Of a stretch of DNA of 64,000 nucleotides, positions 1-64,000 are shown in pieces. The stretch spans positions 268,199-332,198 of the forward strand of contig JADNYJ010000025.1 in NCBI GenBank assembly GCA_015501075.1. The letters run 5' to 3'. The notes under the pieces were generated by a model. It had not been told where the DNA came from. It searched no databases and was given only the letters and a program-made list of their open reading frames with translations. The position numbers were made by a program, and so were the translations under genes. Origin of the DNA: Gymnopilus junonius (lineage: Eukaryota; Basidiomycota; Agaricomycetes; Agaricales; Galerinaceae). Position 1 is the stretch's first letter, and each line of letters opens with the position of its first letter.

Positions 1-1086
1 AAAGTTCTCTGCGAAGTAATACCCTCAGGCCCATGTCCAACCGCGTCAGGATTTTTACGGGCAATGTTGAAAAGAACTAAATAGAGGTCTGCAGCTGCAA
101 TGAATTAATTCATCAGATCAGTCAGAAAGAAAATACGGAAAAAGAATGCGTTACGGACTATCATCGATCGAGACGGCAGGCCACCTGTGCACTCCTTTGC
201 CGATATAACCTCCCTGCTTGCGAGGGATGCATGCTCTGATGATGTATGGCAGTTGAATTGAATGTGTATTCTGGACACCAAGATTAACGAGAGGTCCAGA
301 CGGATACCCAAAGATTGTTCCTGCAAAAAGCAAAATTCCGAGACCTGGAGAATATCTGAGAAGATAGAAGCGTACCTGGAGCAATGATGTACGCCTTAAC
401 ATACCCAGCCTTGTCGGCTTCGATGATTGGGATGTCTACGTTTCTGTGTATAACGGTTTCTGGGAATGCATTCAGTTTCTCGACATCAAGGTCGCTGTAG
501 GTGGTATGCTCCGAAGTCAGTCCACGCGCATCGTCAATGAGGATGCCGGTGCCAGACTGTAAAATTCAGAGTTTTCAATATTCAGCGGGGAGTTGAGGTA
601 TTTCTCATACATACCGTATGAATCAGGATAGGCGCTTTCCCAGATTTCTCGAATTTGATCTTCAACCCATCGAGGATAGCTTGCGCAGGAGGGAGAACGT
701 CAGCATTGGCCTAATCAAGCATGTTCAGTACGTCTTCAAAAAAGAAACTAGTAGGAAACTAAAGAATACGCACAATCGCAAAAACAACATCAGACTCTGC
801 CGCGGCATTCTTGATAACGCTCAAGTCCTCATCGGTGTATGATCCAGGCAGTGTTTTGACTCCGAGGGTCTTCAATTTCTCCGCCTTCTCCGCGGAACGC
901 ACAAGAGCGGTGATCTCGAATGAATCGGCATCTGGATGCTTCAAAAGGCGAGAGAGGACGCTTCCCCCGATGTAACCTGGCGTGCATGGGACAAAGTACG
1001 GGCTAGTTAGAAGGATGCGTCGTTATCAAATACAAAGTGCTACACACCGGTTGCACCTGTGATGAAAATTTTAATTTGGTCGACAT
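1..1086 (-). CDS. NmrA-like NAD(P)-binding oxidoreductase, partial at its 3' end
   Basis: A Rossmann-fold protein of the NmrA/atypical short-chain dehydrogenase type. The N-terminus gives a dinucleotide-binding motif IFITGATG/YIGGSV split by an intron (exon 1 ends at 1048, exon 2 starts at 976). Later exons read ILDGLKIKFEKSGKAPILIHT (about 705-615), SGTGILIDDARGLTSEHTT (about 560-405) and, near 330-165, a segment with GTIFGYPSGPLVN and GVHRWPAVSIDDVADLY, typical of the substrate side of the family. The gene leaves the window at position 1. Two apparent one-base deletions break the frame: near 1070, where ATG TCG ACC AAA TTA AAA needs one more A to enter IFITGATG, and near 20-25, where GYYFAENF is reached only with one more G. 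Substrate unknown; family call is firm, exact function is not. Confidence 0.75.
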
Positions 1087-1259
1087 TGCGATATGTAGTC
1101 CTTATGAGGCAGGAGAGTTTGTGTAATTCTGAGAGCAGATGGTGGGTTGCGAAAATGGAGAGGCTTAAGATGCTGAGACCAATTTGCTCGTTGTTTTATA
1201 GTGTTCGACGTCAGGAACACCGTTCAAAGATTGCGACAATAATAGTATAAACGTTGGAC

Positions 1260-2170
1260 CTGAATGACCGTTTGCCGCCAAGAGCTCACAGGAGAGGAGG
1301 ATGATGTTCACATCCGGCACGGCACGCTGACTCATCGCGGCACTAATATCGCCGCTTAAGTATGTAGTCGTCGCTCAGTGCCTCCGGTAAATTAGATCTA
1401 TTTTACCCGGTCTGGAGCTCTGGAGTTTCGAGTTGGGAGACGCGTCGAGTATGCCGTGCGGCGAGATAACGAGGGATAGCAACCCAATGGCGAGATGCAA
1501 CAGTTGGTTGACGAAAGCGGAGAGTATATGTTACACAGCCTCTGATCGATCATTGATGGCAATGGTAACCTAATCTAATCGACCTTTGCGCCACCGAAAG
1601 GGACCTAAAAGGAGGAGGCGACATTGAATCTTAGCTAAGAAAAAGTCAGGTGCTGGGTAGTTGCTACTCTCAGGTTTATAATTTAGTAACCAAGCAAAGC
1701 TAAATACTGGCTGAATAAGAGGTAAGTCCACTGACTGTGGAGACCAACAGTACATAAAAAGAAAGAAAAGAAGATACAAAAACATATCGGGTGTATTGAC
1801 ACATAGGGGAATATAAGTAAAGAGTATGATTACTACCAAACATCAACGTTTCACCCAAATCAAACGGATTCTTTTCACACGACGGTGTCTCTAGGTTTAT
1901 GCCCCCTCTTCTTCGCTTTTTTTTGCAGAACCTTGCGGATACTGTCGAGGAAGTTTCAGCCTTTCAGACGGCCACCCGAATTTATTCTCTCTGAATGGTT
2001 AAAATTATCCTACTTTGAGGACTTTTTGATATTTTGTGCCAAATGAACTCGCTAGGTTTTGTTCTTTGTTGCGCTGGGTCACACAACTCTTGATCTCTGC
2101 GACGGCTTTTGTACGGTCCTGTGACTCTGGACCTTGGTGGGTCAGAGCATCTTTGAACCCATCTAAAGCT
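1260..2170. other. Intergenic stretch, no gene recognised
   Basis: Upstream of the NmrA-like gene. Short open frames are present on both strands but none shows codon-like conservation, splice architecture or a recognisable domain. A G/C-poor part near 1740-1860 contains an AAAGAAAAG-type purine run. Nothing else is supported. Confidence 0.5.
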
Positions 2171-2174
2171 AAGT

Positions 2175-2760
2175 TCACTTCAATCGAATGCTAGGTGCCG
2201 TATAATTTTTGCGGCTTGCAGTGAGTGCAATCGGACTAGACATCAGGACCGCAAATATGCCACTAAACGCGTGGACCAATAAAGGGTAACATAAGATGGT
2301 GTTGAAGGATCTAAAATGGGCCTCAGAAGCAAACGCCATGGACCCATCCTGCACAAAACCTAAGAAAGTGTACTTGAAATTGCATAGACTTAGCATGACC
2401 CTGCAACATGGAAAAAGAAGGGTGATTATAATTATAATTTACAATCCTTGCAAAGAGAAGTGAGATGGTCGGCCTTGGCTTTGAGAGTTTCGACGCTTGC
2501 GTGCCATTCCAGACCCTCGTGGGCAACGGTCTTCAGCAGTTGAGAGTAGGATACTTGCAGATCATTGAACACATCATCGATGCATCATCCGTCAAATCGG
2601 CCTTCAAACAAAATGGACAGGCGCTGGCCAGATGCAGTGCTCGGAGCCAGCTTGAATATGCAAAACGCTCAACAGGTGTCAGCCTAGACGGCACCGACGA
2701 GCCGTTCAAAGCATAACAATAGTCTCGACCTAGACTAGTATCATCTAGAAAGAACAGCAT
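2175..2760 (-). pseudogene. Unrecognised minus-strand coding remnant
   Basis: Several blocks read like coding sequence on the minus strand but lie in different frames: a block with SSVPSRLTPVERFAY, then KLAPSTASGQRLSILFEGRF, then (after an in-frame TGA near 2583) DVFNDLQVSYSQLLKTV...EWHASVETLKAKADHLTSLC, which looks like a short coiled coil. This is followed by a plausible intron (about 2448-2407) and a tail ending at 2175. I do not recognise the family. The frame changes could be real decay or one-base assembly errors as seen in neighbouring genes. It lies downstream of the E2 gene on the same strand and could be an independent small gene. Confidence 0.3.
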
Positions 2761-3074
2761 TCAAATCAAGTTAACGAGATAACGATAGCATGACATCAAC
2801 CGACTGGAGACCAAACAAAGTAAAATGAAAGGCACATGAAGAAAATGAAACAGGTACAAAAAAAAAACAACGATACATTGACAACTAAGTAACTGATAAT
2901 GAAGTGGATGGATAGACGGATGGAATGGATGGATGGATGATGGAATGCCAGGAGGAATAACCAGACGGAGTCGGAGATCGATGTGATGCAATTGTGTATG
3001 GTACAGATCGATCGACCCCTCAACGTTTAAACGTTCAACCTCGACTTCACTCACTCTCACTCTCGATTTCAAAT

Positions 3075-4164
3075 TCAATCAAACTCTTCCGCGCTCCTTC
3101 GTACCAGTCGTCGTACCTTCTTCTTGTACCCTGCATAGTAGGGAAGGAAATGGGTGATATTCAGATAAGGTTGTCACGCGCAGGTAGGTAGACAAAGGAA
3201 GGGAAGGGACGGGGGAAGAAAAAGACGAACCAGCCAAATCCGTCCGAACCTCCTTCGCAGCGTCCACATTAGCCGGACTGTCGAGGTTCGGCCTGTCGGA
3301 GGAGAGGAGGGAGATAACGCTCAGGAGCTGTGATGAGAAAATGGGTCAATACATTGTAAGAGGGGGAAACAATAAGGGGGACGCACGATAGATTCTACCG
3401 TATGCACGGGCATCCATCGCTCTCCTGCATCTTCGTATCCGTACTGGTCGTCTCCGGGTGCATGCTACATGATTCGCGATTCACAAAAGAGAGAGATGGA
3501 GGAAGGAGAAAGAGGAAAGTGTATCAGAAGCGTAGCAACTTCGGTTGAGGGTGTACTTTGAATCCAAGGAGAGGCTTACCAGGATCGATATGCAGACCGT
3601 CCCGTCGGCATAGACTGTTGGAAGAAAGAAATTGAAAGTGTGAGAAAAGTGGAGGCGAGTAAGCTTCAAGGGGACGAGAAGCACTGACTATTAGGATGCC
3701 ACATCGCCGTGGTAAACTTCATCTTCGGAGGAAGCAAGGGGAATTCAGGAGGGAACGATAATCGGGCCTTGAAGAATCCTCCCTCACTACACGAAACCAA
3801 GCAAAGCAAACACGATCAGCCCTCTCCGTACCAAAATCCCATCCTCAACCTTGAAAGTTGCGTACTATAGAGTATCAGGAGGCCTAACCAGAAGCACGCA
3901 AGAGATCAGCACACGATGACCCAAGACTAGCTCGCGAAGAAAGGTAGATCCATACCCGATGATCAAGATTTCCCATTCAAAGAGGTTATCATCGTCCACA
4001 AGGCCTATTCACCACCGACGCCAACGCAAATCACGGTGAGATCTACACGACAAACAAAAAATAAGAGAAAAAATCTCACCAGCAGAGAACCCCTCGACAG
4101 GATGCTTCGTCAGCTCCGCGAGCTGCCTTCTCAACAGCAAGGAATTAGAATTGGTCCGGGACAT
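3075..4164 (-). CDS. Ubiquitin-conjugating enzyme E2, UBC15/UBE2G1 type
   Basis: E2 enzyme of the Ubc7/Ubc15/UBE2G1 group; it carries ubiquitin as a thioester and passes it to substrates with an E3. Eight exons fit with intact frame: 4164-4080, 4004-3956, 3883-3866 (18-nt microexon), 3786-3689, 3614-3580, 3464-3387, 3327-3231 and 3130-3075. The protein is about 170 residues. Visible motifs: [40 protein letters not shown], then [15 protein letters not shown] with the catalytic Cys, and the acidic-loop insertion [20 protein letters not shown] characteristic of this class, followed by [16 protein letters not shown]. It ends EEFD-stop. A GGAT microsatellite lies in its 3' flank near 2925. Divergently placed to RPC2. 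Distinguishing the UBE2G1 from the CDC34-like branch needs a tree. Confidence 0.92.
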
Positions 4165-5169
4165 CACGATGGGGGTCTTGGAGTCGTAGCTCGGTGCAGG
4201 CAGGGGGCGGATAAGAGGAAGAACTGGAGGCGCTGTAGATGCGCTTTTCCGATCTCTGAGGGCTCTGTGGGGAAAACAAGAGAGCTTGCACGGGAACCCA
4301 GTTTATATATGGGGGGATCGAGAGGCACGTGATTGACTGATCGAGGCCCTGAGCTCGGGGGACTTGTTTTGCGAATCCAGTTCAGGCCTGCTTCAGGCTG
4401 ACTGCCGCCAATTTCATGGGTTTCCCGTAGAGTTATTTCGTATTGGTTTTTTTTAGAAGGGGGTACTTGAATGAGACGGAAAGAGGTGTCGTGACTCCAA
4501 TCGATGAAGATAGCATCGGAATTGCACAGCCGATCAGAACAGATGTACACTGCATAGTCAATTATTTATTTCCATTACAAGCATATACGAGGCAGTGATA
4601 GTAAGTACTGCAGCGATTGCGCATGTACAGACAATTGAATAAATGAAGACATGTATTTCGGAGGCAGTTACGCAAAATAAATGAAGAAAGCATTCTTTTA
4701 CTTGCTTCTGATCGCGATTATCTCCCTTACGTTGCTTCTTAGAAGACCTGTGTCGTGTGAAGTAGGCCTGCAAATAGGGATTACTAATTCCAGGAAACAT
4801 GATTACAACGCGCTATGAATACCTTAATCAGTAATTGGCCGATAATGGGCCATTCATCATACGAGGAAGATTAAAATTTCTCTACAAACTTGCCCAGTGT
4901 TTTAGAAAATTTTCAGGCTCTATACAAGTTACGATTCCAAACGCGCGGCCCTTAATTAACGCGTCGCTTACCGCACGTGGACATTGTCTGCCATCACGTG
5001 CGCGCTCATCTCACGAAATTTCTGACTCGGGGATCTTGAACTTTGCCCGATCCCTGGGTTCAATCCCATCTGCTTGCTTCTCTTTTCTCTTCTTCGGAGC
5101 CTGTTTTGTTTCTTGATACGCCAAAGTTACGCTCTTTCACGAAAATATACGGGATATTCCAAAGGCAGG
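4165..5169. promoter_or_regulatory. Divergent intergenic region between the E2 gene and RPC2
   Basis: About 1 kb between two divergent start codons (4164 minus, 5170 plus), so it should hold both promoters. A TTTATATATGG stretch near 4302-4312 could serve as TATA for the E2 gene on the opposite strand, but this is weak. Small open frames (for example 4558-4800 minus) have no recognisable content. Confidence 0.45.
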
Positions 5170-8100
5170 ATGCAGGACGAGGAAAACGAGTGGGAAGAGC
5201 TTAATAAGAAGAACTGGAAGGGCCTTGGTCTGACAGATCCTATAAAGACAGTAGAGGTGCGTCCGCTTGATAAATAAATCGTATTGAATGAAGCTAAAAA
5301 TTTTATTCAGGATAAATGGCTGCTCCTACCAGCCTTCTTAAAAGTAAAGGGTCTTGTAAAGCAACACATTGACTCATTCAACTACTTTGTCGACACTGAC
5401 ATCAAAAACATCGTCAAAGCCAACAACAAAGTCACCTCGGACGTCGACCCCCGCTTTTGGCTCAAATACACCGACATCAACGTCGGCTTCCCCGATCGCA
5501 ACGAGGAATCCGCCATCGACAAGCGCGTCACACCCAACGAGTGCCGGCTGAGGGATATCACCTACAGCGCGCCCATCATCGTGACGATACAGTATACGCG
5601 AGGAAAGCAGATCGTGCAACGCAATGTGAATATCGGGAGGCTGCCTATTATGTTGAGGAGCAGCAAGTGTGTGTTGACGAACCGGAATGAGGATCAGTTG
5701 GCTAGGATGATCGAGTGTCCGCTTGATCCTGGGGGGTATTTCATTGTCAAAGGGACGGAGAAGGTCATCCTCGTCCAGGAGCAGCTGAGCAAGAACAGGA
5801 TCATCGTGGAGATTGACCATACCAAAGGCATCGTCCAGGCTTCATGTACTTCGTACGTCCCATTCTAGTTATCCACAAACAACGTTACTAAAACTCTACT
5901 CTGACAGATCCACACACGGAGGTTTGAAGTCCAAAACATACGTCGCCACTAAAAAGGGAAAAATCTACCTACGACACAACTCCATCCACGAAGACGTGCC
6001 TATCGTCATCGCCCTAAAAGCCTTGGGCATCCAATCCGACAAGGAAATCCTCCTCCTCACCGCTGGAACCACCGAAGCTTACAAATCTCTTTTGCCACCA
6101 ATCTGAGGACGCGCCAAGCTCGGCGTGTTCACGCGACACCAGGCGTTGGAATGGATCGGCACAAGGGTGAAGGTGAACAGGAGGGTGATGGGACCTAGGA
6201 GACCGGCGTGGGAGGAGGCACTGGAGGCACTGGCGACGATTGTGCTCGCCCATGTACCGGTGACGGGGTTAGATTTTAGAGCCAAGGCGATTTTTGTCGC
6301 TACTATGACGCGGAGGGTGTTGATGGCGATGGACGATGAGAGTATGGTGGACGATCGTGATTATGTGGGGAATAAGCGATTGGAATTGTAAGTCTCTTCC
6401 TTCCCTTGTTCGTTTCTGTCTTTCCTTTCTCTATTTTGTGTTCTGCGATGAAGCTGACAAGGCCACACCTTCCTCATTCCGTAGAGCCGGCCAGCTCCTC
6501 GCACTGCTCTTCGAAGATCTTTTCAAAACCTACAATTCCAACCTCAAAATCGCCATCGACAAAGTCCTCAAAAAACCCTCCAGGACCTCCGAATTCGACG
6601 CCTTCAACACCATGCGCATGCAGGGCGACCACCTCACCTCGGCTTCGTCCGCGCCATCTCCACCGGAAACTGGTCCCTGAAACGTTTCAAGATGGAAAGA
6701 GCAGGCGTCACCCACGTCCTCAGCCGCCTGAGCTTCATATCTGCCTTGGGAATGATGACGAGGATTAGCTCACAGTTCGAGAAGACGAGAAAGGTCTCAG
6801 GGCCGCGTGCGCTGCAGCCCAGTCAGTGGGGCGTGCTGTGCCCGAGTGATACGCCTGAAGGAGAGGCGTGTGGGCTGGTCAAGAATCTGGCGCTGATGAC
6901 CCATATTACGACGGACGTGGAGGAGGAGCCCATTACGCGTCTCGCCTTCATGCTCGGCGTGGAAGGTAAATCCCTGCCCTTCTTCCACTTCATCTCAAAA
7001 AATGCTTATGACTGACCCCTTTCCCCCTTCAGATATAAGCTTAAGCACCGGCACCGAAATCTACGCTCCGCACACCTTCGTCGTGAACGTCAACGGGTCT
7101 ATCATCGGCATCACACGGCACGCCCCCAAGTTCGTGTCCCAGTTCCGCCGCCTCCGGCGCGCGCGCAAGTTCAGCGAGTTCGTGAGCATATACACTAATA
7201 CCCATCACCGGACGGTGCACATCGCCAGCGACGGAGGGCGGATTTGTCGGCCTGCCATCATTGTAGAGGATGGGAGGCCAAAAGTAACTTCTGAGCATAT
7301 CAAAGTGGGTTGTTGGACAAATATATCCTAAACTTCTTGACTTACTTTTCTTTTGCTTCTTTCCTCAGCTCCTCAAGAAAGGCAAAGCGACATTCGAAGA
7401 TTTCCTTCAAAAGGGGCTCGTCGAATATCTAGACGTGAACGAGGAAAACGACACCTACATCGCGCTGTACGAATCCGACATTATACCCAGCACCACCCAC
7501 CTCGAAATCGAACCCTTCACCCTGCTCGGCGCCGTCGCCGGACTGATCCCATACCCGCATCACAACCAGTCCCCGCGTAACACCTACCAATGTGCTATGG
7601 GGAAGCAAGCTATAGGAGCTATAGCGTATAATCAGTTCAATCGGATTGATACGCTGTTGTATTTGTCGGTGTACCCCCAGCAGCCGATGGTGAAGACCAA
7701 GACGATTGAGCTGGTCGGGTATGATAAGTTGCCGGCGGGACAGAATGCGACGGTGGCGGTCATGAGTTATTCGGGGTATGATATTGAGGACGCATTGATT
7801 TTGAACAGGGTCAGTTCTTTTTTTTTTCCTTTTTTCCTTTTTCCTTTTTTCTTCGTTGTGGTTGTGGGCGTATTCTGATGCTCCTTATCTTTTTCCTTTT
7901 GGGGGTAATCATTAGGCAAGTCTAGACCGTGGCTATGGACGATGTCAAGTGCTGCGTAAAAACGCAACGCTAGTGCGCAAATACCCTAATGGAACGTGAG
8001 TTTAGGGCGTGTCGTCCACCAAATATGCAACTCACGAAAAAATTCTGCGCAGCTTTGACCGCCTAGCAGATGCACCCGTGGACGAAAATGGACAAGTTGC

Positions 8101-9569
8101 CAAAAAATACGACATCATCCAATTCGATGGCCTGGCAGGCGTAGGCGAACGCGTCGACCCAGGAGACGTATACGTGAACAAACAATCGCCCTCCAATGCC
8201 ACGGACAACACTTTCACCGGCCAAGCTGCCTCGGTTCCCTACCGCAACACACCGCTATCCTACAAGTCGCCTGTCGCGGGGCAAATTGACAAAGTCATGA
8301 TCAGTGATACGGAGAATGATCAGACGCTGATCAAGGTGCTTATTCGCCAGACGAGGAGGCCAGAGTTGGGCGACAAGTTCTCGTCTCGGCACGGGCAAAA
8401 AGGCGTTTGCGGGCTTATTGTGAATCAGGAAGACATGCCGTTCAATGATCAGGGTATCAATCCAGGTGATTTTCATATCTCCTAATGCCGTTATTGAATC
8501 CTGCTGAAAATTTTCCTCTTTGTCTCTTTTTTCTTTTGTGAAGATACGATCATGAACCCACATGGTTTCCCCTCTCGCATGACTGTCGGAAAAATGATCG
8601 AACTTCTGGCTGGCAAGGTAAGCTGGGCCCCTTTGACTGGTAAACGTCAAGTAAACTTATAACCCGGATCCCAATCTATCACAGGCTGGCGTGCTTACCG
8701 GAAAGCTGCAGTATGGAACTGCCTTTGGTGGCTCCAAGGTACACATTTTTATTCTTAGTATCCCTTTCCCCCGATCTTATCTCATGACCATGCCTGTCTG
8801 CATTTGTAGGTCGAGGACATGAGCCGGATCCTCGTGGAAAATGGATTCAGCTATGCTGGGAAGGACATGCTCACAAGTGGAATCACCGGCGAACCATTAG
8901 AAGCCTATGTGTATTTTGGACCTATTTATTACCAGGTATGTTGTTGATGCGATGCTTCGTTGTCAGTCTATTTAACTAATTTACATCTATAGAAACTGAG
9001 TGAGTATTTGGATCCGATTCCGAAATCCTTTCCTCTTTCCTTCTTTATTCACCATGCCTTTTTTACTATATTTGCATAGAACACATGGTCATGGACAAGA
9101 TGCATGCTCGAGCAAGGTTTGTTTCTAGCCTCTCTACCTCCACTCGATTTCTGAATATAATGTCTGTGGCTATTCACAGAGGTCCTCGTGCTACTCTGAC
9201 CCGACAGCCAACGGAAGGTCGATCCCGAGAGGGAGGTCTGCGTCTTGGCGAGATGGAGCGTGACTGCCTTATTGGCTATGGTGCCACTCAGCTTCTGCTG
9301 GAGCGGCTGATGATATCTTCGGATAAATTTGAGGTCAATGCATGTGAAGAGTGCGGTCTCATCGGATATAATGGCTGGTGCACCTACTGCAAGAGTTCCA
9401 AGAACATGGCGTCTTTGACGATACCATACGCGGCTAAGTTGCTATTCCAAGAGGTTAGTTTCTTGGTTTCTTTTCTCTTGGTTTGTATGAACTTTTCTGA
9501 CCCCCTGCCTTGCAGTTAATGGCTATGAACGTCGTGCCACGTTTAGTCCTCGACGACGCCAGTACATGA
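5170..9569 (+). CDS. RPC2: DNA-directed RNA polymerase III second-largest subunit
   Basis: Second-largest (beta-like) subunit of nuclear RNA polymerase III, forming half of the active cleft; transcribes tRNA, 5S and other small RNAs. Exons: 5170-5256, 5311-5852, 5908-6387, 6485-6965, 7033-7304, 7369-7809, 7916-7995, 8053-8465, 8544-8617, 8685-8738, 8810-8935, 8993-8999 (7 nt), 9080-9116, 9180-9453, 9516-9569. Diagnostic blocks: [75 protein letters not shown] (catalytic-loop region), [17 protein letters not shown] [29 protein letters not shown], and the C-terminal zinc motif [16 protein letters not shown]. The start [20 protein letters not shown] is the family N-terminus. Four one-base deletions are inferred between 6085 and 6641; elsewhere the frame is intact. 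The gene symbol follows yeast RET1/RPC2. Confidence 0.96.
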
Positions 9570-9950
9570 TATTCTGACCGGATTTTCGTCACTGGTTCAT
9601 TCTTCATATTATCTATATCATTCATTCATCACGTCCATTGTACATCATTTCAGCATCATCACTGTACAAATCAATAAATTGCTACGGGCGACCTCGGTCT
9701 AACCCTGTGAGATCCGCAGAAGGAATCCCAGAGATAATCAAATTCTGTAATAATGTTCGGATTCACTGTCAGTGATAAAGGCCAACTTGCCTTTTCGAGA
9801 TTGACTGAATCTGGATAACTAGTTACAGAGTAAAGGAAATGGGTTACATAAGTAGTCGTCAATCATCTGCGGTCGTTACATAAATAATCGTGACAAGAAC
9901 TGTCCGTCGCGAAAGAAATGATAGAGTCCTCCAGCTCTTCATTTATCCTA
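9570..9950. other. Convergent 3' flanks, no gene
   Basis: Short intergenic spacer between the stop of RPC2 (plus) and the stop of the oligosaccharide oxidase (minus). It must contain both 3' UTRs; I see no other feature. Confidence 0.6.
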
Positions 9951-11902
9951 TCACTTTGGTTTCGCTGGCAAGCGAACGCTCTGAGGGTTGGAGAATATGT
10001 CCTTCGGATCGTATACACCTTTGACCTGCTGGAGTTTTGGGTAATTTGTTCCCCAGTATTCTTGCTGTCCATTCGCAAGGTAAGGGCTGTAGACATGTAT
10101 CTCAGAAGGGTGCCTAACTGTGGGGTTACTAGCACACTTACTCAACATAGCCAGGATAAGCTCCAAAATTGACAAGGGGCATAGCTTTCTGGATGATATT
10201 GTTTATGCCCTCCAGGAAATTGTGGGTGGTTTTGCTGACTTTATCGTGGCCAATTGCATAGCTTTGGAGGTAGTACTAATATCAGTCTTAGCCCCATGAT
10301 CACTCTTCATATGAAAGGTTATCGTACCAGCGTGTCGCGATGAGCATAGGATGTAGCATCCATGGGAACATCGTTCGTTGCACCTCCTTGGAGGTCGAAA
10401 ATGACAAACCAGATCTAGATGAAAAGAAGCCTGAAATAAGCCATTTTTACGCTGCGGAAAGCGCCGGGGCTTATAGCCGAAGCGAACGCACCAAAGTTCC
10501 CTTATTCGCTTCATGGATATACTTGAAAAGGGAATTGAGACCATTTTCGGGAATGAGTGTGTCTGGTTTTAATGCTAGACTCTTGGAATAAAATGCTGCA
10601 GGCTATCGGTGGACATTTCAGATTGATATGGTTTGGAGAAGGGTGGAATATTTAAAGCTTACAATCCCTCCAGAGAAGTTGATTGCCTCCTGCTGTGCCC
10701 AACTGAGTACAGAGGCTACCCAATTTTCGAATGTATCAATACTGCTTTTACTACACCTATCACCCAGCTTAGTTTCGAGTTCAAGGCGATCAAATTCAGC
10801 TCGAGTGCCAAAGTAGGTACCTCAATACAATGAGTTTGCTTAAGAGCAACGAAAAAAAAGAATGAACGAGAATAATCACCAGTGACTATAAGGCCAACGG
10901 GAGTAACGATAAGAGTGGATGCAAACTTCCGGTCGAGATCGGGTTTGGAAACAAATTCTTGCCATCTAGCAAACGTCTTTGCTTTGGATTCCCAATCTCC
11001 AATTCTGTACAGCAAAAAAAAAAGTCACATCAAAAGTAGCAATTTGTAAGATATAAAAAACCAGGCAAAAACTCGCTACGCACTCGTAGGTAAATGAGTA
11101 ATGAACAGTCGACTTAGGTTCAGGGCGAGTTTGGAATACAAATTCAGTAACGATGCCAAAGGAGGCAGCAGCACCACGGATAGCCTAAGGTTACCAACGT
11201 AAGTTCTCTTAAAAACCTTAAGGTTGGAAGGTTGACATACAAAGTACAAGTCGGAATTGGAAGTCTCATTGGCTCGCACGATTGACCCATCAGCAAGAAC
11301 AACTTCAACTTCGCGAATATGATCAAGGGAGGCTCCCCATTGACGAGATAATGGACCTAAACCGCCTATCGTGGCGTGACCTGGTTGCAATATTATATTA
11401 ATACCGAATCTCAAGACTCAGGGGGAAATACGCAGGCGGAGTACGCACCTCCTATGCCGACCTGTGGGCAGGTCCCGTGAGCGATAGCTCTCCCTCCGGC
11501 ATCATGCATACGGTTGGTAATATCCTTCAATAACGTCCCACCCCCAACAGTAGCCTTCCATGTCTTCCTATCCATTTCAAATTTCTGAAAGTTGGCCAAA
11601 TCGATGACTAATGCTCCGTTCGTTCCACCCAAACAGTAATTCGCAAAGCTGTGACCACCACACCTCGGTTGTACCTTCACTCCGGCCTCAGCGGCGCACT
11701 TGACTGCGGCGGCAACCTCCTCTTTCGTATTGGGACGCACTACGGCAGCGGGGACAATGGGGTAGTCGAGGTTATATGCTTTGACCTTGGAAGTGAAGTC
11801 CTTGTCCTGGGGAAACCAAATCAAGGTGGTATCAGGTATTGCTTTCTTAAGGGCCTCTTGAAAGACGGATGGTTGTTTTGGTTTAGAGATTCCGCGCCCC
11901 AT
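9951..11902 (-). CDS. FAD-linked oligosaccharide oxidase, berberine-bridge (AA7) type
   Basis: PCMH/BBE flavoprotein of the glucooligosaccharide-oxidase group, which oxidises reducing-end sugars to lactones with release of H2O2. Exon boundaries seen: 11902-11449, 11380-11241, 11184-11084, 11004-10880, 10820-10663, then further exons to the stop at 9951. FAD-binding half: AAVVRPNTKEEVAAAVKCA, then PRCGGHSFANYCLGG (the His expected to bind FAD) and HGTCPQVGIGGH (the Cys expected to form the second covalent bond), followed by GGLGPLSRQWGASLDHI and LADGSIVRANETSNSDLYFA. The BBE tail reads QQEYWGTNYPKLQQVKGVYD and DIFSNPQSV. No signal peptide is visible at MGRGISKPKQPSVFQEAL; a secreted form would need an upstream exon. 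Frame is intact. Substrate cannot be read from the sequence. Confidence 0.88.
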
Positions 11903-12525
11903 AGCTCAGGTAGAGTGTTAGGTATGAATATCAAGGGGTCAGCCAGAAATCGTTGACAACAGGAAAAGAAACAGAAAGATATAAGAACACTCGAGAGGTT
12001 TATGTATGAGGGGTCGACTGTCATACACCGCAGATAGATGGAACGGGAAGTGGCAAATGATCCAGGGGGGTTAAATACATCCCGTTCACATATAGTAAGG
12101 TCACCTGTGATGGAAGGCTTAAGGGGTTCACTGCAGGGTAGAACCTGAAGCATTGTCTAGACTTATCTGACTTGTAATCTGGACTTACGGCGAAGAGCGT
12201 CAAAGCCGCCTCCAACGCGTTCAACGTAGTCTTCACATTGACTCTATGCGCTCATTCGTATCCATGCATATCCTAAATCCCTTTACCAGAGGATCATTCT
12301 AAAATACTCATTTACACACGTTCGATGATCGCAATCAAGTGGAGCGGAAAATGGCAGCAAAACATATTGAGAGAACTGATCAACGGACTTGAGCGGGAAG
12401 TGCACGTGGCGGATATACTTTGACATAAGAAAAGGTGCCAAGCGATATCGTAAACAATTGCAAGGCCATCGCCGTGCAGAGGATGTACTGTGTCATCTAC
12501 GGCATCTCTGTAACCCAAGGGGGAA
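11903..12525. other. Intergenic between oxidase and F-box genes
   Basis: Contains the upstream region of the oxidase gene and the 3' flank of the F-box gene. Short frames on the minus strand (for example 12021-12236) are not convincing as genes. Confidence 0.45.
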
Positions 12526-14345
12526 CTAATTTTTGGCCTTCTGAACCACCAGTTTGGTTTGATCTTCATTTAGAACCCAGAACGACTTGTCGAAACAAAG
12601 GAAGTCAGACAGAGTTAAGCAGCCGAAGCCTGTGCGGTGATCTTACCTCCCACAGATCGCCGTCGACAGTTAACCTTCGCAAAGACGGTGCACCTTTACG
12701 CATCGTATTGATGATTAGGGCATCTGGTGCTCGGTAAGCTGCTGGAACATTACGAATCTCGAACGAGGCGGTATGGAGGTGCGGCAAATAATCTGGCAGA
12801 AATTGAATAAATGTAGGCTGCACAAAGACGCCGCGTCATGTAAGTATTCGTCGTTGCCGAATGAATTTCAGAGGACCACTTACTATGGAATTCATTCCAG
12901 CTTGGAGGGAGAGCTCTTCCAGCCCCTGGAAAAATGCACAGAGAGACGTCAACTTGTCTATGGACACAAAAGTGAGTTCCAGAACTTTAAGGGTCTTCGA
13001 GTGTTTTTCGACGAGATGGACGATGAGTGCATCATGCGATAAGTGTGAATAGTCATCTTCGCATCTGAGGCGTAGTGTGTGGAGGTCAGTTGAACCTGTG
13101 ATGGCTCGTCTTACCCACTTGTCAAACTCATTGACCTCCTTTCTAGTTCTCAGATGTGGATAGTTCACAGTGAACGAGCGGAGTGACGATAGCTTTGGCT
13201 GATAAGGAGGTTTCTTCAATTGCTACTCTAGGATGCGGCGCGTCAATGGGCATTAACATTTTATGAGGGTAAATTCGACGTGCCCAGTAATACATTAGCT
13301 CCAAGTGCTTGAGATTTTTTATATGCCCAAGAAATGTGAAGACGTCGTCGTCTGTCAAGGAGTACGACAATCCTAAAGTGAATGCTTGCAGGCTTTGTTC
13401 GATGTGCGGGACAAAAGACTTCAGTACACCAGGGGTGATAGAACCACAGTTATCCTTGTGAAGAACAAAGTTGAATGCGTGCGACCTTCATAATGAGCAG
13501 GAGAAGACCTACTCTCAGGTGAAGTTCTACCAAGGACTTGCATAGCCTTTCTATCCATGCAGGAAGGAGTTCCAGAATGGTTCTTCCAGGACTGTATAAA
13601 GTCAGCTTCCTCAGACCGACTATTTCGACGAGCTTAGGAGCATGAGCACCATCAGTGCAAGACGTATTGACAGAAAGCTCTGTTAGATTCTTGAGATTGA
13701 GCAGAGCTGGTATGCCGCTATCCTGGAATAGATTGTCGTGGTATGTTTTGGGTGTAAAACGGATAGAGACCAGATTAACGAAGATCGAAAGGGCATTGGA
13801 GATTTTCTCAGGAAGTGTATTTCGTGGCGGAGGGCGTGGTGAGATATGGCCTGGTCCAGTGGTAACAGAAGGACGACAGTAAGAAAAAATTTGCACAGAG
13901 TCACTGAGTCACTGAGGTATCAACACATACCACTAACTTCGAATGTAGTCACATAGCGTGCATTCCGAGGGAGGCAAGCAGAAGAGAAGTTGGACGATTC
14001 CTTGTAAATTTTGACAAGAGCGGGAAGTACAACAAAACAGTTCAAGTAAATTGGTAGAACGTCGTAAGAAGGACGAGCAAGGTATATTCAACAAAGGAGT
14101 CAATTGAAGTGTCGAATACCCAGTTTACAAAAGCCTACCGAAATAGCGCCAGTATCGCGCAGATTCAAGACAGGTGAAAATGCCGGAGAAATAACGACAT
14201 GCCAGTATAGCATCCTTGACGCTGCCTGATTAAATTCCCAATTAACAAGCGCACATCGCGCAAGGAGATCATAATCGTCCCGGCAGATTTCCATCATGCG
14301 AGCGATGATGTCGTAGACCAGTTTCACGCCTTCATCACTTGGCAT
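12526..14345 (-). CDS. F-box/LRR-like protein
   Basis: Starts MPSDEGVKLVYDIIARMMEI, followed by an F-box-like helix set (LLARCALVNWEFNQAASRML) and then irregular leucine-rich repeats such as LLNLKNLTELSVNTSC, VEIVGLRKLTLYSPG, LGHIKNLKHLELMYY, HSKTLKVLELTFVSI and FFQGLEELSLQAG. The last exon ends VLNEDQTKLVVQKAKN-stop at 12526. Exons are separated by short introns; the first ends near 14143. This is the expanded substrate-adaptor class common in agaricomycetes, presumably acting in SCF ubiquitin ligases. Near 13209-13216 the frame shifts by one base (GAAGAAACC where GAAGAACC would keep the frame), probably a homopolymer error. The first residues are a weak match to the F-box consensus, so the F-box label is by overall architecture. 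Confidence 0.7.
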
Positions 14346-14551
14346 CCTCAGATTTATGTATGTGATCAGTGAAAGGCAAGAGAGAGATTTTAGTAGCAGA
14401 TATTGTGAGGGGAGAAAAGACTGATGGGAGCGAGCGACAACGTTGCAACCCGGAACCGACTGAAAACAGCTTGGCAGATCTCGTGACCATCGATGGACAC
14501 AAACTCAAATTTTTATTTCGAAGTCAATACTAGGGCTGTACACCGTAGTAC

Positions 14552-15248
14552 TAGGGCTGGGTTAGATATTTTTCGCCGCTGTCAGTAACGTCAGATAATA
14601 TTTGGCCCTTCGGGCAGTGTCAGATACTATTGTTATTAACAGTTATTTATTGATGTCATCAATATTACATAATTTTTTTTCGGCTTGTTAATAACACTAA
14701 GAAGGAATATCTGACACGTTACTAACATGCCTCAGAGAGCGGCGCCTGCTAGAAAACTCTCTATGCTCCAGTCCCCTGGTGTGCCCGTCGATTCCTCGTC
14801 CACTGTCATCGGTTGAGCGGATAGCAATGCTCCAGGACCCGCCGTGTCGACATTCAAGACAAGGGCATTGAGCTTGCCATCGTCGAGCTTGATATATTCG
14901 GCAATGTCAAATCTAGCCGACGAGCGGTACCCTGGGCCACCCTTCGTCGTCATGAGCAAATGAGCTAATGTAACGTCTTCACCAGAATTGATGAAAGTCT
15001 TGCAGAGATCGACTAAGGCCTGCTCTTCAGTATCAGAGAGCATTTTCGTGACGAATGAAGCAGAAAAATTCAATTGCAGTACGAGCTCATCGATAAGAGA
15101 TGGGTTATATGGTTTTCATGCGGCCCGGAATATCTAACAGTATATGACAGCCGATTTTTCATGCTCTCTGTCAGATATGTTTATAACGCCGTCATATATT
15201 TGTCAGTTATTATAAGTTACTAACATAGCAATAACAAACCCTGCCCTA
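14552..15248. mobile_element. Second hAT-like element nested in the first
   Basis: The left end TAGGGCTGGGTTAGATATT and the reverse complement of the right end TAGGGCAGGGTTTGTTATT are imperfect inverted repeats, again starting TAGGG. The element begins 21 bp inside the outer left terminus. The 8 bp on either side (CGTAGTAC and CGTGACCG) match poorly, so the target duplication is eroded or the ends are slightly misplaced. The interior repeats the motif GTCAGATA and GTTACTAAC in both orientations near both ends. Confidence 0.5.
14732..15073 (-). CDS. 113-codon open frame inside the nested hAT-like element
   Basis: Open frame with good codon usage for its length, reading for example LSDTEEQALVDLCKTFINSG, FDIAEYIKLDDGKLNALVLN and DWSIESFLAGAAL at its end. 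It does not look like transposase. It could be the end of a host gene captured by the element or a family-specific small protein. No domain recognised. Confidence 0.35.
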   Translation of the reverse strand: MNFSASFVTKMLSDTEEQALVDLCKTFINSGEDVTLAHLLMTTKGGPGYRSSARFDIAEYIKLDDGKLNALVLNVDTAGPGALLSAQPMTVDEESTGTPGDWSIESFLAGAAL

Positions 15249-15627
15249 CGTGACCGTACCGTATACGGCGTACAGCCGTACAGTCTACGGCCGTAGACCG
15301 TATGGGTCTGGAAGCCCGACGGCACGGATACGGGACGGTTTGCTGCCGTCCCGTACACCGTATCTGCGCATTGTGCAGCGCCGAGGCCAACCCCTTTGGG
15401 TTCAATTAGTGTGTAAAACGTCTCTTTTTACACAATCATGAATGATTGGAAGGATTTCGTGACCACTTATGGCCCTAAAAGACGCTATAAATGGGTGCCG
15501 TAAAAGAGCCTTATAAATCCGGCCGTATTTTGAGGCCAAAAAATCCTCGACGGGACGGATACGGGGCCGTATATACGGTAACCGTACAACCGTAAATACG
15601 GCTACGGTGTACAGCGCTAGTCAATAC

Positions 15628-16717
15628 TGCGTCGTGCTGCGTTCAGCTTCCATCCACGGACCATCATCCATTTGAATTTTCGGAATTTTGATAACGCTGG
15701 GCCCTCTTGATTGCAAAATTTCTTGCTCAAATGTTGGAATTCTTACCCTGCTTGATAAGTATCATACTTTTTACTTGGCCAGTTGGTCATGATTAATGGC
15801 TCGGTCTTGAGGCACCCGTATGTACCAGGGAAAAAAGATCAGACCAATTCTCTGTTTCCGTTTACTGTACAGACGACTTAGTTGTTGTCTTACATGACTA
15901 ACCTCCATTATTTCTCTCTTATCGGGGTCCACATTGCTAGAATGCCACCTCTCATCGTTGAAAAATTGAAAGAGTGGCAAATACATGGTAACAGGTCAGT
16001 GATTTTATGATCCCACCCAGACGTAGGCCTGTGTTTTACAGATCATCTTATCACACCCTTTCGTCAATCCGATTGGAGGCCCATGTTGCTGGGTTTATCA
16101 TGCAGGCCAAACCAGATACCAAGGAAACGGCTAAGAATCCTAGAAGAGTTGAGATAACATATGGAATCCCATGTCACGATCCAATCTCGGAATGGGGCTG
16201 CATTGATCCAGGCCCTTGTATATACCTGGAAGTTGTAGCGCAGCATTTCCATCGAGATACAGATCTACCTTTTCAATTCAACGGCATGTTAATCGGCATT
16301 CAAGTGTCGATGAAAACACCGGTGGAATATACATCAGTGCTCTATTTGTATGCCCTTTGGCGTTCGAACCTTTTGCTAGCGTTAATAACGGAGAATGTGG
16401 ACCATTCGTGCAGCAATAATTTTTTTTCTCCTAAAAATTTAGACTAATTGAGCGCCGATCAATGCTTCTAAGAAAAAAAATTTCCAAAGCATTTCCAGCA
16501 CTTGAGTTGCCTCTTGGAGATCATGCACACAATAGCGGTTTATGGAAGTCCAGAGAGGAAGCTTTGAGAGACCGAGCTTGCTACCCGAAGTTCAAGCTGT
16601 TAGCGGAGTTTGCCATGCTATTTAGGGACAGACAAAGCAGTCGTCACTGTAGTCATCACACCTTGTCCCGTTCCATTTCACACACCTCAGCACCTCACTG
16701 AACATTTCATCCCAAAA
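15628..16717. other. Unassigned region upstream of UBC7
   Basis: Open frames occur on both strands (for example 16007-16447 plus and 15771-15986 minus) without recognisable domains or a consistent splice model. The last 150 bp are the upstream region of the UBC7-type gene. I cannot support a gene here. Confidence 0.4.
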
Positions 16718-17721
16718 ATGTCATCTTCCAGAGGTTCTGGCAGTGCAACTGCCCTTCGGCGCCTCATGACTGAGTATAAGCAACTGACATCGGGAGGTGA
16801 GCTTCGCTGACTTTCTTGAGTTCATTTATTCGGGGGTTGATGATCTTTTACAACCGATTCTAGGCTCGCCTGATGGGATGTTCACTGCTGGTGCGTGGGT
16901 CGACCTTCAAAGGCCCCGTTAAGGTCGCTGTTCTTCTCTTCCAACGCTAAACATCTGCTATTTTTCTCCTCAAGGTCCAATCTCCGAATCTGACTTCTTT
17001 ACCTGGGAGGCGCTGATATGCGGACCCAAGGACACGCCCTTTGTACGTTGTAGGCAGAGTAATGGCAGTCTTTTCCTCGACGTGACCGACTGATGTATGG
17101 CCTATCATGCAGGAAGGGGGAGTGTTTGCGGCCAAGTTGACTTTTGTACGTCTGTTACTGCGCTATCGTCCCCGATGAACCCCTCAACTCAATGCAGACG
17201 TCTCTTCTTGAATCAAGCCGTCCGACTACCCTCTGTCGCCCTTCAAGATGAAGTTCGAACCTCCTATATTCCATCCCAATAGTGAGAATAGCCTAACTTT
17301 TCATATCCAACGTCACGGTTTGACACTTCGGTTCCTTTGTCTCTTTACAGTCTATCCGGATGGAAACGTTTGCATATCAATCCTCCACACACCCGGAGAT
17401 GATCCCACGATGTATGAGCAGGCTTCGGAACGGTGGAGTCCCGTGCAGAGCGTCGAGAAGGTTATTCTCAGTGTTATTTCCATGCTCGCAGGTAAGTATC
17501 GCATTTTATGGTTTATTTATACGATTCTTACAAGATGACCGATGCTTTCGCGCCCTGTCACACTCTTTTTTTTACTGTCGCCCCCGTTTTACCAAACACC
17601 AAAATTAGAACCAAATCTTGAAAGCGGTGCGAACATTGACTGCTGTAAATTATATCGGGACAACAAGGCGGAATATGAAAGGCTTGTACGCGAATCTATT
17701 AAAGAGCAATTAGGGCTGTAG
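16718..17721 (+). CDS. UBC7: Ubiquitin-conjugating enzyme E2, UBC7/UBE2G2 type (ERAD E2)
   Basis: Close match to the UBE2G2/Ubc7 family, the E2 of ER-associated degradation. Seven exons with intact frame: 16718-16796, 16864-16890, 16975-17042, 17113-17145, 17218-17281, 17351-17491, 17609-17721. Motifs: [73 protein letters not shown] with the catalytic Cys, the class insertion [20 protein letters not shown], and the tail [20 protein letters not shown] ending KEQLGL. One oddity: SPFKMKF where SPPKMKF is usual. About 165-170 residues, the usual length. It is the second UBC7-clade E2 in the window (other at 3075-4164). Confidence 0.96.
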
Positions 17722-17894
17722 GACGGGAATGCTACAAGACGCTAAATTTCAAAGATGCTATCCGTGTTTGTGTGTATAACCAAGCATGAATTGGAGACAA
17801 GAGTAGGAGAACCTCTTTGCTGGGGAGGAATGACGCAATCATGGATGAATAAGGGAGGGCATCAAAGGAACCGAGTTTACTGGTATATTGCGCA

Positions 17895-19607
17895 CTATGA
17901 ATGTTGCTTGAATGCCCTGAACAATCTCGGGTCTATCGGCTTTCCCATTATATGACGCTGGACGTATTCGTTGCAGAAGATTGCATCAGGATCAACCTTG
18001 TCAATGACACGCTTGAAATCGTCGAAGTGCGGATATAGTTTCCGAAGGGAGTCTGTTCCAAGGGGATGGGCTTTGGCCCAATGAGGCCGACCTCGATGTC
18101 GGATAACAATATCTTCGAAAGCTTCGAATAACCTCCGATACGGTACGTTGAAGCCGTAAGGCCTTTTTGAGAAGGACATCAGTGAATGACTAAGAGATAG
18201 AGCAAGTCTAGATCAACGTACTTGTACTGCACAATGCCAATCCAAGTCGTCAGTTGTCCATAACTGGGGCTTAGCCAGATATCGTCGCTAGCAGAAAAGC
18301 GAATCTCCACAGGGAAGTGTGGACGAATGCCATTGGGATCTTGGTATTCTTTGCGAAGAAAATCGCGGAATTCACGCAGGCAAGCCTGTGTGTTTTCAAA
18401 GGGTATAGCCCATTCCGTGGTATGCTGTGGATACTACACGTGGGCGGGGGACGCTGATAAGTATCCACCTTTATGGCGTTAAGATATCCCACAAATGCTC
18501 ACCCGGCAATCTACATTGAATATCTTGTAGCTGTCGTCCACGCCTATCGAATCACCACTAGCCAACCAGCATGCAAATTTCCCGGTCCATGTATTGACAA
18601 ATGAGAAGTAGCGGCCGATAAAGAGGAGGAATTGGATGGCATGGAAGCCGAAGAACGAGTTCCACAACCAGCTCCCTGCAGGATTCCTTGCCTGGAAGGT
18701 GCCCCGTATGTAAACAGGCTGACATCAACGACGTAAATTGGGGCTGAGGCTCACCTCTGTCGTCCGATTTGAATAGCTACACCGAATGATGTCCTTGGAA
18801 GGGAACCACCAGAACCTGGCGTGCTCAGCCGACCGCGCAAGTTTATCCATGTTCTGAACAACGTCTTCAAATGGCAGAGACTGTTGCATTTCCTTCAAAC
18901 GGAAGGCGGGTTCCATTTCGACTTGAACGCTGAGGATGATGCCAGTCGCTCCGAGACCACATATTGAAGCCATGAAAAGGTCCGAGTGCTCACTGCGAGA
19001 GCATGTTACGCGTGATCCGTCGGCTAAGAGTAAGGAGAGGGCCATAACATTCGTCGAGATGACGCCATACGATACACCCGACCCGTGAGTGGCGGTCGCG
19101 ACTATTCCAGCCAAGGACTGGTCGGATATAGAGCCGAGAGTGATCATCGCCAAATTGTTTTTTGCCAACTGGGCGTTGAGATCGTTGAGGGTGATTCCGC
19201 CTTGGGCAACGACATATCTTTTTTCCGTGTTAACCTAAACAATGGGAAAAATATGAAAATTTCCGTTAACCATGCGGTCGAAGAAGAGGACGGATGGCGT
19301 AGACGGACCTCCAAGACCCGGTTGAGCTTTATAGTCCGCAACATAAACTCGTTCGTCATTGCAAGGTCGCTGGGACTGTGTCCAACGCCAGAGACCCTGA
19401 GCTTCTTCCCTTCGCGGCGAGCGAGCTCAAGAACAAGCTCGCATTGAAACTCATTCTCTGGCTCGAAGATGGCGGACGGCGTGCAAACAAAACTTTGGCC
19501 CAGTTTCTGAAACGCGCCTTTTCCTTGGGTACAGTGATGGGCTCCAGCAGGTTATATAAATTCTTGAGGGGTATATCGCTGGGCCGCGCTGTAAGCTGAG
19601 AGAGCAT
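17895..19607 (-). CDS. ALO1: D-arabinono-1,4-lactone oxidase
   Basis: FAD-linked aldonolactone oxidase, final step of D-erythroascorbate synthesis in fungi, normally mitochondrial-membrane associated. Starts MLSQLTARPSDIPLKNLYNL at 19607. FAD domain: GVGHSPSDLAMTNEFM (His expected to bind FAD), VNTEKRYVVAQGGITLNDLN, then LGSISDQSLAGIVATATHGS. The ALO domain follows: ARFWWFPSKDIIRCSYSNRT, a hydrophobic segment FFGFHAIQFLLFIGRYFSFV, QHTTEWAIPFENTQACLREF, and the C-terminal GRPHWAKAH active-site block ending at 17895. Introns interrupt it near 19225, 18765, 18500 and 18200. One base appears missing at 19471-19475 (CGT CCG .CC ATC TTC GAG), otherwise intact. A TATA box lies about 45 bp upstream. 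The upstream neighbour on the same strand ends only about 80 bp away. Confidence 0.9.
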
Positions 19608-19646
19608 GATGGATTGGATTCGGATACCTTTCTGTCGTGCCTCCGC

Positions 19647-19654
19647 CTTTTATA
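19647..19654 (-). promoter_or_regulatory. TATA box of the ALO1-like gene
   Basis: TATAAAAG on the minus strand, about 40 bp upstream of the ATG at 19607, so the 5' UTR must be very short. It falls between the stop of the upstream gene (19686) and this start, as expected for a core promoter. Confidence 0.55.
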
Positions 19655-19685
19655 CCTCCAAAAGCAGATCGAGTGAGAGTTGTGA

Positions 19686-20274
19686 TTACGAGTGATTACG
19701 TCTCCGATCCACTGTTCCGTCCAACGGAGTGTGCCGGCAAGGGGCGGGAATCTCCGGATACCTCCGGTCCAGGCCAAGGAGCAGGTCCTCGGCCCCGTGC
19801 GCGATAAGCCACAAGGCATTCGTAACTGCAGGCGGAAGTCAAATCTTCGGGGACTCACCAGCAAGTGAATGTTTTAGGGCAGCGTGGCATTCTGGGAGTA
19901 AGATGAAATCTTGGATGAATCTGTGCTTCTTTACAAAGGATCAGCGAATCGGACAAGACTGTGTTTTCGGTAGTTGAGTGAAAAAAAAAGTTCACCTTGC
20001 GAAATAAATTTGAACATCGTCCAAACGCATAAATTGACCTTGATGGCTGACCAATATATAGCATGCGGATGATAAATCCTGGAGTCACTGCCTGCAACCA
20101 TCTTTGGCTCATCGGAGCCGTCAGGTCCAAATATGTCAGTGGTGCTCAATACTTAACGGCAACTGGAGTGACGCGGGAAATACAAAATATGGTGCCGTAA
20201 CCTTTGATTAAATCCAAGGCGTAAGTTACATCTGAGTAAGATCCTGAGAGATAAATGGGGTTGTGGACTGGCAT
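19686..20274 (-). CDS. Conserved-looking protein of unknown function
   Basis: Starts MPVHNPIYLSGSYSDVTYAL and continues KGYGTIFCISRVTPVAVKYL, then FGPDGSDEPKMVAGSDSRIY and HPHAIYWSAIK before an intron beginning near 20040. Later exons read RFIQDFILLPECHAALKHSL and VTNALWLIAHGAEDLLLGLD, ending RRRNHS-stop at 19686. The reading is smooth and protein-like, but I do not recognise a domain. Near 20154 one T seems missing (TATTGAGC where TATTTGAGC keeps the frame). It is squeezed between the Hsp70 stop (20293) and the ALO promoter, all on the same strand, 18 bp and about 80 bp away. Confidence 0.55.
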
Positions 20275-20292
20275 AGTTGAGCTCTGGATGCT

Positions 20293-23200
20293 TCAAATCA
20301 AAAAATCGAACGTAACCCTTGAAAGAACAATGAGTTAGTCAACACCATAGAAGTAAGAATAAGAAAAAGCCGAGGCAAACCTTCCCCATTCCTGGTTATT
20401 GAAGAGCAGAATGCCACGGACTTCGGCACTGTCTAGTTCTAGCGCAAGCTCGAACTCTATGCATTAATATTATCATCCTATAACGTCCTCGGAGTCAGAA
20501 AGACTTGAATACACACCTGTGTAAAATCCACTCATTTGGGGTATGGCGGCGTTTTGTCGGAAGGTCGGTAAAGACGACAGATCCACTGTCCATTTACATA
20601 GCTCGTTCGTTTCTCCCTCATCACTGTAACGCATAATCTGATCGGAGTCACTTGTATATAATGTAGCGACAAAGGATGAATCTGAATACGAGGGGAATTA
20701 AAAAAAAGTTTGTTATTAGTAAGTTGCCCATAGCAGATGCCAAAGACAGAACTCCGTACCTTGCGCTGATTTTGAGAATTTGCTATTGAAAGCCAGAATG
20801 ACGTCAGCCATATGGGGATTTGAAGGGAAAAGATAAAGAAAGACCAGATATATATAACGTACCAGAACTTTGTCGTAAGACGTTGCCTGTTCGCAGCAGC
20901 GCGGAGGAACCAAAATTAATACGAGAAGTCACTAAAGAAACATCCACACACACCCTTTGCGGAGTATAGCCCCCTTCGAGACAAGGTACTGCAACCTGGC
21001 CAGGCCGCCGGCTTGTATTAGACCGGAAAAGAAGACGAAGGTATGAGCTGAAAATGCACCTATTTTCACAAATAGAAACGCCTGCGTCGTTAGCGGTGAT
21101 ATATGCCGGACGCTTCAACCGATCTTCCTGCTCAGCAGGGAGCTTGACCTGAGAGAAATGAATGGCATGAGATGACAGAATCGTCTAACAGACAAATGTT
21201 TACACGCCTTCATTAAATATGATCGTGGCGCAATGACACTGGAGACAAGAGGACGTCTGGCTAGACCATATGCAGCAGCGCCTCGCAAGGTCGCCGTGTC
21301 AGCATCTGGAGGACGAGCAATGACAGGAATGCGAGAAGAAAATTGCTCCTAAACAGGCCAAGAAATCAGGTACAAGAGAGAAGTAAATTGGATGTTGATA
21401 TTAACCTGAACACGCTCTTTCAGATATTCACTGCCAGCAAAACCCCCAACGAGAAGAAGTGCCTGGACAGGTTGATCGACTCTTGTCAGTTGTTCTTCAA
21501 TGAGCTGTATTACCTAATTGCCACGAGGAAGACGTTTTCACAGTCGAAAAAGAAGAAATCGGACGAAATAAGACAAAACCAACCTCATTTATCACAGGAT
21601 CAAAAACTTCTCGCCGTAACAGATTTCCAGGGATGGACAATTGCCCATTGATCAACCCAACGGATGGGTCGTGAGGATCCTCAACGTTGAAGCATGTGAA
21701 GTGGAAGAAATTATCTGCGTAAAGGAAGCGAAGGTGGTGAGGGAAAATTACTCGGCGGAGGTCATGAAGAATATTGGCTGCGAACCGTCATCTGCAATGC
21801 CACCGTAACTGAGCTTGTCGGTCTCGCTGAACGAGTGCACTGTGAAAAAAAGAAGGACGCGTCGGTCACCCCTAACTGTCTGACTAACAAAGACTGCGCA
21901 GATGAACTCACTGAAGTATGCCAAAGAAGGTGGATCAAGATGAGCTGGGTGGTCAGCTAGAAGTGTCTGGACAATCAACGAAGTACGTCATGAGTAGGTT
22001 TCCTGAGATATATCTCATTGGTGGGTACTCACTCGAACAAGTTCGCGGAAACGGAGATCAAGGAAGAGACTCCCACAGTTGGCACCAGAACGTGCAGCCA
22101 TCTCGGCTATCTCGAGGTTTGCCATCTGTCCAATGATCTAATAACGTCCGAAGAGAGAACGAAGTCGAAAGACAAAAGCAGATTATTTAAAAATAAAAAA
22201 TCATCCATGTCAATATTTATCATTATCAAGGAAAAAGGAAGACAGAAACTACGGACCTTGTAGACAGCAAGATCGACGGTACCACCACCAGCGTCGCAGA
22301 CGATGAAGTTTTGCGATGGCTTAAGGTGGTGAAGATTTGTAAGCTGAGCACAATGCACAGCGGCGGCTTCAGGTTCAGTGATGATTCTCAGACGGTCTCT
22401 CCAGGCAATATCCCCAGCTCTTGAACTCGCAACGAGGCCGGCAGTAATGGCAGCTTCTCTCATAATTTCGCAGCCTCTGGCATCCCAGGCTGCAGGTACA
22501 GTCAGCCAGACATCGGCAGTATCTTGGTAATAATGATCAGTCAAAGCTGTGCGAATCAAACGAACAAAGATGCTCTCACTTAGATCAGCGATGGCGCCGA
22601 TTTCTTTGGTGATCTGATCCTTGGCATATTCCCAAAGACAGCTAAGGAAGTCAATGATGAGGTCAATTGGCTGTTTGCCTTGCTGTTGAGATCGTTGTGA
22701 GATAACGAAGCACGAGAAAATAAATTTCCACAAAACTTACAGGAATAGCGGGTAGACGAGGGTCAATGGCAGACTGATCTCGCAGGGCATGGGGCTCAAG
22801 GAAGAGTTTGAACCATTCACACCGTGTTGTGCCTGGCATTGGGCTAGCGTTCTTTGCTTCCAACCCCCATGCCAAAACCTGGCCAAACTCGTCATAAAGC
22901 AAACATGTGGGTATCTGTCATAGCGTTAACATTGGGCGGTGATGCATCTTGAAACCTTTGCGTACCTTCCTGAACGTCTCAAACGAACCTGGCCATTGCA
23001 GAATTTGTTGAACCTTGCCCCCAGCAATACGCGATGATCCATACGCCTGATGATCAAAGTTAGAGTAGAGCTATCATAGCCATTATGTTATGACTTACGA
23101 CACCCGAGAAAGTCGTACCTAAAGAATGATTAAGGAAGACAATCAGCATCAAGTAAACTTGGCCTCACCGAAGTCAATTGATATAGACAGCCTTCCTTCA

Positions 23201-23655
23201 TCTTGAGGGGGTACACTTGCAGGTGGAGGTGGGGGTGATGTTGACAATGATAAACTGGGCGAATGAGAGTGTCCTGGATGTGCTAAAGGTTGATTGGAAG
23301 GAGCAAAGCCAGACGCAACGTTGAAATTTGACCCATTATATGTTCCGTTATATGTAGCTGTCGACGCTTGCATCGCAGAACCAGTGTTGTTCGCTGTCAC
23401 TTGTCCATACTCGTTCACCGGTGGAGGCGTTGCTGTGTGGGCCCATGCTGGCTGCTGAAGGGTCTGCTGGAACCCATTCGCGCTAAAAGGATTCATTTGA
23501 GCAGCAGGCGGTGGTGAAATGCTGGGTTGTTGAAAAAACTGTGGCTTTTCCATGCCGGGGAAGTACCCAGGTTGGCTAGCGACCATCCCCGTGCTCTGAG
23601 GCTGAGCCCGGTTCGTCGCACCATTATTCGTATTGGGCTCGCCACAGCAGCTCAT
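20293..23655 (-). CDS. HSPA12-like Hsp70 family ATPase
   Basis: Hsp70-superfamily ATPase of the HSPA12A/B branch, expanded in agaricomycetes; lacks the canonical substrate-binding tail. It starts MSCCGEPNTNNGATNRAQPQ with a Gln/Pro/Asn/Ser-rich disordered N-terminus of about 150 residues, then the nucleotide-binding fold: GRLSISIDFG/TTFSGVAYGS (phosphate 1, split by an intron at about 23170), LLYDEFGQVLAWGLEAKNA, ADVWLTVPAAWDARGCEIMR, IITEPEAAAVHCA, FIVCDAGGGTVDLAVYK (phosphate 2), then ALLLVGGFAGSEYLKERVQ (adenosine motif) and a beta-rich end NNQEWGRVTFDFLI-stop at 20293. More than ten introns. No frame break found in the parts I followed. Client proteins cannot be inferred. Confidence 0.87.
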
Positions 23656-25875
23656 GGTCGTTGAGGAATGAGTAATATAGAGGGACGCCGATGGCCACGG
23701 CGGACAACGTCCATCTGGCAGCAGACAGTGGGAGGAGCTTTCAACATCACGATGGCTGTGCCTGTGTGGCTGTGTGCGCCTGTAAATGGCGACAGTCCCG
23801 ATAAGGCGCCCCTATAGGCTTTGTGCTCAAACAATTCGCGAACATAGGCAAGGTCAATGGATAAAGTCGCGTTTTTCACTGAGATATTTCGTAGTTTGAG
23901 GTGGAAGAGAAAGTGAAACCACGGAAACAAATCCAGTCGTTTAGGCTTTTCCCCGATCATGATCGTCTTTCAAGGGGGGTTTCCCAGGCACCCCAATGCG
24001 CGAGGAGACCCAGCAAGGATGCATGTCCAACTCAGAGACCATGAAATTTGGGCAGTAGCGACTACAAAATGTATATGACCAAATGGCGCAAGAAGAATAA
24101 TAACTGAACTTAATCACACATCTTATGGATCTAAAGTTTGATTGGGAGTCGTGACCCAGGTTCTAAGGTTATGTTGGCGAATCCTAGTCATGAAGGAATC
24201 CCAGCGTCCCATCCGTCCTTCTAGAGCGAGCGACACTATGTCCGAGGTGGTGCGACCTAGCAGAATCCTCCTAGACACTCGCATCTTCTTCTCAGCGAGC
24301 GGGGAACTGCGGTCTCTTTAATCTACACGTAAGGGCGTCCTCGGCTGGAAAAACATGATTTATTAACTACCCAGATATCTACAAACTTTACCCGCACGTC
24401 TAATAGCAGGTCATTTAACAATAAATAGTACTGAAGATAAGGAAAATCGAATACCAAGACAGGTCGGCCAGAAGACGCTCATCCATCTTCCGTACCGCTG
24501 TGGTACCTGCTACTGAAGGGTCGAGCGAACGTTGCATGCCAGGCGCAACAGGGACCTATGAATATAGGGTGTCACACAATGGTGTACCCCCAACTTTTTA
24601 AATCACAATCTAGATGTTTTAAATGAGCCCGACCCGGGGAAGTCAGGGCCTTTGTTTACGATATGAGAAACACTCCCACTTTGTGAAATCACAGCCCAGA
24701 AATCAGGTCGAAGGATGGTCTCAGGCAAGGAGGATAATAGGTCGTAAATGGTCCCAAATAACCAGAGGCACTGAAGCTTCGCCGCCGAAAGTGGGGTCAT
24801 TTGAGAGCCTTTCTAAGGGCCTACAATAGTTTGGCTAGTGCGAACCACGGCATTTGTTGTGACATGGGATAAACATTGTCGACATCAAATCACGCCTGAA
24901 AGATAAGCAATTGTAAAGGATGCATTAAAAGTAGCTTGATTGGAGGAGTTTGAGGGTTCTATACACGCAGATGAAAAAGATTCTAAGGGGTCGGATAAGT
25001 GGAGTCTGGGAACCAAAAGACATATGAGATTTTTTCACCCTCGAAAACCTCTCCTGGCATTGGGAACGAAGAACGACCGGATCTTGGAATTTAAAGACCC
25101 GAAATATCTTCCTCGGCTTTGAAGTAAGGCACCCATTGCCGCGAATATTTCAGGTATCATTCGAGGAGCAGAAGTCGGGCCCCCGCGCCGGGCAGAGGTT
25201 ACGCTCACGTCGCCTTGATATGTCAAGCAACCTCTGCCGATAATAACTAGCGTAAAATCCCTTGGAGCAGTCACCTCTCACACCCGAACTCAGTTATAAC
25301 TGTAAGGTTTCATTCTGTGATCAATAGGATAGCGGATTGAACACGTGGTAAAATTGAAGACAATTGAAGACAAGACGTTGAGATTCGGTTTGTAAATACA
25401 ATGTCGCTGAGAGAATTAGTAGGAAAAGCGACGAGGGCATGAGCTATTACGTTGTGAAAGTAATTTATCATAGAAGAATAGCCGACGTTATGAGCACCCG
25501 CCAATGACGTTGAAATGATAAAGCCAGAAGGTGGTACAAAAATAAGCTGACAGAACGGGGGCGGCAACGACCTCACTCCAGCTAAAGGGGGGAAACAGTA
25601 CCAGGGAAGCAAAACTATCCCCAAGGCATGATGAAAGACCAACACAGGCTATCTCCAAGTTGGGAGTAGAAATTCCCCTGGGTACATAGCCGAATCGGAA
25701 TAGGTCGGCGGATGATGGCATCAATCGGAAGCTGAATAATTAGGTCTCCTTTCGAAACACGTGCTTCACGCGAACTGTCACGGTCCTTCCGGGAATCCCA
25801 TCCTTTCGATCCCAACTTGCCCAAACGAGGTCCTGCAAGAGCACAGTCTAGTGCAATACAGTCCTGCAGGAGGTC
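23656..25875. other. 2.2-kb stretch without a recognisable gene
   Basis: Upstream of the Hsp70 gene and of the Cbp6-like gene. Open frames such as 24623-24829 plus or 25310-25645 minus lack codon-like character or splice partners. I see no inverted repeats or long tandem repeats. Confidence 0.45.
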
Positions 25876-26272
25876 ATGGCGTCTGCAACTACAAAGCAGC
25901 TTTCCACAAAACTGGCAACCATCGCAGGAACATGGACCAAAGACCCTTTCAGGCCCAACTTACAGCTGCAGAACTTCCTAAAGTCCCTGGCTAACCACCC
26001 AAAGCTCACGCCTCAAGCAGTGGAGGCTACACGTGCACTGAGGGACAATGTCATGCAGAAAAAGGTGTGCATTCTTCTCCCGCGAAGCTATACAGTTTCT
26101 AATAATTCCTATGTTTTTCAAAAACTTAAAACCCATTTAGTACCCATTGTCACAGAAGATGCTGCGGCCTGCCTCTTCCCCATTATATTATGAACGCCTC
26201 GTCACCGGTTTTGAAAGGAGTGCAAAGGGCGTGGGCAGACCCTGGTGGAAGGTTTTTTTCGGTATTTGGTAG
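25876..26272 (+). CDS. CBP6: Cbp6/UQCC2-like complex III assembly factor
   Basis: Small protein of 106 residues in two exons, 25876-26064 and 26141-26272, both in frame. It begins MASATTKQLSTKLATIAGTW with an amphipathic start suited to mitochondrial import, continues DPFRPNLQLQNFLKSLANHP and LTPQAVEATRALRDNVMQKK, and ends YPLSQKMLRPASSPLYYERL...RPWWKVFFGIW. Length and the YPLS...RPAS...YY..L...RPWW pattern fit fungal Cbp6, which with Cbp3 binds newly made cytochrome b at the mitoribosome. The assignment is from recalled family features, not from an alignment. Confidence 0.65.
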
Positions 26273-27140
26273 TTTCAAGTGCGGGTCTTATCGCCGCCTT
26301 TCAAAAGTCCTTCCGGTTCTTCAGGTCCCATTTATTCAGCTCATTCAGTCATCGCCCTAGTACTCCTAATAACCTACTATCTGCGCTCCTCTTTTCCCCT
26401 ATTTCAGCCGAAAATCTCAATGGAATCTGGAGCCATGATATAAACGGGATTAATCGCCTTACAAGGTCGGGAATCCTTGGATTCTGATCTTCTTATTCAA
26501 GACATTATTCAAACCTATGCGCATGCAATACGGACATACGGAAATTTTATGATACTGTCCATGAAATACGACAGAAATTTTACTGAAACGATTTGCGGCT
26601 GGCAGACGTGGGTGGTCTCATGATATTGCCCTCCATGTGTCGACCCGGACAATACCTTCGTGCCTTGCTGCATCTCCACCCAAGCCACGGCTGCCTTTCC
26701 ATTCAGAGCAGACGTTCGTCGTTCTTTCGGGATGGTTTTCCTATACAAGTAGGATCAAAAAAGTCGGAAATCGATGTACCCGAGAATGAGTACGTATGTC
26801 GTCACCTACTCTCTAGCCCGAGTTGTCCTCGATGCAAATGAAACGTCAAGGGCATCATGCGGTATCAACCTCTGCTCTCCACAGCGTTGTGCATGTGGAA
26901 GCATTTTACGACATCTTTTCTAGTAGTAAAGTGCGACTCTTAGTATAATTGAATCATGCAACCGCCTCTTTACGATGTAACAACACGAGTAACGATACGG
27001 CTCAACAATGTTAATGTCCGCTAAGGCCATCAGTAAAGTTTGTATCTAGTTTTCGACTGCACAGAGACGGAGAAGGGCTGAAGTCGAAAGTCAACCACAT
27101 CCAGCATAAAAAACCCGTCATCAAGCGCGCCATGGCGTAA
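26273..27140. other. Intergenic between Cbp6-like gene and NOC2
   Basis: Convergent 3' flanks. Open frames near 26515-26841 on both strands show no recognisable domain. No repeats seen. Confidence 0.5.
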
Positions 27141-29988
27141 TCAATCCTCATCAAGAATTTCAGCCTCCCCTTTACGTGCCTGCAGAAAGTAAAGAACAAT
27201 AAAACGTCAGTTCCACTTAGACAAGACGAAATCGGGAATACAGACCTTTTCAATGAGTTGGCGGCGTTTCTCCCTCGTCTTTCTCTGCACCTTGAGGTAC
27301 TTCCCAAGTGGCGACTCAGATTCCAATTTGCCTCTGATTGTCCTCTCCCAATCTTGAACCTCGCCCAGCTTGGAAGGCGCAAACTGCACATTCTTCCTCC
27401 GCTCTTCAACCCATTTGGCACTTTCATCCACCCTCTCCAAGAACACCTTCAAAATCCCGTGCTCTTTACCACCAGCACCTGAATTCTTCCCCTTTCCACT
27501 CCCAGCAGCAGTAGTCTGTCCCATTGCATGGCCTTTTAAGCTCTTTCGCAAGAGAACAACAATAGGCACTATAATCTCAGGGAATCCGATGCTGCCATGT
27601 ACCGGTGCGCTGACGAGCCATTCCGCGAGCAGGTACGTCGTCTCTTCCACCATGCCCTCGGAAAGCACGCGTGTCTTCACATATTGCTGTGGAATTCTGA
27701 TCTGCACGTCCAAATCGAGCGGACGGAGGGTGGAGGACTTGGGCCGACTGGAAGGCGCAATATAGACGGAGAGAATGGGGACAAGGTAAGCAGAGAGAGG
27801 AACGTAGGTTTGCGTGTGTTTTGTAAGGTGTAGCAGAGAGCGGATGATTTGCAAATGGAAGGGGTGGGACCGACTGTTAGGCACTAGCCTGCACAGGAGG
27901 AAAAAATAGATTAAGGTTAGGGTTGGGGAAATTGGAAACAGCAGCGTACTTGATAGCTCCAAGTGCAACTTGAACCAGAGGATAAATGAGTGGTCGCAGC
28001 TCGCTCTGTTTGCCAGAATTTCTCTCAGACTCGGCATCGCAAGCTCTAGCGAGCACGATAGACCAGAAGTCGACACAGTGGGCGAACTGCCAGTTGTAGA
28101 CTTGCTTGTAAGCCTCCTACATGAAGAATGCCATTTAATCAACAACAGCTCCATAAAAAAAATGGCAGACGGACCTTGGTCTTGATTTTCATGCTATTTC
28201 GGAGATGAATAGCAAGTTGACGAATATAGCCAAAGGCGTGTTGATACGCCGTCGCGTGGTCCATATAAAATACTTCTGAAGCAGAATTTTTCATCAGGTT
28301 TATTGATGGAAGGGTATGTGCGCTGGTCGACTTGGATGACCGAACGAGGGTGAGATATGTCGACTATTCGAAGCCAAAGATCAGAAGAACGGAATAGGGT
28401 GCAACATATAACTCGGTTGCACACCTTGAGAATACTGTCCATGATAGACTCATCGTCGACGCTGCCAGTTTCCTGACAGATAGGAAAGCTGCGATACGGA
28501 TGCTATCCGATCCACTTGACCACAGTTCCAGGCATTTCTGTAAGAAAGAACGGGAAATAATAAGTCTCGATGCCAAGGACTCCACACAACGGAGAAGTGA
28601 AATGACGAACTTTGAGATAAGCTTTCACAGACTTGCGGCTGCTAATAATATAGGGTACTAGCTTGGCACTCTCCGTAAGGGCTAGCCTGAGCTGGTCTTC
28701 GTCTGTCAGCTGCGAAAGGATGTGAGTGGTGTTGTGGAAGTGCGACAGGATGAGTTTTTGAAGAGTCTTGAATTTTTGGTTCTGGGCTGGGGCTTTGCTA
28801 AATGGGAAGATCTTCGTTAGTTTGGCTTGAACTGCAACTGAAAAAAGCCAGGAAGCTCACAATTTCCCGTTAGACAGTGTTTTGTAAGGAGCGTGATGCT
28901 CCAGAACGATAGGTGTGTATCGTAGGGTGGTAACGACAAGTTTGTTGAACACTATGAGGAAGGCGTCAGCTGCAGAGACATGGCTGGCGAATGTATCGCT
29001 TACCAGACGAACTGTCTATGCTCCACGCCAGGACTTGGTCCTCCTCGTTCATGTGGGCCGCTGACCTGAAGGCAATCAGCAACTTCCGTAGGGCACGTAA
29101 TGAACGTTGCTAGAATAACATAAAATGAGGATCCACAGACCAGCTGCAACATGCAAGAACGAGCGTACCTCCAAGATGGACTTCTGCCACTTCTTCAGCT
29201 GTTCCTTCGTTAATACAGGCACTTTCTCCTCCTCGTCCATGGCAACATCCCCGTCAGCATCTTCTTCATCGTCCTCATCCGCCGCGGGAATAGCGTCAGG
29301 GTCAAAGTTGAGCAGTTCCTTGTCGTTTTCTTGCAGGTATTTGAAGAACTCTGGATCTTTTTCGGCAAGCTTTGATAGCTCTAGTAGATGGTTTTTGCCT
29401 TCCTCTGAAAAGGCATGTTAGAGAACCATACTTCAGATACGGGGCTTCCTCAGAAACATACCATCCAACTCGTCGACTGAAGCAAATGAACCGTCGTCGT
29501 CCGAGTCTCCCGCGCCTTCTTCGTCGTCTTCGTTTTCCGACTCGTCTGAGCCTCCTCCCATCTAAATTTGGTTCAGTGTGAGTGAGTAAAAATGTGATTT
29601 AAGGACAGAGAGTATAGCACTAGACGAACGTCATCGTCCTCTTGGTCATCTTCATCGCTGTCGTCCATAAAATCTCCACTGAGGAAGCTGTCCACGGTCA
29701 TTTTCTTTTTTGGCCTGTCTCAGCTTATTAGATATCCAGGAAAATCGCCAGAGTCACGAAGATTAAACTATACCTCTTGCCAGACTTTTGCGTATCTAAC
29801 TCCTCCTCGTCTTCCTTCGCATCCTCGCCTTCGACAGATCTTTCCTTCCCCTTCGCATCCTCGCCCTTGTTCCCTCTCCGCTTCTGGAATTTCTTCTGAA
29901 TTTCCTTGTGTTTGCGACGTGCTTGAATGGTTTTCTTCAGCTGCCCACTGGCAACAAACCTTTTCGTAGCTTTTGAAGCTTTGGCCAT
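27141..29988 (-). CDS. NOC2: Nucleolar complex protein 2
   Basis: Noc2 forms Noc1-Noc2 and Noc2-Noc3 complexes that drive pre-60S maturation and export. It starts with the basic family N-terminus [19 protein letters not shown], then lysine-rich and acidic stretches ([20 protein letters not shown]), [20 protein letters not shown], and further on [20 protein letters not shown]. The C-terminal Noc2 core reads [32 protein letters not shown]. The last residues [12 protein letters not shown] follow an intron ending near 27180. About ten or more short introns. A one-base loss is inferred near 28469, where CTGGCAGCGTCGAC must gain a base to continue [12 protein letters not shown]. An essential gene, so the break is more likely sequence error than loss. 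Confidence 0.92.
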
Positions 29989-30408
29989 TGGTCGTAGATG
30001 GAAGGACAGTGAGTGGTGGACGACTCGTAACGAGAGACGAGAAAAGGTCAATTACATAAGCCATGGTCGATCAAATTTCGATCGGGTGGCCAATGATATC
30101 TCAGAACAAACTCACAACACTGCCCAAGGACTCCCAAGGACCTCCATATTATCACTTGGCATACTTCGCCTCTCTTTGCTAGTAATACTATATTGCATAA
30201 ATCCTTGGCGACCTGATTTCGATGAGTGGAGTCAGCAATGGCACCGCCCCCAGACCGCGCCCATAAGCGATGGAGGACCAAATGGGAGTTGGAAGTCACC
30301 CACGGCCGACGGTAATCCCCAGAGTGCGGTGCACACTGCATAAATAAGTAGCGCGAGGGAAATATAAAACTCACTGATTTCTCCCCGTTGTCCACACAGG
30401 CTCTTTCA
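29989..30408. other. Divergent promoter region NOC2 / membrane protein gene 1
   Basis: 420 bp between divergent start codons. A TATAAAA stretch at 30362-30368 lies about 45 bp upstream of the ATG of the membrane-protein gene. No other feature seen. Confidence 0.45.
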
Positions 30409-31424
30409 ATGGACGCTGAGTCCAAGTCAGCTGTCAATGCGTTGGACTCGTTTCCAGAGGAATGCCCTCACAAAGAAGTCGATGGACGCTCATGGATCGA
30501 TACCGCCTCTGAGATATTCAGTGGTAAGTCAACCATCTTTCCTTAACGTACTCTAAATTCGCATATTCACGAAGCGTGTTCTGGATATAAATTCAGTAAT
30601 AATGATGATTCTTTGGATTCCTATTCTTGTTCTATCCATAATCCTTACAGCCTGGATAGTTGGCATGTCTGCCTCAAATAGACACGCCATCGAGGGTGTA
30701 CTTGGCAAGAAAAATCTCATCGTGGCTGGAGCATGCGGTATAAGCGGTTGCGTTGTCTGGATAGTGGGCGTCTTGTATGTTTCCAGGCCACTTTCTGTTA
30801 TGAGGATATGGACGAAAACCTGATTGAACTTCTTTTGCAGCTTTCCATCCCAGTATGAGCTAACAGGGTTTATGGTACTATTCGCCTCAGTGGTCTTGTG
30901 GATCGTTGTGATGGTAGAATCTCCCTGGAATGCAGGTATGTTTACTTTCGTGTTCTCTTCTGACTCGGATTATATCTGGTTGAATATTGACCGTATGCCC
31001 TTTCGCAGTCTCAAAACTTTCTCAATTCTCCGAAACTATCCCTAGCTCGAAGTGGGTTGCTCGGATAATTACGGCCTTACTCATTTCCATCTCTTTGAAA
31101 GTGTTTTGTGCGTATCGACTTTTTTACACTTCCGAATTCCTTTTCTCAGAGAGTGCTTGGGCTGATTTTCATTTTCATATTATTGAAGTATTCACCACAG
31201 TCGTGTTATGCGCCGTTCTCTCAGAAATATTTGAACCTGATGAAGCTGCGGATGATACTAATGACCTCAATTTGGCCTCGAATGCAGCTCCAATTCCAAA
31301 GATTGTACAAACGCAGCCAAGTTCTACTCCCGCCGATAATGCAGAGAAACTTGGAATTCCGAGGTGGCGCTTCATGTACATGTATAAGTCCCATGTGGGC
31401 AGCCTTGCCGAAGCAAAGCAATGA
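30409..31424 (+). CDS. Four-helix membrane protein, copy 1 of a tandem pair
   Basis: Five exons in frame: 30409-30523, 30597-30774, 30841-30935, 31009-31107, 31201-31424, giving 236 residues. The N-terminus is soluble (MDAESKSAVNALDSFPEECP). Four hydrophobic segments follow: MILWIPILVLSIILTAWIVG, NLIVAGACGISGCVVWIVGV, GFMVLFASVVLWIVVMV and IITALLISISLKV/FVLCAVLSEIF. The tail is hydrophilic (PDEAADDTNDLNLASNAAPI). I do not recognise the family. Gene 2, 680 bp downstream, has the same intron positions and very similar helices, so they arose by tandem duplication. The last intron must use the acceptor at 31200, because nearer AGs would create a stop. Confidence 0.65.
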
Positions 31425-32102
31425 TGCCAAAGCAAGGAAAGACCCCTTGTTCATACCTATACCGTGTCTTATTTAGGGCTCGGCCATGATTTTACTGGGA
31501 TTTTCAGCGTCGAATCATTCACTTGTAATTTGCCTTTTAAATTTGATCTTTCGTAAAAAAGTTTTGGAATAAAAATAATGGAGCTAAGTCCTGATGCAAC
31601 CTAAGTTGATCCCTTGCCAAGTTCATCCAAAAACAGAAGTGCTGAGCGCTGACCTCTTAGTCTGCGAGCTAGATACCAGCTTGGCCCTCACTGCTTCAAC
31701 TTCTCACTGCCATCTGAAGTATAATTTCGAGAAATAAGAACCCAACTTACGAACTGCCCATGCAACTTTCCGCGCTGTAAGTTAAAATGGGGCCTAAACC
31801 CCATGTCGACATTTTTTTATCAAGAAAAGTAACCTTGGCCCCGCAGGGCTTGCAGTGGTGGTTGGTGGTGAACCAAAAGAGATGTATTATGCAAGACTCT
31901 GGTTTAGTTCCAGCCAATCAAATCGAATCTTTACTTGATCAGCACTGCTGCCGCCCTTAGCGGGCTGTGCATGATTGACACTTCAACTTCATGAATAAGT
32001 GACAGCCCAAAGTCAGGCATCCTCTCTTTCCTTCTATCTCTTCAACTGGTGTTCTTCCGCAGCGTGCTCCAAGTCGAAGGGGAACTCGGTGCTGAAAGAG
32101 AC
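31425..32102. other. Spacer between the two membrane-protein genes
   Basis: Probable 3' flank of copy 1 and promoter of copy 2. No recognisable motif, repeat or gene; the duplication does not visibly extend into it. Confidence 0.5.
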
Positions 32103-33002
32103 ATGGGCAAAAGCACTTGGGTTGAGTCTGTCGGGGCATTATTATACGGTGAGTCAACCTACTTTCAAATGAGTTCCCGCATCGACGTTTGTACTCCAGG
32201 AATAATAATGGTTCTTTGCATTCCCATCTTTCTGCTTTCTGTGATCGTTACTGCTTGGATGAATCGACTGTCTGCCCCAAATAGACATGCCATTGAAATT
32301 GCTCTTGGAAGCCGGAATTTAATCGTAGCTGGAGCATGTGGTATTGGCGGCAGCATTACCTGGATGATAGGCACACCGTATGTCTCTTGCCCAGAAGCGT
32401 TTCCCAAACACCTTTGACAAATTAATCGACTATGCTATACATGCAGGATCATAATGCGCCATAACGTACCAGGATTTTTAATACTACTGATCTCAATGGC
32501 CTTGTGGATTACGGTGATGATGAAATCTCCGTGGAATGCAGGTTCGTGCGATCTCTCGAAGTCTATTCAATTTAATATTCTCAAATTGGCATCCAGATTC
32601 AACTCTTTCCCAATTCTTTGAATCCATTCCTAGCTCTAAAGGAGCCTCCCGGAGTATCACGGCCTTGCTTGCTCTCGTTTGCTTGAGTGTGGTTTGTGCG
32701 TATTTAATATTGAACTTACAGAGAATATTCATGCTGATTCTTGTTCCTGTACATTCTCAGCTTTTGTCTGCCTCCTGGCAAGCGCATTTACTCCGGAATT
32801 TTACAAACCCAACAAAGCTGCTACTAACGTCACTACGGTTTCAGAGGGAGTTGCAGCAGCTTCAATTCCTAAGCCAGCTCCGAGTTCTCATCCTACCGAT
32901 CTAGAAAAGAACTCGAACAACACCTCTGCAGTGCCAGTGCAGCCTAACCCGACTTCCGCTGAAAATAACGATAGGCCAGAAATGCAAGATGGGGCAGGAT
33001 GA
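32103..33002 (+). CDS. Four-helix membrane protein, copy 2 of the tandem pair
   Basis: Exons 32103-32148, 32200-32377, 32448-32541, 32597-32695 and 32761-33002. Exons 2 and 4 have exactly the lengths of those in copy 1 (178 and 99 nt). Helices: IIMVLCIPIFLLSVIVTAWM, NLIVAGACGIGGSITWMIG, FLILLISMALWITVMM and ITALLALVCLSVV/SFVCLLASAF. Conserved SAPNRHAIE and SPWNA loops match copy 1. The start is shorter than in copy 1; an upstream in-frame stretch has no ATG. Exon 3 has one base fewer than copy 1 (94 versus 95 nt): at 32457-32462 CGCATAAC should read CGC CAT AAC to keep the frame. As written the protein would stop in helix 3. Confidence 0.6.
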
Positions 33003-33414
33003 GGGTAAATTGATGTAGGAGAAAGGACTGTATAAGCGTTGTTTTATCATTTGTATTTCATGTAGCAGGAAACATGTGCCCACTATGGCCCCCCTAATTG
33101 ATAAACTGTACATATAGGGATGCTTATAAGTATAATAGTACAGTTTTAAATTTCTGGCGCTTTAATTGAAACCACGCATTTATACTGGATCAATTGCCTT
33201 CCTGGGAAATTTTACCTTGGGCCACAGGGACTGGCCAACATCTTCAGACACTTCCTTATATCCTGCGGCACCTACCTATATTCAACAAAACCTGTTAATA
33301 CTGGATGATTGTTTCGTTTGAAAATGTTCGCAGAAGTACAAATTGTTTTCTCTTTCTCTGGTCTATTTGAATAGCTTTACAGACGCAAATTCACAGGCAA
33401 AGACTTAAATAGAC
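33003..33414. other. Intergenic, nothing recognised
   Basis: AT-rich spacer between the membrane-protein pair and an F-box pseudogene; no gene, repeat or motif supported. Confidence 0.5.
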
Positions 33415-34989
33415 TTGGATCCTAATTCGACCTTCAAATCTCTTCTGGTGTCCAACGCGGCTCCGTCAGAAGAGCAAATTCGAAAAATAACAACTTACCT
33501 TGCTGGCCCTGAAGTCGAGCTTTCCGTACTGGATGCCGAATTGGAAAGACTGCGATTTCGTTTCACCACTTTGCTATCAAGACAGGACAAGCTCTGGGAG
33601 AATGTTTACGCTCATCTATCTCCAATACACCGCCTTCCTCTAGAGGTACTGGAGGAAATATTCATTCTCTGCCTTCCAACGCACCGGAACTGCGTCATGA
33701 GTAGCGACGAGTTGCCTTTGAGGCTGGGGCATATTTGCAACTTTTGGCAGAGGGTTGCATATTCACTTCCGTGTCTATGAGCTAGTATCCACATTCCCAT
33801 ACCGTCATATGGCCTGCCACGCCCTATGGACCTCTCTGATCTTTATGAAAGGATCGTGGAGGAGGAACTAGATGCAACTTTGAGACGAATGGAAATCGTC
33901 TGAGAATGGCTATCCAGAGCAAAGTCTAGCCCTCTTTCAATTTCAGTATCCATGGACTCATATGGTTGCACAATGTTAAAGCCTTTGATAGCCACGCTTG
34001 AAGGTTTATGGGCATTTTCTACTCAATGGGAACATGTGGATTTCCAATTTCTCCTACGACAAATGACCTTCTTCAGGCTTTTCAGCAATTTCCTTCTATG
34101 CTCATTCCATCACTACATTCTGTTCGCCTTCAAGACATTGATCCCATTGGTCACAGTAGACGCCATAGCCTTGTTCCAATTGACAGGTTCACAGAGTTAT
34201 TGGCTGGCCCACACCTCCAGAGTCTCCATTGCTTCTTCATGTCTGAAATCGCATTTAATTTGACCAACTTTATCCACTGGGCGGCATTAACGGAATTGAG
34301 CCTCGTGCATTGCTCTACAGATGCAAAAACAGCGTACAATATTTTACATCGATCGCCTAACCTGGTCAAATGTTCCATTGAAGTGTCTATGTCTACATAC
34401 AAAAAGTCCCTCCCTCCACTACAGCTTCTTCAGCTGGAAGATTCTGAGCTATACGAGCGCCATTTCATCTACGAGTTCCAAAACTTCGCTGCTTCTTGCA
34501 TGAAGGACTGTACCCCTTAGAGTTCCCTGGAACTCATCCCATAGAGAATAAAAATAGCTTGAACCTCCCCAAGTTTCTACAGCAATTTGATCAACTGACG
34601 AGTCTGGTTCTCGAATTTATCGCCTTTACGGAGGATAATTTACTTGAAGTCCTTTCCCACCTTCCTTCTATTAAACATCTTGCGTTTCGAACCACCGGTA
34701 TCATTTCGGCAACTACTAGAGAGGATCGGACTGCGATCACAGATGATTTTCTAGAAAACTTGACTCCGGTAGAATCTGATGATTCGTTGGTTGCATTTAT
34801 CTGCCCGTTATTGGAAACCTTTGAATGCTAAAATTGGGCGGAACATTCGGACGCAGTGCTGGCAGGGTTTGTTTTGACCAGGAAGGATTCCAGATTTACC
34901 GGCAGACCTCTATGCAAGTTGTCCATCAACTTTGACCACTCGACCTACGTGAACAATTTCAAGAACTCATCGATGAAGGGCCTGAATTG
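33415..34989 (+). pseudogene. F-box protein pseudogene
   Basis: Decayed member of the agaricomycete F-box family. The normal start (MDPNST-like) reads TTG at 33415. It continues LSVLDAELERLRFRFTTLLS and then the F-box, SPIHRLPLEVLEEIFILCLP, followed by LRLGHICNFWQRVAYSLPCL. A TGA replaces the expected Trp at 33778-33780, and a second TGA sits at 33901-33903. The frame shifts once near 34050, and LRR-like blocks follow (LASLEGLWAF-like, LLAGPHLQSLHCFFMSEIAF, FDQLTSLVLEFIAFTEDNLL, LPSIKHLAFRTTG). Further stops occur at 34829-34831 and beyond. Start loss plus at least three nonsense codons make this a true pseudogene rather than an indel artefact. Confidence 0.75.
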
Positions 34990-35483
34990 AATCTTCGATA
35001 TCAGGCAGATTCACGGAAACCATTCTCCCCTTGGTCTGGGATACGCATAGACGGGATGGATTCAGAAAGAATACACCATTGACATACAATCATGGAATAA
35101 AATGAAGTTGGTATATAGCATTGTCAAGCAAACATCCGCATCGGACATCCCGAAGAAGCCGCACAATACCGGGCGCCGGCGCGCGCCAAGCAGCGCCGGA
35201 TCACGTGGGATAAAGTGAATCGTGAGAAATCCAAGGTCTTGTTGCACTGGCACCCTCGTCGTCGGGTTCTGTCAATCCACACATGTCGAAGGGTGCTACC
35301 TTGAGATTAAGACCAACTTAATCCAGTAATATCTTCCTACTTTATTTCTTTCTTCTTGCCTTGTGGCCCCTGAACTATACAGCCCGGACTTGAACCCACG
35401 AAAGTTATAATCACTCCTACACGATCGTGTCCATCCGAATGCTTTCTGGTTAGTCTGTCTGCCGAGAGTACAATGATTGGAGC
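34990..35483. other. Intergenic upstream of the GH47 gene
   Basis: No gene supported. A tRNA T-arm-like GGGTTCAAGTCC on the minus strand near 35386-35397 has no matching stems or A box in the right order. Confidence 0.45.
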
Positions 35484-35492
35484 TATATAAAA
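35484..35492 (+). promoter_or_regulatory. TATA box upstream of the GH47 gene
   Basis: TATATAAAA, 15 bp before the first codon of the open frame that encodes the membrane anchor. It sits too close to that codon to be a normal promoter for it, which bears on the missing start codon of the gene. Confidence 0.35.
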
Positions 35493-35506
35493 TCTCAGCT
35501 TTTCCG

Positions 35507-38026
35507 TTGCGAATTCGTAGATTTCTGTATGCCTTTGTCTTGGTGGCAGTCGGCCTTTATTCCTACTCGGTGTGTTTCCAAGCTTTTATCTGACGCGACT
35601 TTCGTCTTATTATTTATCCAGTCTCTATTTCCTTCGAAACTCAGGACACCGTCCACTCCAGAGATTGTTTATGAAGAAGAGCCTTCTCCACCTGCCGAAA
35701 CCTTTTTTGATGCAGACGTTCCAAAGCAAATAGCAATCATCCAGGCATTCAAAGTTCGTGATTGTTCTCCTATAGCATTGTTTTTGTTTATTCACTTATT
35801 GCATTCAATCTCACAGTCCGCTTGGTTGTCATACGGTATGCTCATCTTGTCTTGCATGTTTCTAGATGTATCTGATCAGTCATAGAGCGTGATGCCTTGG
35901 GTTCAGACGAATACCACCCCATCAGCCACAGGGGGTCGAATATTTCCTCATCGGGCGGAGTAGGCTACACTGTTACGGATGCCATCGATACTATGATTAT
36001 TATGGGTCTTACTGATGAGCATCAGAGAGCGCGCGAGTGGGTGAAGAAGAAGCTGACATTCGAGAGGGAGGGAGTATTCAGCACATTCGAGGTATGCACC
36101 CAAATGCTCTCATGTTTCGCAAAATTAATACAGTTTTCATCAGATAACCATCCGAGTGCTAGGAGGTCTTCTGTCTGCCTATCGTTTGACAGGAGATGAC
36201 CTTTACCTGGAGAAAGTAATCGACCTCGCAGACCGGTTATTGCCGGCCTTTGACACAACTTCTGGTCTACCACTGCCGTCAGTAAACTTGGCACAGAAAA
36301 CTGGAGTTCCCGATCAGTATGCACCTCAAACAATCAGCACTGCGGAAGCCGCTACACTACAACTCGAGTTCCGCTACCTAGCAGAATTGACCGGCAATTC
36401 CGACTATTGGCACAAAACTGAGAAAGCCCTGGCAGTTATTGCTAACGCCAAGATGTCACACAACCTTGTTCCAATTAACATGAAGTACTTTTCTTTGTTA
36501 AATACCATATCGCGCGTACTGATTGCGGAATCTCCGCTGCAGCGTTGTCTCTGGCACGTTCATAGCATCTGATATCAGACTTGGCTCGCGTGGTGATTCT
36601 TATTACGAATACCTTTTGTAAGCTACCAGCTCAGTTCTCTTGTCCTTCCTTCTTCGTTGATAACCATTTCATCACTTTAAAAGAAAGCAATATCTGCAAA
36701 CAGTCAGTTATCCAAGTCTTAGGCCCGTGATTCTTATTTGACTTTTTTCTTCTATAGAATCAGACGGAGGAAGTTTTTAACAAGGTGATTACCGCCCATC
36801 TTACCCTATATCGAGCAAGCATACTGAAGCCAAATGTCGAACAGATGTATGAGGGTGCGATGCAGGGAGTCCACGATAATCTAGTCCAAAAGAGTCTGAA
36901 GAAACATATGACTTATATTGCGGAGCTCATTCCCCAAGGTGGTAAACAGTAAGTTTACATTTGTCATTCCTTGCGCCTTGATGTTCTGACATTGAGGATT
37001 GACATTGCAGAAAATGGGGACGACAGGCCAAGCAGGACCATTTAGTGTGCTTCCTCGCAGGCTCGCTCATGCTTGGAGCTACGACGTCAGGGGCTATAAT
37101 CCATCCTGTCTCTGTTCCGCCCAAAATGGAAGAACTTTCCGAAAGAGGGCAGCGTGATTGGAAGACGGGAGTTGATCTCCTAGAAACATGTATGGACACG
37201 CATGATACGTCAACGTGAGTAATCGTCTGGCCCTTTATTCCATGCCATAGATTCGATGTCCCTTTCACAGTGGCCTCTCACCCGAAATCGTTCAATTCAA
37301 GACCTCGGAGGATCAAAGGCCTGATTCTGACAGAGATTGGTATATCAAGAATTCTCGGTATGTGAAGCGGCCCTCTGGAGCCCTTCAACACAATGCTGAT
37401 GATTAACACCACTGCATCTAGCAAAGGCGGTCCCTCATCTTACGACGCTAGATACATGCTCCGGTATTTCTGACATATGACATACATAACTCTCTGTGCC
37501 TCTTACGATTATATTTTCGCAGGCCAGAGACCGTTGAGTCTCTTTTCATTGCATGGCGCTTAACGGGCGATACTCGCTATCGCGATTATTCATGGTCTAT
37601 ATTTTCATCTATACAAAAGCATTGCCGGGTTGCGTCAGGCGGGTATGCGACGGTGTTGGACGTGGACACTGTTCCTGTGTCCCTAGATGACAAGCAGGAG
37701 ACGTTCTTCTTGGTATGTCCGCTCGTCGTTGACATCTGTGTAAAAGCTCAAGTTTGCCTTAGAGCGAGACGTTGAAGTATTTATACCTCACATTCAGTAA
37801 TTCAAGCCTCATACCTCTCAACGGTATGTCCTTAGTTTACTTTTGTATGCGATGTTGGCGATATATGACCTGTGATTATTGCAGAATATGTCTTCAATAC
37901 TGAAGTAAGTTCTCTATGTCGTCCGCTTTGATGAACTGATCGTGACGAAATCATGTTACCGCTGACTTTAAGGCGCATCCCCTTCCGATCTTCAAGCCAT
38001 CTACTACGCTTAAATATCTTACATGA
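35507..38026 (+). CDS. GH47 class I alpha-1,2-mannosidase
   Basis: Glycoside hydrolase family 47, trimming Man9GlcNAc2 in the ER/Golgi. A single membrane anchor FLYAFVLVAVGLYSYS leads into FFDADVPKQIAIIQAFK, SAWLSYERDALGSDEYHPIS, YTVTDAIDTMIIMGL, FSTFE/ITIRVLGGLLSAYRLTGDD, LIASDIRLGSRGDSYYEYLL-like GTFIASDIRLGSRGDSYYEY, MYEGAMQGVHDNLVQKS, LRPETVESLFIAWRLTGDTRYRDY and the calcium-site end FNTEAHPLPIF. Twelve or more introns, all joining in frame to a stop at 38024-38026. The anchor frame has no ATG: it opens after TGA at 35474 and the codon where Met would be expected is TTG at 35507. The true start may lie in an unrecognised upstream exon. Confidence 0.88.
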
Positions 38027-38617
38027 TGTTATTGCTTGACATTATTTATATAAACACAAATGCCCGGAGCTTGGTCGGATGAGAAGGATCCCTAGAGTAA
38101 GATCGATCCGGATTTCGCTTCCATACGCCCGATGACGATCTGTGGATGTACTTATGCCGAGGGATTTACGGGGCCTTGGGCAGGCGCCGAGTGTGCCGAG
38201 AGTCACGTGTTCGTGACCTGCAGTCGACGCGTCGCGTTCAGTCCTCCAAAGTCGAGAAAGCTCGCAGGAGCGCCTTCCCGCACCGAGGGTGGAGTGATGG
38301 GACTGATGCGCTGGGTGGTTAAAAATAGCCTGTTTCTCAACCCATCACTTTGCACAACGCGTCTTCGGCAGCCATCTCCGGTCTCGCATGTCGCATCTTT
38401 GACTGTTTTGCGAACCTGTTCCCTCCCTCCCCCACTTGAAAATGTGTTTTATACTATATTGTTTACATAGCAGTGCAGATATATATATTAGAATAAGTTA
38501 TCGTGAAAATAAACAGCTGTAATGGCCTTCTTATGCAATTAAACAAGCTATTGATTCTTTAGACTGGAATTCAAACTGGTTCAAGTCAATAAGTAGCCAC
38601 TTTGGCATACATAAGTT
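38027..38617. other. Intergenic, nothing recognised
   Basis: 3' flank of the GH47 gene. An open frame at 38132-38470 has no recognisable content. A short copy of TCAATAAGTAG at 38584-38594 precedes the inverted-repeat element. Confidence 0.45.
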
Positions 38618-39075
38618 CAATAAGTAGCTTATTTTGAGGGATTTACGGTAAATCCAGCTCGCTTTACACTGGATTTACACGAAATGAGCCGGTTCATTTC
38701 CGCTGTAAAGCCAGGGCTTCGGAGTGATCAGTGGCTCAGGCCACCGTGGCACACCCTAGGACACGCCTTCCATACCTCACAGATTCAAAGAGGATTCAGA
38801 GAACTTTGCTGCCTCTCAAACAAATGCTGAAATTATAATATTTTATTTCCTTCTCACTAAATTTTTTTCCCAAACTCCCTACTGTACAAGACTCTAAAAA
38901 GAGTTGAATGATCTCCTTCCCGGAAGCCCGGCTACCTTTCTGTGCAATCACATTACGCCTTGCCCAGAACTGGATGAGTTCTGATGCATTCCGGGGTGCC
39001 ATCCTCGGGTCCGTGCTAAAAATACCTGGCTTTACGGGCTTTACAGTAAATCTATCCAAATAACCCTACTTATTG
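38618..39075. mobile_element. 458-bp inverted-repeat (MITE-like) element
   Basis: The left end CAATAAGTAGCTTATTTTGA continuing GGGATTTACGGTAAAT, and the reverse complement of the right end CAATAAGTAGGGTTATTTGG continuing ATAGATTTACTGTAAAG, are imperfect inverted repeats of about 35 bp. The interior contains an 87-codon minus-strand frame (38796-39059) with MAPRNASELIQFWARRNVIA, not a recognised transposase. No clear target duplication, so superfamily is undetermined. Confidence 0.45.
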
Positions 39076-40111
39076 CCTGCCTAGACTTCTTGTCGACTTT
39101 TCGGTCGCTAATCATCTATGTACTTGCATATTGCACATATGATTTTCCGCCCTTTTCTCTATACGATTTCGCACTTGCTTACCGACCTCTCAAGTAGTAA
39201 CTAAAACGCCAATTAAATGTTTTGAAGCCTTACAATCGAAGCGATTTCGCTGGTTCCTATTCAAGTCTGATTCTTCCTTGCTGCATACTCGTCGAACCTT
39301 TATAAAATATTCCCGACCGTGTGAGAAGTATAACTGCTCCGATGCATTATCTAGGTCAGGGACCTGGTGGGGTTCTACATACCTTCGGGTTTCAAGGAGG
39401 AACCTGATTTAACCCAAGCACCCGTGATTAGACGTTTCCTAGACCTGACACATCATGCATCATGATCAAGCTTCAATCAAGGCCCAGGAAGTTGGATATT
39501 AGTGAATAGATAGAGTCGAAATAATGAATCTGATTCAAATCGAAAACATCAGTACTGCATCACACGACGCGATTATCCAGCAGCATCACCGACTCGATGG
39601 CGGACGCCTGCTCGACGCTGCAGTCTTGCTGCAGTCGACCATTAGCTTTACTCTTACACTGACAGTACAGGCCCAAAGGGCGAATTTTCAAACTGGCTGT
39701 CTGAGCCCTTTTCAGCCGACCACAGTCACCGCAAAGAGAAGCTGCAGGGACCACAACCCGACTTCGTCCCGAAAAGAGGTAAGAAAGCCTTCCCAATTTG
39801 AATGTAACGCGAAATCGAGGATCTGACATAGTTTGAAGAACGGTCAAGAGAAAAGTCAGTGTTGTGTTCTTATCTTCGGACCCTGAGGGGTTGATCCTTG
39901 TGGAGAATGCGGAGTTTCTGAGGCCGACGCACACATGGTTCTTTCCATCTAATTATACGCCATCCATAGAACAAGGTTCGAATAGACCGTTTCTTCACTG
40001 TGGGGCGTGTGAGTGTTACTTCGGATATAACTCGTTGTGCAGCTCGTCAAACAGCCTCCAACCCAGATCGCAACGATGGTCAATTTCAACTGGGGTCAAC
40101 AATACGTCCTA
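39076..40111. other. Upstream region of the ABC transporter, no gene
   Basis: Contains short open frames (for example 39524-39826 plus and 39560-39934 minus) with no recognisable domain. Presumably the promoter of the ABCC gene lies in its last part. Confidence 0.45.
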
Positions 40112-43100
40112 ATGGATTCACACATAGCGGGGGTGCCTTGGAAAGACTGGACCAATTCGTACGTAGCATGCCTGTGCTCTTTATGCTCAGATAACTGATA
40201 TGGATTGCCTTTCAACCTTTCTGCTAGCTCACTCAATGATACCTTTGCCATCCCTTTCGGCTTCGTCTTGCTCTTCATCTGCATACAAGCCCTGCACGGA
40301 TTAATGACCAGCATTCGAAACCTATGGGCGCATCCAACCACAGTATCTCACACCGACACGGACGAGGCCTCCCAATGGAAGGACGTGAATCCGGCAACAT
40401 TCTATTACCTGACCCATCAAGCTAAGGAGAATAGTGGGTGGACGATATTCGCTTTCAATATTGCTCGTATGACTGGGTGCTTGGTCCTGCTCGGTCTTTC
40501 GACGAAAAACATTGCTTGACTGTCCGGAGTTGCATGAGCGTCGCATTAGCATGAAATTCACGGATCTCCTTAGAGGCTGTCCTGAAATCTTCATGACCTT
40601 GACATTTGTGAGTCAAAGCTACAATATTCGACAAGTTGACCATGAGTACTCATTCTCGTTTGGTGCAGTTTTGTTGCTCAGGGCTGGCAATCTTGTCCAT
40701 GTCTGTCAAAAAGTGGACTACGCTTGCAACGAGATACAACACAACCATTCTTCTCAGTGTCTTGGCAGTGTACGCTTACCGCGACATTTGGCCATTGGGA
40801 ACGTACACGGAGCAGCCGAAGGATACAAGTCACGACCATTTGCTCTGGTACAAGATCGCGTTAGTCGCGTTGACAGGCGCGGCAGTGCCGTTATTCATTC
40901 CCCGCCGCTACATTCCTGTGGACCCTAAGGTCAGTGGTCTATATTTTTCACTGTCGCATCGCATTTAACTTACCATTTACATAGAACCCTATGGCAGTGC
41001 CTAATGTCGAGTTGACCTGCTCCATATTCTCCTTCATATACTACTTTTATCTGGATCCTGTTATTTTGAAGGGCTACAGGGTCGATCATCTGAAAGCGGA
41101 GGAACTGCCCCCAATTTGCGACACTGACCAAGCAAAGAACCTTGTCAAAAGAACATTTCCGGTGTGTACATGAACTATTCCTTTGCTTCGAAAAATTGAA
41201 ATTTGTTGTGTAGTTCTTGGACCCTTATCAAGGAGCGAAAAAAGGACATTTGTTCTTCGGCATGATGCGAGCTTTCCGCCCGGAATACACGATCATGACT
41301 CTCTGCCTCGCCGCACGATGTGTAGCAGAGTTGTGTTCTCCAATTGCCATCAACCGCATCCTCAGGTGAAAAATAATTCTTCTGTTCTAATCTCATCCAT
41401 TTGACCAGTCTGCGGCAGTTATCTGGAGACTGGTGGTCAAGACGCATATGTCCGCCCCTGGGTATGGATCTTACTTATGCTAATCGGGCCTTCCCATTAG
41501 CTCCCTTTCATTCAATGGTTATATATTTGCGGCCACTCGTGCACTTGTACGAGCCGAGGCTTTGATTACTGAACTCGTTTTTCGAACACAGTCTGCGCAT
41601 CCGCTTGGTCGCTGAAACCAGCAAAGAAACCAAGCCTGATAAAGACCGAGACAGTCCGACTGTTATTGGAACTCCAGAAACAGCATCGATTGCTGAGAGT
41701 TCTCAGTCATCAGAGTCCAATACTGAGGCAGCGAGCACTTCTTCCAAAGGCAAGGCGAAGCAGACTCCGGTTGCAGCTCAAGCTCCGAAGACACCACCAA
41801 CGAAAAGGGTGGCGATGGCAAAAAAGACACTAATCTCATCGGCAAGATCAACAACCTAGTCACGACTGATTTGGGCAATATAACGGATGCCAGGGATTTC
41901 CTCATGCTCAGTTAGTTACCTTCCTTCATAACGATCCATTAACTGACTGAACGTTTTATGCAGTTCTGTCCGTCCCACTGCAGATAATCATCTGCACAAT
42001 CTTCCTTTACAAACTTCTAGGCTGGAGGTACATCTTATGATACTTTCTGAGTACAGTGTACTTACACTGACCATTTGAAGCGCGGTTTGTCGGTCTCGCG
42101 TGTACAGTCGTCCTGCTTCCCATTCCAGGATATATTACAAAGATGCTGCAGTCAGTACAGCGTAACCGAATGAAAATGGTGGGCGTTCTATAACTTTTGT
42201 TAACCTGTTCGCGCTTTCGGTGAGCTAACTGCATATGCAGACGGACGCCAGGGTTCAGGAAGTCACTGAAGGTAGGCTGGGACCATTTATATGTAGAATG
42301 GATCCTAACCACTTTGATTCAACAGTCGTTGGGGTTTTACGCATGGTCAAGTTATTTGGTTGGGAAAGTAGGATGTCTGAGAGAGTTTCAGAAAACGAGA
42401 GAGGCGAACTGTTAGCAACTTGGAAATACAAGGTCAATTGGATTGTGCGTTAAATCTTATGTCCTTTGCTGACCCACATGCAGGTTTTATCGTCGCTCAA
42501 CGGGGTCTCCAAGTAAGTCTCAAAGTGTAGAGATATAAGATTTGTATGAACTAAGCGCGAGACTGCAGTTCTACAATTCCGACCATCACGATGGTGGCCA
42601 CATATGCAACATACACGGTTATTATGAAGCAAAGCCTGACACGTAAGGCATTTTCATTTTAAAGTGGATCACGGCTGAAAGAGGTGCACATAGCATCCAT
42701 AATTTTCTCCAGTGTTACGGTCTTCGGAATTCTCAGAATGCAGCTATTTAGAGTTTCTTGGCAGATCAGTAGCAGCGTTCAAGGTGTGCTGCTTTCGGTT
42801 GTCTTTATTGTCGCAACAATCCTTTATTGTGTTTCCTAGGCAAAGTCTCCCTCGATCGTATTTCGGATTTCTTGCGTAAGACCGAGTTATTGGATGCCTT
42901 CGTAGACCCAGAGCCAGATACTCTAATTCCCGCTGACGAACTGATTTACGACAAGAGCGTCATTGGATTTAATAATGCGTCCTTCTCTTGGTCCCTTGAA
43001 CAGCAGGACGGCTCTGCAACGCCCCTCTCGTCGGGCTTACAGGCTTCGCATTGACGATGAGCTAATCTTTAAAGAGACTGCATCAACCTCATTATTGGTC

Positions 43101-46100
43101 CTACGTAAGTCGCGAAGAAAAATGTATATTTTAATGTTAATTGAACTTTTCAGTGGCTGCGGAAAGACTTCAATATTAATGGCATTGCTTGGTAATTACG
43201 AGCCTTACTTTCTTTTTCTCTTTTGAACGTGTTGTAGGTGAAATGCACTTCATTCGCACGAATCCTGACTCTTGGTTCAACCTTCCGAGAGATGAAGGTG
43301 TTGCCTATGCCGCTCAAGAATCTTGGGTACAAAATGCGACAATCCGCGACAATATTCTTTTTGGATCATCTTACGATGAAGGTCGTTATAAAAAGGTCAG
43401 CTAGGATATAAAACGTATAGTAATCTGACGACTTATGTATGGCAATAGTCCTCCATCAATGTGGGTTAGAGAGAGACATGGAACTATTTGACGCTGGCGA
43501 TATGACAGAAGTTGGTGAAAAGGGAATCACACTGAGGTATGTCTTATCAGAATTCAATAGAAAGTTTAGTGCACTGACGACCTTGCTCCAGTGGTGGGCA
43601 GAAAGTAAGTCGATGAAAAAAACTGCAAGGCTTTTGGCGTCTTATTTTAACATTGAATGACAGGCTAGGGTCACTCTCGCACGCGCCATTTATTCTCCAG
43701 CCAAGGTTATCCTCCTCGATGACGTTCTGGCTGCACTCGATGTCCATACGTAAGTCCTTGAAGAAAGGTTGAGCTTATAGCGTTAATGCCTTGCTGAAGA
43801 TCGGCTTGGATTGTCAACAAGTGTTTCAAAGGAGATTTGGTGCAAGGTCGCACAGTATTACTGGTGGTCTGTATTGATACTCACAGACTGCTTCCCACCG
43901 CACTGACAAATGCTCTGCAGACTCATAATGTGCCCCTAGTGGCTCCTGTAGCACACTTCATTGTCTCAATTGGTCAAGATGGTGTTGTTCGAACTCAAGG
44001 TGTTGATCCTGAAGACGCTTTAGCAAAAGATCCTGTTTTGGCAGCCGAAGAGGAGACTGTTCTCGAAGAAATGGAAATAGAGAACCAAGCAGTAGAGGCT
44101 CTTGCCAAAAAGGAAGCGCCCAACCAAGGTAAACTTGTTCTTGCGGAGGAAATCGCAGAAGGTCACGTCACTTGGGAATCTGTGAAACTATTTCTTTCTG
44201 GCCTGGGTGGCGACTATCCTTTCGTCTTCTACTCATTGTGGATTGCTGGCTTTATGTCTACTAACTGGATGAGAACCTTCCAAACATGGTTCCTTGGATA
44301 TTGGGGCTCTCAGTACGAGACTCACGACGATCCTTCCGAGGTCCGCGTCTCATTGTAAGCAGATTTTTTTGGTTATAAATTTCGGTGCTGAAGCCCAAAT
44401 AGATACTTATCGTTGTATTCGGCCATCGTTTTGGGTGCAGTACTGCTCAATATGGCTACATATTTTTTCTACGTCTCTGGAAGCATGAGAGCGTCCAGAG
44501 TAATAAACAAGGCCTTAGTTAACTCCGTTCTGACGAGCACCTTACGGTTGGTCCCTTGTAAATTCTCTCCTGAAGCAAAACTAACGAAGCTGTAGATGGC
44601 TGGACGAGACGCCGACTGCAAGAATTATTGCAAGATGTACCCAAGATATACGCGTCATTGATGGCCCAATTGCTGACACGACTATGATGCTGACCAATGT
44701 AGCCATCCAAATGGTCACCAATATCGGCGTCATCATGATTTTCATTCCTTTGTTTGTTTTCCCCGGTCTCGCCATTGCGGCTCTGGGTTTCTATCTTGGG
44801 AACATATATCTGAAGGCACAATTATCGGTTAAACGAGAGATGAGGTGAAAGCCCCAATACTTGGTGGGCCACTGGATCCTTCACTGACGCGCTTGTTATT
44901 TCTCCAGCAATGCAAAATCTCCGGTGTTAGCTCACTTCAGTGCAGCTATTTCTGGCATAGTTTCCGTCCGTGCTTATGGCGCACAAGTTGCCTTCAAGGC
45001 GGAGTCACTGAACCGTATCGACCATTATGTACGGATTGCACGGATATCATACAACCTCAACAGATGGATTGGCGTGCGTATTGACCTACTCGGTCAATTG
45101 TTCACAGTATCCTTGGCTTCTTACCTCGTCTATGGCCATTCCATCGGCGCATCCAATACTGGATTTACGTTGAACATGGCCGTTGATTTCTGCCTCATGA
45201 TTCTCTGGTGGGTGAGAATATTCAATGAATTTGAGGTGCAATCAAATAGGTAACCCTTTAACTTCTGGCCTATATGTTATGACGCCTCACAAACATTCTT
45301 CTAGTCTCGAGCGTATCAAAGGTTATATTGATATTCAGCATGAGCCCCTGCCGACCGAAGAAGGCAAGGCACCTGCTGCTTGGCCAACTAGCGGAAACCT
45401 AGTCGTGGAGAATCTATCAGCGCGCTATTCGCAGGTATGCAAAGAAAATGCTTATCTCTTTGCCTTCCTCAACTTTTTATTAGACAGGACCGACTGTTTT
45501 ACATGAATTATCCTTTAGGGTGGAATCGGGTGAACGTGTCGGCGTAGGCGAGTCTTTTCTAATACTGATAATTAATCAAGGAAGTTTACCCAGTTTTTCA
45601 GTGGGAGGACTGGCAGTGGAAAGGTATATTTGTTCGTCTTTGGTTGCTGTACTATCTCATATCCTTTACAGAGCACACTAACCTTGGCCTTACTGAGATG
45701 TATCGTGACGGAAGGCACCGTTTATTACGATGGCAAGGACACAAATAAACTGAATTTAGAAGCCCTAAGGTCAAACGTCACTATCATACCTCAAACGGTA
45801 GGTGGATCCACAGACTAAAATATTATCTAGCAATGTTCTCACGTCCTTGTTCTTTCAGCCAGAGTTAATTAGTGGTAAGGAGAACCAATTTGACCAAACA
45901 CTGCTCGGACCTCATACTTTTGTAGGTACACTAAGAAAGAATCTGGATCCATTTGAGCAGCATGACGACGCAACTTTGAATGACGCGCTTCGTTCTGCCG
46001 GCTTGTTCTCTCTTCAAGATGAAGAAGGAGAAGCTCGCATTACGCTTGACAGCAACATTTACTCTGGAGGAAGCAACCTTTCAGTTGGTGAGAAGCAAAT

Positions 46101-46660
46101 AATTGCCCTCGCGCGAGCAATGGTGCGTGGGAGCAAGCTTCTTATACTGGATGAAGGTGCGTACATTCGAAGTCCAATCCTTTAGACTCTGTCCTGAAAT
46201 AATCTTTAGCGACTTCTGCCATCGGTACCTTCCCCCCCCATATTCAAGAAACGATGATTATTGACCTTATATCTACCAGATTACAAGACAGACGCATTAA
46301 TACAGACGACATTACGGCAGAAACTGCCATCTGATGTGACTGTCATCACTGTCGCACACCGCCTGCAAACCATCATGGATGCAGACAAGATAGTACGTTT
46401 CAGGGACCCAGTCACAATTCATTTCGTACTAACGCAGTAACAGATGGTCCTCAACGAAGGACGCATTGTACGTTCCGGATTATTAAAACTTTTTATTTGA
46501 ATTTGACTAATAATCATTCCAGGCCGAATTTGATAGTCCAAAATCTCTCCTTCAGAAAGATGGGAGTATGTTCAAGGCCTTGGTTGATGAAAGCGGAGAC
46601 AAGGACGCGTTATACGCTGTGGCGGAAGGAAAAGCAGCTAGCTCTTCTCATCAGCTATAG
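40112..46660 (+). CDS. Full-length ABCC (MRP-type) ABC transporter
   Basis: Full transporter of the ABCC type with N-terminal TMD0, two membrane domains and two ATPase domains. Start [19 protein letters not shown]0 blocks: [20 protein letters not shown] and later [23 protein letters not shown]1 includes [20 protein letters not shown] and [14 protein letters not shown] Ser/Thr-rich linker at 41620-41860 interrupts TMD1. NBD1: [40 protein letters not shown] (Q-loop), [37 protein letters not shown]2: [18 protein letters not shown] region and [22 protein letters not shown]2: SGERVGV...[58 protein letters not shown]. Roughly 25 introns. One-base indels are inferred near 40502-40510, 41578-41582, 43022-43025, 43070 and 45612. 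Substrate unknown. Confidence 0.88.
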
Positions 46661-47085
46661 GTATCCACCTTTTTATTTGTATTTTGCATCAGCGACTGCT
46701 TTTTCTTTTGAAATTTGAGTCATATTATCGATCTCGGATCAATTTTTTATTTCGAATGCCTCTGAGTTTCTGGTGATAGTGATAGTGATAGATTTATAGA
46801 TATTGTAAGAGTCGTGATGATGCTGGCCACTTAGGGAAAACTGAAGCCACTCTGATGCTAGGCTGTTTGCCTACCTCACAATGCTCTTCAGGCCCATCAC
46901 AGTATCTAAACTTATTCGGAGCTCGCCAACATGTTAATGGGTGGCAATAGCTGGTGCGGCTCACAAAATCCTCGGGCAGGGGTCCACAAATGGAAGGTCG
47001 TTCCCACTAGCACAAGCAGGAATGCGCAGTCATCAAATCCTTTTTGTTCTTGTCTACTGATCTTCTGAATTCTCCGTATCATCAC
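46661..47085. other. Spacer between ABCC gene and F-box pseudogene
   Basis: 3' flank of the transporter with a short GTGATA repeat near 46774-46791. No gene seen. Confidence 0.5.
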
Positions 47086-49100
47086 ATGAGAAGGTTTAAC
47101 AGTGCCATCGCTGGCGCATTCCAGCGCAATGGTCAGCATACACAGGTCTCGGGAAATGGAGCATCCTCGTTCCAAACCAGTCCCTTACTGTCTCTCCCGC
47201 TCGACCTACTTATCGAGGAGATCTTGTCACGTCTGTCCCCATCTTCTCTCGCTACTTCCCTTTGTGTCTGTTGACGACTTTATAGCGTCATTACCTCTTC
47301 CACTTTATTGACATATATTATGAAGCTCCTGAAAGAAGGTATGGTTGACAATCCATACTGTTCCTATGAATCGTTCCCTTTTGTCGGAAAACCCCGGAGG
47401 GCATTATAATGCGGTGCGCATTATTTCCCAGGCAAACCCCATTATAATACACATTATGATGCCCGGATTCCATTTATAACTCTACTGGCTGAATTATAAT
47501 CAAAGGGACTGATAAGATAATGCAAATCGGATGTTCGGTAATGCCGGAGCCGGCTAAGCGGTCTGAGTGATCAAGTCCCGAGCTGTCGGTTGGTTTATAT
47601 GGCATTGAGTTCAACGTCGATTCAGCGTGATCTCCCTAAGATTTGCCTGTCATTCAAAGTGCAATTAGATATTTTATATTTTACATCAATTATCACTGAC
47701 ATTAAGCAGCTAAAAGTAGAGAGGAGACCACTGTAGTGTCTGGATAGGCAAATACAGGGACTGTGATCAATCAGGCCATTTTAGGCAGATGCCGTCACTG
47801 GCTGCTATGAAGCTCTAGGTTCCTTTACCATAAAAAAGCGCTATGGCGCAGCAGTAAGTTATGCACATCTCAAGGTTATTATATTAGGTAAGTCTCATGT
47901 TTGATTCACACGTAGGCCACTTAATTTCACCAGTCTTAGGTAAGTAAGTAAGTAAGAACCATGAGAGCCTGAAATACAAAGGTAAGAATGAAGTAAGGAA
48001 AGTGCCTGGAGGCACCGCTTCCGTTTTCCTAAAATAGGCCCTGTGCATTATAATCAAGCTCGAGCATTATAATTGGCATGCTGAATTACGGAATATCCAC
48101 TTTGCATTATAATTGGATTATAATTAAGGCTCCGCATTGCCGGCATTATCGGCATTATAATGCCCTTAGCAGTTTTCCGACATTGAGCAGGCATCTTGAA
48201 ATGTTGCGGGAGTGCTCAAGATGGGGGAAAGAATTGTACGTCAAGTGGAAGGCCAGGATCAGTCTACCGAAGCCAGATAGTTCATAAATACTTCGTTTTG
48301 CTGTCTTTTCATATCCAGAGGTGCTTCTTTTCCCAAGGCGAGTGAATGAGGACTCTGATCCACCTATGTTTGATGCCTACATTTCCCATATGCCTAATAC
48401 CGAAGTCTAATGGGAAAAAATAATCCTCAATGAGCATCTTCTTTCCTTTGGAATAGCCATCGAGGAACACGATCTGCTTGCGTGTATTACATCATTCCTG
48501 ATGGGACCTAGGACCCCTTCACTGTCAAATCCATCTGCAGAATTAGTTCAACTTCATCTCTTACAGCAATCAACCCTTAAACCCATCCCTTCGTGTCCTC
48601 CCCTGTTTTGGATGTTTGCACCACCAGCGCGACAGCATCATGTTTGCATGTTTTTGGGTCATTATCTCATGGGAAAACATTATTCTCACCATCAAGTATA
48701 GAGAAAGCCTCGCTCAACAAGTATTCTTGTATCTTCTGAATTGGAAGACAGGGTATATCAAATACGAACAAACAGGCCCTTCTCTTTCAGGATCCATTTT
48801 TTTACATGAAAGATCTCCTCTTGGTATTCAATAGGTCAGGGCCTCACGCATCCCTTGACGTTCTGTATATATGTCCCTGCTCTAATGGCATTTGGCCTGC
48901 TGTCTGACTTCATCGTGCAGGTTCCTTGTTCGTGTACTATAGCTTGTGCTCATGCATTTGTGTTCATACTGCGAAGTCACTGCATAGGATTGATCATTCT
49001 TTTATATGGCTGCTGTGCAGTAAAGAATGGAGCCCAAAGACATTCCACTACATACTTCGCGATTGATGATGTTGTAATGACATTGTAATCAAATCCATGT
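47086..49100 (+). pseudogene. F-box protein pseudogene split by a transposon
   Basis: The start MRRFNSAIAGAFQRNGQHTQ leads to the F-box SPLLSLPLDLLIEEILSRLS and continues to YSVITSSTLLTYIMKLLKEG, with a TGA at 47272. After SYES the gene is cut by a 791-bp element (47392-48182). The family sequence then resumes RHLEMLRECSRWGKELYVKW, FSYPEVLLFPRRVNEDSDPP, FGIAIEEHDLLACITSFLMG, PSAELVQLHLLQQSTLKP and DWKTGY-like NWKTGYIKYEQTGPSLSGSI, in different frames and with several stops. Insertion plus scattered stops mean no functional product. Confidence 0.75.
47392..48182. mobile_element. 791-bp TIR element inserted in the F-box gene
   Basis: Left end TGTCGGAAAACCCCGGAGGG followed by CATTATAATGC, and the reverse complement of the right end TGTCGGAAAACTGCTAAGGG followed by CATTATAATGC, form inverted repeats of about 31 bp with a few mismatches. 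The motif GCATTATAAT recurs many times near both ends. F-box coding sequence resumes immediately after the right end, fixing the borders. No target duplication longer than 2-3 bp is visible and no transposase is present. A TAAG microsatellite occurs inside near 47940-47955. Confidence 0.75.
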
Positions 49101-49860
49101 CTTCATTTGAATACTGTATGTGCAGATCGAGCCCAGCCTGAATGGCAATGAGCAGTGAAGGAATGGAAGATTCTGGGATGACAACAAGAGGGGCATTAGG
49201 GGTGTACCTGGAGAAGGAAATACCTAATGTATGCAAAGGACATCGGTTTGGGTTTTGTGATTTGGAAAGAGGTCCAAACATGTGAGGCATGATATATGAG
49301 GTCCCACAGGAGATCGATGGGTAATATGTTGCCATCCTGCGAGAGGACATGGCCAAAGTGGTACTTGAGAGATCGGAGCTGAGGGAGAAACATGTCCTCT
49401 TCTGCTGTTGAAATGGCAGTACCAATCAGGCATCTGAAAAGTGCTGGAAAAGTGTGCCTGAGAGCTCAGAGGAAGCTCCATGGTCCTGGGCCACATGGCA
49501 GAGGAGCAATGTCGAGGATTTTGAGGGATGGAGTTTCTCCAACACCGAGAGCCCAGAGAAGACCAACGTTGGTGAAGTTCGTGCTGAAAGTTCTTTCAGG
49601 TGGCATGAAGAACAATGATAGGGTGGGCATAGCGGGCATGAAATGCTTCTGGTGAAGATGGAGCAGGTGAGGGGGGTGTTGGAGGATAACATGGGGTATG
49701 AAAGGACGAGGGAGAGGAGGGGAGAAGGAGCATGTATGGGCAGGCAGTGGCATTTGCAAATTGAGTGAATGTGCTCAGTCTGAGGATGACATGCTCAGAG
49801 GGGTGTGGGGAACGGTGAGAGGAAATTCTCAAGGTGTTGACAGGGATCGGGTTGTGATTT
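49090..49860 (-). pseudogene. LRR/F-box-type gene relic on the minus strand
   Basis: Coding-like blocks in shifting frames: HVILRLSTFTQFANATACPY, PERTFSTNFTNVGLLWALGV, TPSLKILDIAPLPCGPGPW, HTFPALFRCLIGTAISTAEE, DMFLPQLRSLKYHFGHVLSQ and LPIDLLWDLIYHASHVWTSF. This resembles the C-terminal leucine-rich part of agaricomycete F-box proteins. It has no start, no F-box and several frame changes, so it is a relic. It lies tail-to-tail with the preceding F-box pseudogene. Confidence 0.5.
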
Positions 49861-50352
49861 GAGGCAGGATAGTATGTCCCTCATTTCTCTTCCATATTTT
49901 CATTTTATATCGCCCTTCTGACATAACCCTGTACCAATAGTGACTCCTCACCTCTGCGTTGCATCTCGACGCACCTTCCTATGGACTTTGATCGCAGTGT
50001 ATGGATTACGATGCTTTTACGTAAGTAAAACATCATTCTTTTAGAGGACATTCTTGTAATGCTCTGTGATCCCGCAGCATCTCAACATGTCTGCAATCAG
50101 GACAATGGCATGCTTGTTTGGCTTGGTCTGGCTCTGCAGTCAAGCCGATGGCATGCTTGTCCGGCTTTATCTGGCATATTCTTCTGCCATGTTCTTTTTC
50201 TTCAACAAACCATTGGTTCTTGTCATGGCAGTATTCTCTGTTTGTTGTTAAATTTTACTGCTGTGAAACTTGTTTTGTATGTATAAATATTAATGGGCTT
50301 GTTTGATGGAATATGTTTTTGGAAGATGGCTGTGAATGGAGCCCTAGTGCAA
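49861..50352. other. Unassigned region
   Basis: Contains an imperfect local duplication around 50095-50165 (GGCATGCTTGT...GG repeated about 52 bp apart). No gene recognised. Confidence 0.4.
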
Positions 50353-50479
50353 GGCAGTTATATTTAGATTCAGATTATTTTTAAATGCTGTATCTTATCC
50401 GCTGATATAAGTGGCATCCCTCTGCTGCTTATATAATATAATAAGTTACAGGGCCGCTGGAATTAATGTTTGAAAGTCT

Positions 50480-51060
50480 GGTCTGGTCCAGTTTTTGGGT
50501 GCCCGAGGACCCTAACCAAGACCGAGACCAGTTAGGTAAAATTAGAAATGTCTAAATAACTGGACCAGACTGCAACTAACTGGTCTTGATCAGTCTTGTG
50601 CAGTTATTTGCAGTTATATAACTGGTTTTAACTGGTTACAGTTATATAACTGGTTTTAACTGGTTACAGTTATAACCAGTTATCAACCAGTTATAACCAG
50701 TTTTTTTGGCATAAATAATTGTCTCATAGTGTAAACTAAATGAATCACAATTTTTACGGTCAAAACGAGCTCAAGAACATCACAAACGGTTGAGAAATGA
50801 TAAAATTAGAGCAGATTCAACAATTTTTGCGAGTATTGCCATAACTTTCTTAATTCTCAACCGAATTTTACGTTTTTTGGGTCGTTCAAAAGCTATAATA
50901 TGTGGGTATAATCATGCAAAATTTCAGAATTTTATGACTGGTTCTAACTGGTTAAGACCAGTTTTAAGCAGTTACAAAAATTCTAAAATTTGGACTAACT
51001 GCTAACCAGACTGTGGTTTATGGTTACAATGGTTAGTATATTTTGCAGTTAGCATCAGTT
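50480..51060. mobile_element. AACTGGTT-rich repetitive element
   Basis: Begins near GTCTGGTCTGGTCCAGTTTT and ends near CTGCTAACCAGAC, with the motif AACTGGTT or its complement AACCAGTT occurring more than a dozen times on both strands. The left 100 bp holds an inverted pair (TCTGGTCCAGTT and AACTGGACCAGA). The outer TIR is short (GTCTGGT) and no target duplication was found, so the classification is uncertain. Confidence 0.4.
50613..50668. repeat. Two identical 28-bp tandem units
   Basis: The 28-bp unit beginning GTTATATAACTGG and ending ACTGGTTACA is perfectly repeated at 50613-50640 and 50641-50668, followed by its partial inverted form. The unit is itself palindromic in part (GTTATATAAC). 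Confidence 0.85.
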
Positions 51061-51239
51061 AATGCAATATGAACTTCAACAAATGCCTCATGTGCCAGCA
51101 GTGTGTGGCAAAAGGCAGCTATATTTAGATTTGACTTATTATTAGTATCTGGAGCTGGGTGTGTGATTATATCAGCAGCGTTCCTCCGCCGCTTACATAA
51201 TCTAATATCTGTGCCAAGGTACTATCGGATTTGCTGTTC

Positions 51240-51947
51240 AAGGTGTGTTCTATTTTATTCTGAAGGGCATATATTTAAATTTTACCTATCATCATATATA
51301 GATGGTCTAATACTATTTGTGAAGTAGGAAAAGCATTGTCCTGCCATGCGAAGCAGTGGCCCACTAAAACAAGTTTCTCATTTAACTATTCTAGTTTGTC
51401 AAGTTGGTATTTCCTTAACAAATTCGATCTAGCAAACCTAAATAAAATAAAATCCCATCCCTACTTTGAGACGGTAAGATATCCTTCGTTATTGAGCTTG
51501 CAAGTTCCATGGCGGTTGTCCCATCGCAACTGTAAAGTGGTTTGATGTCCTGAAGTCATGCGAGTAAGTTCACAGGTCTTGCTCGCACCTGCAGGCTGGC
51601 AGTAGGACCGCGCTGGTTTCATGTTGCACTTCATCCATCCATCCATCCATCGACCTCGCTTTATCACTGCGTGCAACATTATCCTTCCTTATCATCCCAA
51701 ATACCTGCTGGAGTAGGCCACCTCGGCCTACCCTAGCAGCTGGGGTCTGGCAGGGCTCAGAAGGCACATCGAGCACGCCATGCGGTCTGGCAGGCGCGGG
51801 GTGGCAAGAGCCAAGCAGGGATGCGTTGGTCACAAGACTGCATGCATCTACATACGGACGGGCTGTGCTACGGAAGGATCTGGTGTCTATCTAATCTAAT
51901 CCATTGCTGGGCAGCTCGGGCCAGAGGTCACTACCACACCGCCAATG
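51240..51947. other. Unassigned region with a CATC microsatellite
   Basis: A run of CATC units lies at about 51633-51652. Open frames are short and unrecognised. No gene supported. Confidence 0.45.
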
Positions 51948-51950
51948 TAT

Positions 51951-52594
51951 CACTGCTGGCAACAGGTTATTTAAGTAGACTAAAAATGATTAAAAAAATA
52001 AATTAAACATGTTTACATGTTTTCAACTGTTTTTCGAGTTCTTGAATCTATTAAAAATGATATATTTTAATTCTGAAAAAATATAATACAGATTCTACCT
52101 GTATTATAAAGTTCTTAGCCCCACAGAATCTAAAGTTTATGTCATGTTTTTGTATAGACAAAAGCTTTTGTTAAATTTCACATTCACAATTTCTTTTGTT
52201 GTCTCGTAAATGATAAATTTAGCAAGAATTTTTGTTGTTGGATAAACAAAAAGAACAATGTTTTGCACCCAAACTGAATTGAAAATATTTTTACTTTATT
52301 TTAAAGGAACCAAAACTTGTCTTAAATACTACAATTGACAATGAGAACAATAAAACAATAAACTCTACCTTTCTGTCACCATTTTTGATCAAAAAAATTT
52401 AGCACAAGTATTGCATTTAATAGGCCTATAAATATGCTAAAAATGAAGTGTTTGACAAAAGAATTTCTGTACCAGCAATTGTTTGAGTTGAAAATAGATT
52501 TTATGTGATGGAAAAGCAGACCAAGAACATAAACATGTTTAATTTATTTTCTTAATCATTTTTGGTCAACTTAAATAACCTGTTGCCAGCAGTG
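51951..52594. mobile_element. 644-bp MITE with about 65-bp terminal inverted repeats
   Basis: The first ~65 bp starting CACTGCTGGCAACAGGTTAT match the reverse complement of the last ~65 bp with only a few mismatches (for example TAGACTAAAAATG versus TTGACCAAAAATG), ending in AAATAAATTAAACATG. The trinucleotide TAT flanks both ends (51948-51950 and 52595-52597), compatible with a TA-type insertion as in Tc1/mariner elements. The interior is very AT-rich without a transposase frame. Confidence 0.8.
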
Positions 52595-52792
52595 TATTCT
52601 TGTAAGTACACCGCCCTTTCGTATCTGACGGTCAGATATGAAAGGGCTGTGCAATGAACCCTGATGTTGTTGTCAATTGCCTTCCTTCTGGCAAGCGAGA
52701 GCATATGACAGCTGAAGGCAGTGATGTTTTAAGAGGGTTTGTGCTCAGCAACTTACTTAAGCTCCCAGTCAGTGGTTCTCGCCCTATGCGGG

Positions 52793-53731
52793 ATGTTTCC
52801 TTTCCTTCCAACCTCATTTGGCGACATCGTCGCTGCTGCCAGCCTCGCATTTTTGATTTACAAATCCCTCAGTGAAAGCACTGGTGCCTCGTTCGAGTAT
52901 CAATGCCTAACCAGCGAACTGTTTTATTTCCATCGTGCCCTACTATTCCTCGACAAGATACTCTGTGCAACTCTGCCCAGCGAAACTGTAGCTAAGGATA
53001 TCAAGGAAGAAGCCGCCACTTGTCTCAAATTACTGGAGATGTTTTGGGGTCGTATCAAGTCCTACCAGAAGGCTCTTGGTGGAGGAGGAGGATGAAACTC
53101 ATCTTGGCGCAAGATTGGATGGGGTCTTTTCAAGGCGAACGAAGTCGCAGATTTTCGACAGAAGCTCTCTCGACATAAAGAAAATATTACCTTGTTTTTG
53201 AGCACACTTGGAATGTAAGTTTAATGCACAGTCATTGGTGTTATTGCCATAAATGATGTACTCCTCTAGTTCCTTGACTTCCAACACTGCTGAAGATGTT
53301 AGAAAGGGCTTAGCGACATTGGCGTTGATCCAGGCAACAACGAAGGAGATACTTACAGTACAGAAACAACTACCTCAAACCATTGGGTATGACATTGGAA
53401 ATGCGGTGATCCTGAAAGATGCATTTGGGAAATCGTTAACATTGCCAATGGACTTCTGCTTCTCACCAGATGTGCGCCGTTTACCTGCCATTTCTATATG
53501 TACTAAAGTCAAGGATAGGCACTTCATAATACTTTGATGGTCCACTTCAAAGGGAAGATTGGTCAAGGTTACATTGAGCGGCATGAATACCAGATTTCCA
53601 GCGAGGATGGCAAGTCGGTCGTGAAGTCTGATCCCGGTGCATGGCATTTGAGTGTGAAGAAAGGGGCGGTACTCGTCATGAGCATGGAAGTCAGAAGGAT
53701 ACAGCTGAGGTCGGAGTCTGCCATACATTAG
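52793..53731 (+). pseudogene. Fungal ubiquitin-like-domain protein gene, interrupted
   Basis: Start MFPFLPTSFGDIVAAASLAF, followed by LIYKSLSESTGASFEYQCLT, FYFHRALLFLDKILCATLPS and CLKLLEMFWGRIKSYQKALG. After a Gly run comes an in-frame TGA at 53093-53095. The same frame then continues NSSWRKIGWGLFKANEVADF, RQKLSRHKENITLFLSTLG and, past an intron (about 53216-53271), AEDVRKGLATLALIQATTKE and GNAVILKDAFGKSLTLPMDF. A second intron near 53470-53530 leads to VHFKGKIGQGYIERHEYQIS and LSVKKGAVLVMSMEVRR. The order (helical N-domain, then ubiquitin-like fold) is that of a large family of unknown-function agaricomycete proteins. The single TGA suggests recent inactivation or a read error; the start is chosen by family resemblance. 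It is immediately upstream of the intron-like array. Confidence 0.65.
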
Positions 53732-54046
53732 AGGGCCGCATGTCCATGGTGTTACAGGACTAATGTTGGTGTAATGCAGGATGAAGGATGGTTCAAATGG
53801 TGAGCATGATTGGGCCATCTGATTTTTCCTTCCATTTCATAATGTTTGCATTGGAGTCGACGATGCAAACGACATTTCAGTTGGACAGGTGCCACAGAAT
53901 TTCCGCATGAGCCACCTTTACAGGACCTGAGCATTGTGGACTTCTGCAATATTCAGGTTGTGGGGGTTTTACTGGTAAATAACATTACTTTCAGCGATGC
54001 ATTGGCAGTACTCGTTCCTTATTCTCGCCATTTCCTGGGTATCCAG
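53732..54046 (+). other. Segment between the ubiquitin-like gene and the intron-like array
   Basis: An open frame at 53846-54070 runs up to the array and ends with VPYSRHFLGIQT before the donor GTAAGT at 54050. At 53955-53961 there is another AG-GTT-GT arrangement and at 54045-54051 AG-ACA-GT, both following the array rule, so this stretch may contain diverged units or the last normal exon of the host gene. Confidence 0.35.
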
Positions 54047-56084
54047 ACAGTAAGTGGACCCATCATTTAAGCACTTCGGAAAATGCCTCTAACTATCCCA
54101 TCTCACATTTCTAGGATGTACGTGCTTCACCCCTCTTAAATTCCATCTCTCACTTTCTCATTTCCAGGACATATGTGAATGTGTTAGTTGAGCACTAATC
54201 ACCATTCTAATCATTCCATCAATTCCTCGTTTCTAGTTTGTAAGTGACCACATTGGTTAAATAGTGATTGCTCCTCTGGTCGATTTATCTACTCTCTGGT
54301 GTCCAGCGAGTGCGTGACTTTGTCGATCGAGCTCTATATTGTCCCTCTGACCATTCTGGTTTGCCTTTTCATTTGTAGCCTGTATGTAAACTTGTTAATT
54401 GAGTGCCGATTACCCCTCTGACCATTCCATTTCACTTTCTGGTTGCTAGGTCATACGTGAACATGTTATTTGAGCACCCATTTCCACTTACTGTTGCTGC
54501 TTATTTTTTAATTTCCAGAAAGTAGGGTAGACATTTTGATTGAGCACTAATTGCCCACCTGACCATTCTTTCTCTCTTTTTATTTTAATTCTAGGGAGTA
54601 CGTAAATCTGTTAATCGAGCACTGGTAGCTCCTCTAACTCATCTGTCTTACTTCCTTATTTCCAGACTGTATGGCTGCCTTTTAATTGAGCCCTGCTGGC
54701 CTTTCTGACAAATTTGTTGGCTTGTCATTTCTAGGATGTAAGAGAATGTGTTCATTGAACGCTGATCATGCTCTGACAATTTGCTTTTGATTCATCATGT
54801 CTAGGCCATACGTGAACATGCATTGGGCACTGGTGCCCCTCTGATCATTCTGTCTTGCTTCCTCATTTCCAGGAAGTACGTAAAGATGTTCATTGAGCAT
54901 AGATCACCCCTGAGCATTTTGTCTTGCTTTCTAATTTCCAGGTTGTACGTGCACACATTTAATGAGTACTAATAACCCTCTGATCATTTCATCCTGCTTT
55001 CTTATATATAGGATGTACACGAACAAGTTGATTGAGCACTGGCCACCCCTCTGACTGTTCCGTCATGCATTCTTGTTTCCAGTTTGTACGTGAACATCTT
55101 GATTGAGCATGCTGATAACCCCTCTTGACCATCCCTTCTCGCTTTCTCATTTCCAGGCCATACGTGAAATGTTGATTGAAGACTGATCACTGCTCTGATT
55201 ATTTCATGCCAATTCTTCATTTTTAGGCTGTATGTAAACATGTTGGTTGAATCACAATCATGCCTGACCTTTTTTTTTTCCACTTTCATACTCCCAGATG
55301 GCAAGTAAACATATTGACTGAGCACAGATAGAGTTCTTATCGTTTCTATAACCATTCCTTCTCACTTTTTTGTTTCTAGTTAGTACGTGAACTTGTCCTT
55401 TGGATGTGTGTTGCTTCTCTGACTATTCTGTTTCGCTTTCGCAACTTCAGGAAGTACGTGAACTATGTTGAATAAGCACTGTTCGCCCATCTAACCATCC
55501 CATCTTGTTTTCTCACTTCTAGTTTGTACAAGAACATATTGTTTGAGCACTGACTGCCACCTTAACCATTCCTTCTCACTGTCTTATTCCCAGAAAGCAT
55601 GTAAACTCATTTATTAAGCACTAGTGATTGCCCATCTGATCATTCCTTTCTTCTTTCTTATTTCCAGAATGTACATAAAATTATAGTTTTAACTCACTGA
55701 CTGCCTATCTGATCTGCATCTTGCTTTCTCATTTCCAGAAAGTACACGAACTCGTTGATTGAGCACTGATTGCACCTCTGACTATTATGTCTGGCTTTCT
55801 CATTTCTAGGAAGTATGTGAACTTGTTTATTAAGTGACAACCTCCACTCTGACCATTTTTTCTTGCTTCCTCATTGTCAGAGAGTAAGTGAATTTTTTAG
55901 TTGAGGACTTGACAATTGGGTCTTATTTCTCAATTCCAGGAAGTCAGTAATTCGTTAACTGAATATTGAATATTGCTTCAACAGCCTGACGGTTTTGGCT
56001 TGCTTTCTCGATTCCAGGAAGTATGTGACTAGCAGATTACCCTAATATCTATCCTTACCACTTGTCTCTTGCAAAATATAGTGG
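54047..56084 (+). repeat. Tandem array of 29 intron-like units joined by exactly 3 nt
   Basis: Twenty-nine degenerate units follow each other from the donor at 54050 to the AG at 56081. Approximate consensus: start GTACGTGAACATGTT, then ATTGAGCACTGAT, CCCCTCTGACCATTC and a T/C-rich end TTTCTCATTTCCAG. Each unit has a donor-like start, a CTGAC/CTAAC-like branch-point motif and an AG end. Units are 50-79 nt (mostly 65-69). Between the AG of one unit and the start of the next there are always three nucleotides. Those 29 triplets comprise 18 different sequences (GAA five times; GAT, TTT and AAA three each; GCC twice; 13 once), with no stop triplet. Donor dinucleotides: 23 GT, 4 AT (units starting 54171, 54453, 54808, 55160), 2 GC (55301, 55597). 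The orientation is that of the ubiquitin-like gene just upstream. Read as splicing signals this is 29 one-codon exons; whether it is transcribed is unknown. Confidence 0.85.
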
Positions 56085-56202
56085 GTATGTACTTTAATCT
56101 GAGAATAACTCAACTACTCACCTTTCGTTGGCCATCTCCCCTTACCTTTGGGTATGTTCTGAAGCTGAATGTGGCTTTCATTCGCTTACACTTCTCTCCC
56201 AG

Positions 56203-56299
56203 ATCAAATTCTCATAGGCAAAAGCAGAAGCTGAGGAAGCAAGCCGATGTCAGTGTTTCGAAAACTCTGGGCTTGTTTCATTTTAACACCATTCCTTAG
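56203..56299 (+). other. Possible terminal exon after the array
   Basis: The last donor-like site of the array (GTATGT at 56085) could pair with the acceptor TCTCCCAG ending at 56202. One phase then gives an open frame of about 30 codons (SNSHRQKQKLRKQADVSVSK ...) to a stop at 56297-56299; phase 0 would give only four codons to a TAG. Offered as a candidate only. Confidence 0.25.
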
Positions 56300-56871
56300 T
56301 CAAGGAAATTCTCTCCTGAGCCGACAAGGTTCTTTTACCCCACGAATGTAAAATTTTCCGTAAACTCACATACTCTACCGCCCAGATATTTGAAGGGTAT
56401 CACCAAGGTCCCAACATTGAAAAAGGAGGACATTCTGTGCGAGTACTTACAGGAATATGAATCCCTCTTGATATTTTGTACTTCATCAGCCAAATCCCAT
56501 TAGAATTTTCAGATTGAGATTGTGAAGATCGAGAAACAAGAAATTCATGACAATGCCATTCACGAAGTGAATCAGTATGCTATAAGATAAACTCATCTTG
56601 AGCTCCAAATAACCGAAGAATTGGCCAGGCAAGCTGTTAAATTTCAATGGAGTGCCCTAATCCTTTAGGCTAATGAGCCCGCAGTAGGCACAGGATCAAA
56701 ATCGTGTTTCACCTTATGAACACCTTTACTTATCCTGAGATCCCCACTCAATTCTGATGGTGCTAATCAGCATGGTCATTAGATCTCATTTCGAGATGGA
56801 AAGCAGACATACCACATACCAAGTAAATATATAACAAACAAGGGGCGAAGTACTCTCGAAACACAGCATGG
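56300..56871. other. Unassigned region
   Basis: Between the array and the SINE. No gene, repeat or regulatory element recognised. Confidence 0.45.
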
Positions 56872-56885
56872 TCTTGTGCATATTC

Positions 56886-57549
56886 TGGGGCCCCGATGGC
56901 TCAGGTGGCACCATCATGGATTTAGCCCTAGGTGCCTCAAATGGGGGCCGTAAGGTCTTGGGTTCGAACCCCACACTGCTCATGTGGATAAAACAATTTA
57001 GACACCACGTGAGTTTTCAATACCCCCGGGAGACGCCATGTGGTTGGTGACCATGGGAAGGTGAGGCTGCCATTAACTTGGTGTCCCCAAAACATAAAAA
57101 CCCAGGCACTGACCATGTGATGACAAATGGTAATTCTGTTCTCCTCCGGTATTGAAAAGATGCCGGAGCCGAAGACTTAAAATTGGGAGGCTTACTAAGA
57201 TAGCTGTTTGAACCAATGGGGAAAGGTGGCAGTTAAAACTAGACCCTTCACGGGAAACAACCTCCGCCAGGTATGGTAGATTGGGGTTTGCCTTCGGGCT
57301 ACCATGGAGACTAGGCTGGCTGACCTGCTAATGTGGTACTGTCAGGAGCAGAACTGGTATGATCTTGGGGCCAGGTGTCACAGTGCATGGTACTATAATG
57401 AGCATAAAGTCACGGAAAGTCACAATAGTAGTATATGATCATAGGACTATTAAAGTATTACTTAGTACATGCCTATGATGTAATACCAGGGGTATATGCA
57501 TAATAGCAAAAAACTGTCCCCGTACACCAATGAAAAGATTTCATCATCA
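56886..57549 (+). mobile_element. tRNA-derived SINE with 14-bp target-site duplication
   Basis: A Pol III-type head carries an A box TGGCTCAGGTGG (56897-56908) and a perfect B box GGTTCGAACCC (56961-56971) 52 bp apart, as in tRNA-derived SINEs. The element is flanked by an exact 14-bp direct repeat TCTTGTGCATATTC at 56872-56885 and 57550-57563. It ends in a short TCA/CAT simple repeat (TTTCATCATCA), the usual SINE 3' tail type. No open frame. Length 664 bp is long for a SINE, so the 3' part may derive from a partner LINE or be composite. Confidence 0.85.
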
Positions 57550-57563
57550 TCTTGTGCATATTC

Positions 57564-59569
57564 CTAAGTGCGCACCAGTTAACCAATCAATGTGATCAGC
57601 GGGGAGAGTGCATCAAGCTGAGTCCAGTTGATGAAGCTGGATTTTTATCAACTTAACTGGTGGGGGAGGTTAAACAGAGAGACCTCCTCCATGATTCAAG
57701 TTCATTGAAGGGCGGGTCAAGATGAAATGTGAATGCAGGCAGCAACTACAGGTAAGGAGGTATGTGAGTCAGATAAAATGCAGCAATGTTGCCGACAAAC
57801 ATACCATTGAGCGTCAGGTCACAAACCAACCCAGCCAAAACCTCGAAAGCATCCTCCTGCCTCCTAAACACCTTCAACCATGTTATTGCTAAACTAAGGG
57901 GTCTGGTTCACAAAAGCGACTGCCCTTCCCTCCATGCTTCTCCTCCTACTCTCTTCCCTCTCCACTCTCCCACTACCTCACTTACTTCTTTCAGCCACTC
58001 TGCCTGGGTAAGTTTCATCTCCAGAACGCCGATGATATTCCCTTCATGCGTGGGTGAGGTTGAATCGATGCCGAGGATGGAGAAAGACACTGAGATGAAG
58101 TACGCGTGCGGTGATGTGCCAGCTGCATCCTAAGTGCGGAACAAAAACCTAAAAACAAAACAAATAACCACTACCGTGGATGGCAGCTATGATGGCTCTG
58201 AGGTGCGAGGCGTGTTCCTCTGGCTTCTAACCGTCATGAGGCGCGGTTCGTGCATGTAGTCGAAGAACTAATCAAGTTAGGGGCGTGAGAGTGTAAGCTG
58301 CCAGTCAGCTTCGAACCACTCTCTAAGACGAATTCTGAATGATATGAAGTCCGGGTGACTTCTAGGACTTGAGGCGAGGTTTAGACGACGAGAGCGAGTG
58401 TAAAAGACGAGAGATAAACATGTGTTGTTTTTTCTAGAGCGAATTTACATGGCTTTTATACCTTTCTAAGAGTGAAGCTTGTCATAAAATTTGGTAAGCT
58501 AAAATGAATAAGAAAAGTGTTTGAAGAAGAAGCTTTCTAAGCTATCACTAAGCTAATGGAAGAAACCAAGTCATTTTTCTAAGAAATACAAGGCGAGACG
58601 AGCCCGAAGGCAATTGAAGAGAGCAAAGTCTGACTAAAAAGGAAAGTAAGTGTATAGCCATGGTTTAGCTGACGTGCACAGTCCGGAGTGTGCGTTCGCA
58701 AAAACTACCGAGTATTCAAAAATATAGAAAAGATGATAAATACTTGTCTTGTAGGTTGGCAAGCACGATGATATCGCCGATTTTGAATGTCTAGCATGGT
58801 AGCTGCGCCTGATATGTTGAGTTGTCGAGGGCGATGGCACCAGTGGGTGTCATCGATGCATATGTCAGACGCATTTTCACGTGGCTAGACGCGTGCCATG
58901 CTCATCAGCGGGCAGTTGGTGTGCAGGAGGGCGAACAGAGACTGGTGCATTTAGAGCCTGTTGTCAAGTGGCGCATAGAGCGATTCACAGATGAATTTGA
59001 TTGTGGGTGAGTCTTGCATGAGAATAGAGGGCAAGGGTGAGCATTGGCCAAAGGAGGCAGTTGAGCTAACAAAAATAAGAGGAAATCGAGAGGAATAAAT
59101 AGCTAATCTAATTCTGGCAAGACCTCGAAACAAGTGGGTGGATGCCCAAATAGGTACAGAGGTGCTGGGTAATAAAGAGCTCGATCATGAGTGTCAGTCT
59201 TTGAGACAGATGAGAAACTGTGTCTAATGGTTAATTTGTTGAGGAGGCCAAGGGGCACCCTTGCATCACCATTTGACAAGTATCGATAACGTGAAATTAT
59301 TTCAAGTTAATTCATGCTTCTAAGACAGATCACATAATGTTGAAATCCTTGGGAATTTAAACCTCAATTTTGCCCATGAAATGAAGGTTAGGTATTTCTT
59401 GGATTATATTTAGCAGTTATCATCTACAACCACAAGAATCACTGTGACAACTTGAAGAGTTGAGACTGCAAAGTGATGCACCCTTCAGGGCTGGGATTGA
59501 ACTGGTGTAATGGAACGTGTTTTAGAAAATACAAAAATGGTAAAAAAAAACTAGACACTGACAGCCATG
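57564..59569. other. Unassigned 2-kb region with possible minus-strand exons
   Basis: Two minus-strand blocks look coding: AITWLKVFRRQEDAFEVLAG (about 57805-57890) and SPHAYFISVSFSILGIDSTS with PTHEGNIIGVLEMKLTQAEW (about 58010-58125). A third, PTIKFICESLYAPLDNRL-stop, lies at 58951-59005. I do not recognise a family and cannot join them into one gene. The rest, including AAGCTT/AAGCTA-rich sequence at 58470-58560, shows nothing definite. Confidence 0.3.
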
Positions 59570-61265
59570 TTAAGCAGGGACAGTGCAGAATTTAACACTG
59601 TCGATTTTAACACATCCATCAGGACCAATGACAGTGTGCCCTTCAATCTTGCTGGTAGTGCAGAATTTAACACCATCAATTTTGATGCATCCCTGCTCAT
59701 TTGCAGCTATGGAACATTAGTTTAAGGCATTAATACAATGTAACAGAAATTTAGTCTTCACCTGCCCAGGAAGAAATCACTGGGACAGTGCAGAATTTAA
59801 TGCCATCAATTTTAACACATCCATCAGGACGATGGGTGGGGGGGGTTAGCCCGGGGTCCTGGTCAGGGTCCCCATATTAGGAAGAGATGGCACTGGTGCC
59901 GGGCTATTTTTATGCTCACAGCGTCCTTGCCGTCTCCTGGGCATAGCATGTCTGAAGTGTTCTCTCCATAGCATACTTGTATTGTCCAGACAATTTAGGT
60001 ATGTAAATCATATATTAGGAATATTATGTCAAAATCTCTCTATGTTTTTTGATGGTGATGGTTGTCTTGAGCTCGAGGATGCTTGTGAAGCATCAGATGA
60101 TCCTCTTTTGCGTGAATCTCTTTCTTTGAGTGGGACCTCAATGCCGTCACTTTCTGGACTTGGTTCCTTGTTCTCCAGTCATCCTTCAACATATTGCTCA
60201 GTGAACATCTGGGGCCAAGTGCAATAAGGGTGCCACAAAGATCACATTGAGCAAACAGTCTACCACGATCATCTCTCTATCCCAAAAACAATTTCAATTG
60301 CTTCAGCATTCCATTTCTGACATGAAAATTTACATGCTCAGGCAGATTTGCTTCAACAGCTGTGATCACCTTCTTCTGAGTCGGGATTGGTGTTGTAGAG
60401 GGAAAGGTAAGGAATAAAAAGAAGAAATATTATTTATTGGTAAAGAAAGAGCTATGTACAAGTACACTAGGGAGAGAACACTTCAGACAGTATGCTATGC
60501 CCAGGAGATGGCGAGGACGCTGTGAGCATAAAAATAGCCTGGCACCAGTGCCATCTCTTCCTAATATGGGGGACCCTGACCAGGACCCCAGGCTAACCCC
60601 CCCCCCCCCCCACCCATCCTATAGAGTGGTTGTCTCAGACTTCTCAGGTGGGAGCCCCTTGATGCTATCACCCTCAATCTTGCTGGTAGTGCAGAATTTA
60701 ACACCATCTATTGTAACACATCCCTGCTCACTTGCAGCTATGGGAGGTTGGTTTAAGACATTAGTCAAATGTAAAAGAAATTTAGTCTTTACCTGTATGT
60801 GAAGAAATTGCTAGAACAGTGCAGAATTTAACACCATCGATTTTGATGCAACTGTTGGGACCAATGACAGTATCCCCTTTGATCTTGCTGGTGGTGCAGA
60901 ATTTAACACCATCGATTTTGATGCATCCCTGCCACTTGCGGCTGTAGGACATTGGCATGAGTGATTTATCTGTCTTAAAAAAAATTTAATCTTCACCTGC
61001 ACATGAAGAAATAGCTGGGATGGTGCAGAACTTAACACCGTCAATTTTAACACATCCGTTGGGGCCAACAATGGGAGTGGGCACAACCGTGCTGCAGAGT
61101 TTAGCAGTGTCGATGGTAACACATCCTAGTGTGGAGGATGCTAATGGCTGCATGAGATGGGGGCAATAGCATGAAAGTGTGAGATTACTAACCACTGGGT
61201 ATAGTGACCACTAAGGCAACATTGGCGATGAAAGCAGTGATGAGATAGCACAGGTATGCAGTCAT
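59570..61265 (-). CDS. Secreted cysteine-repeat protein, interrupted
   Basis: Start at 61265 with a signal-peptide-like MTAYLCYLITAFIANVALVV. Exon 1 ends at 61193 and exon 2 starts at 61140. Exons then repeat a module of two ~20-residue Cys repeats: GCVTIDTAKLCSTVVPTPIV, GPNGCVKIDGVKFCTIPAIS; GCIKIDGVKFCTTSKIKGDT, GPNSCIKIDGVKFCTVLAIS; GCVTIDGVKFCTTSKIEGD; GPDGCVKIDGIKFCTVP; and a final module ending FCTVPA-stop at 59570. Each exon is about 45 codons and is followed by an intron with the same borders (GTGAAGA/GTAAAGA ... CATAG), so exon and intron were duplicated together. A fold-back element splits the third module, and a one-base loss is inferred near 60930. No known domain recognised; extracellular location is inferred from the signal peptide and paired cysteines. 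Confidence 0.6.
59831..60618. mobile_element. Fold-back element with about 150-bp inverted termini
   Basis: Left terminus GATGGGTGGGGGGGGTTAGC and the inverted right terminus share about 150 bp with high identity, covering the blocks CCTGGTCAGGGTCCC, GGCACTGGTGCC, TTTTATGCTCACAGCGTCCT and GAAGTGTTCTCTCC. It interrupts the cysteine-repeat gene: module sequence stops near 60664 and resumes at 59830. Extra bases between 60619 and 60664 belong neither to the module nor obviously to the inverted repeat. No transposase; the interior contains an open frame without known domain. The homopolymer G/C runs next to the ends differ in length (8 versus 15). Confidence 0.7.
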
Positions 61266-61281
61266 GTTGATTCGAATGTCT

Positions 61282-61620
61282 GTGTTATATATGCACCTCC
61301 GACCAACTCCGATCTCCGACTATACAAACTCCGACCTCATGATCCCCTCAAAGTACTACAAGTCCCGGAACACATAGACACTTAGATTACACATAGCTAG
61401 TCAACTCTGAGTAGCACAGAGTAACTTACACATCTGCCTGCTCACTAGTACATGTACGGTCTCCGCTTAGTTTCCTCCATAGTATAAAAACCTTAGAACT
61501 ATTATTAGGTACCTCAGTTTGTATATTGTTCATTAATCAATCCACGCTCTCTACTCCACTCTCTCATTCCGATCCGACTCCGAAATTCAAGACAACATCC
61601 AGACAACGGAGTGCAACACA
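61282..61620 (+). repeat. Putative 5' LTR of a Ty3/gypsy element
   Basis: Region begins TGTGTTATATATGCACCTCC and ends near GGAGTGCAACA, with a TATAAAAAC promoter-like motif at 61484-61492. It precedes a Gag frame. CTCCGAC is repeated several times at its start. The borders are estimates because the 3' LTR is outside the window. Confidence 0.4.
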
Positions 61621-61784
61621 CACATTGAAGCTGAAGTCTCAACCCTACATCTACATATGTTACGCTAAGACCAACTCCGACACTGACGTAGCTCCAATGT
61701 GGATCTCCTCTGCCTACTCCGCCCTTCCCTTCATTGAGAACTTAACAGTATATACAAACTCATACCACTTCTGGACTCCTGACT

Positions 61785-64000
61785 ATGCCCACCACAACAT
61801 CCCGTACTACTGCCAACTCCTGTGCAGCTGGACAAAATGAATCCTGCACCATCGTGATTCAGAATGTCAGAGACTACCCTGACCATCCAAACACACAACC
61901 TCCATCCAGCCTCAGCACTCTGACTCCCTTACCCTCGGGACCCTCATCAATGAGACAAACTAGTCCCAACCCATTGCCACCTCCTGCTCCTGGTTCCCCT
62001 GGTGGTGAACCCAACCCCGATGATGATGGCGATGATTTTGACCCCCACCACTCTGATCACTCTGATCATTCCAATCACAACTCCGACCACGACCCCACTC
62101 TGAATCTCGCTGAAGCCATGATGCTAATGACCAAAGAGCTCAGGCGTCGCGATAGCCCTAAGGTTACCAAGACCAAAGCCCATGAGCCCAACACCTTCGA
62201 TGGCTCTGACACCTGGAAACTCAATGGTTTTATTTTACAGTGTAACCTTTACTTCCGAAACAACTGCGCCTACACCGCCGATGAAGACAAGGTTACGTTC
62301 GCCCTCTCCTATCTTCGCGGCCTTGCAATGGAATTTTTTGAGCCTGCAATACTGGACTCAACAACTATTGAACTGTGGATGGACAACTGGCAAGCCTTTA
62401 TTGGCATGCTGAAGTCCGAATTCAGTCTGTTCGATCTGACCTCTGACGCCGCTGTAGCCCTCGAAAACTTGAAGATGCCTGAGAACCAAAGGATCATCAA
62501 GTACAACATGGAATTCAAGTGCTTGTCTATTCGCTTGCACTGGGACAGCGTCGCTCTCTGACACCGCTACTACTCCAGTCTGGCGGAACACATCAAGGAT
62601 GTTATGGCTAGCCATGGCAAGCCACAAACTCTCGAAGACCTTCGAGAGCTCGCCCAGGATATCGACACTCATTACTGGGAATGTGTCTGTGAGAAGCCAC
62701 GACAGGACAAGAATGCGCAAAGGTCCTCCGACAAACTGTCTGATCGTACCTCCGACAAGTCCTCCGACAAACGTTCAAACCACAACCATGGCAATAACAA
62801 CAACAACAATAAGTCCTCGCAATCCTCTTCCTACCAAGAACAACTCGGGCAACTCCTCCGGCTCGAAAACCTCGACTCCATCTCCGACAAACTTGGCAAG
62901 GATGGCAAGCTGACCCGAAGAATGCAAATGCCGCTTCGACAACAATCTCTGTCTTCTGTGGGTCACTTGGACACCGAGCTAGTGAGTGTCTGAAGTCCAC
63001 TTCCTCTGCCTCCAAGGCAAAAGCATGCACCACCAAAGTTTCAATCCCAGCACCGAGGATTCAAAAAAATAGTCAGCGGTCCTCATCCCTTCGCACACAC
63101 TGGGGATCGCGTTGACACTGGCTGTGTGCATATGAAGGAAGTAAGGCTCAATGCATCCGCTCTTTCTGACCCTGACTCTCTCTGACTCTCGTTAACATCT
63201 CCGCTCTGACCCGACCTTAAGTCACTAATGCTAATTGACTCTGGCTCTAGCCATTGTTTTGTTGATACCCATTTTATCCATTCTAATAATTTACTCCCTT
63301 CTCCGATCGATCCGGTTAAGCTCAAACTGATTGATGACTCCTATGGCAACATGATTACTGAAACCCTCTCCATTCCGATTACATTCCCCTCTGGTGAAAC
63401 TATTACTATTGACTTTTTCGTAACCTCGCTGGACTCCTCCTGTGTTCTGGTTCTAGGATATAACTGGCTCTTCCGCTACAATCCGTTGATTGACTGGAAA
63501 TTGGGCCGTATCAACTTCCGTTCTGAACTACTTGACAACCCGGCTCTGACCTCATCCCATAGGCCAGCTCTGCTGCCTACACCTCCATTATTGGAACCTC
63601 CGACCCCTCCGCTTCCTCTGACTACTCCTATGGTTACACCTCCGACCCCTCCGACCTCTGTAGCATCTTCTGATGCACCTTGCATCTCGCTAATCAATGC
63701 AGCTGCTTTCACAAGAGCATGCAAGTTACCTGGCACTCAAAGTTTCATGGTTCACCTCTCCGATCCCGCCATCTCCGCTCATGCTTCCATCTCCGATGAA
63801 GCACCTGATCTGTCTAGTATTCCTCCTGAATACCATGACTTTGCGATGTCTTCAGTAAATCTAAAGCTGACATGCACCCCATCGACCTTACGACCTCAAG
63901 ATCAATCTCGAACCTGGCACTTCCCCTCCTGTTGGAAATATGTACTCCCTTTCACAATCCGAACTTCAATCCCTCCAAGAATTTATCGATGAGCACCTCC
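61785..64000 (+). CDS. Gag-Pol of Ty3/gypsy element, partial and broken
   Basis: Begins MPTTTSRTTANSCAAGQNES with a Pro/Asp/His-rich region, then the capsid AHEPNTFDGSDTWKLNGFIL, NNCAYTADEDKVTFALSYLR and GLAMEFFEPAILDST. A TGA at 62559-62561 replaces an expected Arg codon (CGA to TGA), after which HRYYSSLAEHIKDVMASHGK continues. A zinc knuckle CLLCGSLGHRASEC is reached only by correcting one-base losses near 62920 and 62957. The protease is LIDSGSSHCFVDTHFI (63228 on) with VLGYNWL, and the polymerase start reads PPEYHDFADVFSKSKA after one inferred missing base near 63844. The frame exits the window. Confidence 0.8.

What the first reader, a model, noticed from the sequence alone, without database searches (positions are those of the whole stretch)
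54047..56084. Chain of 29 intron-like units separated by invariant, hypervariable three-nucleotide 'exons'
Seen directly: in every one of 29 consecutive units the sequence runs ...AG, three bases, then a donor-like start (GT in 23, GC in 2, AT in 4). Unit length drifts between 50 and 79 nt, so indels are common inside units, yet the gap is never 2, 4 or any other length. Splice-signal positions (pyrimidine tract, AG, donor, CTGAC-like motif) are the best conserved; the triplet is the least conserved (18 different sequences among 29, none a stop). Ordinary minisatellite drift would not conserve exactly the splice signals and the 3-nt spacing while freeing the triplet. Inference: the array is or was spliced, giving either a 29-residue peptide built from one-codon exons, or many isoforms because any donor can pair with any downstream acceptor. 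Single 3-nt microexons are known; I know of no tandem chain like this.
Basis: partly seen in the sequence, partly recalled or inferred. Interest (0 to 1): 0.95.

Follow-up and report, generated by a model that had tools for sequence, protein, structure and literature searches.

The report
Gene tail split into single-codon exons
In a mushroom gene, about 30 intron-like units stand in a row with gaps of exactly one codon between them; a related mushroom carries the same kind of units at the same place, so this looks like an old inherited gene structure, although no RNA has yet shown that it is spliced that way.

Summary
At 54047-56084 there are 29 units plus a 30th triplet, each AG-NNN-(GT/GC/AT). 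Strong acceptor/donor pairs occur 19 times on + at gap 3 and never at gaps 0-2 or 4-12. The chain lies near the 3' end of a ubiquitin-like (ULD_2) gene on a contig that matches Gymnopilus junonius.

The main new evidence is comparative. A predicted Galerina marginata protein reads through one whole unit of consensus length, across a gap compatible with 3 nt, into a second (22 array hits, 22 of 22 on +, best E 1.4e-7; reversed control 0.065). Three other models (Flammula, Galerina, environmental) end in a short motif like a unit start; that evidence is thinner. Triplets are near random (p 0.0015), and no AG lies between branch point and acceptor. Read in order, the triplets weakly resemble relatives' protein tails.

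Against: four AT donors, decayed edges, two in-frame stops in the host gene, and no RNA. Dispersed copies were sought only at limited sensitivity.

Best reading: an inherited chain of spliceable introns with one-codon, frame-neutral exons, possibly fading in this strain.

The parts
52733..53214 (+). first exon frame of the host gene (start ATG lies inside it); in-frame stop at 53093-53095
   Evidence: aligns with relatives
53270..53471 (+). host exon, start of the ULD_2 domain
   Evidence: PF22893 at 2.4e-15 on the spliced protein; same boundaries in the mapped public model
53519..53799 (+). host exon, rest of ULD_2 and the first CxxC of a zinc-ribbon-like pair; in-frame stop at 53729-53731
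53881..54046 (+). exon before the array; supported by relatives to about 53956 (SIVDFCNIQ). 53957-54046 is either exon read-through, as in the public model, or very decayed units
   Evidence: not recognised by the unit model
54047..56084 (+). array: 29 units (3-nt triplet + 50-79-nt intron) and a 30th triplet. Triplets start at 54047 ACA, 54115 GAT, 54168 GAC, 54237 TTT, 54307 CGA, 54379 CCT, 54450 GTC, 54519 AAA, 54595 GGA, 54666 ACT, 54735 GAT, 54805 GCC, 54873 GAA, 54942 GTT, 55012 GAT, 55083 TTT, 55157 GCC, 55227 GCT, 55298 ATG, 55380 TTA, 55451 GAA, 55523 TTT, 55594 AAA, 55668 AAT, 55739 AAA, 55810 GAA, 55881 AGA, 55940 GAA, 56018 GAA, 56082 TGG; in order they read TDDFRPVKGTDAEVDFAAMLEFKNKEREEW
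56085..56217 (+). last intron (inferred), 133 nt, not of the unit family, ends CATAG; an earlier acceptor (CCCAG) would give a frame with an early stop
56218..56286 (+). inferred last exon, AKAEAEEASRCQCFENSGLVSF*, in phase with the triplets; resembles the ends of P0010 (CQAEAEEANRFVEIS) and P0006 (AKADEASRFEEILP)

Best explanation
The array is an old, inherited chain of spliceosomal introns of one family near the 3' end of a ULD_2 gene, separated by one-codon, phase-0 exons. Shown: the anatomy, its place in the gene, the single register of 3, at least two like units at the same place in a Galerina marginata gene model, and conservation patterns expected of introns. Inferred: the units arose by duplication of an intron plus one codon, and in the mRNA up to 30 codons are joined one by one into a C-terminal tail. 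Because each gap is 3 nt, any donor can be joined to any later acceptor and skipping units never shifts the frame, so copy number can drift and single units can decay without harm to the reading frame. In this strain the host gene looks damaged, so the array here may be a fading copy of a structure that works elsewhere.
For: Single register: 19 strong junctions at gap 3 against 0 at 12 other gaps, background about 0.2. Acceptor and donor columns exceed the body (p 0.010, 0.033), triplets fall below it (p 0.0015). No AG between branch A and acceptor in 29 of 29 units: 0 against 7.0 by shuffles (p 0.0004), 0 against 4.5 by a mutation model (p 0.006). Branch-to-acceptor distance 26-28 nt in 26 of 29 units. 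Galerina P0007: its tail has 22 hits in the array, 22 of 22 on +, best E 1.4e-7; reversed tail best 0.065 with 1 array hit. Read by codons, its first unit is 22 codons plus AG = 68 nt, the consensus intron length, and the next residues SLYV fit AG-N-Y-T-GTAYGT, that is a gap of 3, if the Leu codon ends in G as in Gymnopilus. A post hoc motif V[RC]EL[VL], like the translated unit start (consensus VREHVD*; units 55380 and 55810 give the motif exactly), occurs in 4 of 56 relatives and nowhere else in their 15,591 residues, each time in the tail after FRNI: Flammula P0002, Galerina P0007 and P0008, environmental P0015. As mapped here, the public model P0003 already uses four 3-nt exons.
Against: No RNA evidence. 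Four of 29 donors are AT, all after a triplet GNC, so a damaged donor seems to have been copied, which strong selection for splicing should not allow. The host gene has two in-frame stops and lacks the second CxxC seen in P0002, P0008, P0009 and P0010 (P0007's model lacks it too). Array edges are decayed (Spearman 0.52, p 0.004). AG at acceptors was part of the unit definition. The branch motif is not significantly above the body (p 0.12). In the AG-free zone TA is also depleted (24 against 40.7) and CA enriched. Apart from P0007, the relatives' tails do not align to the array: their best window hits lie elsewhere (P0002 0.13, P0010 0.005, P0015 0.019), so they rest on a six-residue motif. The relatives' DNA was not seen. 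The public model may be purely computational.
Confidence: 0.6

Rival explanations
1. Intronic minisatellite: a unit of intron plus 3 bases was duplicated inside what is now one long intron of about 2 kb. The triplets never enter mRNA, and splice motifs persist only because the copies share ancestry.
For: Edge decay as in tandem repeats; copied AT donors; conserved mid-intron columns without known role; few indels expected in the triplets anyway (1.35); host gene damaged here.
Against: Triplets diverge more than the rest of the unit (p 0.0015), which shared ancestry without constraint does not predict; the AG-free zone; like units in Galerina although the host proteins are only 56% identical; the ordered triplets show some resemblance to relatives' tails.
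Confidence: 0.25
2. Relic: the chain was spliced in an ancestor, but in this strain the gene is a pseudogene and the array only decays. This can be true together with the best explanation for the family.
For: Two in-frame stops, no second CxxC, four AT and two GC donors.
Against: Acceptors kept in all 30 places, no AG in the exclusion zone, and apart from the two stops the host exons to 53956 keep one frame with usable splice sites, so any death would be recent.
Confidence: 0.4
3. Introner-like mobile element: a dispersed intron family that has piled up at this spot.
For: Many related, complete introns in one gene; introner-like elements are known in fungi (PMC4457414, abstract and outline seen).
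Against: No copies seen elsewhere: the unit core with up to 3 mismatches is found 5 times forward and 0 times reverse in 58 Mb, all 5 in the array (control 0 and 3); the array as DNA query finds only itself; nhmmer hits with E below 1 lie only in the array among the window and 22 loci. But the pattern finds only 5 of the 29 array units, so diverged copies elsewhere would be missed.
Confidence: 0.07

Closest known systems
Cryptococcus neoformans CNN00420, introns gained by repeat expansion (PMC2395259; passages read)
   Same: Identical introns multiplied inside one gene as part of a tandem repeat that takes in exon ends; splicing there is supported by ESTs.
   Different: Six introns in the gene, a repeat of about 107 nt, recent and variable within the species. 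Here 29 units with one-codon exons, diverged and with like units in another genus.
Single ultra-short exons: 3-bp exon of Drosophila homothorax (PMC7392893), single-nucleotide exon in Arabidopsis (PMC4674806), Trichoderma Xlr2 microexon (PMC11121469); search listings with abstract starts only
   Same: Exons of 1-3 nt have been reported, and a functional microexon in a filamentous fungus.
   Different: Single exons, not chains; flanking introns not known as copies of each other (recalled).
Schistosome micro-exon genes (search listing only)
   Same: Runs of very short symmetrical exons whose skipping keeps the frame; variable products.
   Different: From memory: exons of about 6-36 nt with unrelated introns; other organisms and proteins.
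Introner-like elements of fungi (PMC4457414, abstract and outline seen)
   Same: Related complete introns multiplying in fungal genes.
   Different: Spread over genes; here one locus, at the sensitivity.

Membership tests
Spliceosomal (U2-type) introns | GT/GC donor, branch motif, YAG acceptor, intron-like length | tested here: met
   25 of 29 units have GT or GC donors, 4 have AT; YAG in 29 of 29 (AG part of the unit definition); branch-like motif at a steady distance; 50-79 nt
Spliceosomal (U2-type) introns | removed from RNA | not testable with these tools
   no RNA reads; the public model P0003, as mapped, uses four 3-nt exons but its basis is unknown
Microexons | internal exon of at most about 30 nt that is included in mRNA | tested here: inconclusive
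   size met; inclusion only hinted at by the order of the triplets
Introner-like elements | dispersed near-identical introns in many genes | tested here: inconclusive
   no copy outside the array within 3 mismatches of the core, but that search finds only 5 of 29 array units; searches agree within their limits
Tandem (minisatellite) array | head-to-tail copies, edges more decayed than the middle | tested here: met
   29 copies in one orientation; edge decay p 0.004; Tandem Repeats Finder did not report it at score 40
ULD_2 proteins (PF22893), host gene | profile match above the curated cut-off | tested here: met
   56.9 bits against 24.5

The most novel reading that the evidence does not exclude
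A once continuous C-terminal coding stretch of about 30 codons has been cut after every codon by successive copies of a single intron, and the spliceosome rebuilds the protein tail one codon at a time. The triplets are then the old coding sequence, unrelated to each other, while the introns are copies.
Probability: 0.22. Interest if true: 0.96.

Novelty: new variant of a known kind. Interest (0 to 1): 0.8.

Why it matters
If spliced as drawn, this would be one intron per codon over 30 codons, denser than any case I know of (recalled). It would test how small exons can be when introns lie on both sides, how introns multiply, and whether frame-neutral one-codon cassettes let a gene change its protein tail by changing copy number. 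It also shows how such structures can hide: several gene models of relatives appear to run off into unit sequence.

Tried and rejected
Introner-like element: no dispersed copy seen, at limited sensitivity. Structured RNA or snoRNA in each unit: no consensus structure in the 14 of 29 units given; Rfam shows only two hits below gathering score, E 2.7 and 4.5. Paralogues with an uninterrupted tail in the same genome: none reported, which score only their best candidates; the other two ULD_2 places (L008, L009) give no tblastn match to the host protein at E 1. Linked descent of triplet and intron: triplet distance follows neither the downstream (r -0.01, p 0.55) nor the upstream intron (r 0.04, p 0.30); three variable body columns also correlate only weakly with the rest (mean r 0.07), so this does not separate the models. 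A database search with the P0010 tail found only P0010.

Order of triplets against relatives' tails, all results (uncorrected): P0010 local with the downstream exon 0.002, triplets alone 0.13, anchored 0.003, ungapped score 0.001-0.004, identity counts 0.12-0.42. P0006 local 0.26 and 0.21, anchored 0.14, ungapped 0.02-0.05 with offsets allowed, 0.15 and 0.38 without. P0002 0.03 (aligned to another part of the protein) and 0.025. P0008 0.52-0.56 and 0.47, P0015 0.10-0.11 and 0.39, P0007 0.16, P0009 0.25, sum of five tails 0.038. Sum of P0010 and P0006 anchored 0.0013.

Literature: ten searches. In the listings shown I saw no report of a chain of one-codon exons; that does not prove absence.

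Full report
WHAT IS THERE. The array was read and rebuilt by script. There are 29 units from 54047 to 56081 and a 30th triplet at 56082-56084, all on + and of the form AG-NNN-donor. Donors are 23 GT, 2 GC and 4 AT; introns are 50-79 nt. The consensus intron is GTACGTGAACATGTTGATTGAGCACTGATTACCCCTCTGACCATTCTGTCTTGCTTTCTCATTTCCAG. Units differ at 39% of sites on average, and Tandem Repeats Finder does not report the array. AG and the donor letters were part of how units were delimited, but the units tile without a double-length one.

MORE THAN CHANCE. With a strong-junction pattern, gap 3 occurs 19 times on the array's + strand and the 12 other gaps from 0 to 12 never; background in 271,601 bases of the same genome predicts 0.17-0.29 per gap. 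The longest loose chain is 30, against 6 in background; with a strict GT[AG] donor it is 4, against 2.

WHERE IT SITS. The gene encodes a ULD_2 protein (PF22893, 56.9 bits). Its exons are 52733-53214, 53270-53471, 53519-53799 and 53881-53956 or further. After the array, an inferred last exon (56218-56286) continues in phase and resembles the ends of relatives P0010 and P0006. Contig length and an exact spliced mapping identify the genome as Gymnopilus junonius, protein CPB84DRAFT_1745793 (P0003). As mapped here with the fewest introns, that public model uses four triplets (54115, 54237, 54595, 54942) as 3-nt exons and otherwise reads through units.

RELATIVES. Fifty-six relatives were collected (capped searches). 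The strongest is Galerina marginata P0007. Its tail goes on for a whole unit of 22 codons plus AG (68 nt, the consensus intron length), then residues SLYV that fit a gap of 3 (if the Leu codon ends in G), then a second unit start, and ends where the branch region would supply TGA. It gives 22 hits in the array, 22 of 22 on +, best E 1.4e-7; 39 further weak hits lie elsewhere in the window; the reversed tail has a best E of 0.065. Thinner: a motif chosen after seeing the tails, V[RC]EL[VL], occurs in 4 of the 56 and only in the tail after FRNI: Flammula alnicola P0002 (ends VRELVD), Galerina P0007 and P0008 (ends VRELVY), environmental P0015. The Gymnopilus consensus unit start reads VREHVD*, and units 55380 and 55810 read VRELV and VCELVY*. 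The tails of P0002, P0008, P0010 and P0015 do not otherwise align to the array: their best window hits lie elsewhere. Gymnopilus and Galerina are in Galerinaceae, Flammula in Strophariaceae. So a tandem pair exists outside Gymnopilus with good support; presence in Flammula is likely but rests on a short motif.

CONSERVATION. Mean pairwise identity: triplets 0.325, body 0.577, donor 0.712, branch 0.678, acceptor 0.829 (permutation p: triplets low 0.0015, donor 0.033, acceptor 0.010, branch 0.12). Between branch A and acceptor no unit holds AG: 0 against 7.0 by shuffles and 0 against 4.5 by a model that re-places each unit's own substitutions (p 0.006; TA is also low and CA high there). Of 32 indel events none lies in the triplet columns, where 1.35 are expected, so the fixed gap alone is weak evidence. 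Third positions of the triplets differ from the host's codons (p 0.013); first and second do not (0.11, 0.35).

DO THE TRIPLETS SPELL A PROTEIN? Shuffling their order, the right end (KEREEW before AKAEAEEASR) fits P0010 (RRREKW before CQAEAEEANR) at p 0.001-0.004 in anchored score tests, but not by identity counts (0.12-0.42) nor for the triplets alone in a free local test (0.13). P0006 gives 0.02-0.38 depending on test and offset; P0002 0.025; P0007, P0008, P0009 and P0015 nothing; the sum over five tails is 0.038. Uncorrected and modest, these lean towards real codons. P0010 runs in one open frame across places where Gymnopilus has introns, so it may come from spliced RNA (inference).

HOW IT MOST LIKELY WORKS. 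The gaps are one codon each and in phase with the exons on both sides, so any donor joined to any later acceptor keeps the frame. Units can be gained, lost or skipped without a frameshift. Duplication of intron plus one codon is the simplest origin; edge decay (Spearman 0.52, p 0.004) fits a tandem array, and saturated triplets inside more constrained introns fit old age. The alternative origin, serial copying of one intron into a continuous coding stretch, explains unrelated triplets directly and is my most novel open reading.

AGAINST. No RNA. AT donors in 4 of 29, all after GNC, look like one damaged unit that was copied. Two in-frame stops (53093-53095, 53729-53731) and no second CxxC suggest that this strain's gene is dying or dead. 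Part of the mid-intron sequence is conserved without known role, and 14 units given showed no shared structure. Dispersed copies are not excluded for diverged sequence, since the pattern search recovers only 5 of 29 array units.

VERDICT. A real, ordered structure, not chance, with like units in another genus. Whether the codons reach the protein is open and easy to test.

Noticed in passing
53093-53095 and 53729-53731: In-frame stop codons inside well conserved host exons; as mapped, the public model avoids both by introns that remove conserved protein parts.
   Followed up: partly
TTGATTGAGCA, e.g. 55099-55109: A mid-intron motif conserved about as well as the donor and compatible with the Galerina tail (LIEH), with no predicted structure.
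   Followed up: partly
about 56890-57000: Possible tRNA-derived SINE: GATGGCTCAGGTGGCA ... GGGTTCGAACCCC (box motifs recalled); ARAGORN with the bacterial setting reports no tRNA.
   Followed up: no
L008 1-917 and 1102-2018; L008 against L009: A perfect 917-base inverted repeat, and about 6.5 kb at 98.6-99.2% identity between two contigs that each hold another ULD_2 match with a stop inside; maybe two haplotypes.
   Followed up: no
50611-50702: A perfect 28-nt tandem repeat (50611-50674) overlapping 10-nt repeats of CAGTTATAAC (50667-50702).
   Followed up: no
P0002, P0007, P0008, P0015: Protein predictions whose C-termini appear to be translated intron sequence; well supported for P0007, by a short motif for the others.
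   Followed up: yes
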